A stretch of 64,000 nt of DNA from Arthrobacter echini (GTDB lineage: Bacteria; Actinomycetota; Actinomycetes; Actinomycetales; Micrococcaceae), in contig NZ_VSLD01000001.1 in the NCBI RefSeq assembly GCF_008107445.1, positions 620,001 to 684,000 of the forward strand. Direction: 5' to 3'. The notes under the pieces are model-generated. The model was given only the letters and a program-made list of their open reading frames with translations, made no database searches and was not told the origin of the DNA. Position 1 is the stretch's first letter. Each line of letters starts with the position of its first letter. Both the position numbers and the translations under genes were made by a program. Of this stretch, positions 1 through 64,000 are shown in pieces.

Positions 1-1092
1 GCTGAGCGCCGGGATGCCCAGGGCCAGCTCCTCCACCTGCGTGGGGAAGAGATTCACACCGCGGACGATCACCATGTCGTCGCTGCGCCCCCTGATCCGC
101 TCCATCCGGCGCATGCCGGGGCGCGCGGTGCCGGGCATGAGCCGCGTGAGATCGTGCGTCCGGTAGCGGATGATCGGCAGGGCCTCCTTGGTGAGCGAGG
201 TGAACACCAGCTCCCCGGCCGATTCGTCGTCGAGCACCTTCTCCGTGAACGGGTCGATGATCTCGGGGCGGAAGTGGTCCTCCCAGACGTGAGCGCCGTC
301 CTTCGACTCGACGCACTCGCCGGCCACCCCGGGGCCCATGACCTCGGACAGCCCGTAGATGTCGCACGCGTCGAAGCCCATGCGGCCCTCGAGCTCCTGC
401 CGCATGCCCTCGGTCCACGGTTCGGCCCCGAGTACGGCGGTCTTGAGCGACGTGGACCGCGGGTCGATGCCCGCCTCCGCCATCGCGTCGAGGATGGTCA
501 GCAGATACGTGGGCGTCGCGAGGATCGCATCCGGCTCGAAATCACGGATCAGCTGCACCTGCCGCTCGGTCTGCCCGCCCGAGATGGGGATCACGGTGCA
601 GCCGAGCCGCTCGGCACCCGCATGGGCACCGAGCCCACCCGTGAAGAGCCCATACCCGTAGGCATTGTGGACCTTCCAGCCCTTCTTGACCCCCGACGCC
701 CGCAGCGAGCGGGCCACGAGCGACGCCCAGCGGGCAAGGTCACCGGAGGTGTAGCCGACCACGGTCGGCTGGCCCGTGGTGCCCGACGACGCGTGGATCC
801 GTGCAATCTGGTCCTGCGGTACGGCGAACATCCCGAACGGATACGTGCTGCGCAGATCCTCCTTGGTGGTGAAAGGGAACTTCGCCAGATCGCCGAGCTC
901 GCGCAGATCGTCAGGATGCACACCAGCGTCGTCGAACTTGCGCCTGTAGAGCGGCACGTTCGTGTAGGCGTGCTGCACGGTGGCCCGGAGCCGCTCGAGC
1001 TGCACGGCCTCCAGGTGGTCCCGTGACCACGTCTCCTCCGGGTCCAGGGTGGCGGGATCGGCTGCCGAGGCTCGCAGGGTGACGGTTTCCAA
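1..1092 (-). CDS. paaK: phenylacetate--CoA ligase, C-terminus beyond window
   Basis: AMP-forming ligase that activates phenylacetate-type acids to CoA thioesters in the cytosol. The 364 codons present carry the ANL-family phosphate-binding motif SSGTTGQPT (about residues 102-110) and the A5-type motif YGLSEVMGPG (about 246-255). PaaK proteins are usually near 430 residues, so roughly the last 70 lie outside the left edge. The start is a TTG at 1092, chosen because GAAGGAG lies just upstream (1098-1104) and METVTL fits the family N-terminus. It lies 49 nt behind the MFS gene on the same strand, so the two probably form an operon. No other paa ring-epoxidation genes are in view. The substrate may be phenylacetate or a hydroxylated relative. 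Confidence 0.92.
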   Translation of the reverse strand, partial: METVTLRASAADPATLDPEETWSRDHLEAVQLERLRATVQHAYTNVPLYRRKFDDAGVHPDDLRELGDLAKFPFTTKEDLRSTYPFGMFAVPQDQIARIHASSGTTGQPTVVGYTSGDLARWASLVARSLRASGVKKGWKVHNAYGYGLFTGGLGAHAGAERLGCTVIPISGGQTERQVQLIRDFEPDAILATPTYLLTILDAMAEAGIDPRSTSLKTAVLGAEPWTEGMRQELEGRMGFDACDIYGLSEVMGPGVAGECVESKDGAHVWEDHFRPEIIDPFTEKVLDDESAGELVFTSLTKEALPIIRYRTHDLTRLMPGTARPGMRRMERIRGRSDDMVIVRGVNLFPTQVEELALGIPALS

Positions 1093-1141
1093 GGGTGCTC
1101 CTTCGTGCGGTGCGGGGACCTTCATCGCGGGTGGGCCATGC

Positions 1142-2500
1142 CTACGGGCGGGTGAGTGCCTCGTCGGCCGTCAGGGACTCGTCCGCCTCCAGCGGCGCCC
1201 CCCTGGTCTCCTTCACCATGCTTGCTCCGATGAACGAGATGACGCACAGGGCCATGATGTAGAGCGCGATCGACCCGGACCAGCCTGTGCTGCCGAGTAG
1301 TGCCTGAGCGATCAGCGGGGCGAACGCCCCACCGAGGATCGCGCCCAGTGCATAGCCGATCCCGATGCCCGAGTACCGCACATTGGCCGGGAACATCTCC
1401 GCATACATCGCGGACATGGGACCGTAGGAGAGCCCCAGCCCGATGGTCAGCATGAAGATGCCGATGCCGTAGAGCCAGACGTTACCGGTGTCGATCAGGA
1501 GGAAGAGCGGGATCATCCAGACGAAGATCAGGCCGTAGCCGATCTGGAAGGTCCGCACGCGCCCGATACGGTCGGAGAGCATGCCCCCGAACAGGGTGAA
1601 GATCAGCCACCCGAAGGACGCCAGCAGTGTGGCCAGCAGCACCGGTGCGGCAGGCATGCCGAGGGTCTTCTGCGCGTAGGAGGACAGGAACGCGATCACA
1701 AGATAGCCGGCGGCGTTGTTACCGATGAAGATGACAGCGGCGAGGATCACCTCGCGCTTGTTGGTTTTCAGCAGATTGCGCAGCGGGGTGGCGGTGTCGC
1801 GCTTGCGCTCGATCATGCGCTTGAAGACAGGACTTTCGGCAACGGCGGAGCGGATGAAGTAGCCGACGACGATCAGGACCACGGACAGCAGGAACGGGAT
1901 GCGCCAGCCCCACTCGAGGAAGGCTTCTGCGGACATGGAGCTGCGCAGCACGAAGAGCACGAGGGTCGCGAGGATCATGCCGACAGGTACGCCGATCTGC
2001 GGATACGCACCCCAGAAGCCGCGCTTGTTCACGGGAGCGTGCTCCACGGCCATCAGCGCTGCGCCGCCCCATTCACCGCCGGCGGAGAAACCCTGGAGGA
2101 TGCGCAGCAGCATCAGGAGGATGGGCGCCCAGACACCGATCTGCGCGTAGGTGGGGAGCAGGCCGATCAGGGCGGTGGCGGATCCCATCAGGACCAGGGT
2201 GAACACCAGCATCGCCTTGCGCCCGATGCGGTCACCGAGCCTGCCGGCGATGATCGCCCCGAGGGGCCGGAAGAAGAAGCTGATGCCGATCGTTGCCCAG
2301 GAGACGAGCTGGGCCAGGCCTGCGCTCTCCGACTCCAGGGGTCCGAAGTACAGCGTGGCGAAGACGAGCCCTGCCGCCTGCGCGAAGATGAAGAAGTCGT
2401 ACCACTCGATCGTGGTGCCGACCATGGTGCCCGCCAGGACCCGTCGGTCGGCCGAACTCATGCGGGTGGCGGGTTGCGCCCGCCCTGCTGCTACAGCCAT
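1142..2500 (-). CDS. MFS transporter, metabolite:H+ symporter type
   Basis: A 452-residue integral membrane protein of the MHS branch of the major facilitator superfamily (ShiA/PcaT/ProP relatives), which import organic acids with protons. It has the family hallmark TTIEWYDFFIF near residues 29-39, about 12 hydrophobic segments, and the loop motif GRLGDRIGRK between TM2 and TM3. An upstream in-frame extension to 2587 exists, but the ATG at 2500 has AAGGGAG just before it and gives the usual N-terminus. It is followed by paaK, so the cargo is probably an aromatic acid such as phenylacetate or hydroxyphenylacetate (inferred from context). A strong palindrome lies 90 bp upstream of the start. 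Confidence 0.9.
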   Translation of the reverse strand: MAVAAGRAQPATRMSSADRRVLAGTMVGTTIEWYDFFIFAQAAGLVFATLYFGPLESESAGLAQLVSWATIGISFFFRPLGAIIAGRLGDRIGRKAMLVFTLVLMGSATALIGLLPTYAQIGVWAPILLMLLRILQGFSAGGEWGGAALMAVEHAPVNKRGFWGAYPQIGVPVGMILATLVLFVLRSSMSAEAFLEWGWRIPFLLSVVLIVVGYFIRSAVAESPVFKRMIERKRDTATPLRNLLKTNKREVILAAVIFIGNNAAGYLVIAFLSSYAQKTLGMPAAPVLLATLLASFGWLIFTLFGGMLSDRIGRVRTFQIGYGLIFVWMIPLFLLIDTGNVWLYGIGIFMLTIGLGLSYGPMSAMYAEMFPANVRYSGIGIGYALGAILGGAFAPLIAQALLGSTGWSGSIALYIMALCVISFIGASMVKETRGAPLEADESLTADEALTRP

Positions 2501-2589
2501 GAAAAACTCCCTTGTCTTCCGGTAGGTGGTGCTGGGCTCCCGCCCCTGCAGCAGCCCTCGGCAGTGCATCGGTGGTCGGTGCCCCAAAC

Positions 2590-2617
2590 ATTACCGAACG
2601 ATCGTTCATTCGGTAAT
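2590..2617. promoter_or_regulatory. palindromic operator upstream of the MFS-paaK operon
   Basis: Perfect 9-bp inverted repeat ATTACCGAA / TTCGGTAAT with 10 nt between the arms. An inner perfect 12-bp palindrome GAACGATCGTTC lies at 2596-2607. The core CGAACGATCGTTCA fits, except at the last base, the CNAACGNNCGTTNG pattern I recall for PaaR, the TetR-type repressor of phenylacetate genes in Thermus. It sits between the IclR gene end and the MFS start, where an operator for MFS-paaK should be. No PaaR gene is in the window. Confidence 0.6.
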
Positions 2618-2674
2618 GCCGTGGACGATTGTGTTCTGATTGTGACGTGCAGCACGGTGGGTGTGCTGTAGGTC

Positions 2675-3415
2675 CTAGAGAAGCGCCCCGACGGCGTGGG
2701 CCGTCCGCGCGACCTGCCGCCCCAGACCGGCCTCGTCGAGATCGCTGCGCACATAGACGACGGCGAGCGCAGCAGGCATGTGCCCCGGCACCAGGATCGG
2801 CGCCGCGACCGAGCTGACACCCAGGATCACCTCGTCGTGGCTCACCGCGTAGCCCGTCGCCGCGGCCACGCGCGACTCGTCGCGGAACAGCTCACCCGGC
2901 GAGAGCTGCTCCCACCGTGCTTCCCCGAGCGCCGCCTGGATGGCGATGCCGGGCGCGCCGGCGTCGAACCTGTGCCGCGATCCGGGCCGCTGCACGATCG
3001 TCCCCTCCCCGTGCGGCGGTTCGACGGCGACGAGCGTGACGCAGTGCCGGCGGTCCCAGACAGCGATGAAGGCCGTCATCCGCAGCTCCGCGGCGAGCGC
3101 CGTGAGCTCCGGCAGGGCGGCCGACTGCAGATCGCGGGCCACACCCCGCGCCAGAGTCGCCATGCCCGGCCCGATCCGGAAGCCACCGGCCACGTCCTTC
3201 AGCACGAGGCCGTGATCCTCGAGCGTACGGACGATGCGGTAGGCGATGGAGCGATGCACCCCGAGCGCCCCGGCTATCTCGGCGATCGTCATGGCGCCGG
3301 TGGTGTCCGCCAGGATCTCGAGCACGCGGATTCCCCGCGAAAGCGTCTGGCTCGGCGGTGCCCCGCTCGTCATCCGGGGAGCCGCGTCCGTACCCGTCGC
3401 GCCCTGCGCGTTCAT
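2675..3415 (-). CDS. IclR-family transcriptional regulator
   Basis: 246-residue one-component regulator. An N-terminal winged helix-turn-helix (about residues 23-80, with LGVHRSIAYRIVRTLEDHGL as recognition region) is followed by an IclR effector-binding domain. IclR proteins often control aromatic acid catabolism as activators or repressors. The ATG at 3415 overlaps the stop of the FAD monooxygenase by 4 nt (ATGA), so translation is probably coupled. Longer in-frame starts upstream would lie inside that gene and are not needed. The likely target is the PcaR-like palindrome at 5377-5391 in the divergent promoter region. The effector is probably an aromatic acid of the pathway (inferred). Confidence 0.92.
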   Translation of the reverse strand: MNAQGATGTDAAPRMTSGAPPSQTLSRGIRVLEILADTTGAMTIAEIAGALGVHRSIAYRIVRTLEDHGLVLKDVAGGFRIGPGMATLARGVARDLQSAALPELTALAAELRMTAFIAVWDRRHCVTLVAVEPPHGEGTIVQRPGSRHRFDAGAPGIAIQAALGEARWEQLSPGELFRDESRVAAATGYAVSHDEVILGVSSVAAPILVPGHMPAALAVVYVRSDLDEAGLGRQVARTAHAVGALL

Positions 3416-5322
3416 TGGCCGGCCGTCGCCCGGACCGGAACGGGCGAGAGGACTCCGGCGAAGAATTGCCCGAGCTCCGCCGTCGCACGCAGCGGCAGGA
3501 CGGCGGCCACGTACTGGTCGGGGCGCACGACGACGACGACGCCTGAGCGGTCGATACCGCGCAGCTCGAAGACATCGGATGCGGGGTCCGCGGCGTAGAC
3601 CTTCTCGTAGTCCGTCAGACCGAAGGGGCCGACAGCCGGTTTGAACTCCCCCGGTACCTGGCCGATGTCCACCCCGACATGGTCCTGCTGGTAGACCACC
3701 TTCAGGTCGAACCAGGCATCGCGATCGGAGCCCTCCGGTGTGGCTGCCAGGGGTGACTCGGCGGCGGATCCGATCCACTGCGCGAGGTCGGTCACCCCGG
3801 ATGCCGCTCCGGGCTCGGCCTCGTCGGCGAAGACGTAGATGCGCCACCGCCCGTCCGCCGTCGCGTGGTGCCCGAGGTGCAGGGGCACGCCGTCGCACAC
3901 GCGCACCACGGGCGCCGACCTGAAGCGCTTGCCGAGCGGGAAGCCCGTCGCGATGCCCTGGTGGGCGTCATCGGCCACGAGCATGGACGGCTCGTACTGC
4001 GTCATGAAGCCGGCCGGGAACTCGGCGGTGCGGACGTAGAAGTCCTCGAGCTCGGACGGGTCCTCGAACTCCTCCGGGCGCTTCGCCATGAGCGTGGACC
4101 ACTGCTTGTCGAAATCGATCAGATTCTTCGCCACCACCTGGCGTTCCTGCGAGTAGGTGGCGAGCAACGTCTCGGGGCTGCGGCCCTCGAGCACGTGGCC
4201 CAGTTTCCACCCGATGTTGAAGCCGTCCTGCATCGACACGTTCATGCCCTGACCTGCCTTGGCGCTGTGCGTATGGCAGGCGTCGCCGGTGATGAAGACG
4301 CGCGGGGTGCGTCTGCCGAGGTCCTCGGGGCGGACGTCGTCGAACCTGTCCGTGAGCCGGTGCCCCACCTCGTAGACGCTGTGCCAGGCGACGTTGCGCA
4401 CATCGAGCGTGTAGGGGCTCAGGATGGCGTTCGCCTTCGCGATGATCTGGTCGATGGTGGTGGACCTCACCGCTCCACGGTCATCGGCCGGCGTCTCGCC
4501 GAGATCCACGTACATGCGGAACAGGTGGCCGCCCTCCCGTGGGATCAGGAGGATGCTGCCGCCGTTGCCGGACTGGATGGCGCATTTGCGCCGGATGTCG
4601 GGGAAGTCGGTCACGGCCACGATGTCCATCACGCCCCAGGCATGATTGGCGTGGTCGCCCTCCATGGTGCAGCCGATGGACTGGCGTACGCCGCTCCGCG
4701 CGCCGTCGGCGCCCACCACGTATTGTGCACGCACCACGCGCTGCTGTCCCTCGCGCTCGCCCCCGGTCGCGGTGAGGGTGACGGACACCGGGTACTCGGC
4801 GGCGTCGTCGACCTCCAGACCGGCGAACTCGAAGCCGTAGTCGGGCTCCATGCGCGTGGGCGCGTTCTTCATGTACTCCGCGAAGTAATCGAGCACGCGG
4901 GCCTGGTTGACGATCAGGTGGGGGAACTCGCTGATGCCGGCCGGGTCGTCGACCGGGCGGGCGGTGCGGATGATGCGCGAGGAGTCTTCGGGATCGGGCT
5001 TCCAGAACGCCATCTCGACAATGCGGTACGCCTCGTCGGTGATGCGCTGCGCGAAGCCGAAGGCCTGGAAGGTCTCGACACTGCGGGCCTGGATGCCGTC
5101 CGCCTGACCGATGGCCAGGCGGCCCGGTCGGCGCTCGACGATGCGGGTGGTGATGCCGGGGAACTGCGAGAGCTGTGCGGCGGCGATCATGCCGGCCGGG
5201 CCGGTACCGATGATCAGGACATCGACGACCTCGGGGAGCTCCTGCGGACGGTCGACACCGACGCCCGCCACCGGCTGGATCCGGGGATCACCGGAAACGT
5301 ATCCGTGGTGATGGAATTGCAC
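3412..5322 (-). CDS. FAD-dependent aromatic hydroxylase, MobA/phenol-2-monooxygenase type
   Basis: 636-residue flavoprotein monooxygenase that hydroxylates a phenolic substrate with NAD(P)H and O2. It shows the dinucleotide-binding motif IIGTGPAGMIAA near residues 37-48, the DG motif VVGADGARSGVRQS, the GD motif ITGDACHTHSAKAGQGMN, and a C-terminal thioredoxin-fold extension. Length and ends resemble 3-hydroxybenzoate 4-monooxygenase (MobA). It is transcribed divergently from the homoprotocatechuate meta-cleavage operon, and no HpaB/HpaC two-component hydroxylase is visible. It therefore probably makes 3,4-dihydroxyphenylacetate from 3- or 4-hydroxyphenylacetate. That substrate is inferred from context only; 3-hydroxybenzoate remains possible. 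Confidence 0.88.
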   Translation of the reverse strand: MQFHHHGYVSGDPRIQPVAGVGVDRPQELPEVVDVLIIGTGPAGMIAAAQLSQFPGITTRIVERRPGRLAIGQADGIQARSVETFQAFGFAQRITDEAYRIVEMAFWKPDPEDSSRIIRTARPVDDPAGISEFPHLIVNQARVLDYFAEYMKNAPTRMEPDYGFEFAGLEVDDAAEYPVSVTLTATGGEREGQQRVVRAQYVVGADGARSGVRQSIGCTMEGDHANHAWGVMDIVAVTDFPDIRRKCAIQSGNGGSILLIPREGGHLFRMYVDLGETPADDRGAVRSTTIDQIIAKANAILSPYTLDVRNVAWHSVYEVGHRLTDRFDDVRPEDLGRRTPRVFITGDACHTHSAKAGQGMNVSMQDGFNIGWKLGHVLEGRSPETLLATYSQERQVVAKNLIDFDKQWSTLMAKRPEEFEDPSELEDFYVRTAEFPAGFMTQYEPSMLVADDAHQGIATGFPLGKRFRSAPVVRVCDGVPLHLGHHATADGRWRIYVFADEAEPGAASGVTDLAQWIGSAAESPLAATPEGSDRDAWFDLKVVYQQDHVGVDIGQVPGEFKPAVGPFGLTDYEKVYAADPASDVFELRGIDRSGVVVVVRPDQYVAAVLPLRATAELGQFFAGVLSPVPVRATAGQ

Positions 5323-5376
5323 GGGCTGTCCTCACGTCGTCGTGGTCATGGCGCTGATCAGGTGGCGCTGGGTGAA

Positions 5377-5391
5377 GTTCGATAATCGAAC
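5377..5391. promoter_or_regulatory. IclR-type operator in divergent promoter region
   Basis: Perfect inverted repeat GTTCGAT-A-ATCGAAC in the 224-bp region between the FAD monooxygenase (start 5322) and the FAH-RraA gene (start 5547). It differs by one base from the GTTCGATAATCGCAC box that I recall for PcaR/PobR-type IclR regulators. An IclR gene is encoded just downstream of the monooxygenase, so this is its likely site. The rest of the region also holds the AT-richer stretch around 5510-5535 that probably contains the rightward promoter and possibly the GntR site. Confidence 0.65.
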
Positions 5392-5546
5392 GGAGCGTTC
5401 TACTATTGCTCGGCAAGCGTAGGTGATCGGGACCACACGGGCAAGGGTGCCCGATGCGGGCGCAGAGGTGAGCCCCGGACCCCTTGACGCGGCGCGGAAT
5501 ACTTCCTACGCTTCATATACGATTTTGTACTCGATGAGGAGCATGC

Positions 5547-7025
5547 GTGGAACAGCTGGACGACGCGATTCTGCAAGCGGCCCGCAAGGTGATCGCCGTG
5601 CACATCAACTACCCGAGCCGGGCCGCCCAGCGCGGACGCACACCGGCCCAGCCCTCCTACTTCCTCAAGCCACCCTCCTCGCTCGCCCTCTCGAGGGCGA
5701 GCGTCGAGCGCCCCGCGGGGTGCGAGCTGCTCGGCTTCGAGGGTGAGATCGCCCTCGTGATCGGGACCCCGGGCCGGCTGATAGACCCTGCGGATGCCTG
5801 GCGGCACGTCGCTTGGGTCACCGCGAGCAACGATCTCGGCGTCTACGACCTCCGGTATGCGGACAAGGGCTCGAATCTGCGCTCGAAGGGCGGTGACGGC
5901 TTCACCCCGGTGGGCCCGGGCCTCATCCCCGCGGACTCCGTGGATCCCACCCGACTCCGCATCCGCACCTGGCACAACGGCGAGGTGGTCCAGGACGACA
6001 CGACCGAGGATCTGCTCTTCCCCTTCTCCCGCCTGATCGCGGATCTGTCCCAGCTGCTGACTCTCGAGACGGGCGACATCATCCTGACCGGGACGCCGTC
6101 CGGCGCATCGGTCGCCCACCCCGGCGACACGATCGAGATCGAGGTGACCGATACCGGAGGCACGGTCTCGACCGGCCGCCTGTCCACCCGCGTGGTCGAG
6201 GGGCAGACGCCGCTCGCGGACTTCGGCGCGCAGCCGAAGTCCGACGACACCCAGCGCGAGGAAGCCTACGGATCCCGGGAGGCCGCCGGCCTGCCGGCGT
6301 CCTCCCCCGGACTCGGCGCCGAGCTGAAGGCGAAGCTCGAGCAGGTTGCCACAGCCACGCTGTCCTCCCAGCTGCGCAAGCGCGGCCTGAACAACGTGAG
6401 CATCGACGGGCTGCAGGCCACCCGGCCCGAGCGCCGCGTCGTCGGGCTCGCCAGAACCCTCCGGTTCGTCCCCAACCGCGAGGATCTCTTCGAGACCCAC
6501 GGCGGCGGCTTCAACGCGCAGAAGCGCGCCATCGACACCGTGGGCGAGGGCGAGATCCTCGTCATGGAGGCCCGCGGCGAGAAGGGCACCGGCACCATCG
6601 GGGACATCCTGGCTCTGCGCGCGCAGGTCCGCGGGGCCGCCGCGATCATCACCGACGGCGGAGTCCGGGACTACGCCGCCGTGGCGGCCATGGAGATCCC
6701 CACCTGGTTCGCGAATCCGCACCCGGCCGTCCTCGGCAGGAAGCACGTGCCCTGGGACATCGACCTCACCATCGCGTGCGGCGGGACCACTGTGCAGCCG
6801 GGAGACATCATCGTGGCCGACGCCGACGGCGTCCTCGTGATCCCGCCGTCCCTGGCGGAGAGCGTGGCCGACGACGCCCTCGCGCAGGAACGCGAGGAGG
6901 TGTTCATCGCGCAGATGGTCTCCGAGGGTCACGGCGTGGACGGCCTCTACCCGATGAACGCGCAGTGGCGGGCCCGTTACGAGGAGCACCGGGCCCAGCA
7001 CGACGCCGGGAGGATGGGTGAGTAG
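5547..7025 (+). CDS. FAH-family hydrolase/decarboxylase fused to RraA-like aldolase/decarboxylase
   Basis: 492 residues in two domains. Residues about 1-228 are a fumarylacetoacetate hydrolase fold with the metal-ligand pattern E65-x-E67 (GFEGEIALVIG) and D96 (TASNDLGVYDLR). Residues about 255-470 are an RraA-like domain of the HMG-aldolase/oxaloacetate-decarboxylase type, with the GDILALRAQ stretch and the conserved R374-D375 pair (GGVRD). It starts at GTG 5547 behind GAGGAG. As first gene of the homoprotocatechuate operon it most likely replaces HpaG, the 5-carboxymethyl-2-oxo-hex-3-ene-1,6-dioate decarboxylase/isomerase, which in E. coli is a FAH-FAH duplication. What each domain does here is inferred. 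Confidence 0.85.
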   Translation: MEQLDDAILQAARKVIAVHINYPSRAAQRGRTPAQPSYFLKPPSSLALSRASVERPAGCELLGFEGEIALVIGTPGRLIDPADAWRHVAWVTASNDLGVYDLRYADKGSNLRSKGGDGFTPVGPGLIPADSVDPTRLRIRTWHNGEVVQDDTTEDLLFPFSRLIADLSQLLTLETGDIILTGTPSGASVAHPGDTIEIEVTDTGGTVSTGRLSTRVVEGQTPLADFGAQPKSDDTQREEAYGSREAAGLPASSPGLGAELKAKLEQVATATLSSQLRKRGLNNVSIDGLQATRPERRVVGLARTLRFVPNREDLFETHGGGFNAQKRAIDTVGEGEILVMEARGEKGTGTIGDILALRAQVRGAAAIITDGGVRDYAAVAAMEIPTWFANPHPAVLGRKHVPWDIDLTIACGGTTVQPGDIIVADADGVLVIPPSLAESVADDALAQEREEVFIAQMVSEGHGVDGLYPMNAQWRARYEEHRAQHDAGRMGE

Positions 7026-7725
7026 CACGGCCACGGGAACCGGCAGCAAATCGGAGCAGGCCTACGCCGCTGTCAAGGCGAGGATCGTCGACGGCAGCTA
7101 CTCCCCCGGGTACCGGCTGGTCCTCGGGAGGATCGCCGACGATCTCGGGGTGAGTGTGGTCCCCGTCCGCGAGGCCATCAGGCGCCTCGAGGCCGAGGGT
7201 CTGGTGAGCTTCGAGCGCAACGTCGGCGCCACGGTCGCCGGCATCGACCCCACCGAGTACCTCTACACGATGCAGACGCTCAGCATCCTCGAGGGCGCGG
7301 CGACAGCGCTCTCCTCCCCTCTGATCGGCGCTGCGGACATCGCCCGGGCCCGCGCCGTGAACGAGCAGATGCGTGCCTGCCTCGAGGACTTCGACCCGGT
7401 GCGATTCACGCGACTCAACCGGGACTTCCACGGGATCCTGTTCGAGAACTGCCCGAACCCGCACATCCTGGATCTCGTCCACCGGGGCTGGGACCGTCTA
7501 GCCTCACTGCGCGCCTCGACCTTCCGCTTCGTCCCGGGACGGGCCCGTGAGTCCGTCCGGGAACACGACGCACTGCTCCAGCTCATCGCCTCCGGAGCCG
7601 CGGCCGACGACGTCGAGCGCGCCGCCCGCCTCCACCGCAGCACCACCCTCGACGCCTATCTCGCCCTCACCGGCACCGACACCGCTGCTGACCACAGTGC
7701 AGACCACAGCAAGGAGACACCATGA
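7018..7725 (+). CDS. GntR-family regulator, FCD type
   Basis: 235 residues. The N-terminal GntR winged helix (about 10-75, with LGVSVVPVREAIRRLEAEGLV) is followed by an all-helical FCD ligand-binding domain (about 85-220). The GTG start overlaps the preceding gene by 8 nt, and the stop overlaps hpaE by 4 nt (ATGA), so it lies inside the catabolic operon. FCD regulators usually repress until they bind a carboxylic acid intermediate. The probable role is autoregulation of this operon, possibly through sequence near 5510-5535. It is not an HpaR (MarR family) homologue. Confidence 0.9.
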   Translation: MSSTATGTGSKSEQAYAAVKARIVDGSYSPGYRLVLGRIADDLGVSVVPVREAIRRLEAEGLVSFERNVGATVAGIDPTEYLYTMQTLSILEGAATALSSPLIGAADIARARAVNEQMRACLEDFDPVRFTRLNRDFHGILFENCPNPHILDLVHRGWDRLASLRASTFRFVPGRARESVREHDALLQLIASGAAADDVERAARLHRSTTLDAYLALTGTDTAADHSADHSKETP

Positions 7726-9254
7726 CCATCTCACCCGACACCCGCACGCACTACGTCCCCGAGGACCTGCCCACGCATCTCCAGCACTACATCGACGGCG
7801 AGTTCGTCGACTCGGTCGGCGGGGCTACGTTCGAGGTGCTCGACCCGGTGTCGAACACCACCTACGCCACGGCGGCCGCGGGCCAGCGGGAGGACATCGA
7901 CGCCGCCGTGAGCGCAGCGCGCGAAGCGTTCAGCAACGGACCCTGGCCGCGCATGAAGCCGCGCGAACGGGCGCGCGTGCTGAACCGGATCGCCGACGCC
8001 GTCGAGGCCCAGGAGTCCCGCCTCGCCGAGCTCGAGACATTCGACACCGGCCTGCCGATCACCCAGTCCCGGGGCCAGGCGCTCCGCGCGGCCGAGAACT
8101 TCCGTTTTTTCGCCGATCTCATCGTGGCCCAGTTCGACGACGCCATGAAGGTTCCCGGCGCGCAGATCAACTACGTGAACCGCAAGCCGATCGGCGTGGC
8201 CGGACTCATCACGCCGTGGAACACGCCGTTCATGCTCGAGTCCTGGAAGCTCGCCCCGGCGCTCGCGACCGGCAATACCGTGGTCCTGAAGCCCGCGGAG
8301 TTCACCCCGCTCTCGGCGTCCTTATGGGCAAAGATCTTCAAGGACGCAGGCCTGCCCGACGGCGTCTTCAACCTGGTCAACGGACTCGGCGAGGAGGCGG
8401 GGGACGCCCTCGTGAAGCACCCGGACGTACCGCTGATCTCCTTCACGGGTGAGACGACCACGGGCCAGACCATCTTCCGGAATGCGGCGGAGAGCCTGAA
8501 GGGCCTGTCGATGGAACTCGGCGGCAAATCGCCCTGCGTGGTCTTCGCGGACGCGGACATCGACGCCGCCATCGACTCGGCGCTCTTCGGCGTCTTCTCC
8601 CTCAACGGCGAGCGCTGCACAGCAGGCTCACGCATCCTCGTGGAACGCTCCGTCTACGCCGAGTTCTGCGAGAAGTACGCGGCGCGGGCCAAGACGATCG
8701 TGGTCGGGGACCCGCACGATCCGCTCACCGAGGTGGGTGCACTGGTCCACCCCGAACACTTCGAGAAGGTGGCCTCCTACGTGGAGATCGGGAAGACGGA
8801 GGGGACGCTGCTGGCCGGTGGCGGACGCCCGGACCACCTCCCGCACGGCAACTACATCGCACCCACCGTCTTCGCCGACGTGGCCCCCGAAGCACGCATC
8901 TTCCAGGAGGAGATCTTCGGCCCCGTCGTCGCGATCACGCCGTTCGACACCGACGCCGAAGCGCTGGAGCTGGCGAACAACACGAAGTACGGGCTCGCCG
9001 CGTACATCTGGACGAACGACCTGACCCGCGCCCACACCTTCGCGCAGAGTGTGGAGGCCGGGATGGTCTGGCTCAACAGCCACAATGTCCGCGATCTGCG
9101 CACCCCGTTCGGCGGGGTGAAGGCCTCTGGGCTGGGCCATGAGGGCGGCTACCGGTCCATCGACTTCTACACGGACCAGCAGGCCGTGCACATCACGCTC
9201 GGCACCGTACACACCCCGAAGTTCGGCGCGACGGACCCGACCGCCACCGCCTGA
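7722..9254 (+). CDS. hpaE: 5-carboxymethyl-2-hydroxymuconate semialdehyde dehydrogenase
   Basis: 510-residue NAD-dependent aldehyde dehydrogenase. It oxidises the semialdehyde made by ring cleavage of homoprotocatechuate to 5-carboxymethyl-2-hydroxymuconate. The full ALDH signature is present: N168 in PWNTP, K190, general base E265 in MELGGKSP and nucleophile C299 in NGERCTAG. The start ATG overlaps the GntR stop and follows AAGGAG. It is the second enzyme of the meta-cleavage route and sits directly before hpaD. Overall similarity to HpaE is high for a generic ALDH, and the neighbours settle the substrate. Confidence 0.93.
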   Translation: MTISPDTRTHYVPEDLPTHLQHYIDGEFVDSVGGATFEVLDPVSNTTYATAAAGQREDIDAAVSAAREAFSNGPWPRMKPRERARVLNRIADAVEAQESRLAELETFDTGLPITQSRGQALRAAENFRFFADLIVAQFDDAMKVPGAQINYVNRKPIGVAGLITPWNTPFMLESWKLAPALATGNTVVLKPAEFTPLSASLWAKIFKDAGLPDGVFNLVNGLGEEAGDALVKHPDVPLISFTGETTTGQTIFRNAAESLKGLSMELGGKSPCVVFADADIDAAIDSALFGVFSLNGERCTAGSRILVERSVYAEFCEKYAARAKTIVVGDPHDPLTEVGALVHPEHFEKVASYVEIGKTEGTLLAGGGRPDHLPHGNYIAPTVFADVAPEARIFQEEIFGPVVAITPFDTDAEALELANNTKYGLAAYIWTNDLTRAHTFAQSVEAGMVWLNSHNVRDLRTPFGGVKASGLGHEGGYRSIDFYTDQQAVHITLGTVHTPKFGATDPTATA

Positions 9255-9300
9255 CCCATCCGTCCGCTCAACCCCGTTCGCTCGACGAGGAGAGAATCCC

Positions 9301-10377
9301 ATGGCCCACCGCATTCCCACGCCCTCCGTCCCCGCACCGGATATTGTCCGCTGCGCGTACATGGAGATCGTGGTCACCGATCTGGCGCGCTCGCGCGCCT
9401 TCTACGTCGACGTACTCGGACTCCACGTGACCGCGGAGGACGACGAGGCGATCTACCTGCGCTCCCTCGAGGAGTTCATCCACCACAACCTGGTGCTGCG
9501 GAAGGGTCCCGTGGCCGCCGTCGCCGCGTTCGCCTACCGCGTCCGTTCCCCCGAGGAGGTGGACGCCGCGGAGGCGTACTACCGTGAACTGGGCTGCAGG
9601 ACCGAGCGCCGCCGGGAGGGCTTCACGAAGGGCGTGGGCGATTCCGTCCGCGTGCAGGATCCGCTGGGTTTCCCGTACGAGTTCTTCTACGACGTGGAAC
9701 ACGTGGAACGCCTCACGCAGCGCTACGACCTCTACTCCGCGGGGGAACTGGTGCGCCTCGACCACTTCAACCAGGTCACGCCCGACGTACCGCGGGGCCG
9801 GGCATATCTGGAGGACCTGGGCTTCCGCGTCTCGGAGGACATCCAGGACTCCGACGGCGTCACCTATGCGGTCTGGATGCACCGCAAGCAGACGGTCCAC
9901 GACACCGCTCTGACCGGCGGCAACGGCCCCCGCATGCACCATGTCGCCTTCGCCACCCACGAGAAGCACAACATCATCCAGATCTGCGACAAGATGGGCG
10001 CGCTGCGGATCAGCGACCGCATAGAACGCGGACCGGGGCGCCATGGCGTCTCGAATGCGTTCTACCTGTACATCCTGGATCCGGACGACCACCGCATCGA
10101 GATCTACTGCCAGGACTACTACACGGGCGATCCGGACAATCCCACCATCACGTGGGACGTGCATGACAACCAGCGCCGCGACTGGTGGGGCAACGCCGTC
10201 GTACCGTCCTGGTACACCGAGGCCTCCCTCGTGCTCGACCTCGACGGCAAGCCGCAGCCCGTCACCGAGCGCGACGAGCGCAGCGAGATGGCGGTCACCG
10301 TGGGAGCCGACGGTTTCTCCTACACCAGGAACGACGACGGTTCGCCCGAGGGCTTCAAGCTCGGCACCCAGCTCTGA
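9301..10377 (+). CDS. hpaD: homoprotocatechuate (3,4-dihydroxyphenylacetate) 2,3-dioxygenase
   Basis: 358-residue type I extradiol dioxygenase of the vicinal-oxygen-chelate superfamily, which opens the ring of 3,4-dihydroxyphenylacetate. From the ATG at 9301 (after GAGGAGAG) the metal ligands fall at H155, H214 and E267. Second-sphere residues H200, R243 and Y257 are also in place. These are the same numbers as in Brevibacterium fuscum HPCD and Arthrobacter globiformis MndD, which supports both the start and the function. Sequence alone does not decide between Fe(II) and Mn(II). An in-frame extension back to 9139 overlaps hpaE and is rejected. Confidence 0.96.
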   Translation: MAHRIPTPSVPAPDIVRCAYMEIVVTDLARSRAFYVDVLGLHVTAEDDEAIYLRSLEEFIHHNLVLRKGPVAAVAAFAYRVRSPEEVDAAEAYYRELGCRTERRREGFTKGVGDSVRVQDPLGFPYEFFYDVEHVERLTQRYDLYSAGELVRLDHFNQVTPDVPRGRAYLEDLGFRVSEDIQDSDGVTYAVWMHRKQTVHDTALTGGNGPRMHHVAFATHEKHNIIQICDKMGALRISDRIERGPGRHGVSNAFYLYILDPDDHRIEIYCQDYYTGDPDNPTITWDVHDNQRRDWWGNAVVPSWYTEASLVLDLDGKPQPVTERDERSEMAVTVGADGFSYTRNDDGSPEGFKLGTQL

Positions 10378-10411
10378 CACTCCCCGCCCCCCACCGGTCA
10401 AGGACGTCCCC

Positions 10412-11197
10412 ATGCTCGATCAGCACACCATCAGCCGGATCGCCGACGAACTGCTCGACGCCGCCCGCACGCATACCCCCGTCCCCCTGCTCACCGCCCG
10501 CTACCCCGAGATGACCGTGGAGGACTCCTACGCCGTCCAGCGCCTCTGGCGCACGCGGAACGAGGAGGCGGGCCGGACGCTCGTGGGCCGGAAGATCGGC
10601 CTGACCTCACGGGCCATGCAGGAGGCCACGGGCATCACCGAACCCGACTACGGCGCCATCTTCGACGACATGGTCCTGGAGACCGGGGCCTCGGTGGGCT
10701 GGCACCGCTACACCCGCCCGCGCATCGAAGTGGAACTCGCGTTCGTGCTCAGGCGCGACCTCAGCGGACCGGGCTGCACGCTCGTGGACGTCCTCAACGC
10801 GACCGATTACGTGATGCCGGCGCTGGAGATCCTCGATTCACGGATCGAGATGGAGGGCCGCACCATCGTGGACACCATCGCCGACAACGCGGCCATGGGG
10901 GCCATGGTGCTGGGTGGACGTCCGGTGCGGCCCGACGCCGTCGACCTGCGCTGGATCTCCGCCATCCTGTACAAGAACCAGACGGTGGAGGAGACCGGTG
11001 TCGCTGCCGGCGTCCTGGACCATCCGGCGGCGGGCGTGCACTGGCTCGCCAACAAGATCGCGGCACACGGGGACGGGCTGAAGGCCGGCGACACCATCCT
11101 CGCCGGATCCTTCACCCGGCCGCTGTGGGTGGGACAGGGCGACACCATCCACGCCGACTACGGACCCCTGGGAGCCGTGACATGCCACTTCCACTAG
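10412..11197 (+). CDS. hpaH: 2-oxo-hept-4-ene-1,7-dioate hydratase
   Basis: 261-residue cytosolic hydratase of the FAH-fold MhpD/HpaH family. It adds water to 2-oxohept-4-ene-1,7-dioate to give 4-hydroxy-2-oxoheptane-1,7-dioate. The divalent-metal triad E106, E108 (RIEVELAF) and E139, and the active-site lysine K61 (GRKIGLT), are visible. The ATG at 10412 gives the family length (E. coli HpaH is about 267); a longer frame upstream runs inside hpaD and is not real. The end overlaps hpaI by 16 nt. Confidence 0.93.
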   Translation: MLDQHTISRIADELLDAARTHTPVPLLTARYPEMTVEDSYAVQRLWRTRNEEAGRTLVGRKIGLTSRAMQEATGITEPDYGAIFDDMVLETGASVGWHRYTRPRIEVELAFVLRRDLSGPGCTLVDVLNATDYVMPALEILDSRIEMEGRTIVDTIADNAAMGAMVLGGRPVRPDAVDLRWISAILYKNQTVEETGVAAGVLDHPAAGVHWLANKIAAHGDGLKAGDTILAGSFTRPLWVGQGDTIHADYGPLGAVTCHFH

Positions 11198-12030
11198 GAG
11201 AGAGCTTCCGCGAGGCACTGAGCTCGGCGGAGCGGCCGCTCGCCGGCATGTGGGTCTGCTCCGGCAGCCCCCTCGTCGCCGAGATCTGCGCAGGGGCGGG
11301 TCTCGACTGGCTGCTCGTCGACGCCGAGCACAGCCCCAACGGTCTCGAGTCGATCCTCGCCCAGCTCCAGGCGGTGCGCGGCTACCCGGTGCAGGTCCTC
11401 GTGCGGCCGCCGGTCAATGACGCGGTCCTCATCAAGCAGTACCTGGACCTGGGAGTGCAGAATCTGCTGGTGCCGATGGTCCACTCCGTGACCGACGCCG
11501 AGGCCGCCGTCGCCGCGACCCGCTATCCACCCGCCGGTGTCCGTGGGGTGGGCTCCGCACTCGCCCGGGCGGCCCGGTGGAACAGGGTGCCCGACTATCT
11601 CACCACCGCCGCTTCCACCATCAGCGTCACGGTGCAGATCGAGTCGACCGAGGCCGTCGTCGCGGTGGAGGACATCCTCGCGGTCGACGGCGTGGACGCG
11701 ATCTTCGTGGGCCCCTCCGATCTCGCGGCGTCCATGGGCCTGCTGGGGCAGCAGGAGCACGACGACGTGCAAACCGCCGTCGTGCACTGCCTCGCGGCCG
11801 CGAACCGTGCAGGGAAACCGGCGGGTGTCAATGCCTTCTCCCCTGCCACGGCGAACGGCTATCTCGACGCCGGCGCCCGGTTCATCCTCGTGGGTGCCGA
11901 CGTCGCACTGCTGGCCCGCGGATCCGAGGCCCTGGCCGCAGCCTTCGTCCCGGCGTCGGGCGATGACCTGCCCGGCACCGGAGCGTCGGACGGCGGCATA
12001 TCGGACAGCAGCACCACGCCGAGCTACTGA
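11182..12030 (+). CDS. hpaI: 4-hydroxy-2-oxoheptane-1,7-dioate aldolase
   Basis: 282-residue metal-dependent class II aldolase (HpcH/HpaI family) that splits the last pathway intermediate into pyruvate and succinate semialdehyde. H50, R75, E154 and D180 correspond to H45, R70, E149 and D175 of E. coli HpaI with a constant offset of five. The ATG at 11182 lies within the end of hpaH, so translation is probably coupled. A C-terminal tail of about 20 residues rich in Gly, Ser and Asp extends beyond the family core. It is the last gene of the operon and meets fmdA tail to tail with 27 nt between. Confidence 0.95.
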   Translation: MPLPLGESFREALSSAERPLAGMWVCSGSPLVAEICAGAGLDWLLVDAEHSPNGLESILAQLQAVRGYPVQVLVRPPVNDAVLIKQYLDLGVQNLLVPMVHSVTDAEAAVAATRYPPAGVRGVGSALARAARWNRVPDYLTTAASTISVTVQIESTEAVVAVEDILAVDGVDAIFVGPSDLAASMGLLGQQEHDDVQTAVVHCLAAANRAGKPAGVNAFSPATANGYLDAGARFILVGADVALLARGSEALAAAFVPASGDDLPGTGASDGGISDSSTTPSY

Positions 12031-12057
12031 CCGTCCTAGCGCGGAAGCGCCCGTCCG

Positions 12058-13314
12058 TCAGCCGTTCGCGGCCCGCGGCGCTCCGATCCCCGGGTCGATC
12101 TGCACGGGCCCGGCGGCGGAGGGGCGGATGTCGAAGTCGAACATCGCCGTCGGCAGATACACCGTGGAGCAGGAGTTCGGGATGTCCACCACGCCCGAGA
12201 GCCTGCCCTCGATGGGCGCGGCTCCCAGCAGCAGATAGGCCTGCTCCGGGGCGTACCCGAACTTGGTGAGGTAGTCGATCGCGTGCAGGCAGGCCCGCTG
12301 GTAGGACAGGTGGGAGTCCAGGTAGCGCTGCTCGCCCTCGAGCGTCACGGACGTCCCGGAGAACGCGAGCCACTCGCTGAACTGCGGCTCCACCCGGCCG
12401 GGCATGAAGATGGCGTTCTCCGTGACCCCGTAGGTTTCCATCCCGCCGGGGATCACGTCCACGGACAGATCGATGAACCCGCCCATCTCGATGCCGCCGC
12501 AGAAGGTGATCTCGCCGTCGCCCTGGGAGAAGTGCAGATCGCCGACGGAGAAGTTGGCGCCGTCCACGAAGACGGGATAGAAGATGCGGGTGCCCTTGGA
12601 CAGATTCTTGATGTCCTGGTTCCCACCGTTCTCCCGCGGCGGGGCGGTGCGTCCGGCCTCGGACCCCACACGCTGCCACTGGTCCCGCGGAAGACCACCG
12701 AGAATGGCGTGCTCGGCCTCGGGCGGCAGGGCCAGCGGCGGTACGCGGTGGGGGTCCGTCGCGATGAGGTCTCCCTCGCGCTTGTTCCACTTGGCCAGGA
12801 GCTCCGCGGACGGAGCGGTCCCCATCAGTCCGGGATGGATGATCCCCTCGAACGCCACACCGGGCACGTGCCGGGAGGTGGCAACCTGCCCCTTGAAGTC
12901 CCAGACGGCCTTGTAGGCGTCGGGGAACTGGTCGGTGAGGAAACTTCCGCCGTTGTTCTTGGCGAAGATGCCCGTGTAGCCCCAGCCCTGTCCGGCGAGC
13001 GGCCCGGAGTCCTCCTGCGGGATGGGCCCCACGTCCAGGATGTCGACCACGAGGAGGTCGCCGGGCTTGGCTCCCTCGACGGCGAACGGCCCGCTGAGGG
13101 TGTGCACGGTGAGGAGGGGCGCGTCGAGGATGTCCTGTGCGGAGTCGTCGTTGTGGATGGCGCCGTCGAACCACTCCCGGCAGTCCACGCGGAACGAGTC
13201 GCCGCGCTTGACCGTCGCGACGGGAGGGATCTCGGGGTGCCAGCGATTGTGGCCGAGCTTTTCCTGGTCCTTGAAGGCCTTGCTGGAATCGAGTGAGAAG
13301 AGATGTTCCGGCAT
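12058..13314 (-). CDS. fmdA: formamidase/acetamidase
   Basis: 418-residue FmdA_AmdA-family amidase that hydrolyses formamide or short-chain amides to the acid and ammonia. Family stretches include IHPGLMGTAPS, FSQGDGEITFCGGIEMGGFI and the C-terminal TAMFDFDIRP. It begins at ATG 13314 after AAGGAG; 14 extra in-frame codons upstream are unlikely. fmdB lies 48 nt upstream on the same strand, the usual partner order. Its position next to the hydroxyphenylacetate operon raises the possibility that it supplies carboxylates from amides, but nothing in the sequence shows that. Confidence 0.93.
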   Translation of the reverse strand: MPEHLFSLDSSKAFKDQEKLGHNRWHPEIPPVATVKRGDSFRVDCREWFDGAIHNDDSAQDILDAPLLTVHTLSGPFAVEGAKPGDLLVVDILDVGPIPQEDSGPLAGQGWGYTGIFAKNNGGSFLTDQFPDAYKAVWDFKGQVATSRHVPGVAFEGIIHPGLMGTAPSAELLAKWNKREGDLIATDPHRVPPLALPPEAEHAILGGLPRDQWQRVGSEAGRTAPPRENGGNQDIKNLSKGTRIFYPVFVDGANFSVGDLHFSQGDGEITFCGGIEMGGFIDLSVDVIPGGMETYGVTENAIFMPGRVEPQFSEWLAFSGTSVTLEGEQRYLDSHLSYQRACLHAIDYLTKFGYAPEQAYLLLGAAPIEGRLSGVVDIPNSCSTVYLPTAMFDFDIRPSAAGPVQIDPGIGAPRAANG

Positions 13315-13362
13315 GATGTCTCCTTGGCTGTCTACTGCGCGTATGGGTCTGCCCACCCGGCC

Positions 13363-13647
13363 CTACGGTCGGGGAAGTTTCCGGTGGAGGGGGTTCGACG
13401 TCGTCGGGGTGGGCGAGCGCTTACCGGGGTTGGTGGACGCCACCACCTCGGGTTCATGGGCGCTGCGCTGCGTGGACTCGAGCAGTCCGAACGCTGAGCT
13501 GCCCGCGATGGACAGTCGCGGGGACGGTATCCGGCGTCGTGAGGTCTCCCCGCAGACCGGACACGCCACGTGGTCCGGTCGGTCGGCCATCGCGAAGGAG
13601 GCCTCGGTCCCGTGCCCCGCGGAGCACCGGAAGTCGTAGAGCGGCAT
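13363..13647 (-). CDS. fmdB: FmdB-family zinc ribbon protein
   Basis: 94-residue small protein. The N-terminal MPLYDFRCSAGH and CPVCG (about residues 29-33) form the zinc-ribbon half of FmdB regulatory proteins; the first knuckle has C-x3-H rather than the usual C-x2-C. The C-terminal half is polar and low in complexity. Start ATG 13647 follows GGAGGAAG. FmdB was named as a putative regulator of formamidase expression, and it sits directly upstream of fmdA here. Its molecular role is not established. Confidence 0.85.
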   Translation of the reverse strand: MPLYDFRCSAGHGTEASFAMADRPDHVACPVCGETSRRRIPSPRLSIAGSSAFGLLESTQRSAHEPEVVASTNPGKRSPTPTTSNPLHRKLPRP

Positions 13648-13770
13648 CGGTCTTCCTCCGTCGTTGGAGAAGCAGCTGCGGGCGCGTGTCCCATCGGGAG
13701 CACCGTGCCTCAAACCTAGGGAGGCATTCAGGGAAGGTCAAGGGATCGGCCGGAATCGTAGAATGGGCCA

Positions 13771-14436
13771 GTGGGATCCAGCAGCGCTCCGGCGGGGGCA
13801 TTCGGGCAGCGTCATGGCGACCAGCGCGCTGCTCCGCTGGACACCTTCGACGCCGTCAGACACGCCCTGATCCATGACGAGGCCAATCGACCGATGCGCG
13901 AGAAGGGCTGGGAGCCGCTGTACACGGCGTCGGCCGACGCACGGATCGCGGTGATCGGGCAGGCGCCCGGGATCAAGGCGCAGACCAGCGGTATCCCGTG
14001 GGACGACGCCAGTGGCAGGAAGCTCATCGAGTGGCTCGGCGTGACGGAGGAGCAGTTCCGCTCCCCCACCCTGTTCGCCTTCCTCGGAATGGACTTCTAC
14101 TACCCGGGGAGGGGCCGGAGCGGTGATCTCCCGCCGCGAAAGGGCTTCGCGGCGACATGGCATCCGCCGCTGCTCGCGCTGATGCCTCGGATAGAGCTCG
14201 TCCTCCTGATCGGCCGCTACGCCCAGCTGCACTACCTGCCGTCCGGCCGCCACCGGACGCTGACCGACAATGTGCGCGACCACCGGAACTTCGCGCCGCA
14301 CTGGTTCCCACTGGTTCACCCCTCACCGCTGAACTTCCGGTGGCAAGCGAGGAATCCGTGGTTCGTCACCGACGTCCTGCCCGAGCTGAAGGCGCGTGTC
14401 CGCACCGCCGTCGGGCACGCCGCCGCGGAGGAGTGA
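13771..14436 (+). CDS. uracil-DNA glycosylase family protein
   Basis: 221 residues with the UDG-superfamily fold. The motif VIGQAPGIKAQTSGIPWDDASG (starting near residue 61; the key part is GQAPG) corresponds to the water-activating loop. HPSPLNFRW near residue 182 corresponds to the DNA-intercalating HPSP loop. It probably removes uracil or damaged bases from DNA, though this sub-family is poorly tested. Start is GTG 13771. It stands alone between fmdB (divergent) and a lipoprotein gene. Confidence 0.85.
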   Translation: MGSSSAPAGAFGQRHGDQRAAPLDTFDAVRHALIHDEANRPMREKGWEPLYTASADARIAVIGQAPGIKAQTSGIPWDDASGRKLIEWLGVTEEQFRSPTLFAFLGMDFYYPGRGRSGDLPPRKGFAATWHPPLLALMPRIELVLLIGRYAQLHYLPSGRHRTLTDNVRDHRNFAPHWFPLVHPSPLNFRWQARNPWFVTDVLPELKARVRTAVGHAAAEE

Positions 14437-14634
14437 GCACCTCCGAACCGCGCGTTCCCTCACCCATAGGTGGGGCAGGTAACGGTGTCATCTCGGTCCA
14501 CCGGACACCATCGAGATCGCGCATGGGTGCTGATAGCTTCGTTGACCTCGGTGACTCGCAGCGGCGAACGAGTCGTCTGGGATGCGCGGATGCAGCGCGG
14601 ACGATCGACGACCAACGAGCTGAAGGGTGACGAC

Positions 14635-15132
14635 ATGCGGCTCGGGCAATCGGCGCTGATCGTGGGAGTAGCTGCAGTCCTGACCGGTGTCGCCGGTTGT
14701 GGCAGTGCGTCGGACGACGTCACGGGTCCGGCGCACACGGCTCCGGCGCAGGAGCCACCATCCGGAAGCAGTATCGCCGCGTTGACCCGAGAGCCTACTG
14801 CGGAGGATCAGCTACCTGGATTCGTCGCGGAAATCGCGGTGGGTAACGGCATCGGAGACCTCGACGCCGACTCGGTCCGGAAGGTCGAAGAGCACGACGG
14901 CGTGACGTACTACCTGGGAGTGTTGAACGACGACCGATCGGCCTGTGTCTACTCGATTACGAGCGACAACTTCTTGGGAGGATGCAGCGCCGGCCCGGGC
15001 CGGGTGATCACGAACACACCGGGTGCCGATTCGGGCCTGGTGTCGGTGACCCTGGTGACGGACGGATACTCCACCGACCTGCTGGAGCAGAAAGGCTGGA
15101 CCAGGATTCATCGGAACATCCTGGTCCACTGA
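14635..15132 (+). CDS. putative lipoprotein, unknown function
   Basis: 165 residues with a lipoprotein signal peptide: a hydrophobic stretch SALIVGVAAVLTGVAGC with the lipobox cysteine at position 22. The mature part has two further cysteines (DRSACVYSI and GGCSAG) that could form a disulfide. Start ATG 14635 has AAGGGTGA upstream; the longer in-frame start at 14470 is unlikely because it would bury the signal sequence. I do not recognise a named domain. It is probably an exported, membrane-anchored protein. Confidence 0.75.
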   Translation: MRLGQSALIVGVAAVLTGVAGCGSASDDVTGPAHTAPAQEPPSGSSIAALTREPTAEDQLPGFVAEIAVGNGIGDLDADSVRKVEEHDGVTYYLGVLNDDRSACVYSITSDNFLGGCSAGPGRVITNTPGADSGLVSVTLVTDGYSTDLLEQKGWTRIHRNILVH

Positions 15133-15200
15133 GCCCGAATCGGAAGCGCCCATAAGTCCTGGGGCGGCGCCGGGCCGCGTTCGGCTGACACAATGGTGAC

Positions 15201-15575
15201 ATGACGGCCAGGCCACCTCGCACCGCCGCGGCGCTGCCGCCCGATCAGGCCGCCAGGCTGCACGCGGCGCTCACCGAGAGTGCCGACATCACCGTCTTCG
15301 TGAACGGTACCGCCCACCGCCTGCCCGACGACACCCGTGACGCCGTCGTCGACCTCCTTGCACGCCTGTCCGACGGCGACACCGCCCAGGTGTCTTCCGT
15401 GGCCGAACTGCTCACCACCTCCCAGGCAGCCGAACTCGCCGGCATCTCGAACAGTTATCTCCGCAAGCTCACCGACGCCGGTACCCTCGCCGTGGAGTAC
15501 CGCGGCTCCCACCGGCGCATCCGCAGGGCCGACGTCGAACACTGGCTCAGCACGCAGATGGGCCGCCGACAGTAG
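15201..15575 (+). CDS. excisionase-type helix-turn-helix DNA-binding protein
   Basis: 124 residues. The C-terminal part (about 73-118; TTSQAAELAGISNSYLRKLT, then YRGSHRRIRRADVEHWL) is a MerR/excisionase-like winged helix. The N-terminal part resembles antitoxins of actinobacterial VapBC-like pairs. No PIN-domain toxin follows; the next gene is DUF488. It could be a solitary antitoxin or small regulator. No phage or integrase genes are nearby, so a recombination role is unlikely. Confidence 0.75.
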   Translation: MTARPPRTAAALPPDQAARLHAALTESADITVFVNGTAHRLPDDTRDAVVDLLARLSDGDTAQVSSVAELLTTSQAAELAGISNSYLRKLTDAGTLAVEYRGSHRRIRRADVEHWLSTQMGRRQ

Positions 15576-15649
15576 GCCCTGCGAACCAGGGCGATCCGGA
15601 GGATCCGCGAGCGCCAACCCCTCCGGATCACGACGCATAAGGTGGAGCT

Positions 15650-16201
15650 GTGGCAGACACGGAGTACACACTGATGACGGTGGGCCACGGCACCGCCTCG
15701 CAGGAGGCTTTCGCCGACTTGCTTCACAAGGCCGGGATCCGGGCGCTGGTCGATGTGCGCATCGGTCCCGGAAGCAGGAAGTTCCCCCACTTCGGCAAGG
15801 ACTCCCTGGACCAGTGGCTACCGGCAGCCGGGATCGCCTACCGCTGGGAGAAGGACCTCGGCGGGTTCCGTAAGCTACTGCCCGACTCCCCGGACATAGT
15901 GCTGCGCAACGAGTCCTTCAGGGGCTACGCCGGGTATATGAGATCCGAGGAGTTCAAGGCGGCGCTGGCGGAGCTGCTGGCCCAGGCACGGGAAACGCCG
16001 ACCGTGATCATGTGCAGCGAGACCGTTTGGTGGCGCTGCCACCGTCGGCTCATCGCCGACAGCGCCGCACTGCTGCACGGCATCACCGTCGAGCATCTCA
16101 TGCCGGGGAGGAAGCTCACCGTCCACCCACCGACCCAGGGGGTGAGGGTTGCCGGAGAGGAACTCGTGTACGACGTGCAGCCGCAGCCCTCAGCGGGGTA
16201 G
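15650..16201 (+). CDS. DUF488 family protein
   Basis: 183 residues starting at GTG 15650. It has the family hallmarks: N-terminal TVGHGTASQEAFADLL, VDVRIGPGSRKFPHF, and the C-terminal cysteine motif CSETVWWRCHRRLIAD. Conserved Cys, Arg and His suggest an enzymatic or nucleic-acid-related role, but no function is established. It ends 12 nt inside the convergent DUF2256/DUF3253 gene. Confidence 0.88.
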   Translation: MADTEYTLMTVGHGTASQEAFADLLHKAGIRALVDVRIGPGSRKFPHFGKDSLDQWLPAAGIAYRWEKDLGGFRKLLPDSPDIVLRNESFRGYAGYMRSEEFKAALAELLAQARETPTVIMCSETVWWRCHRRLIADSAALLHGITVEHLMPGRKLTVHPPTQGVRVAGEELVYDVQPQPSAG

Positions 16202-16573
16202 GCGGAGGGACACCGGGCCCTTCCCTGTCGACGGATCGACGACGACGCCGCGCTGGACCATCTCCGCCAGTCCGCGGTTGACGAGTCGGCGTGCGGCGCT
16301 GCGGGCCGGTTCACGCAGTGCTGTCGCGTCCGCCCCGAGGGCCTGGGCAGCGTCCGCCGGGTCCACCGCCCCGCCTCGCGGGGTGCTGGTCAGCCGCGCG
16401 AGCAGCCACGCCTCCAGCTCGACGTCGATGGAGCGCACCTTCCGCGCGCGGCACGCGTCGCTGCAGTAGGCGATCGAATCCCAGTTCCGCTCCCACTTCT
16501 TCCGCCACTCGATGCGGCGTCCGCAGGAGCGGCAGTCCTTCGTCTCATGCGAGCCGGACCCGGTGGAGTGCAT
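16190..16573 (-). CDS. DUF2256/DUF3253 protein with zinc finger
   Basis: 127 residues. The N-terminus has a treble-clef-like zinc site (CRSCGRRIEWRKKWERNW with YCSDACRARK), the DUF2256 part. Residues about 48-125 match DUF3253, a winged-helix-like module. Both domains together in one small protein is a common actinobacterial arrangement. Function is unknown; nucleic-acid binding is plausible. It overlaps the end of the convergent DUF488 gene by 12 nt. Confidence 0.82.
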   Translation of the reverse strand: MHSTGSGSHETKDCRSCGRRIEWRKKWERNWDSIAYCSDACRARKVRSIDVELEAWLLARLTSTPRGGAVDPADAAQALGADATALREPARSAARRLVNRGLAEMVQRGVVVDPSTGKGPVSLRLPR

Positions 16574-16699
16574 CGATCGAGCATAGCTGCGGTCAAGGCA
16601 AGAGTGCCCGACAAAACTGTGGACAAGTTCCTACTCACTTGTCCTCCACATCGCCTCCGTATCATCGCTATTAGTACACGCGTTCGATAAAATTGACCT

Positions 16700-18226
16700 A
16701 TGGCTATCGAGATGCTGGAACCCCGTACGGAGGACGCATTCCTCCTGCACGGCCTGCACTCGGCCCTGATTGCCGCGGCTCAGCATCTCGAGTCGAGTTA
16801 CCTCCTGCTGAGCCAGCAGGAGGCGGCAGCGACCCTCGTCATGGTCGAACAGTGTTCGCACCTCATCGACCACCTCCAGACCCTGGCTTCCCGCGCTGCC
16901 GAGGACCACCAGCTCGCGACGATGGACGGCCAGGAACCCTACGGGAGCACGGCGGAGTACCTGCGGGCGACGATCGGAATCAGTCGCTCCGAGGCGAATC
17001 GTCGGTTGCGGCTGGGAGAGGACCTCCTGCCCGAGACTCCCGGTCCAGGCGCATCGGTAGAGCCCCGCATGGCTACCCTTGCCGCAGCAGCGAGTGCCGG
17101 GGCAATCAGCAGCCGCGCGGCCACCGTGATTCGGGATACCGTGCACCGGGTCGCCACGGTCGCGACTCGCCGACAGGTGCAGGCCATGGAGGAACACCTG
17201 ACACGCCAGGCCGTCGAGTCCGATGAGGACATCCTGCGGGTCCTTGCGCGACGGTGGGAGAGTGTGATCGACCAGGATGGTCAGGAGCCGACGGAGAAGA
17301 CACTGAGAGCCCGGCAGGGAGTCTTCCTCCGCGGGAAGCGCCATGGACTTCACCTCATGGAGATCGGCGCCACCGATGAACAGTTCGAGCACCTCGTCAC
17401 CGTCATGAAAACGGCGACCAATCCCCGGGCCGGCGGCACAGCCCCGGCTGATGCCCGGCCAGATGGCACAGGGCTATCGAATGAGTCTGCGGGTCCGAGC
17501 AGGCAGGAACCGACGGGCGCCGGGAACGAGCCCGTACCCGAGCGTCTCACCCGTGCTCAGGAACTTCTCGACGGATTGGTCTCGGCCTGCCACATCGCGC
17601 TCGCCGGCGACGGACTTCCCGCGACCGGAGGGCACAGACCCCAGGTGATGGTGACCATCAACTATCGCGACCTCCTCAGCGAGCTGGGTCATGACGGTCA
17701 CTCCGTCTTCGCGCAGCAACTGAGCGCTCGAAGCATCCGGCGGCTCGCCTGCGACGCCGACATCCTGCCACTCGTGCTCGGCGGCTCGGGCCAGATCCTC
17801 GACGTCGGGCGAGCCCAGCGCCTCTTTCCACCTCACCTGCGGCGGGCACTCGTAGCACGTGACAGGGGCTGTGCCTTCCCTGACTGCACGATGCCTGCCA
17901 CCTGGTGCGAAGCCCACCACATCATTCCCTGGGCGGCAGGCGGAACCACCAGCATCGACGACGGCGTACTGCTCTGCTCCCGGCATCACCACCTGATCCA
18001 TGAAGGACAGTGGGCGGTCGAATCGCTCCATGGCATCCCCTGGTTCAGACCACCGAAGTACCTCGACCCAGGCAGGACTCGCAGACGTAACCGCTACTGG
18101 CAGGTGGAGGAGGCCGTCCACGAGCACCTTACGCGCCGTGACATCGCAGGGGCTGTGCCACGTGCTGTCGCTCCACCCGGTTCGCCGGCAGGTGCTGTCG
18201 GACTCTCTGACACCCGAAGTAATTAG
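16700..18226 (+). CDS. DUF222/HNH endonuclease domain protein (13E12 type)
   Basis: 508 residues. The N-terminal DUF222 region (about 30-330) contains a Gly/Pro/Asp-rich insert near 235-275. The HNH nuclease core is at about 390-435 (CAFPDCTMPATWCEAHHI, then W-GG-T and LLCSRHHHLIH). Such proteins are multicopy in Micrococcaceae, and their role is unproven. The HNH ligands and catalytic His are intact. The start is an ATG at 16700 in an unusually AT-rich leader. The last 30-odd codons run toward the tandem repeat at 18265. Confidence 0.88.
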   Translation: MAIEMLEPRTEDAFLLHGLHSALIAAAQHLESSYLLLSQQEAAATLVMVEQCSHLIDHLQTLASRAAEDHQLATMDGQEPYGSTAEYLRATIGISRSEANRRLRLGEDLLPETPGPGASVEPRMATLAAAASAGAISSRAATVIRDTVHRVATVATRRQVQAMEEHLTRQAVESDEDILRVLARRWESVIDQDGQEPTEKTLRARQGVFLRGKRHGLHLMEIGATDEQFEHLVTVMKTATNPRAGGTAPADARPDGTGLSNESAGPSRQEPTGAGNEPVPERLTRAQELLDGLVSACHIALAGDGLPATGGHRPQVMVTINYRDLLSELGHDGHSVFAQQLSARSIRRLACDADILPLVLGGSGQILDVGRAQRLFPPHLRRALVARDRGCAFPDCTMPATWCEAHHIIPWAAGGTTSIDDGVLLCSRHHHLIHEGQWAVESLHGIPWFRPPKYLDPGRTRRRNRYWQVEEAVHEHLTRRDIAGAVPRAVAPPGSPAGAVGLSDTRSN

Positions 18227-18264
18227 GTGGTTCACCGAAGCCCTACTCGCACAGCACGAGGCTC

Positions 18265-18489
18265 GGAACGGGGCTCGGCGCCGTCCGCCCCGGCTCTGTC
18301 CAGCCCGAACGGGACGAGGCTGGGCTGCTGGGACGGGACGGGGCTCGGCACTGTCCGCCCCGGCTCTGACCAGCCCGAACGGAACGAGGCTGGGCTGCTG
18401 GGACGGGACGGGGCTCGGCACTGTCCGCCCCGGCTCTGTCCAGCCCGAACGGAACGAGGCTGGGCTGCTGGGACGGGACGGGGCTCGGC
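18265..18489. repeat. 70-bp tandem repeat between convergent genes
   Basis: Two complete, nearly identical 70-bp units (18301-18370 and 18371-18440) are preceded by a 36-bp tail of a unit (18265-18300) and followed by the first 48 bp of another (from 18441). A further degenerate piece occurs near 18541-18570. Units begin CAGCCCGAACGG and end CCCCGGCTCTG; they differ at two or three bases. The array fills most of the 382-bp gap between the HNH gene and the PucR gene, which end toward each other. I see no gene in this gap. Confidence 0.9.
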
Positions 18490-18608
18490 CCCGGAGAGCG
18501 CGAGCCGACGCGGGGACGGCACAGCAGGGCTCGAAACGGACCCGAACGGAACGAGGCTGGGCTGGTTGGGAGGAGACGAGGTCAGCACCGCACAGCACAG
18601 CGCGGCCG

Positions 18609-19847
18609 CTACCCGGAAGAGTCCACCTGGGGCCGCGAACGCCATCGCCGGGCCTTGAGCGCAAGGTGCAGTTCGAGCCGAGCTGCACCGCCGAGCGGAT
18701 CGACGCCAATGACCGCGCGGATCCGCGCAAGCCGGTTGTACACGGTGCTGCGATGCAGATGCAGCTGTTCCGCGACATCCTGAACCGAGCCGTTCTTGTC
18801 GTAGAGCAGTTCGAGGACCGGGACGAGCTCGTCGAGGCGATCGGCACGACACAATTCGGTGAAGCGAATGCTGGTCTCCACGGGCGGCGGGCCCGTCAGC
18901 GCTCCGAAGAACTGGTAGACGCCGATCCCCGCGTAGGAGACGACACTGCCCAGGGCTTCGTCCACCGCAGCGGCCTGGACGGCGTGCAGCGCCTGCTCGA
19001 AGCCGCCGAACATGCCACGTGGGGCAGGGACGGATTCGCTCACGCCGAGGACCAGTCGTTCCGGAGGACGTCCGGCACGCTTCCCCACCTCCGAACGGTA
19101 GCGCTCCAAGACCTGCCCCAACACTCCGCGGGCGATGTCGCCTGCGCACAACAGTACGGAACAGCTCGGAGCACCAGCGCTGAACAGGACATCGCGCACG
19201 CCGACCGTCGCATGCAATGCGAGTGTGCGCTGCAGGAGAGCAGCCTCGACCGGGTCCTGCGCCTCAGGACGATCGGCTGGCATCGCCGGGGTCAGTTCCT
19301 TGATGACCGCCACACGCCAGGGCATGCCGTCGTCGAACCCACGCCAGCCATTCATGTCGTCGACTGCGGAAGATCGCCCACGACATGCCCCGAGGAAGAC
19401 CTCCTCCCGCTGGAGTCTGCGCTCGGACACCGCCGCGTCCGTTTCGAGGAGGAGTTCGGCGAGACGATCGGTCGTCCGTCTGATTCCCGGCAGTTCCGTC
19501 AGGATCTCCGCTGCAGGATCAGCATCCGACTGCTGCTGCACCCACAGATAGCCGACCCTGAAACCCCGGACGAGCAGCGGGACACAGACACGCTCCCGCA
19601 TGCCGAGCGCCTCGTTGGAGGGGACGACGACGGGCCGAACCGCCTGTGCAATACCGTGCCGGAGCTGCCACTCGGCCACGTCCTCGGGCACCTTCTTGCT
19701 GAGCAGGAAGTTCACCCGCACGCGGTCCGCCGAGGACTGATGGCTGCTGTAGGCGAGCAGCACCCCATCGGGATCCTCGAGGGACAGGCCCCTTCCCAGC
19801 TCCTGCGCGAGGGTCTCCACCACGTCCTCGATCGTCTGGTCCTTCAT
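18609..19847 (-). CDS. PucR-family transcriptional regulator
   Basis: 412 residues. The C-terminal HTH_30 domain (about 350-400: SVQDVAEQLHLHRSTVYNRLARIRAVIG) is diagnostic of the PucR/CdaR family; the N-terminal and middle parts act as sensor and GGDEF-like regions. The ATG at 19847 (after GGGGGA) is preferred; in-frame codons extend to 20192 but would cross the ald promoter. It is divergent from alanine dehydrogenase. In Bacillus the PucR-family protein AdeR activates ald, so the same role is likely here. The palindrome at 19898-19917 is its probable site. Confidence 0.88.
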   Translation of the reverse strand: MKDQTIEDVVETLAQELGRGLSLEDPDGVLLAYSSHQSSADRVRVNFLLSKKVPEDVAEWQLRHGIAQAVRPVVVPSNEALGMRERVCVPLLVRGFRVGYLWVQQQSDADPAAEILTELPGIRRTTDRLAELLLETDAAVSERRLQREEVFLGACRGRSSAVDDMNGWRGFDDGMPWRVAVIKELTPAMPADRPEAQDPVEAALLQRTLALHATVGVRDVLFSAGAPSCSVLLCAGDIARGVLGQVLERYRSEVGKRAGRPPERLVLGVSESVPAPRGMFGGFEQALHAVQAAAVDEALGSVVSYAGIGVYQFFGALTGPPPVETSIRFTELCRADRLDELVPVLELLYDKNGSVQDVAEQLHLHRSTVYNRLARIRAVIGVDPLGGAARLELHLALKARRWRSRPQVDSSG

Positions 19848-19897
19848 TCCCCCAGCGTAGGTGGGGACGAGCCGGCGGGCGACACCTGTTGCATCTA

Positions 19898-19917
19898 GGT
19901 TCGACATATGTCGAACC
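19898..19917. promoter_or_regulatory. 20-bp perfect palindrome in the PucR/ald divergent region
   Basis: GGTTCGACAT followed directly by its reverse complement ATGTCGAACC, 50 bp upstream of the PucR start and about 195 bp upstream of ald. Length and symmetry fit a dimeric regulator. The neighbouring PucR protein is the obvious candidate for activation of ald or autoregulation. The arms are in the reverse orientation to the actinobacterial LexA box (GAAC-N4-GTTC), so it is not an SOS site. Confidence 0.7.
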
Positions 19918-20112
19918 GGCATGTCACAGGTCTGCGTTCGGAATCCAGCGAACAAAGGCCTGGAGCGCATTGTGGCGCGGATTACATTGCGACCTGCCGC
20001 TCGAGGAAGAGAGTGACTCCGGCAACCCCGGCGAATCGGCAGCGCCGTTCTGACTCTGTGATCCCTATTCTGGAGACATCCCATCCGCCCGGTCACACCC
20101 AGGGAGAACCTC

Positions 20113-21225
20113 ATGATCATCGGCGTCCCCAAAGAAGTGAAGAACAACGAGTTCCGTGTCGCGATCACCGCATCCGGCGTACACGAGTTCAACGCACATG
20201 GTCACACCGTCCTGGTGGAACGCGGCGCCGGCGTGGGATCGACCATCTCCGACGCCGAATACGAAGCCGCGGGAGCGGAACTCGTGGGGACGGCGGAGGA
20301 GGTCTGGAAGCGCGCAGACATGATCATGAAGGTCAAGGAGCCCCTCGCGTCGGAATACCACCTGTTCCGCGAAGGCCTGATCCTCTTCACCTATCTGCAT
20401 CTTGCCGCCGAGCCGGAGCTCACCCGTGCGCTGATCGACGCAGGCGTCACGGCCATCGCCTACGAGACCGTGCAGGACGGTCGAGTCCTTCCGCTGCTGG
20501 CGCCCATGTCCGAGGTCGCCGGCCGTCTCTCGGTGCAGGTCGGCGCGAATGTCATGTCCGCCCCTGCCGGTGGGCCCGGCCTGCTCCTAGGGGGTGTCGC
20601 CGGGGTCCGTCCGGCGAAGGTCGTCGTCCTCGGAGCGGGTGTGGCCGGTACCAATGCCACGGCGATGGCCGTCGGCACCGGCGCCGAGGTGACCATCCTC
20701 GACATCAACGTTGCACGATTGCGCGAGCTCGATGCCCTCTACGCCGGGCGTGTGAAGACGGTGGTCTCGAACTCTCTCGAGGTCGAGAAATCGGTGCTGG
20801 AGGCTGATCTCGTGATCGGCTCGGTACTGATCCCCGGCGCACGCGCACCGAAGCTTGTGACCAATGGCATGGTGTCCCGCATGAAGCCCGGCAGCGTGCT
20901 CGTGGATATCGCCGTGGATCAGGGCGGATGCTTCGAGGATTCCCACGTCACCACGCACGAGAATCCAACTTTCACCGTGCACCAGTCGCTGTTCTACTGC
21001 GTGGGAAACATGCCTGGTGCCGTACCCAACACCTCGACCTACGCCCTGACCAACGTCACCCTCCGCTACGCGGTTGCGCTTGCGGACAAGGGCGTGCGTG
21101 GGGCCTTCGACGCCGACGCCGCCCTGGCGCGTGGCCTGAATGTGGCGGCGGGCAAGGTGACCCATCACTCCGTGTCCACCGCGCACGATCTGGACCTGTC
21201 GGAGGACTGGACGGCGCTCGTCTAG
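20113..21225 (+). CDS. ald: alanine dehydrogenase
   Basis: 370-residue NAD-dependent enzyme that interconverts L-alanine and pyruvate plus ammonia. Catalytic K75 (MKVKEP) and H96 (TYLHLA) and the nucleotide-binding motif VLGAGVAGTNA are present, and the length is typical. The start ATG follows AGGGAG. An IS481-family element is inserted right behind the gene, and the TAG stop is part of the duplicated target, so the protein is unchanged. Regulation by the divergent PucR protein is likely. The original downstream context was the convergent gene now starting at 22321. Confidence 0.96.
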   Translation: MIIGVPKEVKNNEFRVAITASGVHEFNAHGHTVLVERGAGVGSTISDAEYEAAGAELVGTAEEVWKRADMIMKVKEPLASEYHLFREGLILFTYLHLAAEPELTRALIDAGVTAIAYETVQDGRVLPLLAPMSEVAGRLSVQVGANVMSAPAGGPGLLLGGVAGVRPAKVVVLGAGVAGTNATAMAVGTGAEVTILDINVARLRELDALYAGRVKTVVSNSLEVEKSVLEADLVIGSVLIPGARAPKLVTNGMVSRMKPGSVLVDIAVDQGGCFEDSHVTTHENPTFTVHQSLFYCVGNMPGAVPNTSTYALTNVTLRYAVALADKGVRGAFDADAALARGLNVAAGKVTHHSVSTAHDLDLSEDWTALV

Positions 21226-21226
21226 C
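21221..21226. repeat. target-site duplication, left copy
   Basis: TCTAGC directly before the left end of the IS element; the same six bases recur at 22320-22325. It includes the ald stop codon TAG (21223-21225). IS481 of Bordetella is known to duplicate NCTAGN, which this matches. Confidence 0.88.
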
Positions 21227-21230
21227 TGTA

Positions 21231-22214
21231 CTACCCGGGGAGGTTGGTTAGCCGGGTGATGGGTGGTTTGCCTCCGATGGCGGTGTGGGGCCTGTGGTGA
21301 TTGTATTCGTGGAGCCAGCCCGGTAGGGCGGCTCGTCGGGCTGATTCCGAGTTGTAGTGGCGGGAGAAGGCCCACCCGTCGGCGAGGGTGCGGTGGAAGC
21401 GTTCGATCTTCCCGTTGGTCTGCGGCCGGTACGGGCGGGTCTTCTTGGCCTTGATGCCGAGCTCGGCGCAGGTCTCGCGCCAGAGATGCGATTTGTAGGC
21501 CGACCCGTTGTCGGACAGGACGCGTTGGACGGTGATGCCGCGGGCGGCGAACCAGGACACGGCCCGGTGCAGGACACCGACCGCGGTGGCGGCGGTTTCG
21601 TCGGCGTGGATCTCGGCGTACGCGACGCGGGAGTGATCATCGATGACGGTGTGCACGAACGCGGTCCCCATCAGCGGTCCGCGGTGTTTGCTGCGGGCTT
21701 TATTCGGGGTGCTGGCTCGGTTCTGGTTGCCCTGGTGCTTGCCGACGTACCGCCACCCGCCGCCGTCGGGGATGTTCCCGAGCTTTTTCACATCGACGTG
21801 GATCAGGTCCCCGGGCGCCTCGTGTTCGTACCGGCGGACCGGTTCCCCGGTGCGGACATCGACGTGATGCAACCGGTTGAGCCGGCACCGGGTCAGCACC
21901 GCATGGACCGTGGAGGCCGGCATGCCCACCCGCGCCCCGATCCCGACGGGTCCCAGCCGCTTCTTCCAGCGTAGATGGACGACCTTCCGGACCATGGCGG
22001 GCGGGGTTTTCGAGGGGCTGCGGTACGGGCGTGACGAGCGGTCCTGCATGCCCGCCCGGCCCATGGCCGCGTACCGGTCGGCCCACCGCTTCGCGGTCGG
22101 CCAGGACACGTGGAAGAACACCGCCGCGTGAGCGACGGGCCACCCCTCGTCGACGATCAGCCTCCCGATCCGCAGCCGTTGAACCGGGGTGAGAGCAGCA
22201 TTAGCGTGAAACAC
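21231..22214 (-). CDS. IS481-family transposase
   Basis: 327 residues. The N-terminal helix-turn-helix region (about 8-75) is followed by a DDE integrase core: first Asp in LIHVDVKKLG, then VIDDHSR, second Asp in VLSDNGSAY and Glu in TNGKIERFHRTL. The start is a GTG at 22214 behind GGAGG. It appears intact. Its ribosome-binding site lies in one arm of a long inverted repeat (22213-22275), which probably limits expression from outside promoters. Confidence 0.95.
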   Translation of the reverse strand: MFHANAALTPVQRLRIGRLIVDEGWPVAHAAVFFHVSWPTAKRWADRYAAMGRAGMQDRSSRPYRSPSKTPPAMVRKVVHLRWKKRLGPVGIGARVGMPASTVHAVLTRCRLNRLHHVDVRTGEPVRRYEHEAPGDLIHVDVKKLGNIPDGGGWRYVGKHQGNQNRASTPNKARSKHRGPLMGTAFVHTVIDDHSRVAYAEIHADETAATAVGVLHRAVSWFAARGITVQRVLSDNGSAYKSHLWRETCAELGIKAKKTRPYRPQTNGKIERFHRTLADGWAFSRHYNSESARRAALPGWLHEYNHHRPHTAIGGKPPITRLTNLPG

Positions 22215-22275
22215 GAAGACCTCCGGGTTGAGGAATGGGACCTAGACAGCTCCACCCTCCGCCGGAGGTCTTCGT
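22213..22275 (-). promoter_or_regulatory. inverted repeat that can sequester the transposase ribosome-binding site
   Basis: Perfect 14-bp arms ACGAAGACCTCCGG (22213-22226) and CCGGAGGTCTTCGT (22262-22275), 35 nt apart. In a leftward transcript entering from outside, the second arm to be transcribed contains GGAGG just before the GTG start and would be paired. A transcript started between the arms would not form the stem. This resembles protection against impinging transcription known for IS10-type elements. Confidence 0.75.
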
Positions 22276-22319
22276 CATATCAACCCGTCACACCTCAACC
22301 AACGTCCCTGGCCAGTACA

Positions 22320-22325
22320 TCTAGC
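22320..22325. repeat. target-site duplication, right copy
   Basis: TCTAGC directly after the right end of the IS element, identical to 21221-21226. On the minus strand it supplies the TAG stop (22321-22323) of the convergent HTH gene. Confidence 0.88.
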
Positions 22326-22887
22326 TGAACGATGGCGCCGCTGCGTCGGGGTCCTGTCGTGGACGGATGTAGAAGCAGTCCGGGAAACGCGTGGCCGCGG
22401 CGTGCCACCCGCTCCTGCGCGATGGCATCGGCCGAGCTGCCAGGACGGAGACGCGTCTGACTTCCCACTTCTGCGGGTCACGTTCGAGGACATGCTCACC
22501 GTGCAAGGACTTCACCAGCCGCCAACCCTGCGCCCCCGCTTCGGCGAGGTGACGCATCTCCTTGGCACGGGATACAGGGCCGAGGGTACGGGTGGCACCG
22601 GTCGACTCGTCTCGCGCCATGTAATTCGGGTCGAACCGCTGCTGTACCGCTTGACGGGAGGTCCCGGGAAGTGTGCCGATACTTGTCCAACTGACCCCTG
22701 CCTCGTGTGCCGCGCGCACAGCCTGTCCCTGCAGGTCTGCCGAGAGGCGCACGAGATCGTGGAACGCCGTGATGGAAGCAAGGAGCTGGTCCACGGCGGG
22801 GGAGGAAGCGTCGTTGGACGTGGGTGCGCGCTGCGCAGCCAGGCGGGACAGCTCGACGAACAGGTGCGCGTCGAGCTCGGCGCTCAC
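22321..22887 (-). CDS. putative helix-turn-helix protein
   Basis: 188 residues starting at GTG 22887. Residues about 58-90 (AAHEAGVSWTSIGTLPGTSRQAVQQRF) are a helix-turn-helix of the kind found in many short actinobacterial proteins with an 'IG..LG.SRQA..QRF' signature. The C-terminal half (WRLVKSLHGEHVLERDPQKWEVRRV) is unassigned. Its stop codon lies in the right target-site duplication of the IS. The start overlaps the stop of the upstream membrane protein by 4 nt (GTGA), so the two are co-expressed. Confidence 0.78.
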   Translation of the reverse strand: MSAELDAHLFVELSRLAAQRAPTSNDASSPAVDQLLASITAFHDLVRLSADLQGQAVRAAHEAGVSWTSIGTLPGTSRQAVQQRFDPNYMARDESTGATRTLGPVSRAKEMRHLAEAGAQGWRLVKSLHGEHVLERDPQKWEVRRVSVLAARPMPSRRSGWHAAATRFPDCFYIRPRQDPDAAAPSFS

Positions 22888-23138
22888 CTGGGTGCATCCC
22901 CTTCAGCAGGACGCCACGGCCCGGCTTGCGCCGTCCTTGTCTGCTGCGTCAGCTTTACGAAGAGGAAGATGACACCGACGACGACGGTGACGGCGACGGC
23001 GACCTGACCTGCCAGGCCGGCTATGAGCCCGGCAATGCCCATGCCAACGAACACCCCGAATACCGTGAGGCAAAAGCAGGCGAGGACGACGGTGAGAAGA
23101 AGTGCGCGGGTTGTTCGTACGCTGCGTGCTGCGTTCAT
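22884..23138 (-). CDS. small membrane protein
   Basis: 84 residues with two predicted transmembrane segments (about 11-32 and 36-61) and a charged C-terminal tail. No named family recognised. It is coupled by a 4-nt overlap to the HTH gene at 22321 and could be a membrane partner of it. The ATG at 23138 sits near the start of the leftward transcript. Confidence 0.7.
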   Translation of the reverse strand: MNAARSVRTTRALLLTVVLACFCLTVFGVFVGMGIAGLIAGLAGQVAVAVTVVVGVIFLFVKLTQQTRTAQAGPWRPAEGDAPR

Positions 23139-23269
23139 GATGCAAGCCCGCCTTGCCTCCGTGGGACCGTCAGGACACGGAGCTCAGAAGTGGAGGGGTT
23201 TCGAGCCCGAGCCCTCTGCATGAGCTAGTTTGTTCGGCAACTACTTTCAAGGCACGAAAGGGAGTCACC

Positions 23270-23812
23270 GTGAACCTGATCCTCGCAATCATCATCGCGT
23301 GCGAGATCGGTTTCTGGGTGCTCATCATCGCCGGTCTGATCGTCCGGTACGTCCTCGGCAGACGACGCGCAGGCCTTGTCCTACTGGCGCTGACGCCGCT
23401 CGTCGATCTCATCCTGCTGGTTGCCACCGTTCTTGATCTCCGGTCCGGGGCCACCGCGGGCACCGCCCACGGGCTTGCTGCCGTCTATCTCGGCATTTCG
23501 ATCGCCTACGGGCACAAGATGATCGGCTGGGCCGATACCCGTTTTGCCCACCGATTCTCCGATGGTCCGCGACCGACGCGGCTCTATGGCATGACCTACG
23601 CACAAGAGTGCTGGAAGGACGTGGTGCGGACGGTGGCGGCAGCGCTGATCGCCGCAGGGTTCCTCTACCTGCTCAGCGCCCTCGTGGGTGACCCCGGCAG
23701 AACCGCAGCCCTCGCAGGGTTCTACCCGATTCTCGGCCTCATCGTCCTGATCGACCTCGTCTGGGCCATCGGTTACACGCTCTGGCCCCGCAGGCAGCCG
23801 TCGCAGGTGTGA
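23270..23812 (+). CDS. polytopic membrane protein, unknown function
   Basis: 180 residues, four to six hydrophobic segments (first at about 2-24, last at about 150-172), starting at GTG 23270 after AAAGGGAG. The central loop contains YGHKMIGWADTRFAHRFSDGP. I do not recognise a transporter or enzyme family. It ends convergently with the small HTH gene at 23845. Confidence 0.75.
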   Translation: MNLILAIIIACEIGFWVLIIAGLIVRYVLGRRRAGLVLLALTPLVDLILLVATVLDLRSGATAGTAHGLAAVYLGISIAYGHKMIGWADTRFAHRFSDGPRPTRLYGMTYAQECWKDVVRTVAAALIAAGFLYLLSALVGDPGRTAALAGFYPILGLIVLIDLVWAIGYTLWPRRQPSQV

Positions 23813-23844
23813 TCATCGGGGATCAGGGAACGCCGGGGTGGGGC

Positions 23845-24036
23845 TCAGTGCCAGAGCTGGTCCGCCCACGCGGCGTCGCGTAGGTAGTCCCGCGCTGCGC
23901 CGATCTCCCAGAGCTCGCCCTGCAGCTCGAGGACGCCGTCGTTCCGCAACAGTTCCACCGTCTCGGACGAACATCCCAGGGCCTCGGAAAGTGCTTTCTC
24001 GCCGAGGGCGAGGACGACCGTGTTCCTGTCGTTCAT
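23845..24036 (-). CDS. small excisionase-like HTH protein, third gene of the SpaB_C mini-locus
   Basis: 63 residues. The pattern LSEALGCSSETVELLRNDGVL followed by LWEIGAARDYL resembles a minimal MerR/excisionase winged helix. The C-terminus ends WADQLWH. The ATG overlaps the stop of the SpaB_C-like gene by 4 nt (ATGA), so the two products are made together. It could be a local regulator or a small partner protein of the enzyme; the sequence does not decide. Confidence 0.65.
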   Translation of the reverse strand: MNDRNTVVLALGEKALSEALGCSSETVELLRNDGVLELQGELWEIGAARDYLRDAAWADQLWH

Positions 24037-25043
24037 CGGTCAGCCCCTCGGCCGGTAGTGTCGGAAGAGCGACGCCGGGTGCCCGCCGGACCGCGACTCA
24101 ATGTGACCTGCGGCACCCAGGATCGCGCGTAGAGGCCGAGAGGCGCCTCCTCGGCGGCGCTGATACCCAGTCGGTTCAACATCATGTGGGCCTGGTAGAC
24201 GGTCAGGTGGAGCGCACTACGGCTGACGCACACCCGATTCGCACGGTGCAGGTACGAGTCGAGCGCCTGGCACCAACGACGCCGCCATCTCTGCACCGCG
24301 AGCTCGGACGCTTCAGCATCCATGAGGGAATGGAAGCCCGCAGCTTTCGTGGACACATGCGCGGTCATCGCCGTGCGAACATCTGCGGCGTGCACTCCTG
24401 CGTCGGCGGTACACGTCCTCAAGTGGCTGTCCCAGTAGTGCCCCCAGGAGATACGGCGGTCGATCCAGCGCTCCGAATGCGGTCCGGATGTCATACTCTG
24501 AGCGGCATCGAACAGGAGTATGGCGGCAAAGGCAGATCGGCTCTGCGGACGGGGGAATCTCTGCGCGGCCCAGATGGCGAGTTCCGAGCCGAGCTCGAAG
24601 ACCTCCTCGGCAAGGCCCAGACCCTCGACGCCGCCATATCTCACCAGGTTCGCCTCCAGTTGGGGATCGGCCATGTGCTGGCCTCCCGCGTAGTAGGTGT
24701 CGCTTGCCGGCGGCGTGAAGTACTGCCGGGCACTGAGGAGAGAGCTGGCCGAGCCGGGATCCGTCCGATGTTCCTGCTGGAAGCTCCGAAGCCGAGCGAG
24801 AACACGCGGATGTGCCTGGACGCTGAGGACGACGTCGCTGCCGGCGCCGGATGCCGTGCTCCTGGAGCGGGTGAAATACCACCGTTTCGCTCCGTACTTC
24901 TGTGCCTGCGCCACCAGCGGGGTAATCAGCTCTTCAATGATGCCGTCCGCTGCATCGAAGTCACCCGCCGAGAGGGACACATGCCACCACTGAGAGCTGA
25001 CGACCGTCCGAGAGGCGGTTCGGGCGGCTATCACCTGGCTCAT
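24033..25043 (-). CDS. stand-alone lantibiotic-dehydratase C-terminal (SpaB_C/thiopeptide-type) protein
   Basis: 336 residues matching, as far as I can read it, the 'thiopeptide-type bacteriocin biosynthesis' domain that in LanB enzymes eliminates glutamate from glutamylated Ser/Thr, and in TbtD-like enzymes forms the pyridine ring. Landmarks in order: WWHVSLSAGDFDAAD (19-33), KRWYFTR (53-59), LVRYGGVEGLGLAEEVFELGSE (133-154), and HMMLNRLGI (286-294), where H286 corresponds to the catalytic His near the NisB C-terminus. The usual HLRLR motif is replaced by DVVLSV (70-75). No glutamylation domain is nearby. Start ATG 25043 follows GAAGGA. A 57-residue peptide gene lies 82 nt upstream and a small HTH gene overlaps downstream. 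Confidence 0.78.
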   Translation of the reverse strand: MSQVIAARTASRTVVSSQWWHVSLSAGDFDAADGIIEELITPLVAQAQKYGAKRWYFTRSRSTASGAGSDVVLSVQAHPRVLARLRSFQQEHRTDPGSASSLLSARQYFTPPASDTYYAGGQHMADPQLEANLVRYGGVEGLGLAEEVFELGSELAIWAAQRFPRPQSRSAFAAILLFDAAQSMTSGPHSERWIDRRISWGHYWDSHLRTCTADAGVHAADVRTAMTAHVSTKAAGFHSLMDAEASELAVQRWRRRWCQALDSYLHRANRVCVSRSALHLTVYQAHMMLNRLGISAAEEAPLGLYARSWVPQVTLSRGPAGTRRRSSDTTGRGADR

Positions 25044-25125
25044 GGCTGCATCCTTCACGGGCTCTGATTACTCCCGCTGGGGCGGGCTCTGGGCGGGAGA
25101 CCGGGCTCTGTGCCGGCGCTCCCTC

Positions 25126-25299
25126 TTACTTGGGCCAGTCCCAACTGCTGACCGACCCGCTGTCGGAAACACCCTTGCCGCCCAACACGGAGAGGCTCTC
25201 GAGCCGGTGTTCACGTGTAGAGCCGAAGGATCCTCCTACCAGCACCACAGCTCCCGCCACGATCAACAGGCCCGCAGTTGCAGCGAGTACCTTCTTCAT
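25126..25299 (-). CDS. small secreted peptide, possible RiPP precursor
   Basis: 57 residues from ATG 25299, which follows AAGGAGCC with good spacing. Residues 1-27 (MKKVLAATAGLLIVAGAVV...) form a signal peptide or membrane anchor. The remainder is short and polar and ends LGGKGVSDSGSVSSWDWPK, with five Ser and two Trp in the last 16 positions after a Gly-Gly. It is the first gene of the leftward unit that contains the SpaB_C-like enzyme. It may be the enzyme's substrate or a secreted signal; classical RiPP leaders do not start with such a hydrophobic stretch, so this is uncertain. Confidence 0.6.
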   Translation of the reverse strand: MKKVLAATAGLLIVAGAVVLVGGSFGSTREHRLESLSVLGGKGVSDSGSVSSWDWPK

Positions 25300-25366
25300 G
25301 ACGGCTCCTTCCATCTCTGGCGTCCGGGAGGCTCGAGCTGTGGGTAGCGCGTTTCCGCGATACCCC

Positions 25367-25391
25367 GATCCACCAGGAATCCTGGTGGATC
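25367..25391. promoter_or_regulatory. 25-bp palindrome in the peptide/regulator divergent region
   Basis: GATCCACCAGGA, one central A, then TCCTGGTGGATC: perfect 12-bp arms. It lies 68 bp upstream of the small peptide start and 236 bp upstream of the TrmB/LuxR regulator. It fits an operator for that regulator or another dimeric protein. There is no T-run, so a terminator is less likely. Confidence 0.65.
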
Positions 25392-25449
25392 ACCGGTGAC
25401 CGGCTCCACAAGGATGTCGGTCGGCAGCAGCCGGTGTCCAGCAATAGAA

Positions 25450-25467
25450 ATGTCCCTTTGCGGACAT
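25450..25467. promoter_or_regulatory. second inverted repeat in the divergent region
   Basis: ATGTCC-N6-GGACAT, perfect 6-bp arms, 59 bp beyond the larger palindrome. The 327-bp gap between 25299 and 25627 contains these two repeats and no gene that I can see. Its lower GC content fits a promoter region. Confidence 0.45.
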
Positions 25468-25626
25468 GACGCCAAATGGACCCTGAGGCGTGATGGACAG
25501 GCATTGCCAACTGATTCTCATGCTTCAGAACACGGAGAACACAGCCCTTGACGAGCAATTCTGCGCGTCGCATTGCCACCGGCACTGTTCTGTCATTAAC
25601 TGGACAGGCCCGGGAAATACACTGCC

Positions 25627-26637
25627 ATGGAAGCCGCTGCCACATCGGTGACGAGAACAGGACCGCCCATGCTGGACGCGATGTCGCTGGAGGTCTACCG
25701 CTATGCCGTGGGCCATCCCGGCTGGACCCGCTCGGATGCGTCCGAGGCTTTGGGCCTGACGCTGCGTCGCATCGATGACGCGATCGGCGAGCTTTCGGCT
25801 CGCAAGCTGCTCAGCGCCCGGGCCGGCGACACGGGCGGACTCATCGCTGTGTCCCCGGATGTTGCCCTCGCCGATCTGGTCGATGCGGACGAACGCGCCC
25901 TGCAGGAGCTCAAGACCCGCATCAGCGGGCAGCGGCGGGAGATGTCGAGCCTGCTCCCCTCCTTCCTCGAGGCTCGCAAGAGCGTCCTCGCGAGCGCCTC
26001 GGTCGAGACCCTCGAGGACCCCCATCTCATCCATCGGGTCCTGATCGACTACGGCCGGGACGTCACGGAGAAGGTCTACATCGCGCAACCCGGCCAGGGA
26101 TCGACGGCGGACGTCCACGAGGAGAGCGTGCGCAAGGATCTCGAGCTCCTGGAGAACGGGGTACGGCGCAGGACTCTCTATGACACGAGTACGCGCGACC
26201 ATGTCCCCACGCGTAAAGCCGTCGAGGCGATCGCGGCCGGAGGTGGTGAGTTCGGCGTCCTCCCGTTCATCCCCCTGCGCATCCTCATCTTCGACGAGAA
26301 ACTGGCCCTGATCGGCCGGCAACAGACCCGCACCGACAAAGCGGCCCTGGTGGTGCGGGATCCCAGTCTGATCACCATCTTCATCCATCTCTTCGAGGTT
26401 GCGTGGGAGCTCAGTGAGTCGTTCCTCGCTCCGGAGCGGGTCGAGTCGCCCCTGAACAGCCTGCAGCGCTCCATCCTCCAGGGGCTGTCCAACGGCCTGT
26501 CCGACGAGTCGATTGCGCGCCGCCTGGACATCAATGTGAGGACCTGTCGGCGTCACATCGCCTTCATGCTCGAGACGCTCGGTGCGGACAGTCGTTTCCA
26601 GGCCGGACTCAGGGCGAGGGAAGCCGGATGGGTCTGA
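25627..26637 (+). CDS. TrmB-type/LuxR-type dual HTH regulator
   Basis: 336 residues. The N-terminus (about 15-75; YAVGHPGWTRSDASEALGLTLRRIDDAIGELSARKLL) is a TrmB-like winged helix. The middle (about 95-265) resembles a PLD-like sensor region. The C-terminus (about 275-336; LNSLQRSILQGLSNGLSDESIARRLDINVRTCRRHI) is a LuxR-type HTH. This layout is frequent next to actinobacterial peptide-biosynthesis loci. The ATG at 25627 has only a weak Shine-Dalgarno; ATGs at 25669 and 25681 are alternatives. It is divergent from the peptide/SpaB_C unit and probably controls it. Confidence 0.82.
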   Translation: MEAAATSVTRTGPPMLDAMSLEVYRYAVGHPGWTRSDASEALGLTLRRIDDAIGELSARKLLSARAGDTGGLIAVSPDVALADLVDADERALQELKTRISGQRREMSSLLPSFLEARKSVLASASVETLEDPHLIHRVLIDYGRDVTEKVYIAQPGQGSTADVHEESVRKDLELLENGVRRRTLYDTSTRDHVPTRKAVEAIAAGGGEFGVLPFIPLRILIFDEKLALIGRQQTRTDKAALVVRDPSLITIFIHLFEVAWELSESFLAPERVESPLNSLQRSILQGLSNGLSDESIARRLDINVRTCRRHIAFMLETLGADSRFQAGLRAREAGWV

Positions 26638-26655
26638 ACACTGTAAGGACGGGAT

Positions 26656-26671
26656 GGCAACACCTGTTGCC
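26656..26671. promoter_or_regulatory. inverted repeat upstream of aminotransferase
   Basis: GGCAACA-CC-TGTTGCC, perfect 7-bp arms, 30 bp before the GTG start of the PLP aminotransferase and just after the LuxR-type gene. The position suggests an operator overlapping the promoter. The stretch ACACCTGTTGC also occurs upstream of the PucR gene (19882-19892). Confidence 0.55.
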
Positions 26672-26701
26672 CCTGAGTGAACCCACGCCTAGACTCTGGG
26701 C

Positions 26702-27997
26702 GTGACGACCTCCCGCGAATCCTCCACCGAAATCCTGCCTGCCGAGACCGAAGCGGCACTCGGGCGCGCGGCGGAGTCCGCCGCGCGACACGACCGGCTC
26801 TTCTCGCGACGGGCGGCCAACATCAAGCAGTCGGCGGTGCGGGACGTCTTCGACATCTCCATCCGTCCCGGGCTCGTGTCGCTCGCGGGCGGCAGTCCCT
26901 ATCTGAAATCGCTCCCCCTCGAGGATCTCGGCCGCACCGCGCAGACGATCATCGCCGAGCACGGCCTCGAAGCGCTGCAGTACGGTGGCGGACAGGGCAT
27001 GGAGGAACTGCGCACCCTCGTCTGCGAGGTGATGGCGGCCGAGGGGATCCTGGGCGCCGTCCCCGAGGACATCGTCATCACCACCGGCTCCCAATCCGCA
27101 CAGGATGTCGCTGCCAAGGTCTTCTGTGATCCGGGCGACGTGATCCTCTGCGAGGACCCCACCTACGTGGGGGCCCTCAACACCTTCGAGGCGTACGAGG
27201 TCGATGTCGTGAGTATCGCGATGGACGAGAACGGACTGGTTCCCGACGAACTGGAACGAACCATCGGCGAGCTGGAGGCACAGGGGCGCGCCATCAAGCT
27301 GCTGTACACCATCCCGAGCTTCAACAACCCGAGTGGCGTCACGTTGGCCGCCGATCGTCGTCAGCGCGTGGTGGACATCTGCCGCGACCACGGCATCCTG
27401 GTCCTCGAGGACAACCCCTACGGCATGCTGCGCTTCGACGGCGAGCCGCTCACACCCATGCGCGCCGACAACCCGGACGACGTCATCTATCTCGGCTCCT
27501 TCTCGAAGATCTTCGCGCCGGGGGTCAGGCTCGGGTGGGCCCTGGTGCCCAAGCATCTGTACCGCCGCTTCTACCTCGCCTGTGAGGCCGTGGTCCTGTG
27601 CCCGTCGCCCTTGACGCAGATGCTCGTGAGCGCCTATCTGACCGATTACGACTGGCAGGGACATCTGCGGTCCATGCGCGGGCTGTACCTGGAGCGCTGC
27701 GAGGCGATGCTCGGTGCGCTGGCCGAGGAGTTCCCGGACGGGGTCCACTGGACAACGCCGGACGGCGGATTCTTCGTCTGGGTTACCCTCCCGGAGGGCA
27801 TCGACACGTATCCGCTCCTGTACACCGCGATCGACGCCGGTGTGGTCTTCATCCCGGGCGCGGCATTCACGCCGTCGGACGAGCCGTCCAACAAGCTACG
27901 CCTAGCATTCAGTGCCGTGACGCCCGAGGACATCGTGGAGGGCGTGCGACGCCTGGCGCCGATCCTTCGCACGGCGATCAGCGAACTCGGGGCATAA
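26702..27997 (+). CDS. PLP-dependent aminotransferase, LysN/MocR-core type
   Basis: 431 residues, fold type I class I/II aminotransferase without an N-terminal GntR domain, close to 2-aminoadipate/aromatic aminotransferases (LysN, ARO8-like). Visible: SFNNPSGVTL (substrate/cofactor Asn), EDNPYGMLRF (PLP Asp/Tyr), and GSFSKIFAPGVRLGW with the PLP lysine at SK. Start is GTG 26702. It transfers amino groups between an amino acid and 2-oxoglutarate; the preferred amino acid cannot be told. An inverted repeat precedes the gene, suggesting specific control. Confidence 0.88.
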   Translation: MTTSRESSTEILPAETEAALGRAAESAARHDRLFSRRAANIKQSAVRDVFDISIRPGLVSLAGGSPYLKSLPLEDLGRTAQTIIAEHGLEALQYGGGQGMEELRTLVCEVMAAEGILGAVPEDIVITTGSQSAQDVAAKVFCDPGDVILCEDPTYVGALNTFEAYEVDVVSIAMDENGLVPDELERTIGELEAQGRAIKLLYTIPSFNNPSGVTLAADRRQRVVDICRDHGILVLEDNPYGMLRFDGEPLTPMRADNPDDVIYLGSFSKIFAPGVRLGWALVPKHLYRRFYLACEAVVLCPSPLTQMLVSAYLTDYDWQGHLRSMRGLYLERCEAMLGALAEEFPDGVHWTTPDGGFFVWVTLPEGIDTYPLLYTAIDAGVVFIPGAAFTPSDEPSNKLRLAFSAVTPEDIVEGVRRLAPILRTAISELGA

Positions 27998-28020
27998 CCT
28001 CTGCGGACGTCGCCGCTCAC

Positions 28021-28205
28021 GGCGGCAACGACCCGGGCATCGTCCCGGCAAGAGCACGGCAGCAGCGACCCGGACCTCGTCCCGGGCATCGTCCCGGCAA
28101 GAGCACGGCGGCAGCGACCCGGGCAAGAGCGCGGCGGCAGCGACCCGGGCATCATCCCGGCAAGAGCGCGGCGGCAGCGACCCGGACCTCGTCCCGCAAC
28201 AGGGG
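28021..28205. repeat. imperfect GC-rich tandem repeat between convergent genes
   Basis: About five degenerate units based on 37 bp (GGCGGCAGCGACCCGGGC followed by ATCGTCCCGGCAAGAGCGC), with indels giving unit lengths of about 37, 49, 26 and 37 bp. It fills the gap between the aminotransferase and the small membrane protein that end toward each other. No open frame of interest is present. Confidence 0.8.
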
Positions 28206-28265
28206 CAGCGCCCGGCAGGAGCGACTACAGGGCGTGGAGGATCGGGCTGTCCACGGCCTGGTACC

Positions 28266-28487
28266 TCAGCGCGGTGGGCGTCTCTGCTGGCGCATCGTGA
28301 CCGCGATGGAGATGAGGGCGGCGATGATGACGAGGATCGACAGTCTCCCGACGACACCCAGATCGGGGAACACCAGTTGGAGGATGCTGGACGCCACGAA
28401 TCCGAGGACCACCACGAGCAGGAGCCTGCTCAGCGGGTAATGCCGTCGTGACGGCCTCCCCCGGTCGCTTCCGTACTCCTGGTCCAT
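28266..28487 (-). CDS. small membrane protein downstream of E2
   Basis: 73 residues: charged N-terminus (MDQEYGSDRGRPSRRHYP), two hydrophobic segments (about 20-40 and 45-64) and a basic tail. It starts 9 nt after the E2 stop, so it is probably the last gene of the bkd operon. No family recognised. Confidence 0.68.
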   Translation of the reverse strand: MDQEYGSDRGRPSRRHYPLSRLLLVVVLGFVASSILQLVFPDLGVVGRLSILVIIAALISIAVTMRQQRRPPR

Positions 28488-28496
28488 GAGCCCAGA

Positions 28497-30155
28497 CTAA
28501 TCGAGCAGGAGCGCAGGCTCCTCGAGGATCGACGCGACATCCGCGATGAACCGAGCACTGAGTTCGCCGTCGACCACCCGGTGATCGAATGATCCTCCCA
28601 GGGTTGTGATCCAGCGGGGCACCACCTCGCCCCCGACCACCCAGGGCTTCTGCTTGATGGTGCCGAATGCCACGATCGCCACCTCGCCCGGATTGATGAT
28701 GGGGGTACCGGTGTCGAGGCCCAGCGCACCGATGTTGGTGACGGTCAATGTACCACCCTGCATCTGGGCCGGCTGGGTCCTGCCGTCCCGCGCCGTCGTC
28801 GCCAGCTCGTTCAGGGCCAGCGCCAGTTCCTTCAGGGAGAGATCCTGGGCGTCCTTGATGTTGGGCACCATGAGCCCACGCGGGGTAGCGGCCGCGATCC
28901 CGAGATTCAGGAAGTGCTTGACCAGGATCTCGTCATCGCCCCAGGTCGCATTGACCGCCGGGTTCCGGGCGGCCGCCCAGATGACGGCCCTGGCGACGAT
29001 CAGCAGGGGCGAGACCCTGATGCCCTCGTAGTCCCGTGAGGCCTTGAGCCGGCGCACGAACTCCATGGTGCGGGAGGCATCGACGTCCACGAAGATGCTC
29101 GCATGCGGAGCGGTGAAGGCGCTCCGCACCATCGCCTCCGCCGTCGCCTTCCGGACGCCCTTCACCGGGATCCGCTCGATGCGGTCGCCTGCCGAGATGC
29201 CGCGATCGGTGCCGGGCGAAGCGATGGACGGTGTGACGGACGGAGAGACGGACTGAGGGACTGAGCCGCGACCACCGCCGAGTCGATCCCGGTAACCGAG
29301 GAGATCCTGTTTGGTCACGTCCCCCGCCGAGCCCGAGGCCGGGACATCAGCGAGGTCGATCCCGAGGTCCCGCGCGGCCTTCCGCACCGGAGGCTTGGCG
29401 AGGACGCGACCGCCGGTCCCGCCGGGTCGGGGGGTGCGCTGGTCCGCGGGGATCGGCGTGCTGCTCGAGTCGGACGGCGAGGCCCGCGTCGTGTGCTGAC
29501 CGGCCGGCGTGCTGCTCGTATCCGACGGCGAAACCGGCGTCGTGTGCTGACCGGCCGGCGTGCTGCTCGTGTCCGACGGCGAACCCGGCGTCGTGCGCTG
29601 ATCTGCAGGGGTGGTGCGTGATGACGTTCCGGCCGACGGCGTACCCGGCCCAGCTGTCGCGGAGGATTTCCGCGGGCGCCGCTTGACGGAGTCGGCCTTC
29701 GGACCCGATCCCACGAGCGGCCCGGCGACCTCACCCGGCATGTCCGGCGCCGGGACTGGAGTATCAATGGCGTCGGCAAGCGCTGCCGACGACGAGCCCG
29801 TGGTTCCCGCCGAACCCCCCGGTGACTGCTGCTGCGAACCACCCGATCCCGCCGAACCCCCCGATGACTCCTGCTGCGAACCACCCGATCCCGCCGAACC
29901 CCCCGGTGACTCCCGTGCATCGTCGACGGAGATGATCGGGGTGCCGACCTCGATGGTCTCGCCCGCCACCACGAGGAGTTCCGATACTGTGCCCTCGTAC
30001 GGCGAGGAGAGTTCGACCAGCGACTTGGCGGTCTCGATCTCGCAGATGATGTCGTTCACCGCGACCGCCTGCCCCGGAGCGACTCGCCACTCCACGATCT
30101 CCGCTTCGGTGAGACCCTCGCCGACGTCGGGCAGATCGAATGTCTTGAGCGTCAT
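28497..30155 (-). CDS. bkdC: branched-chain 2-oxoacid dehydrogenase E2 (dihydrolipoyl acyltransferase)
   Basis: 552 residues. The lipoyl domain is at 1-77 (lipoyl lysine in [11 protein letters not shown]). A long linker follows with two kinds of repeat: 14-residue Gly/Ser/Gln units near 80-115 and 17-residue Thr/Pro/Ser units near 185-240. The E1/E3-binding domain lies at about 250-295 ([18 protein letters not shown]). The catalytic domain runs to the end with DHRVVDG, whose His and Asp are the acyltransfer residues. It moves acyl groups from E1 to CoA. E1alpha and E1beta lie immediately upstream; no E3 gene is in the operon. Pyruvate as substrate is not excluded. Confidence 0.92.
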
Positions 30156-30164
30156 GATGATCCT

Positions 30165-31139
30165 TCAGTACGCGAAGGCACGGTCGAGTGCCTCGAGGAT
30201 GCGGTCGATGTCCGGCAGATAGTGCTCTTCCACGCGCGCCACCGGATACGGCATGTGGAATCCACCCACACGGATCACCGGTGCCTCGAGCGAGAGGAAA
30301 GCGCGCTCGGAGACACGCGCAGCGATCTCCCCGCCGATCCCCCCGAACGTGGGTGCCTCGTGCGCGACGACGAGCCGGCCCGTACGGAGGACGGACGCGG
30401 TGACGGTGTCGAAGTCGATCGGCGAGACGGACCGCAGATCGATGACCTCGATGCTCCGGCCGTCGGCCTCCGCGGCATTCGCCGCTGCGAGTGCCACGGG
30501 TACCAGCGGTCCGTAGGCGACCACCGTGGCATCCGTTCCGGCCCGGAGCGTATGGGCGGAGAACGGATCGGACGCCGGCGCCGAGGTGTCCACGTCGCCC
30601 TTGAGCCAGTAGCGCCGTTTGGGCTCGAAGACGATGACCGGGTCCTGGCAGGTCACAGCCTGCTGGATCATCCAGTAGGCATCCTGTGGATTCGACGGGG
30701 TGATGATCCGCAGGCCCGCGGTGTGGGCGAAGAGCGCCTCGGGTGACTCGGAATGGTGCTCGATGCTGCCGATCCCCCCGCCATAGGGAATCCTGATCAC
30801 CACGGGCGCGCTGAGCATGCCGTCACTGCGGGTGTGGAGCTTGGCGAGCTGCGTTGTGATCTGGTTGAACCCGGGAAAGACGAAGCCGTCGAACTGGATC
30901 TCGCAGACGGGCCGGTACCCGCGCAACGCGAGGCCGATGGCCGTCCCGATGATCCCGGACTCTCCCAACGGGGTGTCCACGACCCGCAGGGCGCCGAAAT
31001 CCTTCTTGAGACCCTCGGTCACGCGGTACACACCACCGAGCTCCCCGATGTCCTCCCCCATGAGCAGCGTGGTGGGGTCGTTGTCCAGGACGGCGCGGAG
31101 CCCTTCGTTGAGCGCCTTCGCGATGGTCATCGTGGGCAT
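30165..31139 (-). CDS. bkdB: 2-oxoacid dehydrogenase E1 component, beta subunit
   Basis: 324 residues, transketolase-like pyrimidine-binding domain plus C-terminal domain. Family stretches: GEDIGELGGVYRVTEGL, DTPLGESGIIGTAIG, EIQFDGFVFPGFNQI and the C-terminal VGGFHMPYPVARVEEHYLPD. With the alpha subunit it forms the thiamine-diphosphate enzyme that decarboxylates branched-chain 2-oxoacids. Its ATG overlaps the alpha stop by one base (TGATG), and E2 follows after 9 nt. Confidence 0.93.
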   Translation of the reverse strand: MPTMTIAKALNEGLRAVLDNDPTTLLMGEDIGELGGVYRVTEGLKKDFGALRVVDTPLGESGIIGTAIGLALRGYRPVCEIQFDGFVFPGFNQITTQLAKLHTRSDGMLSAPVVIRIPYGGGIGSIEHHSESPEALFAHTAGLRIITPSNPQDAYWMIQQAVTCQDPVIVFEPKRRYWLKGDVDTSAPASDPFSAHTLRAGTDATVVAYGPLVPVALAAANAAEADGRSIEVIDLRSVSPIDFDTVTASVLRTGRLVVAHEAPTFGGIGGEIAARVSERAFLSLEAPVIRVGGFHMPYPVARVEEHYLPDIDRILEALDRAFAY

Positions 31140-32359
31140 CAGGACACCTGCCCGTCATCGGCGAACCCGGCCTGGTACTCGCGGAAGAACGCCAGTTCCT
31201 CCTGCACGAGGGGATGGGGCTCGGCGTACACGCTCGCGAACCGGTCCTCGAGATCCGGCACCGGCATGGACAGGACCGCTTCGCGCAGGCCGGTGGTCAT
31301 GGTGCGGGCCTGGGCGTCGAGGCCCTCGAAGAAGGCGTCGTCCGCCTGGCCCGTGGAACGGAGGTGTGTCTCCAGACGGAGCAGGGGATCCCTCGTCCGC
31401 CACTGTCGCTCGTCCTCGGACAGACGGTACTTGGTCGGATCGTCAGCCGTGGTGTGCGCGCTCATGCGGTAGGTGTACGCCTCGATCAACACCGGGCCCC
31501 TGCCGGAGCGGGCATGCTCGAGGGCCCACCGCGTCACGGCCTCCACGGCGACGACGTCATTCCCGTCCACTCGGATGCCAGGGAACCCGTACCCGGCCGC
31601 ACGCTGGGCCAGCGGCACCCTCGTCTGCACGGTCGACGGGACGGAGATGGCCCACTGGTTGTTCTGGCAGAAGAACACCACGGGGGCCTTGAAGGAGGCT
31701 GCGAAGACCATGGACTCGTGGACATCACCCTCGGAGCTGGCGCCGTCGCCGAAGTAGGCGATCGAGGCTGCAGGTGGCAGCGAGGGCTCGGCCAGTTGAT
31801 CGCGCTGCAGACCCATGGCATAACCGACCGCGTGGAGGCACTGGGCCGCGAGGACCAGTGTATAGAGGTGGAAGTTGTGCTCGCGTGGGTCCCAGCCACC
31901 GTTCGTGACACCCCGGAAGAGGCGCAGGAGATCCGCCGGCTCCACTCCGCGCGTGAGCGCGACGCCGTGCTCCCGGTAGGTGGGGAAGGCATAGTCCTGG
32001 GGTTGCAGCGCCCTACCCGACCCGATCTGCGCTCCCTCCTGTCCGGTGAGCGGCACCCAGAGGGCCAACTGTCCCTGGCGCTGCAGCGCCGTCGACTCCT
32101 GGTCGAAGCGCCTGATGAGATACATGTCGCGGTACAGCGAGCGGAGGTGCTCGGTATCGTCGGCCCGGACGTAGGGCGAGAAGTCCACCACCTCACCCCC
32201 GACTCGGGCCGTCAGGGTGCTACCCAGCTCCCCCTGCTCCGAGAGGATGTGCAGCGTGTCGGCGTCGTCGATCCCGGAGGATCCGGCCACGTCGACGTCC
32301 GGACTACGCGCCACGTCCTCGGCCTCGAACTCCGCCGTGGGCAAGCGACTGCCGTTCAT
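31139..32359 (-). CDS. bkdA: 2-oxoacid dehydrogenase E1 component, alpha subunit
   Basis: 406 residues from ATG 32359 (after GAGGAT); 20 more in-frame codons upstream are unlikely. The thiamine-diphosphate motif runs from GDGASSEGD to NNQWA (about residues 205-238), and the phosphorylation-loop-like YRMSAHTTADDPTKYR lies near 313-328. An N-terminal extension of about 55 acidic residues precedes the core. It decarboxylates the 2-oxoacid and passes the acyl group to E2. It follows an aminotransferase gene by 142 nt, fitting catabolism of branched-chain or aromatic amino acids. Confidence 0.93.
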   Translation of the reverse strand: MNGSRLPTAEFEAEDVARSPDVDVAGSSGIDDADTLHILSEQGELGSTLTARVGGEVVDFSPYVRADDTEHLRSLYRDMYLIRRFDQESTALQRQGQLALWVPLTGQEGAQIGSGRALQPQDYAFPTYREHGVALTRGVEPADLLRLFRGVTNGGWDPREHNFHLYTLVLAAQCLHAVGYAMGLQRDQLAEPSLPPAASIAYFGDGASSEGDVHESMVFAASFKAPVVFFCQNNQWAISVPSTVQTRVPLAQRAAGYGFPGIRVDGNDVVAVEAVTRWALEHARSGRGPVLIEAYTYRMSAHTTADDPTKYRLSEDERQWRTRDPLLRLETHLRSTGQADDAFFEGLDAQARTMTTGLREAVLSMPVPDLEDRFASVYAEPHPLVQEELAFFREYQAGFADDGQVS

Positions 32360-32379
32360 CCGTATCCTCACCCGGCCGA

Positions 32380-32403
32380 ATACATTGCTGTTGTGGAATG
32401 TAT
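32380..32403. promoter_or_regulatory. inverted repeat before the E1alpha gene
   Basis: ATACATT-N10-AATGTAT, perfect 7-bp arms, 21 bp upstream of the E1alpha start. The two arms are spaced one helical turn and a half apart, centre to centre. This suggests that bkdA-bkdB-bkdC has its own regulated promoter besides any read-through from the aminotransferase. Confidence 0.55.
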
Positions 32404-32501
32404 GCCGTTGGTCATGCACCGAAGACCATATGTTCCGGCGACGTCCCGATCAACACTAGTCAGCGGGCCCTCGCAGTGCCATTCAGGATGTCGTGACCGC
32501 T

Positions 32502-33659
32502 TCACGGACGATGCGGATAGCCTGCACAGAGCTCGAGGAACCGCGTATTCGCCGCCTCCTCGCCGATGGACACACGGACACCCTCGGAGCCGAAGGCCCG
32601 AACGGAGAGCGCTTGCTCTCCGGCCTGCGCGGCGAAGTCCTGGGTGTGCTCACCGAGCGCGAGCCAGACGAAATTGCCCTCCGCCTCCGGGACTGTCCAT
32701 CCGAGTTCGTGGAGTCCGGCGACAACGCGAGTACGCTCGTCGACGATCGACTGGACCCGGGCTTCCACCTCGCCGATGTGCCGTAACGACGTGACGGCGG
32801 CATGCTCGGCGATCTGGGAGACGGCGAACGGTACGGCGCTGACCCGCAGATGTTCCGTCAGCGACTGCTGGGCCACCGAGTAACCCACGCGGAGTCCCGC
32901 CAGGCCGTGTGCCTTCGAGAAGGTCCGCAGGACGATCACATTCGGATGGCTCCGGTAGAGCCCCAATCCGTTCACGGCGTCCGGGCGCCGGACGAATTCC
33001 TGGTACGCCTCGTCGATCACCACCACCACGTCGTCCGGGACCTGGCCGAGGAAGCCCACGACGTCGTCGTGCGTGAGGATGGGTCCCGTGGGGTTGTTCG
33101 GCGTACACAGCATCACCACGCGGGTCCGCTCGGTGACCGCAGCCGCCATTGCCTCGAGATCGTGCGTGCCGTCCGCGCGGACCGGCACCTGCACGCCGAC
33201 CGCTCCGGCGAGACCCACGCTGATGGGATACGCCTCGAAGGAACGCCACGCGTAGACGACCTCGTCCGGCGCCCCGAAGTCGTTCTGACCGGCGAAGGTG
33301 GCGAGGATCTGGTTCAGGGCTCCGAGGCTGCCAGCTCCGGTGACGATATCCGTGGCGGGGACCCCGAGGTGGGCGGCGAGCTCCGCACGCAACGCCGTCG
33401 TCATGGGGTCCGGGTACCGGTTGATCGAGGTCTCTGCTGCGATCGCCTCGAGCACGGCAGGCAGTGGTGGCAACGGATTCTCGTTCGAGGACAGCTTGAA
33501 GCTCTCCAGGCCCTCGACCGTCAGGGGGGGCTTGCCGGCTGCATAGCGCGGGAGCTTGCCGAGCGCGTCGCGGGGGCGGATACCGGCGGCCTCGGAGAAG
33601 GCTTCGAGTGTCTTTCCGGAGGGTGCTGCGGAGGAGTCGTCGATCGATGTCATGGCCAT
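32502..33659 (-). CDS. HisC-family aminotransferase, probably aromatic
   Basis: 385 residues, fold type I aminotransferase of the histidinol-phosphate aminotransferase family. Visible: KLSSNENPLPPLP, CTPNNPTGPIL, IDEAYQEFV and RTFSKAHGLAGLRVGY with the PLP lysine. No his genes are around, and it stands just upstream of the 2-oxoacid dehydrogenase genes. It is therefore more likely a Pat-type aromatic or branched-chain aminotransferase than a histidine-biosynthesis enzyme. The start overlaps the alpha/beta hydrolase end by 10 nt. Confidence 0.88.
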   Translation of the reverse strand: MAMTSIDDSSAAPSGKTLEAFSEAAGIRPRDALGKLPRYAAGKPPLTVEGLESFKLSSNENPLPPLPAVLEAIAAETSINRYPDPMTTALRAELAAHLGVPATDIVTGAGSLGALNQILATFAGQNDFGAPDEVVYAWRSFEAYPISVGLAGAVGVQVPVRADGTHDLEAMAAAVTERTRVVMLCTPNNPTGPILTHDDVVGFLGQVPDDVVVVIDEAYQEFVRRPDAVNGLGLYRSHPNVIVLRTFSKAHGLAGLRVGYSVAQQSLTEHLRVSAVPFAVSQIAEHAAVTSLRHIGEVEARVQSIVDERTRVVAGLHELGWTVPEAEGNFVWLALGEHTQDFAAQAGEQALSVRAFGSEGVRVSIGEEAANTRFLELCAGYPHRP

Positions 33660-34939
33660 AGCCTAGACCCGCGTTCCGCCTCCCCTCGTGGGCCACGGCG
33701 CTCCGGTGCGGCGCCGCCCTCCCTGCGCCGCAGCGCGGTGAAGGAGTAGCGCCGGGCCGTGCCGGACGCACCGGCGGCGGCCAGGAGTGCGACCGCCGGT
33801 GCGAGGGACAGCGCATCGCTCGCGTCGACGAGCCGCGCGCCCTGCAGGTAGTTCTCCACCTTGTGGGCCGGCCCGAGTCCCCATGGCTCCGTGGACCCGT
33901 CGGGTCTCCGCCCGAGTTCGGGGACGGGGTTCCCGAGACGCACTGTGGTCCGGTGGCGATCGTCCTCGTTCAGCACGGTGTCCAGACCGGGAACGGCGTC
34001 GTCGCGGTGTTCCAGGTGCAGGTACTCACCGGATCCTGTCTCGTGCCAGCCGGTGGGGGAGCCGATCGTGACGACGAGTTGCACGTCGAACCGATCGCCC
34101 AGCGCGTCCGATCCGGCGAGGTTGACGGCGTGCAGGCCGCCCTGGCTGTACCCGGCGAGCAGCACCGGGTCCCCGGCCTCCGCCCCCGCCCGCTCCAGGG
34201 CCGTACCGACGGCCTCCTCGAGGAAGCGGCTGTCCTCCGCCAGCGCCTCGGCGATACCACCGACGTCGAACGGATTGGCTCCCTCCCGCCCGTCGACGCG
34301 TCCCGACTGCGTTCCCGGCAGGACGACGACGAAGTTCGGGTGGCCGTCCGGTCCTGTCCGCAGCACCTCGAACGTACCCGGGTCGTCGTTCTCGACGGCC
34401 GCCACCCGGTCGAGCACGCCCTCGACGGTCCCCGTGAACGGCACCTCGGGCGCCGTTGCCCTGCGGCGCAGGTCGATCGGACCGGCGCTGAGCGCCCCGC
34501 GGTCGAGGGCCTCGCGCGCAGCTTCCCGTGCCATGAGAGCACTCCCGGCACGGACCCCCTCCGTCGCGGCGCGCACCACCCCGTCGGCCAGGCGGTACGC
34601 CTGCACACTCGTGCCCAGCCGCACACCGGTCGACTCGAGTGCACGATTGTTCTCCTGCGCCGATGTCGCCGCCGCGTGGACCTGTCCGAGCGCTGACTGG
34701 TACTGCCTGCCCGCGACGGCTGCGGCCGGACCGACACGCATGACCAGCCACGGCAGGGCACCGAGATCGCGGTCGAGGAAGGCGAGATCCAGAGCCACCG
34801 CTCCGACCTGCGACGCGAGGAGCCTCAGGAGCCGGGCGGCCTCTTCGAGTTCCTCCCACTGGAAGCGGATTCCGCCCACACCCCCCTGGATGACGAAACC
34901 CTCCTCGTGGTCGATCAGCGGCCGCAGTCCGTCGCTCAC
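33650..34939 (-). CDS. alpha/beta-hydrolase-fold protein with WXG-like partner
   Basis: 429 residues from GTG 34939. The N-terminal half (about 20-160) is mostly helical, as in proteins that follow WXG100-like genes. The C-terminal half has a lipase/cutinase-like core: VVLPGTQSG, then GYSQGGLHAVNLA with the nucleophilic Ser in G-x-S-x-G, and a late HKVENY that may supply the catalytic His. The GTG overlaps the preceding small gene by 4 nt (GTGA). No signal peptide is evident; export by an ESX-like system is a possibility but no such genes are in view. The substrate is unknown. Confidence 0.8.
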   Translation of the reverse strand: MSDGLRPLIDHEEGFVIQGGVGGIRFQWEELEEAARLLRLLASQVGAVALDLAFLDRDLGALPWLVMRVGPAAAVAGRQYQSALGQVHAAATSAQENNRALESTGVRLGTSVQAYRLADGVVRAATEGVRAGSALMAREAAREALDRGALSAGPIDLRRRATAPEVPFTGTVEGVLDRVAAVENDDPGTFEVLRTGPDGHPNFVVVLPGTQSGRVDGREGANPFDVGGIAEALAEDSRFLEEAVGTALERAGAEAGDPVLLAGYSQGGLHAVNLAGSDALGDRFDVQLVVTIGSPTGWHETGSGEYLHLEHRDDAVPGLDTVLNEDDRHRTTVRLGNPVPELGRRPDGSTEPWGLGPAHKVENYLQGARLVDASDALSLAPAVALLAAAGASGTARRYSFTALRRREGGAAPERRGPRGEAERGSRLWP

Positions 34940-35244
34940 AGCCCCACCTGTCGCTGCAGCAGTTCCGCCTCCCCGAGGAGGCGGCCGTAGCTGCCCAGCT
35001 CCTCCGCCGCAGCGCCGAGCAGCTCCACGGTTCGTGCCAGTTCCGCGCAGCGTGCCCAGAGATAGGTCCGGAACGACCGCCCGGCGGGGGACTCCCAGGA
35101 CAGCAGGGTGACGGACAGTGCCTGCCGCCGCAGATCGTCGAGGATGTCCCTGTGCCGGCGTAGCTCTGCCTCGAAGGCCGACACCTGCACCGCCACGCCA
35201 CCACCGGGGTCGTCCGGGAAACGCCACACCGCCTGACCGTCCAT
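34936..35244 (-). CDS. WXG100-like small helical protein
   Basis: 102 residues, predicted helical hairpin with WES near the turn (LLSWESPAGRSF at about 47-58), as in WXG100-type secreted or scaffold proteins. The first residues (MDGQAVWRFPDDPGG) are not helical. It overlaps the alpha/beta hydrolase gene by 4 nt, so the pair is co-translated. Assignment rests on length, the WXG-like position and the neighbour; it is moderate. Confidence 0.65.
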   Translation of the reverse strand: MDGQAVWRFPDDPGGGVAVQVSAFEAELRRHRDILDDLRRQALSVTLLSWESPAGRSFRTYLWARCAELARTVELLGAAAEELGSYGRLLGEAELLQRQVGL

Positions 35245-35367
35245 GCTGCGCTCTCCTCCTCCGGCTGTGTCGCAACGCTATGGGCGGGGCCGCGTGGGCC
35301 GGACGGCGCACCCGGATATGTGGACAGAGTCGCGGGCGCAGGGGTCCCTCCGTGGAATGATGGAGCA

Positions 35368-36798
35368 ATGGCTGACTGCACACCGTCCCGTGTCGAATTC
35401 GCTGCACTGGCCCGGGGGGAGGGAACATCCCTGACGCTGGGCCCACTGGACGGCCGGTATCGCGAAGCCGTCGCCCCCCTCATCGATTTCCTTTCGGAGG
35501 CAGCGCTCAATCGCGACCGCGTCCACGTGGAGATCGAATGGCTGATCCATCTGACCCGCCAGGCGGTACTGCCCGGGACCGGACCGCTGGAGGCCCGGCA
35601 GGAGTCCGAGCTGCGCAGGATCGTGGAGATCTTCGGACCGGACGCGGTCTCGGAGCTCGCCGAGATCGAGGCGGTCACGGTCCATGATGTGAAGGCCGTC
35701 GAGTACTTCATCGGGCGCCGCCTCGACGGTATCGGCATCGGGCAGCTCAAACCGCTGGTGCACTTCGGGTGCACTTCCGAGGACATCAACAATCTTTCCT
35801 ACGCATTGGGGATCAAGGCAGCGGTGCAGCACACTTGGCTCCCTGCCGCCCGAGCGCTCGTCGCCGCGATCACCGACCGGGCCCGGGACTCGAGGAACAC
35901 GCCGATGCTGTCCCGCACGCACGGGCAGCCGGCCACCCCCACCACGCTCGGCAAGGAGTTCGCCGTCGTCGCCCATCGACTGACGCGTCAACTGGACCGC
36001 ATCGCCGCCACGGAGTTCCTCGGCAAGATCAACGGAGCAACCGGAACGTACGCAGCACACTACGCCGCCGTTCCCGATGCGGACTGGCAGGCGGTGTCGC
36101 GCTCGTTCGTGGAGGGCCTCGGCCTCACCTGGAACCCCCTGACCACGCAGATCGAGTCGCATGACTGGCAGGCGGAGCTGTACTCGGATCTGGCACGGTT
36201 CAATCGGATCCTGCACAATTTCTGCACCGACGTGTGGAGCTACATCTCCATCGGGTACTTCGCGCAGATCCCCGTTCCGGGTGCCACCGGATCCTCGACC
36301 ATGCCCCACAAGGTCAATCCCATCCGCTTCGAGAATGCCGAAGCCAATCTGGAGATCTCCTCGGGTCTGCTGGACACGCTAGCCTCCACCCTGGTGACCT
36401 CACGATGGCAACGCGATCTGACGGACTCCTCGAGCCAGCGCAACATCGGCGTGGCAATGGGCCACTCCCTCCTGGCCATCTCCAACGTGGCCAAGGGGCT
36501 CGCCCGCCTCGACGTCGCCGACGACGTCCTGGCAGCGGACCTCGATGCCAACTGGGAGGTACTCGGCGAAGCGGTACAGATGGTCATGCGGGCGGAGTCG
36601 ATCGCCGGAGTGCCGGGGCTGGACGACCCCTACGAGCGCCTGAAGGAGCTGACGCGCGGTCAGCGGGTGGATGCCGGGCGCATGAAGGAATTCGTCGGCG
36701 GCCTCGAGCTCAGCCCGGCGGCTGAAGAGCGGCTCCTGAGACTCACGCCCGCCGATTACACGGGAATCGCGGCCGACCTCGTGGACCACCTGGGGTGA
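35368..36798 (+). CDS. purB: adenylosuccinate lyase
   Basis: 476 residues of the fumarase/aspartase superfamily. It cleaves SAICAR and adenylosuccinate in purine synthesis. The signature SSTMPHKVNPIRFENAE holds the catalytic flexible loop, and SRTHGQPATPTTLG holds the catalytic His. ATG 35368 follows TGGAG; 16 in-frame codons upstream are not needed. It overlaps the next gene by 4 nt (GTGA). Confidence 0.96.
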   Translation: MADCTPSRVEFAALARGEGTSLTLGPLDGRYREAVAPLIDFLSEAALNRDRVHVEIEWLIHLTRQAVLPGTGPLEARQESELRRIVEIFGPDAVSELAEIEAVTVHDVKAVEYFIGRRLDGIGIGQLKPLVHFGCTSEDINNLSYALGIKAAVQHTWLPAARALVAAITDRARDSRNTPMLSRTHGQPATPTTLGKEFAVVAHRLTRQLDRIAATEFLGKINGATGTYAAHYAAVPDADWQAVSRSFVEGLGLTWNPLTTQIESHDWQAELYSDLARFNRILHNFCTDVWSYISIGYFAQIPVPGATGSSTMPHKVNPIRFENAEANLEISSGLLDTLASTLVTSRWQRDLTDSSSQRNIGVAMGHSLLAISNVAKGLARLDVADDVLAADLDANWEVLGEAVQMVMRAESIAGVPGLDDPYERLKELTRGQRVDAGRMKEFVGGLELSPAAEERLLRLTPADYTGIAADLVDHLG

Positions 36799-37775
36799 GC
36801 GGTCACCAGGACACAGTCATGAGCCGACCCACCACCGTGGCCGGAGCGCCAGAGGAGCCCCTGATAGGGGCCAGTCGGACGTTCCTCCACGTCATGAGCT
36901 TCAACATCAGGTACGACCGTCCTTCCTCCGGTCCCGGTGACACCGACTACTGGCCCGACAGGATTGCTCCGCTCCAGGATCTACTGCGGCGCGAACTGCC
37001 CTCTGTCCTCGGCGTCCAGGAGGCGCTGCATCATCAGCTGGTGGTGATCGAGTCGGCCCTCCCCGCGACACACCGGATGATCGGGATGGGTCGGGACGGC
37101 GGCAGCCGCGGAGAATACTCGGCCATCTTCTATGACTCCGGGCGTCTGCAGCTCATCGAGTGGGACCAGTTCTGGCTCTCCGACACCCCGAAGCTGATCG
37201 GCTCCTCGACCTGGGGCAACGGGGTGCCGCGGATCGTCACGTGGGGTCGTTTCCACGACACCAGCACAGATCAGGAGCTCCTGATCGTGAACACGCACTT
37301 CGACCACGAATCCGAGAACGCACGGAGACGGAGTGCTTCGGCGGTCCTCGACCTGGTGCGCTTCTTCCAGCCGGGTCTGACCAGTATCGTCATGGGCGAC
37401 TTCAACTCCGACGCCGACTCCTCCACTGTCTTCCAGAGCTTCATCACCTCGGGCGTCCTCGCCGACACCTGGGCCACCGCGCGGGACCAGCTGACGCCGG
37501 ACTACGGCACGTATCCGCGCTACGACGAACCGATCCTCCACGGACCCCGGATCGACTGGATCCTGACGACACCCGAGGTGGTGGTCCGGCAGGCCGGTGT
37601 GAATTCGTCGACGTTCGAGGGCCGGCACGCCAGCGACCATGCTCCCATACAGGTCCTGCTGGACATCGACCATTCGCGGCCTGATGAGGACCAGCCCGGA
37701 GACGACCGGCCGGGTGACGACCGGCCCAGAGGCGACCAGCCCAGTGACGACCGATCCGGCGACGAGCCTCGATAG
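36795..37775 (+). CDS. endonuclease/exonuclease/phosphatase family protein
   Basis: 326 residues. EEP fold residues: SFNIRYD (Asn), GVQEAL (metal Glu), NTHFDHES (His), MGDFNSDADS (Asp/Asn) and ASDHAPI (Asp-His pair). The enzyme should hydrolyse phosphodiesters or phosphate esters; its actual substrate is unknown. The C-terminus (about 297-326) is a low-complexity Asp/Pro/Arg/Gly repeat. The GTG start overlaps purB by 4 nt; ATG 36819 is an alternative. Confidence 0.86.
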   Translation: MSGHQDTVMSRPTTVAGAPEEPLIGASRTFLHVMSFNIRYDRPSSGPGDTDYWPDRIAPLQDLLRRELPSVLGVQEALHHQLVVIESALPATHRMIGMGRDGGSRGEYSAIFYDSGRLQLIEWDQFWLSDTPKLIGSSTWGNGVPRIVTWGRFHDTSTDQELLIVNTHFDHESENARRRSASAVLDLVRFFQPGLTSIVMGDFNSDADSSTVFQSFITSGVLADTWATARDQLTPDYGTYPRYDEPILHGPRIDWILTTPEVVVRQAGVNSSTFEGRHASDHAPIQVLLDIDHSRPDEDQPGDDRPGDDRPRGDQPSDDRSGDEPR

Positions 37776-37820
37776 CGGCAGGACAGAGGCGACGCCAAAG
37801 CGGAGACGAAGGGGCGGCCA

Positions 37821-38546
37821 TTGACGCCTGCTCCCGGACACGAGCTGGATGGGCGCCGCCCGACGGCGGGAGCCCTCGCGCCCCGGAGTCGTACCGCGAC
37901 GAATGAGCTCCTTGCCCTGGCCCGGGACGGTGGGTGGACCATGGGTGCGTGGTTCCGGCTCCTGTGCGCCGCCTCAAGGCGGTCTGTCGAGCAGGCCCTC
38001 ATCCGGCCCCGGCCGTTTCTCGAGGTGACGGCCCTGCACCTCCTTCTCGCCGGCATGGCCGGTCGGCGCGGCCGGACGTGGATCTCCGTGAGTTGGACGC
38101 TCGCCGTGACACATCTCGGACTGCTGGAGGATCGACGATCGCTGGGCCCGGCGAACGCCCTCACCCTGTCGAGGGCGAATCTACCGGCCGTCGGGCACCT
38201 GTTGGGAGGATGGGTCCCTGCCCTGGCGCTGGCCAGTGACTTCATCGACGGCAAGCTGGCTCGCGCAACCGGAACGGAGAGCTCCTTCGGCCAGTACGCC
38301 GACTTCCTCGCGGACACAGCCATGTGGACCTGGTTCGGCCTGCGGCACGAGACCAGCAGGACCGTCCAGCTCGCTGCGCTCGCCGCGTGGGTGGCACCGG
38401 CCGCCGTGGTCCTCTCGCGCAGTCTCCTCCTGGGCCGCATGGTCGACGTACCGCGGCGCTGGTGGTTCCGTCCGGCTGCCACGGTCCAGCTGATCCTTGC
38501 CGCCCGGGCGGCGATCCGCCGGTATCACGATAATGCGCCCCTGTGA
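37821..38546 (+). CDS. CDP-alcohol phosphatidyltransferase family protein
   Basis: 241 residues starting at TTG 37821 behind GAAGGGG. The CDP-OH-P signature is present as DGKLARATGTESSFGQYADFLAD (starting near residue 140; key residues D, G, A, R, G, D and D). Hydrophobic helices flank it. The family joins a CDP-activated lipid to an alcohol in phospholipid synthesis. The first 45 residues are hydrophilic and unusual. The acceptor alcohol is not evident. Confidence 0.83.
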   Translation: MTPAPGHELDGRRPTAGALAPRSRTATNELLALARDGGWTMGAWFRLLCAASRRSVEQALIRPRPFLEVTALHLLLAGMAGRRGRTWISVSWTLAVTHLGLLEDRRSLGPANALTLSRANLPAVGHLLGGWVPALALASDFIDGKLARATGTESSFGQYADFLADTAMWTWFGLRHETSRTVQLAALAAWVAPAAVVLSRSLLLGRMVDVPRRWWFRPAATVQLILAARAAIRRYHDNAPL

Positions 38547-38601
38547 TCAGGATGTTCGACGGCGGGAGTTGGACCACCCCGTACGGGGCGAGCGGGCACC
38601 G

Positions 38602-39138
38602 CTATGCCTGCTCGTCTGCACCACCCAGCAGGACCAGCTGCTTCTCCAGTGCATTCCAGCGCCGCACCGGACCAGTACCGAGCCGCTCCGGAGTGCGCTC
38701 GCGCAGCACGCCGAGCGCATCGGCCAGCTGCTCGGCCGTCAACGAGTGGGAGAGCGTGAGGTGCGGAGTCCAGACACCCGCCCGGGTGGTCGGGACGGCG
38801 TCGGAGAGGCCGTTCAGGGCACACCAGATCCGGTGGTGCAGATTTGTCAGATTCTGGTCCACGACCACCTGCCGGGCGAGGACGAACTTCCGGCGCGTGG
38901 GGAAGACGATGAAGCCCGCGGTGACGAGTCCGGGCGGCGCAGCGGTTGCGGCGGCAGCGAGATCGGCGTCATACCGGTCGTCGATCCGCGAGGCGGCGGC
39001 GAGGGTGACGTGCGGTGCATTGCTCGCGGACCCGTGCCGAGACAGATTCGGCAGGCCCTCGTGCTCCAGTGCGGCCCAGTCCTCGCGGATGAACAGGTCC
39101 GCCGACGTGTCCAGCAGGAGTTCGACACTATCGGCCAC
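38602..39138 (-). CDS. 2'-5' RNA ligase family protein
   Basis: 178 residues with the two H-x-T motifs of the 2H phosphoesterase superfamily: PHVTLAA (about 43-49) and PHLTLSH (about 125-131). LigT-like proteins act on 2',5'-phosphodiester or cyclic phosphate ends of RNA or nucleotides. It is the last gene of a leftward set with the FHA-like gene 39 nt upstream. Confidence 0.87.
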   Translation of the reverse strand: MADSVELLLDTSADLFIREDWAALEHEGLPNLSRHGSASNAPHVTLAAASRIDDRYDADLAAAATAAPPGLVTAGFIVFPTRRKFVLARQVVVDQNLTNLHHRIWCALNGLSDAVPTTRAGVWTPHLTLSHSLTAEQLADALGVLRERTPERLGTGPVRRWNALEKQLVLLGGADEQA

Positions 39139-39177
39139 GGGATGCGCCTCCTCCCCCGGCCGGCGTCCCGGGCTGCG

Positions 39178-40095
39178 TCAGCGAGGCGGCCTCCGGAAGT
39201 CCCCTATCCCGGTGGAACCGTCCTGCTCGGTGGTACCGGTACGAGGATTGCGTTGCGGTCGCTGGTAGGACAGCTCCCCGCCGCTGCGACCGCCGAAGGG
39301 CCGGCCGTGATCCGCGTACTCCTCACGGAAGAAGGCGAGCGCCCAGTCACCGAGCTGGATGCGCGCACCGGTCCGGAGGATGGACTTCTCCTTGCTGTTG
39401 ACGCTGCCCGTGATCGCCCCGTGCGGGACGAGCACGTACTCGTCCTCGACGGTATGTAGGACCTCCGCGTGCACTGTGTCGAGGCCGGCGAGGCGAAGCA
39501 TCGCGTCCTCGCCGCTGCCGATCGTGATGCGATCGCCCACGAGTTCGAACTCCCGGGGGACCTGGCCGTTCCATGTCTCGGAGTTCTGCACGAAGATCAG
39601 TCGGGGGCGGCCGCTTCCGTGCACATAGTGCGTGGTCGTGATGTTCCGCTTGATCCGGCGGTTCACCGTCGGCACCAGGGGGAAGGGTGTGGACGGCGGA
39701 AGGAGCCGCGGTGTGTCGTCCTTCTCGAGGGCACGCTTACCGATACCGAGCAGCGGAGCGAGCGTTCCCGGAGAGCCGAGCCGTATGTGCGGGGAACGCG
39801 TGATCAGCCGCTGGGCGAGGGAGGACTGCACGGCACCGACACTGACCAGCAGTCCCTTTGGCCCCGAGATGGACACCTCGAGTCCCTGCTCCGCCAGCCC
39901 CTTGGCCATGGCGCGCACCTGTCCGAGTCCGGGCACGTTGTTCCCGCGGAATGCTCCCGGATCGTCGACGAAGATCTCCACGGTGGTACCTGCGGCCCTG
40001 ACGGTCCCGGAGAGCCGCGCCTCCGGCTTGCCGTCGAGGGCAGGTTCCCCCAGGGAGAAGTCGATATCGATGTCCAGCCGGAGTGGGGAGGCCAT
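39178..40095 (-). CDS. FHA-domain-like protein
   Basis: 305 residues. The N-terminal part (about 1-100) contains beta-strand-rich sequence with FVDDPGAFRGNNVPGLGQ. Residues about 185-262 look like a forkhead-associated fold (ITIGSGEDAMLRLAGLDTVHAEVL, then ILRTGARIQLGDWALAFF). The usual G-R...S-R-x-H is replaced by G-S...D-T-V-H, so phosphothreonine binding is doubtful. The C-terminal 40 residues are polar and disordered-looking. It sits 15 nt after the 84-residue gene. Function unknown. Confidence 0.72.
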   Translation of the reverse strand: MASPLRLDIDIDFSLGEPALDGKPEARLSGTVRAAGTTVEIFVDDPGAFRGNNVPGLGQVRAMAKGLAEQGLEVSISGPKGLLVSVGAVQSSLAQRLITRSPHIRLGSPGTLAPLLGIGKRALEKDDTPRLLPPSTPFPLVPTVNRRIKRNITTTHYVHGSGRPRLIFVQNSETWNGQVPREFELVGDRITIGSGEDAMLRLAGLDTVHAEVLHTVEDEYVLVPHGAITGSVNSKEKSILRTGARIQLGDWALAFFREEYADHGRPFGGRSGGELSYQRPQRNPRTGTTEQDGSTGIGDFRRPPR

Positions 40096-40110
40096 GTCGC
40101 TCGCGACGAA

Positions 40111-40365
40111 TCAGCTGGTGTGGTGGTCGGAACCACTGGCGGCATTGTCACTGGTGGTGATGCGCAGTGTGCCGTTGAACTTCCACGTGGCACGGGGTGC
40201 ATCCGGCCCGATGTCGCGGGGAACCTCGATGGTCATGTCCTCGAGGGTGTAGTTGATCGCAGCGCCGCGCCCGGTCAGGTATGACCACATCTCCTCCGCG
40301 AGATCGGTCCAGTCGCGGATTGTGTGGGATTCGCCGGTACCAACGCTTGAGGTGTTCTCGGTCAT
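40111..40365 (-). CDS. hypothetical protein upstream of FHA-like gene
   Basis: 84 residues, acidic N-terminus and a middle part (YLTGRGAAINYTLEDMTIEVP) followed by WKFNGTLRITTSD. No family recognised; its ending resembles a beta-sandwich strand pattern. Close spacing to the FHA-like gene suggests a joint role. Confidence 0.65.
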   Translation of the reverse strand: MTENTSSVGTGESHTIRDWTDLAEEMWSYLTGRGAAINYTLEDMTIEVPRDIGPDAPRATWKFNGTLRITTSDNAASGSDHHTS

Positions 40366-40483
40366 GTCGATTCCTTCGTCGGTGATCTAACGATGACAGA
40401 CGTCCTCGTGCTTCGTCTGACGTGGTGAAGCCCACACTAGCGGAGGGTACTGGTCCGTGGAACCCGTGTTCTGCCGTCGGGTC

Positions 40484-41947
40484 CTAGCCTGGAATCCAGC
40501 GGGCCGCCTCCTGCCCGAGGTCGGCGCGCCTCCCGAGGTCCATCTTGTCGAGGAGCACCACACTCATATTCGACCGGGGATTCCTGGCGAACAGGTCACG
40601 GTGGTCGTCGACGAAGGCCCAGTAGAGCGCGTCCCAGCTGAACCGCCAGGGTCCGTCCCGGAAGTCACTCATCTTCTTGATGTAGTTGCTGCCGCTGACA
40701 TAGGGCTTGGTGGTGATCATGGTGCCGGCCGCGTACTGGCTCATCGCGTAGACGTTGGGCACCATCACCCAGTCGTAGGCGTCGATGAACATCTCCATGA
40801 ACCACTCGTAGACGGCATCCGGCCGCGCCCGCATCAGGAGCGCCGCGTTGCCGAGGATCATGAGCCGTTCGATGTGGTGGGCGTAGGCGGTATCGAGGAC
40901 ACGGGTGATCACGGAATCCACCGGCGCCAGACCGGTGTCACCGGTCCACCATCGGGGGTCGAGATCCGCCGTGAGCCCGAGCGTGTTGCCGGTTCGCATC
41001 TCGCTGCCCCGCAGCACGTAGGAGGCGCGGATGTACTCACGCCACCCGATGACCTGCCGGATGAACCCCTCCACACTGGCGATGGGAGTCTCGTGCCTGG
41101 CGGCGAAGTCGAGAGCCAGGTCGACGACCTCCGCGGGGTCGAGGAGTCCGCAGTTCAGGCTCGAGCTCAGCGCCGAGTGGAACAGATAGGTCTGCCCCTC
41201 CGCGATCGCATCCTCGTAGGGGCCGAAGAGCTCGAACCGTTCGCTCAGGAAGGCCTCCAGCGCATCGGACGCCTGCTGGTGGGTCACCGGCCAGGAGAAG
41301 GCCTCGGCGTTCCCGGGATTGTCCGGGAACGCCGCCTGCGCCCAGGCGATCGCCTCCTCCACCTCGGGCGGCCGGTGGAACCTCGGCAGCTCCGGCACGG
41401 TGATCTTCCGGGGGAGCTTCTTGCGGTTGTCGGTGTCGAAACTCCACTTCCCGCCCTCGGGCGAGCCATCTGCGCCCACCATGATGCCGAGTCGCTTGCG
41501 CTGCCACTCGTAGAAGGTCTGCATCCGCCAGGAATGGGAGGAGAAGTAGGTGGCGAAGACGTCCCTCGAGGTGAGGAACTGAGGAGTCTCGAGCACGCGT
41601 GCCTCGACACCGGCATCAGCGAGGGTGGTGCCGAGCCGTCGCTCGAGCCACTCGTCGACGACGTCGTAGTAGGTCACCCGTGTGGCCTCGAGCTCCCGCA
41701 GCACGGTGGCGAGCCGCTGCTGGCTCGCCACGTCCGCAGAGGTTTCCACATACTGCACGGCGTAGCCGGCTTCGGCCAGCCGTCGGGAGAAGATCGTCAT
41801 GGCCGCCCGGTGCAGGACGAGCTTCTGCTGGTGGAACCGGAGGCTGCGGAACAGGAGGTCGTCCTCGAGGAGAACGAAAGTCGTGTCCGGCGAAGCCCCG
41901 AGATGCTCCTCGAAGAGCTGGTGCGGCAGGACGAGTTGAACGTGCAC
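40484..41947 (-). CDS. PhrB/FeS-BCP-type photolyase-cryptochrome lacking the FeS cysteines
   Basis: 487 residues from GTG 41947 (after AGGAAGG). It belongs to the 'deoxyribodipyrimidine photolyase-related' family that includes (6-4) photolyase PhrB. Visible: N-terminal VQLVLPHQLF, central VIGWREYIRASY, LNCGLLDPAEVVDL, and the FAD-region MSQYAAGTMITTKPYVSGSN. Family members normally carry four Cys for a [4Fe-4S] cluster, three of them just after MSDY. Here MSDF is followed by RDGPWRF and LYWAF, and the protein has only one Cys. It may repair (6-4) photoproducts without a cluster or act as a photoreceptor. Confidence 0.88.
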   Translation of the reverse strand: MHVQLVLPHQLFEEHLGASPDTTFVLLEDDLLFRSLRFHQQKLVLHRAAMTIFSRRLAEAGYAVQYVETSADVASQQRLATVLRELEATRVTYYDVVDEWLERRLGTTLADAGVEARVLETPQFLTSRDVFATYFSSHSWRMQTFYEWQRKRLGIMVGADGSPEGGKWSFDTDNRKKLPRKITVPELPRFHRPPEVEEAIAWAQAAFPDNPGNAEAFSWPVTHQQASDALEAFLSERFELFGPYEDAIAEGQTYLFHSALSSSLNCGLLDPAEVVDLALDFAARHETPIASVEGFIRQVIGWREYIRASYVLRGSEMRTGNTLGLTADLDPRWWTGDTGLAPVDSVITRVLDTAYAHHIERLMILGNAALLMRARPDAVYEWFMEMFIDAYDWVMVPNVYAMSQYAAGTMITTKPYVSGSNYIKKMSDFRDGPWRFSWDALYWAFVDDHRDLFARNPRSNMSVVLLDKMDLGRRADLGQEAARWIPG

Positions 41948-42066
41948 GGAGGCTGCCTTCCTGGCGGGACGATGCTCGGATGTCACCCTAGCGGCCGCAA
42001 CCGGCAGCACCGGCAGCTTCGGCAAAATCGGCGGCGCCGGCGGCGCCGGGAACACCGGCGGCACCG

Positions 42067-42131
42067 GACAGGGGGCCGTGGGGGCCTGGGGTCCGTGGGG
42101 CCGTGGGTGCCTGGGGGTCGTGGGTGCCGCC
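42067..42131 (+). other. G-run tract with G-quadruplex potential
   Basis: Seven runs of three to five G separated by 2-8 nt (for example GGGGG-CC-TGGGGG and TGGGG-TCC-GTGGGG) on the plus strand, in the 188-bp gap between the photolyase and mscL genes, both read on the minus strand. Just before it (42000-42065) is a CCGGCG-rich stretch with GGC(A/G)CCGGC-like short repeats. No gene is seen. Confidence 0.6.
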
Positions 42132-42135
42132 GGTC

Positions 42136-42552
42136 CTACCGGGTGTCCCGAGCCGCCAGGTCCTTGAGCAGATCGCGCATCTCGGTGAGCAGGGCGGTGT
42201 CCACGGGCGTGGGCTCCTCCTCGGAGTCCCCGGCCGAGGTCAGGGCCCGGAGCCGCTCCTTGGCCCGGTTCATGGGGAGCACGAAAACGAAGTACACCAC
42301 GGCAGCCGTGATGAGGAAGGAGATGATCGCCGTCAGGACGGCCCCGAAATCCACGAAGGTGGCCTCGTTGCCCGGCCTGATGGGGAAGCCGACCCCGGCG
42401 GCGTCCACACCACCGGCGGACGCGATGACCGGATTGACGATGTTCTCGGTGAATGCGCCGACGAGGGCCGTGAACGCGCCACCGATCACCACGGCGATCG
42501 CCAGCTCGATGACGTTGCCCCGCATGATGAAATCCCTGAATCCCTTGAACAC
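42136..42552 (-). CDS. mscL: large-conductance mechanosensitive channel
   Basis: 138 residues. N-terminal MFKGFRDFIMRGNVIELAIAVVIGGAF is the conserved S1/TM1 region with the gating Gly residues. TM2 is at about 72-96 (FGAVLTAIISFLITAAVVYFVFVLP), and the C-terminal cytoplasmic helix bundle follows. It opens on membrane tension to release solutes after hypo-osmotic shock. It stands alone. Confidence 0.96.
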   Translation of the reverse strand: MFKGFRDFIMRGNVIELAIAVVIGGAFTALVGAFTENIVNPVIASAGGVDAAGVGFPIRPGNEATFVDFGAVLTAIISFLITAAVVYFVFVLPMNRAKERLRALTSAGDSEEEPTPVDTALLTEMRDLLKDLAARDTR

Positions 42553-42651
42553 TGTTTTCCTCCGGATGCTTCGGCTGCCGCCTGGTACAGCCTCACCCTA
42601 ATCAGCCCGTCCCCGTGTGTCCGCGATCGGCGGCCCCGACCACGTGCGGGG

Positions 42652-43212
42652 TCAGCGACCGGCGTGGACGATCAGGTCGACGACGTCGAGCAACGCCGCG
42701 ATCTCGCCGGCGCTCGTGCGGCCGGAGCCGGCGGAGGCGAAGAACGCTGCGTCGTAGTACAGGCCGTCGCCGAGGAGCTTGACGGCGAGCGCCGTGGTGC
42801 GATTGCCGAGTTGGGATTCCAGGGCATCGAGCCACCGGTCCTGGATCTCGGCCAGCGATGCCTTCGCCGTGGGGTGCCCCTGCTGGGCCAATCGCGCCAT
42901 GGAGACCAGCGAGCGGTCGAGGGCGCTGTCCTCGAAGATCGAGGTTCGCACGTAGTAGCGGGCCGCCCCTTCGGGATCCGCCCGCATGGCCTCGCGGTCC
43001 ACCTCGGCCAGGGAACGGAGGCGCGCGGCCAGACCGTCCACGAGTGCCTCCTTGGACGGGAAGTGGTAAAGGAGGCCACCCTTGGACACGTCGGCTGCAG
43101 CGGCGACGGCGTCCATCGTCGCTGCCCGCTCACCGGCGCGGATCAGGGCGCTCTCGAAGCTGTCGAGGATGCGCTCGCGGGAACTGGACACGACCCCGAT
43201 GATACCCGTCAC
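42652..43212 (-). CDS. TetR-family repressor
   Basis: 186 residues. The N-terminal TetR HTH is at about 12-58 (RAATMDAVAAAADVSKGGLLYHFPSKEAL). The C-terminal ligand-binding region resembles TetR_C_37-type repressors of efflux pumps. It is divergent from a DHA2 efflux gene 41 nt away, so it almost certainly represses that gene and itself. The ligand is unknown. Confidence 0.93.
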   Translation of the reverse strand: MTGIIGVVSSSRERILDSFESALIRAGERAATMDAVAAAADVSKGGLLYHFPSKEALVDGLAARLRSLAEVDREAMRADPEGAARYYVRTSIFEDSALDRSLVSMARLAQQGHPTAKASLAEIQDRWLDALESQLGNRTTALAVKLLGDGLYYDAAFFASAGSGRTSAGEIAALLDVVDLIVHAGR

Positions 43213-43224
43213 CTTTCTTGTACT

Positions 43225-43244
43225 GTACCGGCTGGACGGTTTAC
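43225..43244. promoter_or_regulatory. imperfect palindrome between TetR and MFS genes
   Basis: GTACCG-N6-CGGTTTAC has a TACCG/CGGT-TA symmetry and lies in the 41-bp space between the divergent starts at 43212 and 43254. Any repressor bound here would block both promoters. The symmetry is modest. Confidence 0.4.
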
Positions 43245-43253
43245 CTTAGAGGA

Positions 43254-44843
43254 ATGACGACCGTGAATACCTCCGCCACTGCTGTGCCCGGGGTGACCTC
43301 GAACAGCACCCCAGTACCTGCTCCCCTCGCGGGCCGCCGCGAATGGTTCGCCCTCGCAGTCCTGATGCTGCCCGTACTCCTGGTCTCGGTCGACAACACG
43401 GTGCTGAGTTTCGCGCTGCCGGAGATCTCGCGCTACTTCGAGACCAGCGGGACCATGCTGCTGTGGATCGTGGACAGCTACCCGCTCGTGCTCGCCGGAC
43501 TCCTGGTGGTCATGGGAAGCCTCGGGGACCGCTTCGGTCGTCGTCGCCTGCTGATGATCGGCGCCGCCGGCTTCGCGCTCTTCTCGGTGGCGGCAGCATT
43601 CGCCCCCACCGCGGCGTTCCTCCTGGCGTCGCGCGTGGGCCTCGGCGTCTTCGGTGCAATGCTCATGCCCTCGACCCTGTCGCTGATCCGCAACATCTTC
43701 GCCGACCGCAACCAGCGACGCATCGCCATTGCCGTCTGGGCCGCCGGCTTCTCGTCCGGAGCCGCCCTGGGGCCCCTCCTCGGCGGAGTGCTGCTCGAGA
43801 ACTTCTGGTGGGGCTCGGTCTTCCTCCTGGCCGTCCCGGTGCTGGTGCTCATGCTCGCCCTGACCCCGATCCTGGTGCCCGAATCGAAGGACCCGGCTCC
43901 CGGTCGGATCGATGTCGTGAGTATCGTGCTCTCGATCGCGACCATGCTCCCGATCGTCTACGGCATCAAGAATCTCGCTACCGATGGTCCGCTGCTCGTC
44001 TCGGCGACAGCAGCCTTCATCGGCCTCGCATCGGGCATCGCCTTCGTCACGCGCCAGCTCCACCGTCCCGACCCGATGCTCGATGTACGCCTGTTCACCG
44101 TACGGGCCTTCTCGGGCGCCGTCCTGGTCAATCTGCTGGCGCTCTTCTCCCTCGTCGGGTTCCTCTTCTTCGTCTCGCAGCACCTGCAGCTCGTGCTCGG
44201 GCTCAGTCCCCTCGACGCCGGGCTCATCCTGCTTCCCGGGCTCCTGGTGACCATCGTGGCGGGTCTCGCCGTCGTGCCGGTGGTACGTCATCTGCCTCCG
44301 CACGCGGTCGTCTCGGTCTCACTGCTCTTCTCGGCGGTCGCCTACGCGATGATCGCCCTGCTCGACGACGGAGGCTCGGCCGGCTTCCTCATGCTCGCGT
44401 TCGTGATCCTGGGGCTCGGCGTCGGAGCGTCCGAGACGATCTCGAACGACCTCATCCTCTCGACCGTCCCGGCAGCGAAGGCCGGAGCGGCGTCGGCCAT
44501 CTCGGAGACCGCCTACGAGGTGGGCTCCGTCCTCGGCACAGCAGTGCTGGGCAGCATCCTTCTGGCGACCTATCAGCAGAATCTCGTACTTCCCGGCGGA
44601 CTCACCGAGGCCCAGGTGGAATCGTCCACCGAGACGCTCGGCGGTGCCGTGGAGGTCGCGTCCCAGCTGACGCCCGCCGGCGCCTCACTCCTGCGGGACT
44701 CGGCGTTCCACGCGTTCGACAGCGGGGTGACCATCACCTCGGGTATCGCCGCCCTCCTGATGGTCGGGGCGTCCGTCCTGGCAGCGTGGAGTCTGCGCGG
44801 AAGCGCGAAGACCGAGCCTGTGGCCCCAGCACGGTCTGCGTGA
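43254..44843 (+). CDS. MFS drug efflux transporter, DHA2 (14-TM) family
   Basis: 529 residues with about 14 transmembrane segments. Motif A is GSLGDRFGRRRLLMIG (between TM2 and TM3) and the D1 motif DNTVLSFALPEI lies in TM1. These are proton-driven exporters of cationic or amphiphilic drugs (EmrB/QacA/LfrA group). ATG 43254 follows AGAGGA. It is controlled by the adjacent TetR protein. Confidence 0.94.
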   Translation: MTTVNTSATAVPGVTSNSTPVPAPLAGRREWFALAVLMLPVLLVSVDNTVLSFALPEISRYFETSGTMLLWIVDSYPLVLAGLLVVMGSLGDRFGRRRLLMIGAAGFALFSVAAAFAPTAAFLLASRVGLGVFGAMLMPSTLSLIRNIFADRNQRRIAIAVWAAGFSSGAALGPLLGGVLLENFWWGSVFLLAVPVLVLMLALTPILVPESKDPAPGRIDVVSIVLSIATMLPIVYGIKNLATDGPLLVSATAAFIGLASGIAFVTRQLHRPDPMLDVRLFTVRAFSGAVLVNLLALFSLVGFLFFVSQHLQLVLGLSPLDAGLILLPGLLVTIVAGLAVVPVVRHLPPHAVVSVSLLFSAVAYAMIALLDDGGSAGFLMLAFVILGLGVGASETISNDLILSTVPAAKAGAASAISETAYEVGSVLGTAVLGSILLATYQQNLVLPGGLTEAQVESSTETLGGAVEVASQLTPAGASLLRDSAFHAFDSGVTITSGIAALLMVGASVLAAWSLRGSAKTEPVAPARSA

Positions 44844-44950
44844 CAGGCCGGTAGGACAGCGGTTGCAGGAGCAGCTGACACTACTGTTGATGGCGGTGGC
44901 CCCTGCAGCGGGACAGCTCCGCCACGGATGATCCCGATCGAAGGACGAGC

Positions 44951-46210
44951 ATGGCCGATCAGCAGGACGAGCGCGGCGGTACGAGCGAGGGTGGAAACAG
45001 CGGCAGCGGCAGCGGCAGCGATCAAGGCGGCAACAGCGGCAGCGCCGACGGAAGGACGTCAGGCGCCACGACGGCGGGCGCGATGATGCAGCGCATCCGC
45101 CGCGGAGCGCCCCTCGCAGCCCTGACCACTACGACGTCCATCGTCGGCCGGATCCTCGTCATCGCGGTCGCGCTCATCGGTCTGTACTATCTCCTGTCCG
45201 CGCTCTGGGTCGTGGTCCTCCCCGTGATCCTAGCCCTCCTCCTGTCCTCGGTCCTCTGGCCCGTCAACGCTCTCCTGCGCCGGATCCTCCCGCCGGCGCT
45301 GGCCGCAGCCATCACAATCGTCGGGTTCCTGGCCGTCGTGGTCGGAGTGGGGTGGCTCACGGTAGTACTTTCCGTCGACGGCGTGCGGGAGCTCTCCACC
45401 AAGGCCGTCGAGAACATCCGGAATATCGGGGAGTTCGCGGAGTCGCTGCCGTTCAACATCCCCAACGTCGACGTGGACGAGCTCCTCACGTCGGCGCTCA
45501 ACTGGATCCAGGCGAACGTGGCGGTGATCCTGACACGCGTGACGGCCGGCGTCGGGACGCTCGGCTCCGTCACCGTGACGATCCTGCTGGCGCTGGTCCT
45601 CACCTTCTTCAGTCTCAAGGACGGCGACCGGCTCGCCGGCTGGCTGCTGCGGTGGACCACCGGCACGGTCTTCGTGCATGCCGGCGAAGTCTTCTCGAGA
45701 AGCTGGAAGACCCTCTCCGCCTACGTCCTCTCGCAGGCTGCCGTCGCGCTCGTGGACGCCGTCTTCATCGGACTCGGGCTGTGGTTCCTCGATGTCCCGC
45801 TGGCCCTGCCGCTGGCGATCCTCGTCTTCTTCGGCGGTTTCCTCCCCGTCATCGGAGCAGTCGCAACAGGGCTCCTCGCCACCCTGGTCGCGCTCCTGGC
45901 CGAGGGGTGGGTCGACGCACTGGTCGTCCTCGGCATCGTCCTGCTCGTCCAGCAGCTCGAGAGCAATGTCCTGCAACCGATCCTGGTGGGCAAGTCGCTC
46001 AAGATCCATCCGGCCGTCGTCCTCACGGGCGTGACCGCGGGAGGCACTCTGTTCGGTATCGTCGGGGCCTTCCTGGCAACGCCGATCGTCGCCGTGGTGA
46101 TGGTCGCCCTGCAGTACGCCCGGGAGCAGATGCTCGAGCCCGCGGCAGTGCCGCATCTCGACACCGGCGAGGAACTCATCAGGAGCGAGACGGAGGCCGG
46201 TGGTTCCTGA
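44951..46210 (+). CDS. AI-2E family membrane permease
   Basis: 419 residues. A 45-residue N-terminal Gly/Ser/Asp tail is followed by the AI-2E_transport core of about eight segments (first at about 65-95, last at about 365-395), including FFGGFLPVIGAVATG and QQLESNVLQPILVGKSLKIHP. The family includes TqsA and Na+/H+ antiporter-like members; substrate unknown. It ends 15 nt before the broken GAF-ANTAR gene, convergently. Confidence 0.9.
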   Translation: MADQQDERGGTSEGGNSGSGSGSDQGGNSGSADGRTSGATTAGAMMQRIRRGAPLAALTTTTSIVGRILVIAVALIGLYYLLSALWVVVLPVILALLLSSVLWPVNALLRRILPPALAAAITIVGFLAVVVGVGWLTVVLSVDGVRELSTKAVENIRNIGEFAESLPFNIPNVDVDELLTSALNWIQANVAVILTRVTAGVGTLGSVTVTILLALVLTFFSLKDGDRLAGWLLRWTTGTVFVHAGEVFSRSWKTLSAYVLSQAAVALVDAVFIGLGLWFLDVPLALPLAILVFFGGFLPVIGAVATGLLATLVALLAEGWVDALVVLGIVLLVQQLESNVLQPILVGKSLKIHPAVVLTGVTAGGTLFGIVGAFLATPIVAVVMVALQYAREQMLEPAAVPHLDTGEELIRSETEAGGS

Positions 46211-46225
46211 CCGGGAGCAGCTGGG

Positions 46226-46863
46226 TCAGAGGCTGAGCGAACGGTGCAGGACGGCCTGAGCGGTGTCGCGGAGAGTCGTGTTGTGCGATACGGGCGTGGG
46301 CCCGCAGGCGCTGGAATGCTTCAGCGGTGTCGATGTCCGCCGTGTAGGCGAGCATGCCCTTCGCCTGTTCGATGAGGATCCTGCTGTTGAGGGCGCGTTG
46401 CAGCTGCTCGTTGACGACGGCGGACTCGCGGATGGTGCGCTCCTGCAGGATGCTGATCGTGGAAACATCGGCCAGTGCCTGCCCGATGGCGATGTCCTCG
46501 GCATTCAGCTCACCGGTCTCGACGCGGAACAGGTTCATGGCGCCGATGCTCCTGCCCCGGACCCGCAGCGGGAAGGCGTGCACGGAGCGGAACCCCCGTG
46601 GTGTAGCACTCCACGCAGGGCCCCACACCGGTTTTTTGCTGCAGCACGTCCACCAGGTGGCTCTCCTCGCTGGTGGAGGCCAGCACCTGCAGAACGCCGT
46701 CCGGACCTGCGAGCATCAGCCCGGCGGCGGTTGCATCAAGCAGCGCGACGGTCTCCTCGACGAGCGTGTGCAGCAGATCCAGCGAATCGTACTCATCGAC
46801 CAGCGTGTCCGCGATCCGGACGAATGCGGCACCGACCCTGCTTGCGCGAGTGGTGAGATCCAT
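46226..46863 (-). pseudogene. GAF-ANTAR regulator broken by deletion and frameshift
   Basis: Three reading frames together resemble one GAF-ANTAR protein. Frame one, from ATG 46863, gives SRVGAAFVRIADTLVDEYDS... up to GVGPCVECYTTGV. The expected 20-25 residues of the GAF domain are then missing, and the sequence resumes in another frame at GFRSVHAFPLRVRG near 46605. This continues through the ANTAR part (RILIEQAKGMLAY). One extra base near 46286 moves the end, HNTTLRDTAQAVLHRSLSL, into a third frame that stops at 46226. A functional product is unlikely. It follows an intact GAF-ANTAR gene by 32 nt. Sequencing error could explain the one-base change but not the larger loss. Confidence 0.8.
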
Positions 46864-46895
46864 GGACACCAATTTGGGGGCGTCGACAGCCCTGC

Positions 46896-47639
46896 CTACG
46901 GGCTCGATGACGGCGAGAAGTCGAGCCGCCTCGCCAGGACCTCGTTCGAGGTCTCACGAACGCTCTGGCCGTTTGCGAACGCGTGACCCCTGAGAAGCAG
47001 CAGTGCGTCCGCGGCGGTACCGCCGATCTGGGCGAGGACCATCCCGGTGGCCTGGTGGATCTCCCGACGCGACCCGGACGGCCCGGGCGGGGAATCGTCA
47101 GCGGCATCCGGAGCCAGAAGCCGACGCAGCAGGCTCCAGGCCGCTCTGTCCGCCAGGACCCGTGCGCTCATCAGGTCTGTGTCGCTCAGCGGTCCGGGCG
47201 TGGTGCTGTACAGCTCGACCACTCCGACATCGATGGCTCCGATGACGAGCGGGAAGACGAACATCGCCTGGACCCCGGTGGGTCCCAGCGCCTTTCCGAA
47301 GACCGGCCACCGCTCGTACGCCATGGACTGCGCGTAGGGCAGGAGCACCTGTGTCCGGGAGTGGGCTGCCACCCAGCGGGGACCCTCGCCCAGATCGAAC
47401 TGCAGCTCGTCCAGTCGCCCTGCCGTCGCATCGCTCGCGTACAGGGCGGTCTCGCCCTCCGATCCGCTGAAGGCGGACAGGGCGGCGCCCGAGACCGGCA
47501 GCGCATCGATGAAGGACCAGCACAGGGTGGAACACAGTCCGCCCAGTCCGTTCGGTCCGGTCATCCACGCACCACGTGCGGCGGTGACGCGGTCAGGGAA
47601 GGCTCGTGCACCACCGCTGCCTCCCCTCCGGTCCTTCAC
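46896..47639 (-). CDS. GAF-ANTAR transcription antitermination regulator
   Basis: 247 residues from GTG 47639. The GAF sensor is at about 45-165 and the ANTAR RNA-binding domain at about 175-230 (SRREIHQATGMVLAQIGGTAADALLLLRGHAF). ANTAR proteins bind paired RNA hairpins and prevent termination; the GAF domain senses an unknown small molecule or redox state. The broken copy lies just downstream. Confidence 0.88.
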   Translation of the reverse strand: MKDRRGGSGGARAFPDRVTAARGAWMTGPNGLGGLCSTLCWSFIDALPVSGAALSAFSGSEGETALYASDATAGRLDELQFDLGEGPRWVAAHSRTQVLLPYAQSMAYERWPVFGKALGPTGVQAMFVFPLVIGAIDVGVVELYSTTPGPLSDTDLMSARVLADRAAWSLLRRLLAPDAADDSPPGPSGSRREIHQATGMVLAQIGGTAADALLLLRGHAFANGQSVRETSNEVLARRLDFSPSSSP

Positions 47640-47683
47640 GTCGTCCGAGCGTCACGCCACACCGCGTCAGGAGGCCGAGTGTA

Positions 47684-47703
47684 GCCGCCGCCCCGGCGGC
47701 GGC
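47684..47703. other. GC-only hairpin upstream of GAF-ANTAR gene
   Basis: GCCGCCGCC-CC-GGCGGCGGC, a perfect 9-bp inverted repeat, 45 nt upstream of the GTG start at 47639. Nothing else is seen in 47640-47899, and no gene there. It could lie in the leader of the GAF-ANTAR mRNA. Such GC triplet runs also arise by chance in this genome. Confidence 0.4.
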
Positions 47704-47899
47704 GTGCGGAGGGGAAGGATCGGGACGGTCAGCGGAGCGGGACCCGCCTTGACACGCTTCGCGTCGATACAGCGCTGTGATGACAGTTGCCCTGGACCCC
47801 GGCTCCCATGATCACCCCCGTGGCCATCACCGCGCATCCCAGGACTCCCATGGCGCAGCAACCCGACCGCACTCCGCCGGCAACGACCGCCGAGCGTGA

Positions 47900-48229
47900 T
47901 CATGCCGCCCCGCGGATCATCCACACATCGCGACCCGCGACGACCCTCCCGTCCCCGGCCGCGATGACCCGGCAGCGGCCCACGCACTGCTCGACCAGCA
48001 GCGCGAGACCAGCAGGCAACTCCAGGCCGCCGTCGAGAGCCGCGACCTCGTCGGCCAGGCCAAGGGCATCCTCATGGAACGTCACAGCATCACCGCCGAG
48101 GCCGCATTCGCCCTGCTGCAGGGCCAGAGCTCCCGCAGGAACAGCAGACTCGTGGACGTCGCCGAACAGCTCATCGACCCGGGCCCGGCCGAGCGGGCCG
48201 AAACACGCCCACAACGCACGCGGCTGTAG
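47900..48229 (+). pseudogene. ANTAR-domain gene remnant without start
   Basis: An open frame after an in-frame stop at 47897 gives, from about 47966, DPAAAHALLDQQRETSRQLQ and then VESRDLVGQAKGILMERHSI. This is a good ANTAR domain ending at TAG 48227-48229. No usable start codon exists in the frame, and no GAF or other N-terminal domain precedes it in this frame. It looks like the 3' end of a decayed GAF-ANTAR gene, the third in this stretch. A short frame-shifted ATG upstream (47850) might drive part of it. Confidence 0.65.
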
Positions 48230-48265
48230 CATCGGCCCATACCCCGGATCAGGGACAATGGAGAC

Positions 48266-49879
48266 GTGGCCCTGCTAACCGACTCCCCTGTTCTCGACAC
48301 CGAAGCCGTCCGACGCGAGGCCGGACGCCGTCGGACGTTCGCCGTGATCTCCCACCCCGATGCCGGGAAATCGACCCTGACGGAAGCGCTCGCGCTCCTC
48401 GCCCGCGCCATCCAGGACGCGGGGGTGACGCACGGGAAGTCGAGTCGCCATGCCACGGTCTCGGACTGGATGGGCATCGAGCAGGAGCGCGGTATCTCGA
48501 TCAGTTCGGCAGCCCTGCAGCTGACCTACCGCGACACCGTCCTGAATGTCGTGGACACTCCGGGTCACGCCGACTTCTCGGAGGACACCTACCGCGTGCT
48601 CGCCGCCGTGGACTCCGCCGTCATGCTGATCGACGCCGCCAAGGGCTTCGAGCCGCAGACGGTCAAGCTGCTCGCCGTCTGCAAGGCCCGGAACATCCCC
48701 ATCATCACCGTCATCAACAAGTGGGACAGGCCCGGACTCGACGCGCTCGGCCTGATCGACGACGTCGGCGAACGCACCGGCATGACACCGGTCCCCCTCA
48801 CCTGGCCCGTCGGGATCGCCGGGGAGTTCCAGGGACTGATCGATCTGCGGGCCGAGCGCGCCATCGCCCTCGCAGCCATCGGCGCAGGGGCACAGGCCGC
48901 CGAGGAGACCGACGTCGACATCGACGCCCTCGATCCGCACGAGGCGGGTGCCTGGCTCGAGGCACGCGAGGAATCCGGGCTCGTCGAGTCCTCGAACGGC
49001 TCGTTCGACCGCGAGGAGTTCGAAGCCGCCCGGCAGACGCCCGTGCTCTTCGCCGCGGCCGCCAAGAACTTCGGCGTGTCCCAGCTGCTCGACATCCTCG
49101 TCGACGTGGCACCGTCCCCGTCCCCGCGCCCGTCGAAGGATGCCGGGCCTCGGGCCATCGAGGCGCCGATGTCGGGCTTCGTGTTCAAGGTGCAGGCCGG
49201 CCAGGACAGCTCCCACCGCGACCACATCGCCTATCTGCGCATCTGCTCCGGGACCTTCGAGCGCGGCATGGTCATCACCAACCAGCGCACCGGCAAACCC
49301 TTCGCCACGAAGTACGCGCACCGCGTGCTCGGCCGCAGCCGCGAGGTGGTGGACACCGCCTGGCCCGGCGACGTCGTCGGTCTCGTCAACGCGACGAGCC
49401 TGCGGGTGGGCGACAGCCTGTTCTCCGAGGAGCCCGTCCAGTTCCCCGACATCCCCCGCTTCTCCCCCGAGCTCTTCGCCGTGGCCCGCGCCAAGGACCC
49501 CGGACGCTACAAGCAGTTCCGGCGGGGCATCGACCAGCTCGAGCACGAGGGCGTGGTGCAGGTGCTGCGCTCCGATCTGCGTGGTGACCAGGCGCCCGTA
49601 CTGGCCGCCGTCGGTGCCCTGCAGTTCGAGGTCGCCGCAGAGCGGCTCGGCACGGAGTTCAACGCCCCGACGTCCCTGGACAACCTCTCCTACACTCTCG
49701 CGATGCGCGTGGGCCCGGAGAGCCAGGGTGTGCCCGAGACCTTCCGCGGCGGGGAGATCCTCTTCCGGTCCGACGGCGAGGCCGTTGCGGTCTTCGGCGA
49801 CAAGTGGAAGATCGGCCACTTCACCAAGGACCACCCCGGCGTCGTCCTCGAGCCGATCGGCGCCGCCGTCGAGCAGTAG
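48266..49879 (+). CDS. prfC: peptide chain release factor 3
   Basis: 537 residues, translational GTPase that recycles RF1/RF2 from the ribosome after termination. G motifs: ISHPDAGKST (G1), RGISISSAAL (G2), VVDTPGHADFS (G3), INKWDRPG (G4, with Trp replacing the common Leu). The C-terminal domains follow. The start is GTG 48266. It ends 6 nt from the convergent TPM gene. Confidence 0.94.
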   Translation: MALLTDSPVLDTEAVRREAGRRRTFAVISHPDAGKSTLTEALALLARAIQDAGVTHGKSSRHATVSDWMGIEQERGISISSAALQLTYRDTVLNVVDTPGHADFSEDTYRVLAAVDSAVMLIDAAKGFEPQTVKLLAVCKARNIPIITVINKWDRPGLDALGLIDDVGERTGMTPVPLTWPVGIAGEFQGLIDLRAERAIALAAIGAGAQAAEETDVDIDALDPHEAGAWLEAREESGLVESSNGSFDREEFEAARQTPVLFAAAAKNFGVSQLLDILVDVAPSPSPRPSKDAGPRAIEAPMSGFVFKVQAGQDSSHRDHIAYLRICSGTFERGMVITNQRTGKPFATKYAHRVLGRSREVVDTAWPGDVVGLVNATSLRVGDSLFSEEPVQFPDIPRFSPELFAVARAKDPGRYKQFRRGIDQLEHEGVVQVLRSDLRGDQAPVLAAVGALQFEVAAERLGTEFNAPTSLDNLSYTLAMRVGPESQGVPETFRGGEILFRSDGEAVAVFGDKWKIGHFTKDHPGVVLEPIGAAVEQ

Positions 49880-49885
49880 CCTGCC

Positions 49886-50770
49886 CTAGTAGCTGCCGGA
49901 GGCTCCTCCTCCGGTGAAGCCTCCGCCACCGTTGTAGGAGGAGCCGGAAGCACTGGAGTCCCCGCCGCCACCGGAGTAGAGCGCAGGGTTGGCGATGTAC
50001 AGGGGCAGCCAGATCGCCGGGTTGCGGATGGCGTCCTCGCCGCGGTGACCCCAGCGGTACGTGCGGTATGCGGCTCGCTGCTCCTTGGTGAGCCGCAGCT
50101 CCGGGTCCGACTGCTCGGCCGACCGGATCTCCTCATCGGTCTCCCGACGCCGACGGCGGGACACCGCCACGATCCACCAGATGATCCCGCCGACGACGAG
50201 CACCCCGATACCGGCAACCCAGGCGAACAGGACCCAGTCGAAGGGCTCCTTCACCGGCTCCCGGCCCTCTGCGTACAGGTAGACCTGGTCCACCGCCTCG
50301 GTGAGCCCCTCGGTGTACTCCTCGTCGGCGAAGGTCGGCTCGAGCACGTCGGTGATGAGGTTCTCCGCGTCGTCGTCGGAGAACTGCTCACGGACGCCGT
50401 CGGCGGTCTCGATGCGCAGTTCACGCTCGGCCGTATCCGCGACCACGAGTACACCGTTGTCCGCGCCCTCGTCCCCGACGCCCCAGGACGTCGCGACGTC
50501 GCGGGAGTAGTCCTCGATCGGGCCACCGGCGTTCTCCACGAGCAGGACGGCCACGCGCGCGGCGTCCGTGGAGGCGTTGTGTTCGTCGATGAGGGAACTG
50601 AGGTCCTGCTCCTCGGACGTGGTCAGGACGTCGGCCAGATCCAGCACATTGCCGTCGGCCGGCGGTTCCGGAATGGCCGCCGGTTCGCCCTGGCCACACG
50701 CCGTGAGCGTCATCAGGAGCAGGGCGGCCCCGATCGTCGCTGTCCTGAGTTCTGTCCTCGACCTGTCCAT
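49886..50770 (-). CDS. TPM-domain lipoprotein
   Basis: 294 residues from ATG 50770 (after GGGAG). Lipobox LTACG places a lipidated Cys near residue 25. The TPM (YgcG/Psb32) domain follows at about 38-165 with VLDLADVLTTSEEQDLSSL and SWGVGDEGADNGVLVVAD. A transmembrane helix at about 185-208 is followed by a cytosolic part and a Gly/Ser/Tyr tail (GGGGFTGGGASGSY). TPM proteins are linked to membrane-protein or photosystem maintenance and some have phosphatase activity; the role here is unknown. Confidence 0.85.
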   Translation of the reverse strand: MDRSRTELRTATIGAALLLMTLTACGQGEPAAIPEPPADGNVLDLADVLTTSEEQDLSSLIDEHNASTDAARVAVLLVENAGGPIEDYSRDVATSWGVGDEGADNGVLVVADTAERELRIETADGVREQFSDDDAENLITDVLEPTFADEEYTEGLTEAVDQVYLYAEGREPVKEPFDWVLFAWVAGIGVLVVGGIIWWIVAVSRRRRRETDEEIRSAEQSDPELRLTKEQRAAYRTYRWGHRGEDAIRNPAIWLPLYIANPALYSGGGGDSSASGSSYNGGGGFTGGGASGSY

Positions 50771-50855
50771 CAGCACTCCCGGGTTCGTCAGCCTTCTGTC
50801 GTCAGGATCCCAGTATCGTCCCGTGGCAGGAACCGGTCGACTGCCGGGCGCGGTC

Positions 50856-51986
50856 CTAGCTGTTCCTCCCGCGTGCCGCGACCGCCCAGCTACCCTGGTG
50901 GACACCGGCCCGGACCACCTGCACCTCGTCCACGAGATTGGGGGTGAGGCACACGTGGTTCGGCACCACGCGCAGCCGGGTACCCAGGGGCGGCAGGGAC
51001 CCGCCCGAGGGCCACTCCACGGTGGCGTGGTGCTCGGAGAGCGCGGTGATCCGGGCATCCGGATGATCGAGGAGCCTGCCGTACCCGGTGGCCCACGCCG
51101 CGCGGTCGCTCCCGAGGACCTTGCTGCCGGCGTCGAGGATCAGCCGGTCGGACGACCCCGCGTCATCCTGGTGGCTCACCACCGTGGACTCGACCGTCAA
51201 CGCGATGTCTTCCGGCCGGCAGTGGCCGAGCTCCCACTGCTGCGCGTCGCCGAAGACGTAGACGCCCGGACGCAGCTCCGTCAGGGTGGCACCGGAGGAG
51301 AGCGCCGCGGACGGCGTCGACCCGCCGCTGGCCTCGACGTCGCCGAAGCCCGCCGCTTCGAGGGCTGCCACTCCCGCGGCCAGCGCCGCCTGCTCGTCCT
51401 CGACGGCGGTGTCCGCCATGCCCGGACCATCGCTGTGGCCGGGGAAGGTGAACACGCCCGTGACGACCAGACCCGCCGAACGGGCGGCCTCCGCGACGGC
51501 GCGCGCGTCCCGGGGCTGCACCCCGCTGCGATGGTATCCGCTGTCCAGTTCGACGCGGACGGCGATCCGCCCGACGTCGTCGCCGAGGGCACGGGCCAGC
51601 TGCTCGGCACCCCGGGCGGAGTCGACCCCGACACAGAGGCGGGCCCGGTCCGCGACGGCGAGGAGACGACGGGCAGCGCGCTCCTCGACCCAGAGCGGAT
51701 AGGCGATGAAGAGGTCATCGACGCCCGCAGCCGCGAAGACCTCGGCCTCGCCGATCGTCGCGATCGTGAGTCCGACAGCGCCGGCCGCCAGCTGTAGCCG
51801 GGCGATCTCGGGGATCTTGTGCGTCTTGGCATGGGGACGCAGTCGCAGGCCACGCCGACGGGCAGAAGCTGCCATCACCGAGATGTTGCGCTCCAGGATC
51901 TCCACATCGACCAGTACCACCGGAGTGGCGACGTCCGCTGCCCAGCGGGTCCCGGGAAACTGCGTAGCCGGCTGGAGGTCGCTCAT
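50856..51986 (-). CDS. D-threonine aldolase/D-serine dehydratase-like PLP enzyme
   Basis: 376 residues, alanine-racemase N-terminal barrel (fold type III) with the PLP lysine in RPHAKTHK (about 51-58), plus the C-terminal D-Ser dehydratase-like domain ending VPNHVC, whose His and Cys are the usual zinc ligands. It should cleave or deaminate a D-hydroxy-amino acid. It begins 4 nt after the DUF3105 stop, so it is co-transcribed with it. Confidence 0.87.
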   Translation of the reverse strand: MSDLQPATQFPGTRWAADVATPVVLVDVEILERNISVMAASARRRGLRLRPHAKTHKIPEIARLQLAAGAVGLTIATIGEAEVFAAAGVDDLFIAYPLWVEERAARRLLAVADRARLCVGVDSARGAEQLARALGDDVGRIAVRVELDSGYHRSGVQPRDARAVAEAARSAGLVVTGVFTFPGHSDGPGMADTAVEDEQAALAAGVAALEAAGFGDVEASGGSTPSAALSSGATLTELRPGVYVFGDAQQWELGHCRPEDIALTVESTVVSHQDDAGSSDRLILDAGSKVLGSDRAAWATGYGRLLDHPDARITALSEHHATVEWPSGGSLPPLGTRLRVVPNHVCLTPNLVDEVQVVRAGVHQGSWAVAARGRNS

Positions 51987-51990
51987 ACGG

Positions 51991-52647
51991 TCAGGAACCC
52001 ACCAGGCCCGGGGGCGTGATGCCGCCGGAGCAGGCTGCGCCCGGCTCGCGGGTCTGCTCGCCCTGCACGTACTTGTCCAGGAAGGTCGTCAGGCGGGAGT
52101 CATCGGCGGAGTCGACGGTCAGCTGCAGACCCCAGGCGCTGGCCGCGATCGGGGTCTCGAGCCCCTCGTACGGGCTGAGCAGCACGTAGGACCGCGAGCC
52201 GACGAGCTCGGTCAGCTTGTCGATCTCCGCCTGGTCGAGGTCCGGCTGGTAGGTGATCCAGACCGCACCGTGCTCCATGGAGTGGACGGAGTTCTCGTTC
52301 GGCACGTCCTGGGAGTAGACGCCGCAGTTGGTCCAGATGGGATCGTGATCACCGCCGACCGGAGGGGACTGCTCGTAGTCCACCGGATCGTCCACGTGCT
52401 CGAACGTCACGTCGTCGAAGGTCTGGACGCCGTCGATGGGTTGCGCGGCGTCGGCCTCCCGGCTTTCGTTCACGCGCACCTGCTGCACGATCACCAGGGT
52501 CACCGCGATGATGATCACCAGGATCACGGCGCCGATCCCGCCGAAGATCAGGGCGGTACGCTTGCGCTCACCGGCCCGCTGCTTCGACTGGATGGCCGCC
52601 AGGCGCGCCTGGCGGTCCTGATTCTCCTGTGACCGTTTCTTGTTCAA
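51991..52647 (-). CDS. DUF3105 membrane protein
   Basis: 218 residues from TTG 52647 (after GGAGGAC). A basic cytosolic N-terminus is followed by one transmembrane helix (about 33-56) and an extracytoplasmic DUF3105 domain with GGDHDPIWTNCGVY and NSVHSMEHGAVWITY. Conserved His, Asp and Cys hint at metal binding. It lies between the DUF305 gene and the D-threonine-aldolase-like gene. No function is established. Confidence 0.87.
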   Translation of the reverse strand: MNKKRSQENQDRQARLAAIQSKQRAGERKRTALIFGGIGAVILVIIIAVTLVIVQQVRVNESREADAAQPIDGVQTFDDVTFEHVDDPVDYEQSPPVGGDHDPIWTNCGVYSQDVPNENSVHSMEHGAVWITYQPDLDQAEIDKLTELVGSRSYVLLSPYEGLETPIAASAWGLQLTVDSADDSRLTTFLDKYVQGEQTREPGAACSGGITPPGLVGS

Positions 52648-52782
52648 CGGGATGTCCTCCGGTGCTGGTGTCGCTGCGGCTCGTGCCGCGGCAGGGATGG
52701 GGTGGCGCCGGTGACCAATGTACCGGGGGCGCCTGGGAGTACGGGACAGTCCGTACGGTGGAGCCGCTGCGGCTGCAGTGGT

Positions 52783-53439
52783 TCACAGGTCATCGAGCAT
52801 GCCCTGCATGAGGGTGATCTCCGCCTGCTGTCCGGCCTCGATCTTCCGGGCGAGCTCGCGGACCTGGTCCGTGGCGGCGAGTTCAGCTCCTGCTGCGGCC
52901 ATGTCCACGCCGGCCTCGTGGTGGACGATCATGAGCTCCAGGAACTGCCGCGCCGCGTCATCGCCGGTGGCGCTCCTGAGGTCGTCGAGCTGCTCGTCGG
53001 TGGCCATGCCGGGCATGAGCCCATTGGGCAGGAGCATGGATTCGCCCCCGGATCCCATCTCCATCCCGGCGTGGTCCCCTGAGGCCTCGGCCATCCACTC
53101 CATGCGCGGCTGGGAGCTGCTCTGGGCCAGGCCCCACTCCTCGAGCCATGCGTACATCTGGCCGGCCTGCTGCTGCTGCGTGGTGACGATGTCGTAGGCC
53201 ACGGCTTTCACCGTCTCGTCGTCGACCTCGTCGCGCACGATCATCGACATCTCCACCGCCTGATGGTGATGCGCCTGCATGTCGCGCGCGAAGCCTGCGT
53301 CGGCGCTGCTGCTGCCCGGGTACGACGGCGCCGCACTCACGCGCCCGGCGGTGAAGGCGAGCGCGAAGAGAGCGAGGACGGCGAAGCCTGCCAGGACCAG
53401 CAGGGTCCTCTTCTGCCAGCCGGTGAACGAGAGGGTCAT
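52783..53439 (-). CDS. DUF305 protein, probable copper-binding
   Basis: 218 residues from ATG 53439. An N-terminal membrane anchor (about 11-33) is followed by a DUF305 ferritin-like helical domain with DMQAHHHQAVEMSM and ELMIVHHEAGVDM. A Met/His-rich linker (DHAGMEMGSGGESML...GLMPGM) lies between. DUF305 proteins such as CopM bind copper outside the cytoplasm. It is divergent from csoR across a CsoR-type operator, which strengthens a role in copper handling. Confidence 0.87.
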   Translation of the reverse strand: MTLSFTGWQKRTLLVLAGFAVLALFALAFTAGRVSAAPSYPGSSSADAGFARDMQAHHHQAVEMSMIVRDEVDDETVKAVAYDIVTTQQQQAGQMYAWLEEWGLAQSSSQPRMEWMAEASGDHAGMEMGSGGESMLLPNGLMPGMATDEQLDDLRSATGDDAARQFLELMIVHHEAGVDMAAAGAELAATDQVRELARKIEAGQQAEITLMQGMLDDL

Positions 53440-53531
53440 GGATGTCCTTGGGTCGGCAACGGTCCGGTGCAAACCTACGACATCCCGCTGGGGGTTTCCT
53501 CGGAGGGAATAGCGGGATATCCTCAGTCCTT

Positions 53532-53548
53532 ATACCCCCCGAGGGTAT
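53532..53548. promoter_or_regulatory. CsoR-type operator
   Basis: ATACCC-N5-GGGTAT: perfect arms around a G/C tract, typical of CsoR sites. It lies 27 bp before csoR and 92 bp from the DUF305 start. A second small palindrome GGATATCC lies at about 53515-53522 on the DUF305 side. Confidence 0.75.
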
Positions 53549-53575
53549 CTTGGACGATCAGCAGGGAGCTATTCC

Positions 53576-53920
53576 ATGACCGCGACAACCGGGGACGTCG
53601 GGATGCCGGATGTCGGGACCGCCGCCGTGCACGGCTACACCGCGGACAAGGACGCCTATCTCAAGCGGCTCCGCCGGGTGGAAGGACAGGTCCGCGGGAT
53701 AGCCCGCATGGTCGAGGAGGACAAGTACTGCATCGACATCCTGACCCAGGTCGCAGCCGTGAACAAGGCTCTCCATGCCGTCTCGATGGGACTGCTGGAG
53801 GAACACATAGCCCACTGCGTGGTCGGCGCCGCGCAGGAATCGCAGGTCTCGGGCGCCACGGACGTGGTCCAGGAGAAGGTCGCGGAGGCAACGGCCGCCA
53901 TCGGCCGGCTCCTGCGCTGA
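53576..53920 (+). CDS. csoR: copper-sensing transcriptional repressor
   Basis: 114-residue all-helical DUF156 regulator. The Cu(I) ligands C52, H77 and C81 keep the spacing of C36, H61 and C65 of Mycobacterium CsoR, which separates it from FrmR and RcnR types. Copper binding releases it from the upstream operator. It heads the csoR-copZ-copA operon (45 nt to copZ). Confidence 0.93.
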
Positions 53921-53965
53921 CCCGGTCATCGGGACCGTACCCACCCACCCACCGAGGAGAACAGC

Positions 53966-54190
53966 ATGACCACCACCACGATCAACATCACCGGCATGAC
54001 CTGCGGCCACTGCGTCAGCGCCGTCAAGAGCGAGCTCTCGGAGCTCCCCGGCGTCGGATCGGTGGACGTCGACCTCGTCAACGGAGGCACCTCCACCGCC
54101 ACCATCTCCTCCGAGGCCCCACTCGACTCCGCCTCGATCGACGACGCCGTCGCCGAGGCCGGCTACACCGTGGTTCCTGCCGGGTCCTGA
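53966..54190 (+). CDS. copZ: copper chaperone
   Basis: 74-residue heavy-metal-associated domain. The metal site is MTCGHC (about residues 11-16). It carries Cu(I) to the CopA ATPase encoded directly behind it (1 nt between stop and start). The start follows GAGGAG. Confidence 0.94.
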   Translation: MTTTTINITGMTCGHCVSAVKSELSELPGVGSVDVDLVNGGTSTATISSEAPLDSASIDDAVAEAGYTVVPAGS

Positions 54191-54191
54191 C

Positions 54192-56435
54192 ATGGCGACA
54201 CGGCAGCTTCCCGCGCCGGACGCGGGCCAGGACCAGCGCGTCGTCGAACTCTCCATCCAGGGGATGACGTGCGCCTCCTGCGTCGGCCGGGTGGAACGCA
54301 AGCTCGGCAAGCTCGACGGCGTCGAGGCGAGCGTCAATCTGCCGCTGGAGAACGCGGTGGTGCGGGTCCCGGCGTCCGTCACCGACCAGCAGCTGATCGA
54401 CACCGTGGAGGCCACCGGCTACGGTGCGCGGGTCATCGACCCGGACCATGCCGGCGGGAGCGGAGCCGCCGAGCAGGCCCCCTCGCGCCTGGGAGCACGA
54501 CTGGTCCTCGCAGCAATCCTGTCCCTGCCGGTACTGCTGATCTCCATGGTTCCCGGACTGCAGTTCGCCAACTGGGGCTGGGTGGTCCTCGCACTGACCC
54601 TGCCGGTAGTGACGTGGTCCGCGTGGCCGTTCCACCGCGCTGCCGCTGTCAATGCACACCACCTGTCCTCCACCATGGACACGCTCGTCTCGATCGGCGT
54701 CACGGCTGCATTCCTCTTCTCGACCTGGCAGCTCGTCGCCGACCCGGCGATGACGCAGCACACGGGCATGAGCATGAGCGAGCACTCCCTCTACTTCGAG
54801 GTGGCCGCCGTGGTGGTCACCTTCCTGCTCCTGGGCCGCTTCCTCGAGGCGTCCGCGAAGCAGCGGGCCGGGGACGCCCTGACCTCCCTGCTGAGCCTCG
54901 GCGCGAAGGAGGCCAACGTGCTCCGGATGGTGGACGGCAACCGCGTGGAGGTCACGCTACCCGCCGACACACTCATCCCCGGTGACGAGTTCGTGGTTCG
55001 CCCCGGGGAGAAGATCGCCACCGACGGCGTGGTCGTCGAGGGCCACAGCGCCATCGACACGGCCCTCCTGACCGGTGAGAGCGTGCCGGTCGAAGTGGGC
55101 CGCGACAGCGCCGTCACCGGCGCCACCATCAACACCTCCGGCAGGCTCGTGGTGCGGGCCACGCGCGTGGGCTCGGACACCGTGCTCTCCCACATGGGCC
55201 GCCTCGTCAGCCAGGCCCAGAGCGGCAAGGCCCGGATAGCCCGGCTCGCGGACCGCATCAGCGCGGTCTTCGTGCCGGTGGTGCTCGTGATCGCCGTCGT
55301 CACCTTCGTCCTCTGGCTCGTCCTCTCCGGCGACCTCGACGCAGCCTTCACGGCATCCGTGACGGTGCTCGTGATCGCCTGCCCGTGCGCGCTCGGACTG
55401 GCGACACCGACGGCGCTGCTGACCGGTACGGGCCGTGGCGCGCAGCTCGGCATCCTCATCCGTGGCCCCCAGGTCCTCGAGGACACCCGGACCGTGGACA
55501 CCATCGTGCTGGACAAGACCGGGACGGTCACCACCGGGACCATGGCGGTCCACGACGTCGTCGCCTTCGGGCACCGGACCGCACAGGAGCTCCTCCGTCT
55601 CGCGGGCGCCGTCGAAGCGGCGAGTGAGCACCCGATCGCCCGGGCCATCGCCGATCACGCGGCCGGAGCGGGGCGGCTCGCCGAGGCCGTCGACTTCTCG
55701 AGCGCACCCGGCGGAGGCGTGCGGGGTACCGTGGGCAGCCTCACCGTCACCGCGGGGCGTGCAGCCTGGCTCCACCGCAACAGGATCAGCCCCTCCTCCG
55801 AGCAGGAGACCGCGTGCAGCGCCGCCGAGAACGCCGGGACCACGGCGGTCTGGGTGGCCGTGGACGGCGCGGTGGAGGGCTTCATCACCCTCTCCGACAC
55901 CGTCAAGGAGACGTCGGCGGCCGCTGTGGGACGGCTGCGCACCCTCGGACTGCGCCCGATCCTGCTGACGGGTGACAACCGGGCGGTAGCCCTCCAGGTC
56001 GCCGCCTCCGTGGGCATCGATGCCGCTGACGTCCACGCGGGCATCACGCCGGAGGGCAAGGTGGACGTGGTCCGCGCACTCCAGGCATCGGGCGCCACGG
56101 TGGCGATGGCCGGGGACGGGGTCAACGATGCCGCAGCCCTGGCGCAGGCCGATCTCGGCATCGCGATGGGCTCCGGGACCGATGTGGCCATCGAGGCGGC
56201 CGATCTCACGGTGATGGGCAACAGCCTGGAGCAGGTGGCGCAGGCCATCGAACTGTCGAGGCGCACGCTCGGGACCATCAAGGGCAATCTCTTCTGGGCG
56301 TTCTTCTACAACGCCGTCGGCATCCCGGTCGCCGCCCTCGGTTTGCTCAACCCGATGCTGGCCGGAGGCGCGATGGCCGCGAGTTCGGTGCTCGTCGTCG
56401 CCAATTCCCTGAGACTGCGCAGCTTCGGGAGATAA
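54192..56435 (+). CDS. copA: copper-exporting P-type ATPase
   Basis: 747 residues, P1B-1 ATPase. One N-terminal HMA domain with MTCASC (about 25-30), eight transmembrane segments, CPC metal site (about 396-398) in TM6, phosphorylation motif DKTGT (about 441), nucleotide-binding SEHPIARAI, and hinge GDGVNDAAAL. The C-terminal helices have NAVGIPVAALG and MAASSVLVVANSLRL, which fit Cu(I) specificity. It exports Cu(I) from the cytosol. It is the end of the csoR operon. Confidence 0.96.
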   Translation: MATRQLPAPDAGQDQRVVELSIQGMTCASCVGRVERKLGKLDGVEASVNLPLENAVVRVPASVTDQQLIDTVEATGYGARVIDPDHAGGSGAAEQAPSRLGARLVLAAILSLPVLLISMVPGLQFANWGWVVLALTLPVVTWSAWPFHRAAAVNAHHLSSTMDTLVSIGVTAAFLFSTWQLVADPAMTQHTGMSMSEHSLYFEVAAVVVTFLLLGRFLEASAKQRAGDALTSLLSLGAKEANVLRMVDGNRVEVTLPADTLIPGDEFVVRPGEKIATDGVVVEGHSAIDTALLTGESVPVEVGRDSAVTGATINTSGRLVVRATRVGSDTVLSHMGRLVSQAQSGKARIARLADRISAVFVPVVLVIAVVTFVLWLVLSGDLDAAFTASVTVLVIACPCALGLATPTALLTGTGRGAQLGILIRGPQVLEDTRTVDTIVLDKTGTVTTGTMAVHDVVAFGHRTAQELLRLAGAVEAASEHPIARAIADHAAGAGRLAEAVDFSSAPGGGVRGTVGSLTVTAGRAAWLHRNRISPSSEQETACSAAENAGTTAVWVAVDGAVEGFITLSDTVKETSAAAVGRLRTLGLRPILLTGDNRAVALQVAASVGIDAADVHAGITPEGKVDVVRALQASGATVAMAGDGVNDAAALAQADLGIAMGSGTDVAIEAADLTVMGNSLEQVAQAIELSRRTLGTIKGNLFWAFFYNAVGIPVAALGLLNPMLAGGAMAASSVLVVANSLRLRSFGR

Positions 56436-56548
56436 CACCGTTCATGGTCACCCCGGCCGTACACGCACCGTATGCTCTGGGGTGTCCCGGTGCGCACCCG
56501 GTGCCCTGCCATCCGGTGTAGTGCCGTCATCCGAAGGAGTTGCCCACG

Positions 56549-57304
56549 ATGCCCGACGAATACGAACTCGCCCAGGAGTCCCTCGAGGACCCGGTCACTG
56601 CGATGCTGCAGGACGTGGTGCTCGACAGCGGTGATGTCCAGGAGTTCCTGACCGGGCTGGCCGATGTGGCGGCAACCGTCTTCTCGGGGACCTACGGGGA
56701 TGTGTTCTGCGGCGTCACACTCCTCCGGCCGCGGTCGATGATCACCGTGGCGAGCAGTGGTGATCGCGCGCGCCAGGTGGACGAGATCCAGTACAGCTTC
56801 GACGACGGCCCCTGCCTGCGGGCCGCACGGGAGGGGTACACCGTGCACATCCGCGACTTCCTGACGGAGACCCGTTTCCCCGAGTACCGTGAGGCCATCG
56901 CGGCCTTCGGCGTCCGCTCCGCCCTGGGGATCCCCGTCCGCCTCGAGGACGGCGCAAGTGCCGGTCTCGACTTCTACTCGACGGAACCGAACGCCTTCGA
57001 CGACGAGGGCGTCGCCGCTGCCGAAGCGATCGCCAGCAATGCCTCACGCAGTCTGCGCCTGGCGGTCAAGATCGGGCGGCTCACCGAAGACGCCAGGAAC
57101 CTGGAAGCAGCGCTGTCGTCGAGAACCACGATCGACATGGCCGTCGGCGCCATCATGGCCCAGAATCGGTGCGGGCAGGACGAGGCCATCGGGATCCTCC
57201 GCCGTGCGTCCTCCGCTCGCAATATCAAACTGCGCGACGTCGCCGCCAGCATCCTGGCCTCGGTCGGTCAGTCACAGGCGACCACCACCCACTTCAACCG
57301 CTGA
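56549..57304 (+). CDS. GAF-ANTAR transcription antitermination regulator
   Basis: 251 residues from ATG 56549, 9 nt after GAAGGAG (a TTG three codons earlier is less likely). The GAF domain is at about 30-165 and ANTAR at about 185-240 (LSSRTTIDMAVGAIMAQNRCGQDEAIGILRRAS). This copy is intact. It lies between copA and the Asp23 island; no clear ANTAR RNA target was found nearby. Confidence 0.88.
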   Translation: MPDEYELAQESLEDPVTAMLQDVVLDSGDVQEFLTGLADVAATVFSGTYGDVFCGVTLLRPRSMITVASSGDRARQVDEIQYSFDDGPCLRAAREGYTVHIRDFLTETRFPEYREAIAAFGVRSALGIPVRLEDGASAGLDFYSTEPNAFDDEGVAAAEAIASNASRSLRLAVKIGRLTEDARNLEAALSSRTTIDMAVGAIMAQNRCGQDEAIGILRRASSARNIKLRDVAASILASVGQSQATTTHFNR

Positions 57305-57311
57305 CGCCGCA

Positions 57312-57346
57312 CCGGCCCTCGGGGCCGGACCGATTTTCTGGTCCGG
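57312..57346. terminator. overlapping hairpins between convergent genes
   Basis: CCGGCCC-TCG-GGGCCGG (57312-57328) overlaps CCGGACC-N8-GGTCCGG (57325-57346). Both stems are perfect 7 bp and lie between the GAF-ANTAR stop and the Asp23-like stop. The second loop holds TTTT. A bidirectional terminator is likely. Confidence 0.65.
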
Positions 57347-57347
57347 A

Positions 57348-57770
57348 TCAATCCTCGGGGGCGGTCCGCTCTGTCGGCGCCGAGCCGCTTTCGATGGACA
57401 GGATGGTGACGGCCACGGATCCGACGGTGAATCCACTGCGTTCGATGGTGCGTGCCGCCAGGGTCTGGGCCCTCTCCGCGAGGGTGAGAGCCGAGTGCCC
57501 GATGTCGGTGGCGATATCGATCTGCACGGCAAGGAGCCCGTCCGCCAGGGAGAGGACGAGGCCGTCGCTGGAGGCGTGATGGGGTCCGTCGTTCGTGGGC
57601 TTGAGCCGGCGCTGGACGGAATCCACCGCCGACGTCCGCAGTCGGGTGAGGGTGCTGTGCACCGTCGGTTCCAGCCGGAGGATGCCCGGCAGCTCCAGGA
57701 GTGCCGTTCGGAGGGTCCGGGTCACCGACGCGAGATCGACGACGGTGGCTTCAGCGGGCTCGTCAGACAT
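57348..57770 (-). CDS. Asp23/Gls24-like protein
   Basis: 140 residues from ATG 57770. The C-terminal half (IATDIGHSALTLAERAQTLAARTIERSG then VAVTILSIE) resembles the Asp23 fold in which strands and two helices alternate. The N-terminal half may be a second, divergent part. It is the third gene behind sigma and the ZAS-Asp23 gene, overlapping the latter by 8 nt. It has no membrane segment. Confidence 0.7.
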   Translation of the reverse strand: MSDEPAEATVVDLASVTRTLRTALLELPGILRLEPTVHSTLTRLRTSAVDSVQRRLKPTNDGPHHASSDGLVLSLADGLLAVQIDIATDIGHSALTLAERAQTLAARTIERSGFTVGSVAVTILSIESGSAPTERTAPED

Positions 57771-58371
57771 CGTAAAGATCCTCCACGACAATATCGATCT
57801 GCGCCATGGTGATGGAGGTCTGCGCCTGCACGACCGTCCCCACCCTCTCTCTCAGTGCCACCATGGTGGCCGGGATGCTGATGCTCGACGCGACAGCCAC
57901 CTTCAGGGTGATGCGGATGTCGCCGACGTCGACGGCCTCCCCGGCGATCGGCCTGCGGCGCCCCTCGCCCGAGGTGCTGATGGTGCAGCGGCGCGCATGC
58001 ACGCCGGGAAGGGTACCGGCCGCGAAGCGGATCAGGGCGGTCAGGGCCTGCTCGCTGATGTCGATCGTGCCGAGCGTCGTGGTACGCAGGGGCGCCCTGC
58101 GACCCCGGCGGACCTCCGCGCGGGCCACCATCATGATCGCATTCCGGACCCTGTCGCCGGGCTGGAGCCCCGGATCCTGCGGGTCCGCGTCGCGCATGGC
58201 CTCCGTGACCGACGCGAGGTGGTGCAGGGCGGCCCGCGCATGGCGGCAGTCCGGGCACGACTGCTCGTGCGCCGTCGGCGGATCATCGATCGAGGCCCAC
58301 AGGTCGTCCAGTTCCCGGCCGCACCCCAGGCGCGGTCGCTCCTCCTGGAAGCGATCATCATTCAGCGCCAC
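57763..58371 (-). CDS. zinc anti-sigma motif fused to an Asp23-like domain
   Basis: 202 residues. The N-terminus contains C17 and H35-x3-C39-x2-C42 (PPTAHEQSCPDC), the signature of zinc-containing anti-sigma factors. Residues about 95-200 are Asp23/Gls24-like (TIDISEQALTALIRFAAGTLPGVHARRC...). It starts 10 nt inside the sigma gene end, the usual place for an anti-sigma partner. There is no transmembrane helix. The likely role is holding the ECF sigma and releasing it when envelope Asp23-type partners change; this is inferred from architecture. Confidence 0.78.
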   Translation of the reverse strand: MALNDDRFQEERPRLGCGRELDDLWASIDDPPTAHEQSCPDCRHARAALHHLASVTEAMRDADPQDPGLQPGDRVRNAIMMVARAEVRRGRRAPLRTTTLGTIDISEQALTALIRFAAGTLPGVHARRCTISTSGEGRRRPIAGEAVDVGDIRITLKVAVASSISIPATMVALRERVGTVVQAQTSITMAQIDIVVEDLYDV

Positions 58372-59051
58372 GGTGACATCCCTTCTGCGAGAACTCGCTT
58401 CGCCCGCGCGATCCTGCCTCGAACGGTACTTTCGGGAAGCTGCACGATGGCTGCGATCTCATGATAGGAGAATCCGTGCACCTCGCGTAGCAGCCAACAC
58501 GCCCGCGGACCCGGCGGGACGGTCTGCAGCAATCCTGCCAGGGCGCGCAGTTGCTCCTGTGTCTCGATCTGCTCCGCCGGGTCCACGGGCCCACCGTCGG
58601 CGAGCGCGCTCCGTCCGCGGGACGAGAGGAGCGGGGACCGCGTGGGGTCCTCTCCGGACGAGGGATTGCCCCCGACCTCCATGGAGGTCCCGTCCAGCTC
58701 CGCGGTGGGATCGACCGGACGGCGCTTGCGCTGCCGCAGCTGGTCCAGGCACTTGTTGGTGGCGGTGCGATAGAGCCAGGGCACGAAGGCCTGAACCGTG
58801 GCAAGATGCGGTAGCCCCCGCCACGCCGCGATGAAGGTCTCCTGAACGATGTCCTCGGCATGTCCCCGGTCGTCGAGCATGCGGAAGCAGAGCCGGTACA
58901 CGCCACCCTGATGGGCACTGATCAGCCATTCGAACGCCTTCGGATCCCCGTCCTGCGCCCGTGCCACGATCGTCGACTCGTCCAGATCCGCCAGCGGAAC
59001 AGAGGTCACGGGGGAGGGTGCTGCCTCGGCGGGCGACTCCGTCCGGGCCAT
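58362..59051 (-). CDS. ECF RNA polymerase sigma factor
   Basis: 229 residues. Sigma region 2 is at about 28-98 (EDIVQETFIAAWRGLP), region 4 at about 170-222 (HGFSYHEIAAIVQLPESTVRGRIARAKRVL), joined by an unusually long linker of about 60 Gly/Ser/Pro-rich residues. There is no region 3. It is the first gene of the leftward unit and is followed by the ZAS-Asp23 protein. It probably directs the Asp23 operons and itself. ATG 59051 follows GAGGAGAGGGG. Confidence 0.92.
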   Translation of the reverse strand: MARTESPAEAAPSPVTSVPLADLDESTIVARAQDGDPKAFEWLISAHQGGVYRLCFRMLDDRGHAEDIVQETFIAAWRGLPHLATVQAFVPWLYRTATNKCLDQLRQRKRRPVDPTAELDGTSMEVGGNPSSGEDPTRSPLLSSRGRSALADGGPVDPAEQIETQEQLRALAGLLQTVPPGPRACWLLREVHGFSYHEIAAIVQLPESTVRGRIARAKRVLAEGMSPWR

Positions 59052-59100
59052 GGGAACCCCTCTCCTCGAGCCTGCGTCACCGCGGACCCATCGTCACGCG

Positions 59101-59126
59101 AACGACGGTCGTCGGCGGTGCGTTCC
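59101..59126 (-). promoter_or_regulatory. possible ECF promoter upstream of the sigma gene
   Basis: On the minus strand GGAAC (59126-59122) is followed after 14 nt by CGTCGTT (59107-59101), a shape like ECF -35 and -10 elements. It lies 50 bp upstream of the sigma start. I did not find a clear matching copy upstream of 59287, so autoregulation is only possible. Confidence 0.35.
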
Positions 59127-59286
59127 GGACCAGCATATGCTCAGCATGCTTTCTATCCACAAGTCACGTCGGATAGGTGACGCGGATCCGACACGAAGAA
59201 ACTTTGCATTCAGGCGTGAGGAATCCCGCGGCACGGCGTCTTTACCTGTGTACGCACCACCATCCTTTGAAGGAGTCAGTACCCAC

Positions 59287-59811
59287 ATGGCAAACAACCA
59301 GAACCCCGCCTCCCACTCGGCAGCCGTCCCGGCGACCGGCGAAGAGCAGAAGCGCCAGTCGGAGCACCAGTCCAAGGACATGGAGAAATCCCGCAACGTC
59401 GGGCCGCTGCAGACCGACCAGGGCAACACCACGATCGACGAGACCGTCGTGCAGAAGCTCGCAGGCATCGCCACCCGCGAGATCCCCGGCGTGTACGCGA
59501 TGGGCAGCGCGAGCCGCCGGGCCTTCAGCAGCCTCTCGGAGCGCATCCCGGGCTCGCAGACCAACGTCAGCGGTGGCGTCAGCGTCGAGAAGGGCGAGCG
59601 CCAGACCGCCATCGACCTGAGCATCGTCGTCGAGCATGGTGCCTCGATCGTCGATGTCAGCAAGATGATCCGCCGCAACGTCATCGACACCGTCGAGGAG
59701 TCGACCGGCCTCGAGGTCCTCGAAGTGAACATCAATGTCACCGATGTGCACCTCCCCGAGGACGACCAGAAGAAGGACGACAACAAGTCGGATCGTCAGG
59801 AACTCGCGTAA
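59287..59811 (+). CDS. Asp23/Gls24 family envelope stress protein
   Basis: 174 residues from ATG 59287. An N-terminal polar tail (about 1-45) is followed by the Asp23 domain (about 46-160: TTIDETVVQKLAGIATREIPGVYAM..., LSIVVEHGASIVDVSKMIRRNVI, LEVLEVNINVTDVHLP), and an acidic C-terminus. Asp23 proteins coat the membrane and respond to cell-wall or alkaline stress. It heads the rightward Asp23 genes and is divergent from the ECF sigma unit. Confidence 0.9.
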   Translation: MANNQNPASHSAAVPATGEEQKRQSEHQSKDMEKSRNVGPLQTDQGNTTIDETVVQKLAGIATREIPGVYAMGSASRRAFSSLSERIPGSQTNVSGGVSVEKGERQTAIDLSIVVEHGASIVDVSKMIRRNVIDTVEESTGLEVLEVNINVTDVHLPEDDQKKDDNKSDRQELA

Positions 59812-59820
59812 CACCCGCAT

Positions 59821-59859
59821 CGTCGTCCTCCCCCCCCCTGATCCGGAGGGAGGACGACG
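59821..59859. terminator. stem-loop after the first Asp23 gene
   Basis: CGTCGTCCTCCC (59821-59832) and GGGAGGACGACG (59848-59859) are perfect 12-bp arms with a 15-nt loop, 9 nt after the stop at 59811 and about 100 bp before the next gene. No T-run follows. It may stop or weaken transcription so that the first Asp23 protein is made in excess. Confidence 0.65.
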
Positions 59860-59959
59860 GCGGTCCTTGCCCACCCGGTTCCACCGGGATCGGTAGCCTG
59901 CTTCACCGGATGCCCCCGCGGCGCATCTGCCATCGTTCTTTCATTGAAAGGTACTGACT

Positions 59960-60142
59960 ATGAGTACAACAGCTATGGGCCTCCTGGCCGGTCTCGTCCT
60001 GGGATGGGCGGCCGCTTTCGGCGGTTTCGGAGAGTTCCTCATCGTGGCCGTGTTCGGCGCCCTCGGACTCCTGATCGCCCGCGTCATCGACGGCAAACTT
60101 GATCTGGGCGCCCTGACCGGACGTTCAAGTACACGCCGATGA
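59960..60142 (+). CDS. small membrane protein of the Asp23 cluster
   Basis: 60 residues with two hydrophobic segments (about 5-22 and 24-43) and a short polar tail, similar in size and place to the DUF2273-like membrane proteins that accompany Asp23. The stop overlaps the next ATG by 4 nt. It probably anchors an Asp23 protein to the membrane. Confidence 0.75.
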   Translation: MSTTAMGLLAGLVLGWAAAFGGFGEFLIVAVFGALGLLIARVIDGKLDLGALTGRSSTRR

Positions 60143-60525
60143 CGGCCTCACCGGATGCAGTCGATACCGGTGACCGCGGCACACTGACGATCTCGGAGAA
60201 GGCCATCGAGAAGATCGCAGGGCAGATCGCCATGGAGACCCCGCACATCCTCGGCGCCACAGGCGGCTTCCTCGGTATCGGGGGGCACCACGACGAGGAT
60301 TCCCGCCCCCGGGTGAAGGTGCGCCTCCACGGCAAGATGGCCTCGATCGAGGTCAGCGCCGGCGTGCGGTACCCCACACCGCTGCGGGCGACGACGGAGA
60401 ATCTGCGTGAGCGGATCCGCTCCGGCGTGAGTTCCCGCACCGGCGTCGACGTCCGGCATGTCGACATCGACATCACCTCGCTCGTCGGCGGATCCACGAA
60501 CACCGATCGAAGGGAACTCCAGTGA
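60139..60525 (+). CDS. Asp23/Gls24 family protein
   Basis: 128 residues. A compact Asp23 domain spans almost the whole length: GTLTISEKAIEKIAGQIAMETPHIL, then VKVRLHGKMASIEVSAGVRYPTPLR, ending VRHVDIDITSLV. It is the second Asp23 copy of the rightward operon, overlapping its neighbours by 4 nt on each side. Confidence 0.87.
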   Translation: MTASPDAVDTGDRGTLTISEKAIEKIAGQIAMETPHILGATGGFLGIGGHHDEDSRPRVKVRLHGKMASIEVSAGVRYPTPLRATTENLRERIRSGVSSRTGVDVRHVDIDITSLVGGSTNTDRRELQ

Positions 60526-61088
60526 GCAAGACTTCACGCTCGCAACGGCTTCGCCGCCGTTCCAGCCGCTCGGTTCCCGCCACGATCACCGCGCTGGTCC
60601 TCCTGGCGCTGGCCGTGGCTGTCGCCTGGCTGGGCATCAGTCGCCTCGTGACAGGATCCTGGCCCGACTTCATGTCCTCGATCCGGGAGTCCCTGGCCGA
60701 GTTCACCTGGAACAGTCCCGCTGTCTGGGCTGCCGCGGTGGTCCTCGCCCTCATCGGGTTGATCCTGCTCCTGGCGGCCATCCTGCCCGGCAAGCACACA
60801 GCCGTCCGTCTCGCCGGCCCCTCCGACGCCGACGCCAAGTCTGTCGAGACGGTGATCAGCCGTCGGGGCCTCTCGAGGCTCGCGTCCTGGCACCTGGACC
60901 ACGCCGACGGCGTGGAGTCGACGTCGGTCGATTCCACCGCACGCAAGGTCACGGCAACAGTACGGACCCCGCTGCGCACCACGAGCGAACTCTCCAGGAC
61001 CCTGACGGAATCGCTCGAGCGCAAGTTCGACGAGATCGGGGTCGACCCTGCACCCCAGGTCGTCGTGCGGGTCAGGAGTACCGAATGA
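60522..61088 (+). CDS. Asp23-associated membrane protein, DUF6286-like
   Basis: 188 residues from GTG 60522. Two transmembrane helices (about 19-42 and 66-87) are followed by a soluble domain (about 95-188) that alternates strand and helix (RRGLSRLASWHLDHADGVESTSV... then VVVRVRSTE). It resembles AmaP-like partners that hold Asp23 at the membrane. Confidence 0.76.
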   Translation: MSKTSRSQRLRRRSSRSVPATITALVLLALAVAVAWLGISRLVTGSWPDFMSSIRESLAEFTWNSPAVWAAAVVLALIGLILLLAAILPGKHTAVRLAGPSDADAKSVETVISRRGLSRLASWHLDHADGVESTSVDSTARKVTATVRTPLRTTSELSRTLTESLERKFDEIGVDPAPQVVVRVRSTE

Positions 61089-61143
61089 GGCGCGCGCTAC
61101 CGGTCGAGCCGCACGCGGCACCGGTCAACGGAAGGAACCACCG

Positions 61144-61764
61144 ATGAGAGAAACCGCAGGCAAGCTCAATCGGGGATGGCTGGCGGTCATCGGTATCGTG
61201 GCGCTGCTCCTCGGCGTCGTCGGAATCCTGCTGGCCTCGGGTGCGGCATCCGGGATTGCTTCGGCCACGGGAACGGGCTTCGAACCCGCCGGCCCCGGCG
61301 ACACCGCGCTGCCGGAGGACTTCCAGAGCATCTTCGCGCCGCCCGTGGCCGCGGTGATCGTGAGTGTCGTCGCCGTCGTGGTCGGGCTGCTGGCCCTCGC
61401 ATGGCTGTTGGCGCAGCTCCCCAGACTGCACCAGGCGGGGACATTCCGCCTCAACTCCGGCGACAACGCGGACGGGATGACGTCCTGCGAGCCGGATGTC
61501 CTCACCGACGCCGTCGAGGCGGACGTGGAGCGGTTGGACGGGGTCCAGGCAGCGTCCGCGCTGCTGCGGGGCAGTGCTTCGCAACCCGATCTCACCCTCG
61601 ATGTCGGCATCGACCCCCGGGCCGATGTGCGTGCCATCATCGAACAGATCCACTCCAGCGTCATCCCTGACTTCGAGACCGCCGTAGGAGCACCGCTGAG
61701 CAGGAACGCCCTGCTCATCAACGTCTCCAACCGACCGGCCAGGGACAAGACCACGGTCGTCTGA
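61144..61764 (+). CDS. Asp23-associated membrane protein
   Basis: 206 residues from ATG 61144. Two hydrophobic segments (about 11-34 and 63-90) flank an extracytoplasmic loop; the C-terminal soluble part (about 115-200) has DAVEADVERLDGVQAASALLRG and VGIDPRADVRAIIEQIHSSVI. Same architecture as the preceding gene, with little identity. It is the last gene of the operon, followed by a strong terminator. Confidence 0.76.
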   Translation: MRETAGKLNRGWLAVIGIVALLLGVVGILLASGAASGIASATGTGFEPAGPGDTALPEDFQSIFAPPVAAVIVSVVAVVVGLLALAWLLAQLPRLHQAGTFRLNSGDNADGMTSCEPDVLTDAVEADVERLDGVQAASALLRGSASQPDLTLDVGIDPRADVRAIIEQIHSSVIPDFETAVGAPLSRNALLINVSNRPARDKTTVV

Positions 61765-61779
61765 GCTCGCACTCTTCCA

Positions 61780-61811
61780 TGAGCCCCCTGCCCCATCCGG
61801 CAGGGGGCTCA
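61780..61811. terminator. strong stem-loop ending the Asp23 operon
   Basis: TGAGCCCCCTGCC (61780-61792), loop CCATCC, GGCAGGGGGCTCA (61799-61811): perfect 13-bp stem, 15 nt after the stop at 61764. It lacks a T-run, which is usual for actinobacterial intrinsic terminators. Confidence 0.85.
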
Positions 61812-61977
61812 CTGCGTCCTATGGCCGGCCGAGCGATCTTCGCTCTTTCTTCGGACTTCCTTTGGCGCAGGACCGGCTCCGGGCTCGGGTGGGCCTGGCA
61901 CAGTGGTACTCGGCAGGACCACCACCCGTGGCCGAGATGTTCCCTGCCGACATCCGGCCTCTTCCCTGGAGTGCACC

Positions 61978-62610
61978 GTGGCCCGCCCCTCCCCCATCCT
62001 GCGATCCACCACCGGCAAGGTCCTCGCCTCGGTCGCGCTGCTCGGCGTCGCCGCGTCCGTCGCGGGCCTGGGCACCTACGGTTCGTTCACCTCCACCACC
62101 TCCGCCAGCGAGACCGTGAGCGCCGGCAGGGTCGCCATCCAGCTCGGCACGCCGGGAACAGCCGCGAACCGCTTCAATCTCTCCGGAAGTTCCCTGATCC
62201 CGGGCGACACGCTGCAGCGCGTGGCGACCATCTCGAATACGGGCAACCAGGCTTTCGGCAGCGTGACCCTGAGCACCACCCCGGTCGGCTCCCCGTCGAA
62301 GCTCACCACCGATGCCGTGAACGGCCTCCAGCTCACCGTCGACTCCTGCAGCGTCCCCTGGACCGAGGGAGGCATCGCCCCCGCGTACACCTACACCTGC
62401 GCCGGTACCGTCACCAGCGTCATGCCCAGCCGCGCGATCATCGGCTCCAACGCGGCCTTCTCGGGCCTGGTCTCGATGGCCCCGGGCAAGACCGACAACC
62501 TCCGCTTCACGGCTACCCTCCCGGTCGCCGCCGACAACAGCTTCCAGGGCCTCACGAGCACCGTGAACTTCGCGTTCACCGCCACGCAGCGCGCCGCCAC
62601 CAGCCGCTGA
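61978..62610 (+). CDS. TasA/CalY-like secreted protein
   Basis: 210 residues from GTG 61978 (after TGGAG). The N-terminus (TTGKVLASVALLGVAASVAGLGTYGSFTS) is a SipW-type signal peptide, followed by TSASETVSAGRVAIQLG, as in TasA/camelysin proteins. The mature part is beta-rich with two Cys (DSCSVPW, YTCAGTV). Family members form surface fibres or act as surface proteases. No SipW-like signal peptidase gene is within the window. Confidence 0.78.
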   Translation: MARPSPILRSTTGKVLASVALLGVAASVAGLGTYGSFTSTTSASETVSAGRVAIQLGTPGTAANRFNLSGSSLIPGDTLQRVATISNTGNQAFGSVTLSTTPVGSPSKLTTDAVNGLQLTVDSCSVPWTEGGIAPAYTYTCAGTVTSVMPSRAIIGSNAAFSGLVSMAPGKTDNLRFTATLPVAADNSFQGLTSTVNFAFTATQRAATSR

Positions 62611-62616
62611 CGCGGA

Positions 62617-63594
62617 TCAGGGCCGCGGGATCGGCTCCACCGGGTTGGGCTGGTCGAAAGCCTCCCCGGCAACGGCGTCGGCGGCGCTCGTGCGGAGCTC
62701 GTCCATCCGAACCCACACCACACCGACCACGATCAGCACTCCACCGAGCAGTTGGATCAGGCCCGGCAGCTCGCCGAGGACGAGCCATGCGGCGAGGACC
62801 GCGAACATGACCTCGGTCAGCGCCACGAAGCTCGCCACCTTCGAACCCAGCCGCTTCGCCGCCAGGATGCCCGTCACATAGGCAGCCACCGTGGCGACGA
62901 GCACCAGGACCGCCACCGGGACGAGCCAGCTGTAGGTGACTCCCGCCAGGGTCACATCGGCGAGGACAACACGGATGGGCATGAGGTTCGTTAGCCCGAG
63001 GAGCCCGATGGTCAGCGCAGCCACGACCATTCCCCCGCCGGCCATGACAAGTGGAGGAAGGGAGTCGTCGATCTGCGCGGACATCAGGAAGAAGACCATG
63101 AGGCAGACCGCCGCGGCGAGACCGAACAGGACCCCCACGGGATCCAGCCGGGCGTCGCCGGTCAGATCCAGGACGAGGAGCAGTCCGAAGATCGCCGTCG
63201 CGGAACCGAGGATGGTGGGGACCGTCGGCGGTTTCCGTGAGCGCACCCAGAGGAAGCCGACGATCAGCACGGGGGCGAGATACTCCAGCAGCAGGGAGAC
63301 GCCGACGGACATGCGCGCCACTGCGTTGAAGTAGAACAGCTGGCACAGGGCTATGGCCGTCATGCCGTAGATCGTGATGGTCAGCGAGTGCCGGCGCAGG
63401 ATCGACCAGCGGCCCCGCAGTGCAAGGAGGACCGGGACGAGGAGGACGACGGCGGCGCCCCCGATACGCACGCCGACGGCGGCGCCCGGGCTCCAGCCGA
63501 TCTCGAGCAGTGCTTTGGCGAACGGCCCGGAGACGCCGAAGGTCGCCGCCGAGACGAGTGCTATCCAGAGGCCGGCGGCAGGATGCTGCGTCAC
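62617..63594 (-). CDS. EamA/DMT-family transporter
   Basis: 325 residues, ten transmembrane segments in two EamA repeats (about 8-140 and 150-290). Motif-like stretches: SLLLEYLAPVLIVGFLW and FVALTEVMFAVLAAWLVLGE, the latter in the second repeat. Family members export amino acids or other metabolites. The GTG start at 63594 follows GGGAA. It ends 6 nt from the TasA-like gene, convergently. Confidence 0.88.
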   Translation of the reverse strand: MTQHPAAGLWIALVSAATFGVSGPFAKALLEIGWSPGAAVGVRIGGAAVVLLVPVLLALRGRWSILRRHSLTITIYGMTAIALCQLFYFNAVARMSVGVSLLLEYLAPVLIVGFLWVRSRKPPTVPTILGSATAIFGLLLVLDLTGDARLDPVGVLFGLAAAVCLMVFFLMSAQIDDSLPPLVMAGGGMVVAALTIGLLGLTNLMPIRVVLADVTLAGVTYSWLVPVAVLVLVATVAAYVTGILAAKRLGSKVASFVALTEVMFAVLAAWLVLGELPGLIQLLGGVLIVVGVVWVRMDELRTSAADAVAGEAFDQPNPVEPIPRP

Positions 63595-63699
63595 GTCGGT
63601 TCCCTTCGGGTGGTGTCGAGATCGGCCGCACGGCTTTGATGTCAGCAGTGAAGCTCGTTATGGTCGTGACACTAAGGGTTGGCAATGTCAGGAGTCAAG

Positions 63700-64000
63700 A
63701 TGTCTTTCACCTATGACACCCAGGTTGCCCTCGCCACGGCAGCCGCGCTGGTCAATACTGCACGGGACGACGTGGACGTGCTCGGCACCATGGACGGGCT
63801 CGATGCGTTCCTCGAGGAGCAGCGGTTCACCGGTTCGCGGACCCGGGCGGAGTCCGAGCTGCAGGCCGTACGCGCCCTCCGGAGAGAACTGGAGGTGCTG
63901 TGGTTCGCGGCGGAGGACGACGTCGTAGAGCGGGTGAATGCGATCCTGCGGCGGACCAGTGCACTCCCGCAGCTGGTGCGCCATGACGAGTGGGACTGGC
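63700..64000 (+). CDS. CGNR/ABATE-domain regulator, truncated by window edge
   Basis: About 100 codons from ATG 63700 (after AGGAG). MSFTYDTQVALATAAALVNTA and the following helical sequence fit the ABATE domain that precedes a CGNR zinc finger in putative stress-response regulators. The CGNR motif itself would lie beyond the right edge, so it cannot be verified. It is divergent from the EamA gene. Confidence 0.75.
   Translation, partial: MSFTYDTQVALATAAALVNTARDDVDVLGTMDGLDAFLEEQRFTGSRTRAESELQAVRALRRELEVLWFAAEDDVVERVNAILRRTSALPQLVRHDEWDW

Follow-up and report, generated by a model that had tools for sequence, protein, structure and literature searches.

A conserved four-gene cassette of the Arthrobacter group joins a lone SpaB_C-fold protein to a W-(D/E)-W peptide gene

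A conserved four-gene cassette was confirmed in the Arthrobacter group, a group of soil bacteria, and it appears to be a peptide signal or modified-peptide system that has not been described before. It is best explained as an autoregulated W-[DE]-W peptide cassette in which a lone SpaB_C protein would be the dedicated partner of the peptide, a reading to which we give a little less than an even chance. The cassette was analysed in a window of 64,000 nt from Arthrobacter echini (NZ_VSLD01000001.1), this being the whole stretch of DNA considered. A previous sequence-only reading had described four genes in it, all of which proved real and positioned as described, with the small peptide in the same unit as the lone SpaB_C fold. 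The features are the following:

23845..24036, minus strand: small protein of 63 aa, whose start overlaps the stop of the SpaB_C enzyme gene via ATGA
24033..25043, minus strand: lone protein of SpaB_C / Lant_dehydr_C fold, 336 aa (codons 24036-25043, stop codon 24033-24035)
25073..25086, minus strand: stem-loop CCCGCCCCAGCGGG, between the peptide and enzyme genes
25126..25299, minus strand: peptide precursor of 57 aa (MKK, hydrophobic signal-like segment, propeptide and C-terminal SSWDWPK)
25129..25146, minus strand: SWDWPK core, codons 52-57 of the peptide, unchanged in all 11 relatives of the two-copy type
around 25434..25471, no strand assigned: second conserved block, preceding the peptide gene and containing GGACA/TGTCC half-sites
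25591..25606, no strand assigned: conserved box TGTCATTAACTGGACA, directly upstream of the regulator start, a candidate operator or promoter element
25627..26637, plus strand: TrmB-like/LuxR (GerE) regulator of 336 aa, divergent from the peptide-enzyme unit

To begin with the linkage, a total of 62 loci were compared, 53 of the main family and nine paralogous. The sequence-only reading had made its proposal depend on conservation of the peptide and the regulator beside homologues of the enzyme, and this was found, as the regulator, a WxW peptide, the enzyme and the tailed small protein appeared together in 49 of the 62 loci. All three companions of the enzyme were absent from the nine paralogous loci, so the SpaB_C fold can be used without an adjacent WxW peptide. 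Moreover, a regulator match at 1e-20 occurred in nine in-family genomes of the order sample (396 genomes each), and these were the nine with an enzyme-profile match at 1e-6. Among 20 further loci, which are not independent of the main collection (11 of them appear to match records there), a regulator was present in 14, all with W[DE]W, and the six lacking it had no W[DE]W. The chromosomal neighbours recurred in the 53 main loci, with an aminotransferase match in 50, an ald match in 41 and both in 38.

The 57-aa peptide had no relevant family match in Pfam and NCBIfam profile searches, and its WDWPK DNA pattern, TGGGANTGGCCNAAR, occurs once in its own genome. A WxW ORF lay beside the enzyme gene in 53 of the 62 loci, at a near-fixed distance of 70-125 nt. 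An ORF with a C-terminal W[DE]W was found upstream of the enzyme in 50 of 53 main loci and 0 of 9 paralogous ones, compared with 0 of 10,600 shuffled upstream regions and 5 of 5,034 random places, which exceeds chance. The three main loci without it were L014 (second copy degenerate), L023 (ending in PQQQVL) and L049 (WGW). A looser WxW scan of further paralogues gave stray matches, which were taken for chance; the closest, WQW in L088, belonged to an ORF ending 71 nt ahead of the start, and none was W[DE]W near a C-terminus.

The only fixed part of the peptide across loci was Trp-(Asp/Glu)-Trp. Its variants comprised SWDWPK, NWEWPK, VWDWPQ, AWDW, SWEWF, SWDWF and VWDWI, with D and E exchanged between the Trp residues, and the stretch from WxW to the stop was PK, F, I, KN, nothing or PQQQVL, depending on the locus. 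The description of the peptide as Ser/Trp-rich held for its presence and position, but Ser is not conserved across loci, since S, N, V, A or I may precede WxW; Ser-directed dehydration is thus unlikely. Furthermore, the window peptide has no Cys, and no Ser or Thr of the core is conserved across loci. Among 11 peptides of the two-copy type, the double core showed no amino-acid changes against a pS of 0.386, and the signal-peptide-like N-termini, with AxA-like sites as judged by eye, showed a pN of 0.076 against a pS of 0.295. Judging from these comparisons, the peptide is under purifying selection in both its core and its signal-like N-terminus.

The copy number and length of the peptide varied widely. 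Four in-frame tandem core copies were found in L073, as 33-nt units with synonymous differences, and six in L075, while one clade (96/92) carried mini-genes of only 7-17 codons. The mini-gene clade and the paralogues nest inside the signal-bearing forms (86/94 for the larger grouping, which is not starred), and the signal-like segment was absent from that clade and from L016. Further MKSWDWF loci were L130, L132, L138 and L139, two of which, L132 and L139, could also start in frame further upstream. What the sequence-only reading could not show is that the peptide is a precursor with a signal-like N-terminus and repeats, and that in relatives it is reduced to seven codons.

The enzyme was correctly described as a lone SpaB_C-type protein. 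Of the profile matches proposed as its check, PF14028 passed (59.8 bits vs. a cut-off of 24.4), and TIGR03891 (thiopep_ocin) stayed below its cut-off (41.1 vs. 48.45 bits), covering positions 94-253 of 263. A structural match extended over the whole domain, including structures of TbtD with leader peptide and of NisB with leader peptide or a substrate analogue. The NisB elimination site was partly retained: the equivalents of R784, R786 and E823 are changed to V72, S74 and N132, and those of R826 and H961 are kept as R135 and H286, i.e. two of five positions. Both of the latter vary within the family, as does the R786 position, where the NisB / MibB elimination domain differs from the Ser of the window protein. 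R784 and E823 are residues that we take to belong to the elimination site. The NisB variants R786A, R826A and H961A were described as glutamylating without elimination (PMC4979651, in part), H961A also in a second source, where R784A had a mild effect (PMC4341554, in part).

Conservation was assessed in 50 main-family enzyme rows, leaving out L063 and the distant L071 and L077; L027, L042 and L057 were left out of the enzyme alignment because the frame from the aligned start was interrupted early, and L063 (frame interrupted) was also left out of the tree. A total of 70 near-invariant positions were found, including the polar residues E130, E150, R162, D179, H207, R254, R256, D262 and R275. 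These suggest more than loose binding, which argues against the SpaB_C protein being a non-catalytic receptor or chaperone that couples an unmodified WxW peptide to the regulator. Such a role would agree with the altered or variable elimination-site positions, with a fold known to bind peptides, as in the TbtD and NisB structures with leader peptide, and with the regulator being adjacent and divergent in 50 of the 62 loci; on the whole, we consider it unlikely.

The regulator was rightly described as divergent and probably also as dual-domain, with GerE/LuxR scoring over its cut-off (28.5 vs. 23.5) and TrmB under it (17.6 vs. 22.2). Two palindromes indeed exist between the divergent genes, at 25367-25391 (12-base arms, one-base centre) and 25390-25399 (perfect), but in the intergenic regions of 11 relatives the first was found in none and the second in one (L002, the closest), so they were rejected as operators of the regulator. 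On the other hand, TGTCATTAACTGGACA was identical in the window and in 11 of 11 relatives. Homologues of the regulator outside the family were rejected as further carriers of the cassette, as none of their 13 loci had a SpaB_C match (tblastn at 1e-3, three SpaB_C queries); it is thus the linkage within the family that points to sensing of the peptide by the regulator. In one of these loci, L109, a divergent gene encodes a signal-like peptide of 46 aa with the C-terminus IIWPGGCPNC.

Hairpins were also predicted between the peptide and enzyme genes. They would fit a peptide ORF that acts in cis as a leader, setting enzyme expression by Trp-codon attenuation or ribosome arrest, with a product devoid of any role; so would ORFs that are very short, rich in Trp and set at a near-fixed distance before the enzyme gene, and paralogues lacking such an ORF. 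However, the CCCGCCCCAGCGGG stem-loop did not vary among the 15 aligned sequences and so gives no covariation evidence, a compensatory change was found in only one of 11 predicted pairs, and no terminator was scored in the peptide-enzyme gap of the window. Moreover, Trp attenuation normally relies on adjacent Trp codons, as opposed to WxW here, and the selected signal-like N-termini, up to six tandem copies, the D/E exchange and the varied residues between WxW and the stop all speak against a leader. A cis-acting leader is accordingly judged quite improbable.

Returning to the autoregulated peptide cassette, it may have been inherited vertically in Arthrobacter and close relatives. Its peptide gene would yield a short W-[DE]-W peptide, probably secreted in most lineages, often from a tandem-repeat precursor, and made directly from a mini-gene of 7-17 codons in one clade, where secretion would need another route because the signal sequence is missing. 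The lone SpaB_C protein, presumably a relative of the LanB elimination domain with a partly lost elimination site, would be a dedicated cytoplasmic partner, binding the WxW segment and most likely also modifying it, and the 63-aa protein with its near-invariant Trp-rich tail may be an accessory partner. The divergent TrmB/LuxR protein would control the unit and probably read the peptide, which would close an autoregulated peptide-signal circuit. Counting against this explanation are the lack of a recognised exporter, protease or importer in the unit, the paralogues without peptide and the retained R135 and H286.

A bolder proposal, which we find tentative and on balance doubtful, is a new ribosomal peptide class. 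A LanB elimination domain put to a new use would modify W-(D/E)-W without any other tailoring enzyme, the precursor being a leaderless MKSWDWF in one clade and secreted with up to six copies in relatives, and the product would serve the whole group as a signal, with the TrmB/LuxR regulator as its reader. If true, this would be a third and self-sufficient use of the SpaB_C fold, after glutamate elimination and [4+2] cyclisation, and Arthrobacter would gain a candidate peptide signal. Ranging from six tandem copies down to a seven-codon gene, the natural forms would define the minimal unit without mutagenesis, in genes so small that annotation easily overlooks them.

Linear pheromones of Gram-positive bacteria (ComS/XIP, Phr/PapR type) have a small, sometimes signal-bearing precursor, a short core and an adjacent regulator. 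The cassette resembles them in all three, but its regulator is TrmB-like/LuxR instead of RRNPP and its precursor has up to six in-frame copies, similar to the tandem core repeats of multi-copy pheromone precursors; we know of no counterpart of the SpaB_C partner in those systems. For Arthrobacter, the evidence of quorum sensing listed in a 2016 review on Actinobacteria is bioinformatic only, namely LuxR-type domains (PMC4748050, in part), and the word TrmB is absent from the main text of a study of LuxR genes in Arthrobacter UMCV2 (PMC9659744). Searches of the open-licence literature yielded no paper on the peptide, on the locus or on a standalone SpaB_C protein from Arthrobacter, in agreement with the earlier remark that no described system has this make-up. 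In microcin C, a seven-codon structural gene (MccA) stands beside a dedicated enzyme (MccB), its length kept and its sequence not, and McC peptides receive a C-terminal nucleotide (PMC6495379, in part). Both the seven-codon gene and the dedicated enzyme are shared, although the enzyme type is unrelated and here the core is kept and the length is not.

An antimicrobial RiPP (bacteriocin) cluster is very unlikely. SpaB_C domains are otherwise RiPP enzymes and a precursor-like small gene comes first in the unit, but no exporter or other transporter, protease or immunity gene was recognised among its genes. Bacteriocins diversify, whereas here the core is almost constant across the group and the chromosomal place is conserved. 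Furthermore, a BAGEL/antiSMASH study including Arthrobacter sp. APC 3897, whose genome holds locus L040, puts forward a circular bacteriocin, with no such locus named in the part available (PMC10456417).

Standalone SpaB_C proteins likewise occur in split class I LanB / thiopeptide-like clusters (L069, L072, L083 and L121-L124), and the regulator of L072 is 39% identical to that of the window. These clusters carry a LanB-N-like protein (827 aa in L072, 845 aa in L124) and an M50-type protein, neither of which the window family has, and six of the seven have a Ser/Cys-rich precursor-like ORF, which it lacks. All five SpaB_C proteins compared from such clusters kept RxR and E, with K at the R826 position, and of the near-invariant polar residues above they had E130 in 0 of 5, R162 in 0 of 5 and E150 in 1 of 5. 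A thiazole-bearing peptide with two dehydrated serines, across which the enzyme acts, is the substrate of thiopeptide [4+2] enzymes (PMC4979651, in part), and TbtD, PbtD and TsrL are standalone [4+2] pyridine synthases; in the window family, Ser is not conserved and no tailoring enzyme besides the SpaB_C protein was recognised in the unit. Thus, the make-up is neither that of a standalone [4+2] pyridine synthase (a W[DE]W core without conserved Ser, no further modification gene recognised) nor that of a class I lanthipeptide (LanB) system (no Lant_dehydr_N, two of five elimination residues, no Cys or conserved core Ser/Thr).

The absence of a LanB glutamylation domain was borne out, as tblastn with two LanB-N queries found none in the 62 loci or the window and gave matches in the control loci L065, L067, L069, L072, L078, L080, L083 and L121-L124. 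Searches of the own genome, which found neither a PF04738 match nor one to the divergent 845-aa LanB-N, are weak alone because no control genome gave a match, and PF04738 missed the LanB-N of L124 itself at E 0.01. A distant LanB partner, one option of the sequence-only reading, was left without support and rejected on these two sets of searches. It is highly improbable that the SpaB_C protein is the glutamate-eliminating half of a split LanB with its glutamylation partner elsewhere, for which the fold and the kept R826 and H961 equivalents speak, given the empty LanB-N searches, the changed R784/R786/E823 equivalents and a core without conserved Ser/Thr. Overall, the sequence-only reading stands for the lone fold, the peptide and the regulator, and proved wrong or incomplete on Ser, the distant partner, the palindromes and the HTH label discussed below.

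Finally, the gene of the 63-aa protein lies where an HTH protein had been placed, but that label is unproven, because the protein had no Pfam or NCBIfam match at E <= 1. Its conserved part is a C-terminal tail, ARDYLRDAAWADxLW, and not the HTH-like part; the tail is near-invariant and was present in 52 of the 62 loci. A total of 23 homologues were found, the named ones all from Arthrobacter, and one bears the source name 'DNA-binding protein'.

The enzyme studied here, a lone SpaB_C protein of 336 aa, was the single PF14028 match in a profile search of the 3.16 Mb genome (window C15:620001-684000), and the closest named relative of the window at this locus is L002, from an uncultured Arthrobacter, whose enzyme is 92% identical. 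The genes are arranged as follows:

25126-25299, minus strand: WxW peptide gene, first gene of the unit
24033-25043, minus strand: SpaB_C protein gene, second gene of the unit
23845-24036, minus strand: 63-aa protein gene, with an ATGA overlap with the SpaB_C gene
23848-23895: C-terminal tail of the 63-aa protein (ARDYLRDAAWADxLW), almost unchanged across 52 of the 62 related loci
25627-26637: TrmB-like/LuxR regulator gene, divergent from the minus-strand unit

Among 62 related loci fetched (53 main and nine paralogous), the informative part is the small ORF upstream of the enzyme. ORFs bearing WxW ended 76-121 nt upstream of the enzyme start in 53 of the 62. Under a stricter criterion, W[DE]W inside the final seven residues, 50 of the 53 main loci were positive versus none of the nine paralogous ones; the controls gave 0 hits among 10,600 shuffled upstream regions and 5 among 5,034 places picked at random within these loci. 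The C-terminal forms were SWDWPK (23), SWEWF (8), AWDW (6) and SWDWF (5), followed by NWEWPK and VWDWI (3 each), IWDWKN (1) and IWDW (1). Two more distant loci had related yet different peptides (IWAWPESWP in L077, IYDWP in L071). A database query with the L005 peptide returned 18 proteins, the named ones being all Arthrobacter hypothetical proteins.

Three peptide architectures were found. In the first, one copy (window, L002-L004) or two (e.g. L005) come after an N-terminus resembling a signal peptide. The second comprises tandem arrays, built from 33-nt units in L073 (four copies) and L075 (six), and other arrays such as NWEWPK x3 (L024 and L038) and ASWDWPK x3 (L016, without signal). The third consists of signal-less mini-genes, namely MKKxTAPVSIKSWEWF and similar, MTKVWDWI and MKSWDWF, the last a gene of seven codons preceded by a purine-rich ribosome-binding-site-like stretch and present in five of the 62 loci and four new ones from a later fetch. 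In the enzyme tree, the mini-gene loci formed one clade (96/92). Read with standalone homologues from split LanB clusters as the far side, this clade and the paralogues nested together among the signal-bearing loci, the joining branch (86/94) not being starred. The mini-gene group includes additional lone SpaB_C paralogues (L043-L047, L050, L051, L054, L061, L088-L096, L098-L100, L104 and L107), which had neither regulator nor small protein adjoining; PF14028 matches reached five in one genome (G257).

For eleven 46-codon peptides, overall dN/dS was 0.20; the two SWDWPK cores showed zero amino-acid changes at a pS of 0.386, and the spacer had a pN of 0.350. Because the cores are unchanged while the spacer varies, the W[DE]W peptide is the unit on which selection acts, and it is near certain that its gene is real and under selection. 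This, together with the tandem copies and the D/E exchange, argues against the ORF being a mere Trp-codon attenuator. Predicted hairpins do occur in the gap separating the peptide and enzyme genes; however, one is invariant and hence uninformative, compensatory change affected only 1 of 11 predicted pairs, and terminator scoring of this gap scored none.

Regulator, peptide, enzyme and tailed small protein co-occurred in 49 of the 62 loci. Three (L034, L040 and L057) kept peptide, enzyme and tail, the adjacent regulator being absent; L014 was without the tail, and there the second copy of the peptide and the HxxxNR motif of the enzyme appear degraded too. The nine paralogous loci were without regulator, peptide and tail. 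Within the fetched flanks of the 53 main loci, the aminotransferase appeared in 50, ald in 41 and both in 38, and neither was found in those of the nine paralogues, a pattern that vertical inheritance would give. L027 (WNZI01000025.1), a contig whose title reads Vibrio cholerae strain 35D, has a locus of the Arthrobacter type: regulator, peptide, small protein and ald are present and the enzyme frame is interrupted. The contig is most likely contaminating or mislabelled. In the window, a 327-aa ORF at 21231-22214, which we take from its sequence to be an IS481-type transposase, lies directly past ald, toward the unit's downstream neighbours. The conserved part of the 63-aa protein is its C-terminus (RDAAWADxLW), which persists where the HTH-like N-terminus is gone (L052-L062 type loci); this tail may act as a second peptide or serve in docking.

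Judged by its residues, the SpaB_C protein is probably not a glutamate eliminator. NisB positions were transferred through the split-cluster homologue L072. The R784/R786 pair (RxR in 5/5 split-cluster proteins) corresponds to V72 and S74, variable in the family, and E823 (E in 5/5) to N132. R826 is retained as R135 (K in the five split-cluster proteins; R, K or T across the family) and H961 as H286, which is gone from two main loci (L048, L049) and most paralogues. At seventy positions, no more than one of 50 main-family sequences deviated, and the enzyme is therefore under strong constraint, perhaps serving something other than glutamate elimination; conserved polar residues include E130 (0/5 in split-cluster proteins), R162 (0/5) and E150 (1/5). 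In the Arthrobacter gandavensis SR10 record (L063/L097), the enzyme gene aligns in two pieces, its frame seemingly interrupted, and the mini-peptide ORF and regulator are present.

The SpaB_C protein would be a dedicated partner of the WxW peptide, most likely modifying it, with the regulator responding in the same cassette. After the peptide gene itself, confidence decreases from the partnership, which is likely, to chemical modification, with about even chances, and then to signalling through the regulator, plausible from gene linkage. No described system of this make-up was found in the open-licence papers searched. The closest full cluster, L072, encodes an M50-type protein and a PF04738 protein alongside SpaB_C and a small unassigned protein. 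It also has Ser/Cys-rich precursor-like ORFs, and its regulator shares 39% identity with that of the window. Plausibly, the regulator and SpaB_C pair was retained from an L072-like cluster, the dehydratase half and precursors being replaced by the WxW peptide. Furthermore, in another family of the order (L109), a TrmB/LuxR homologue is accompanied by a divergently encoded, signal-like peptide of 46 aa that ends in TAGTIIWPGGCPNC and is located 174-314 nt upstream of the homologue's aligned start on the opposite strand; a wider tie between such regulators and small exported peptides is possible.
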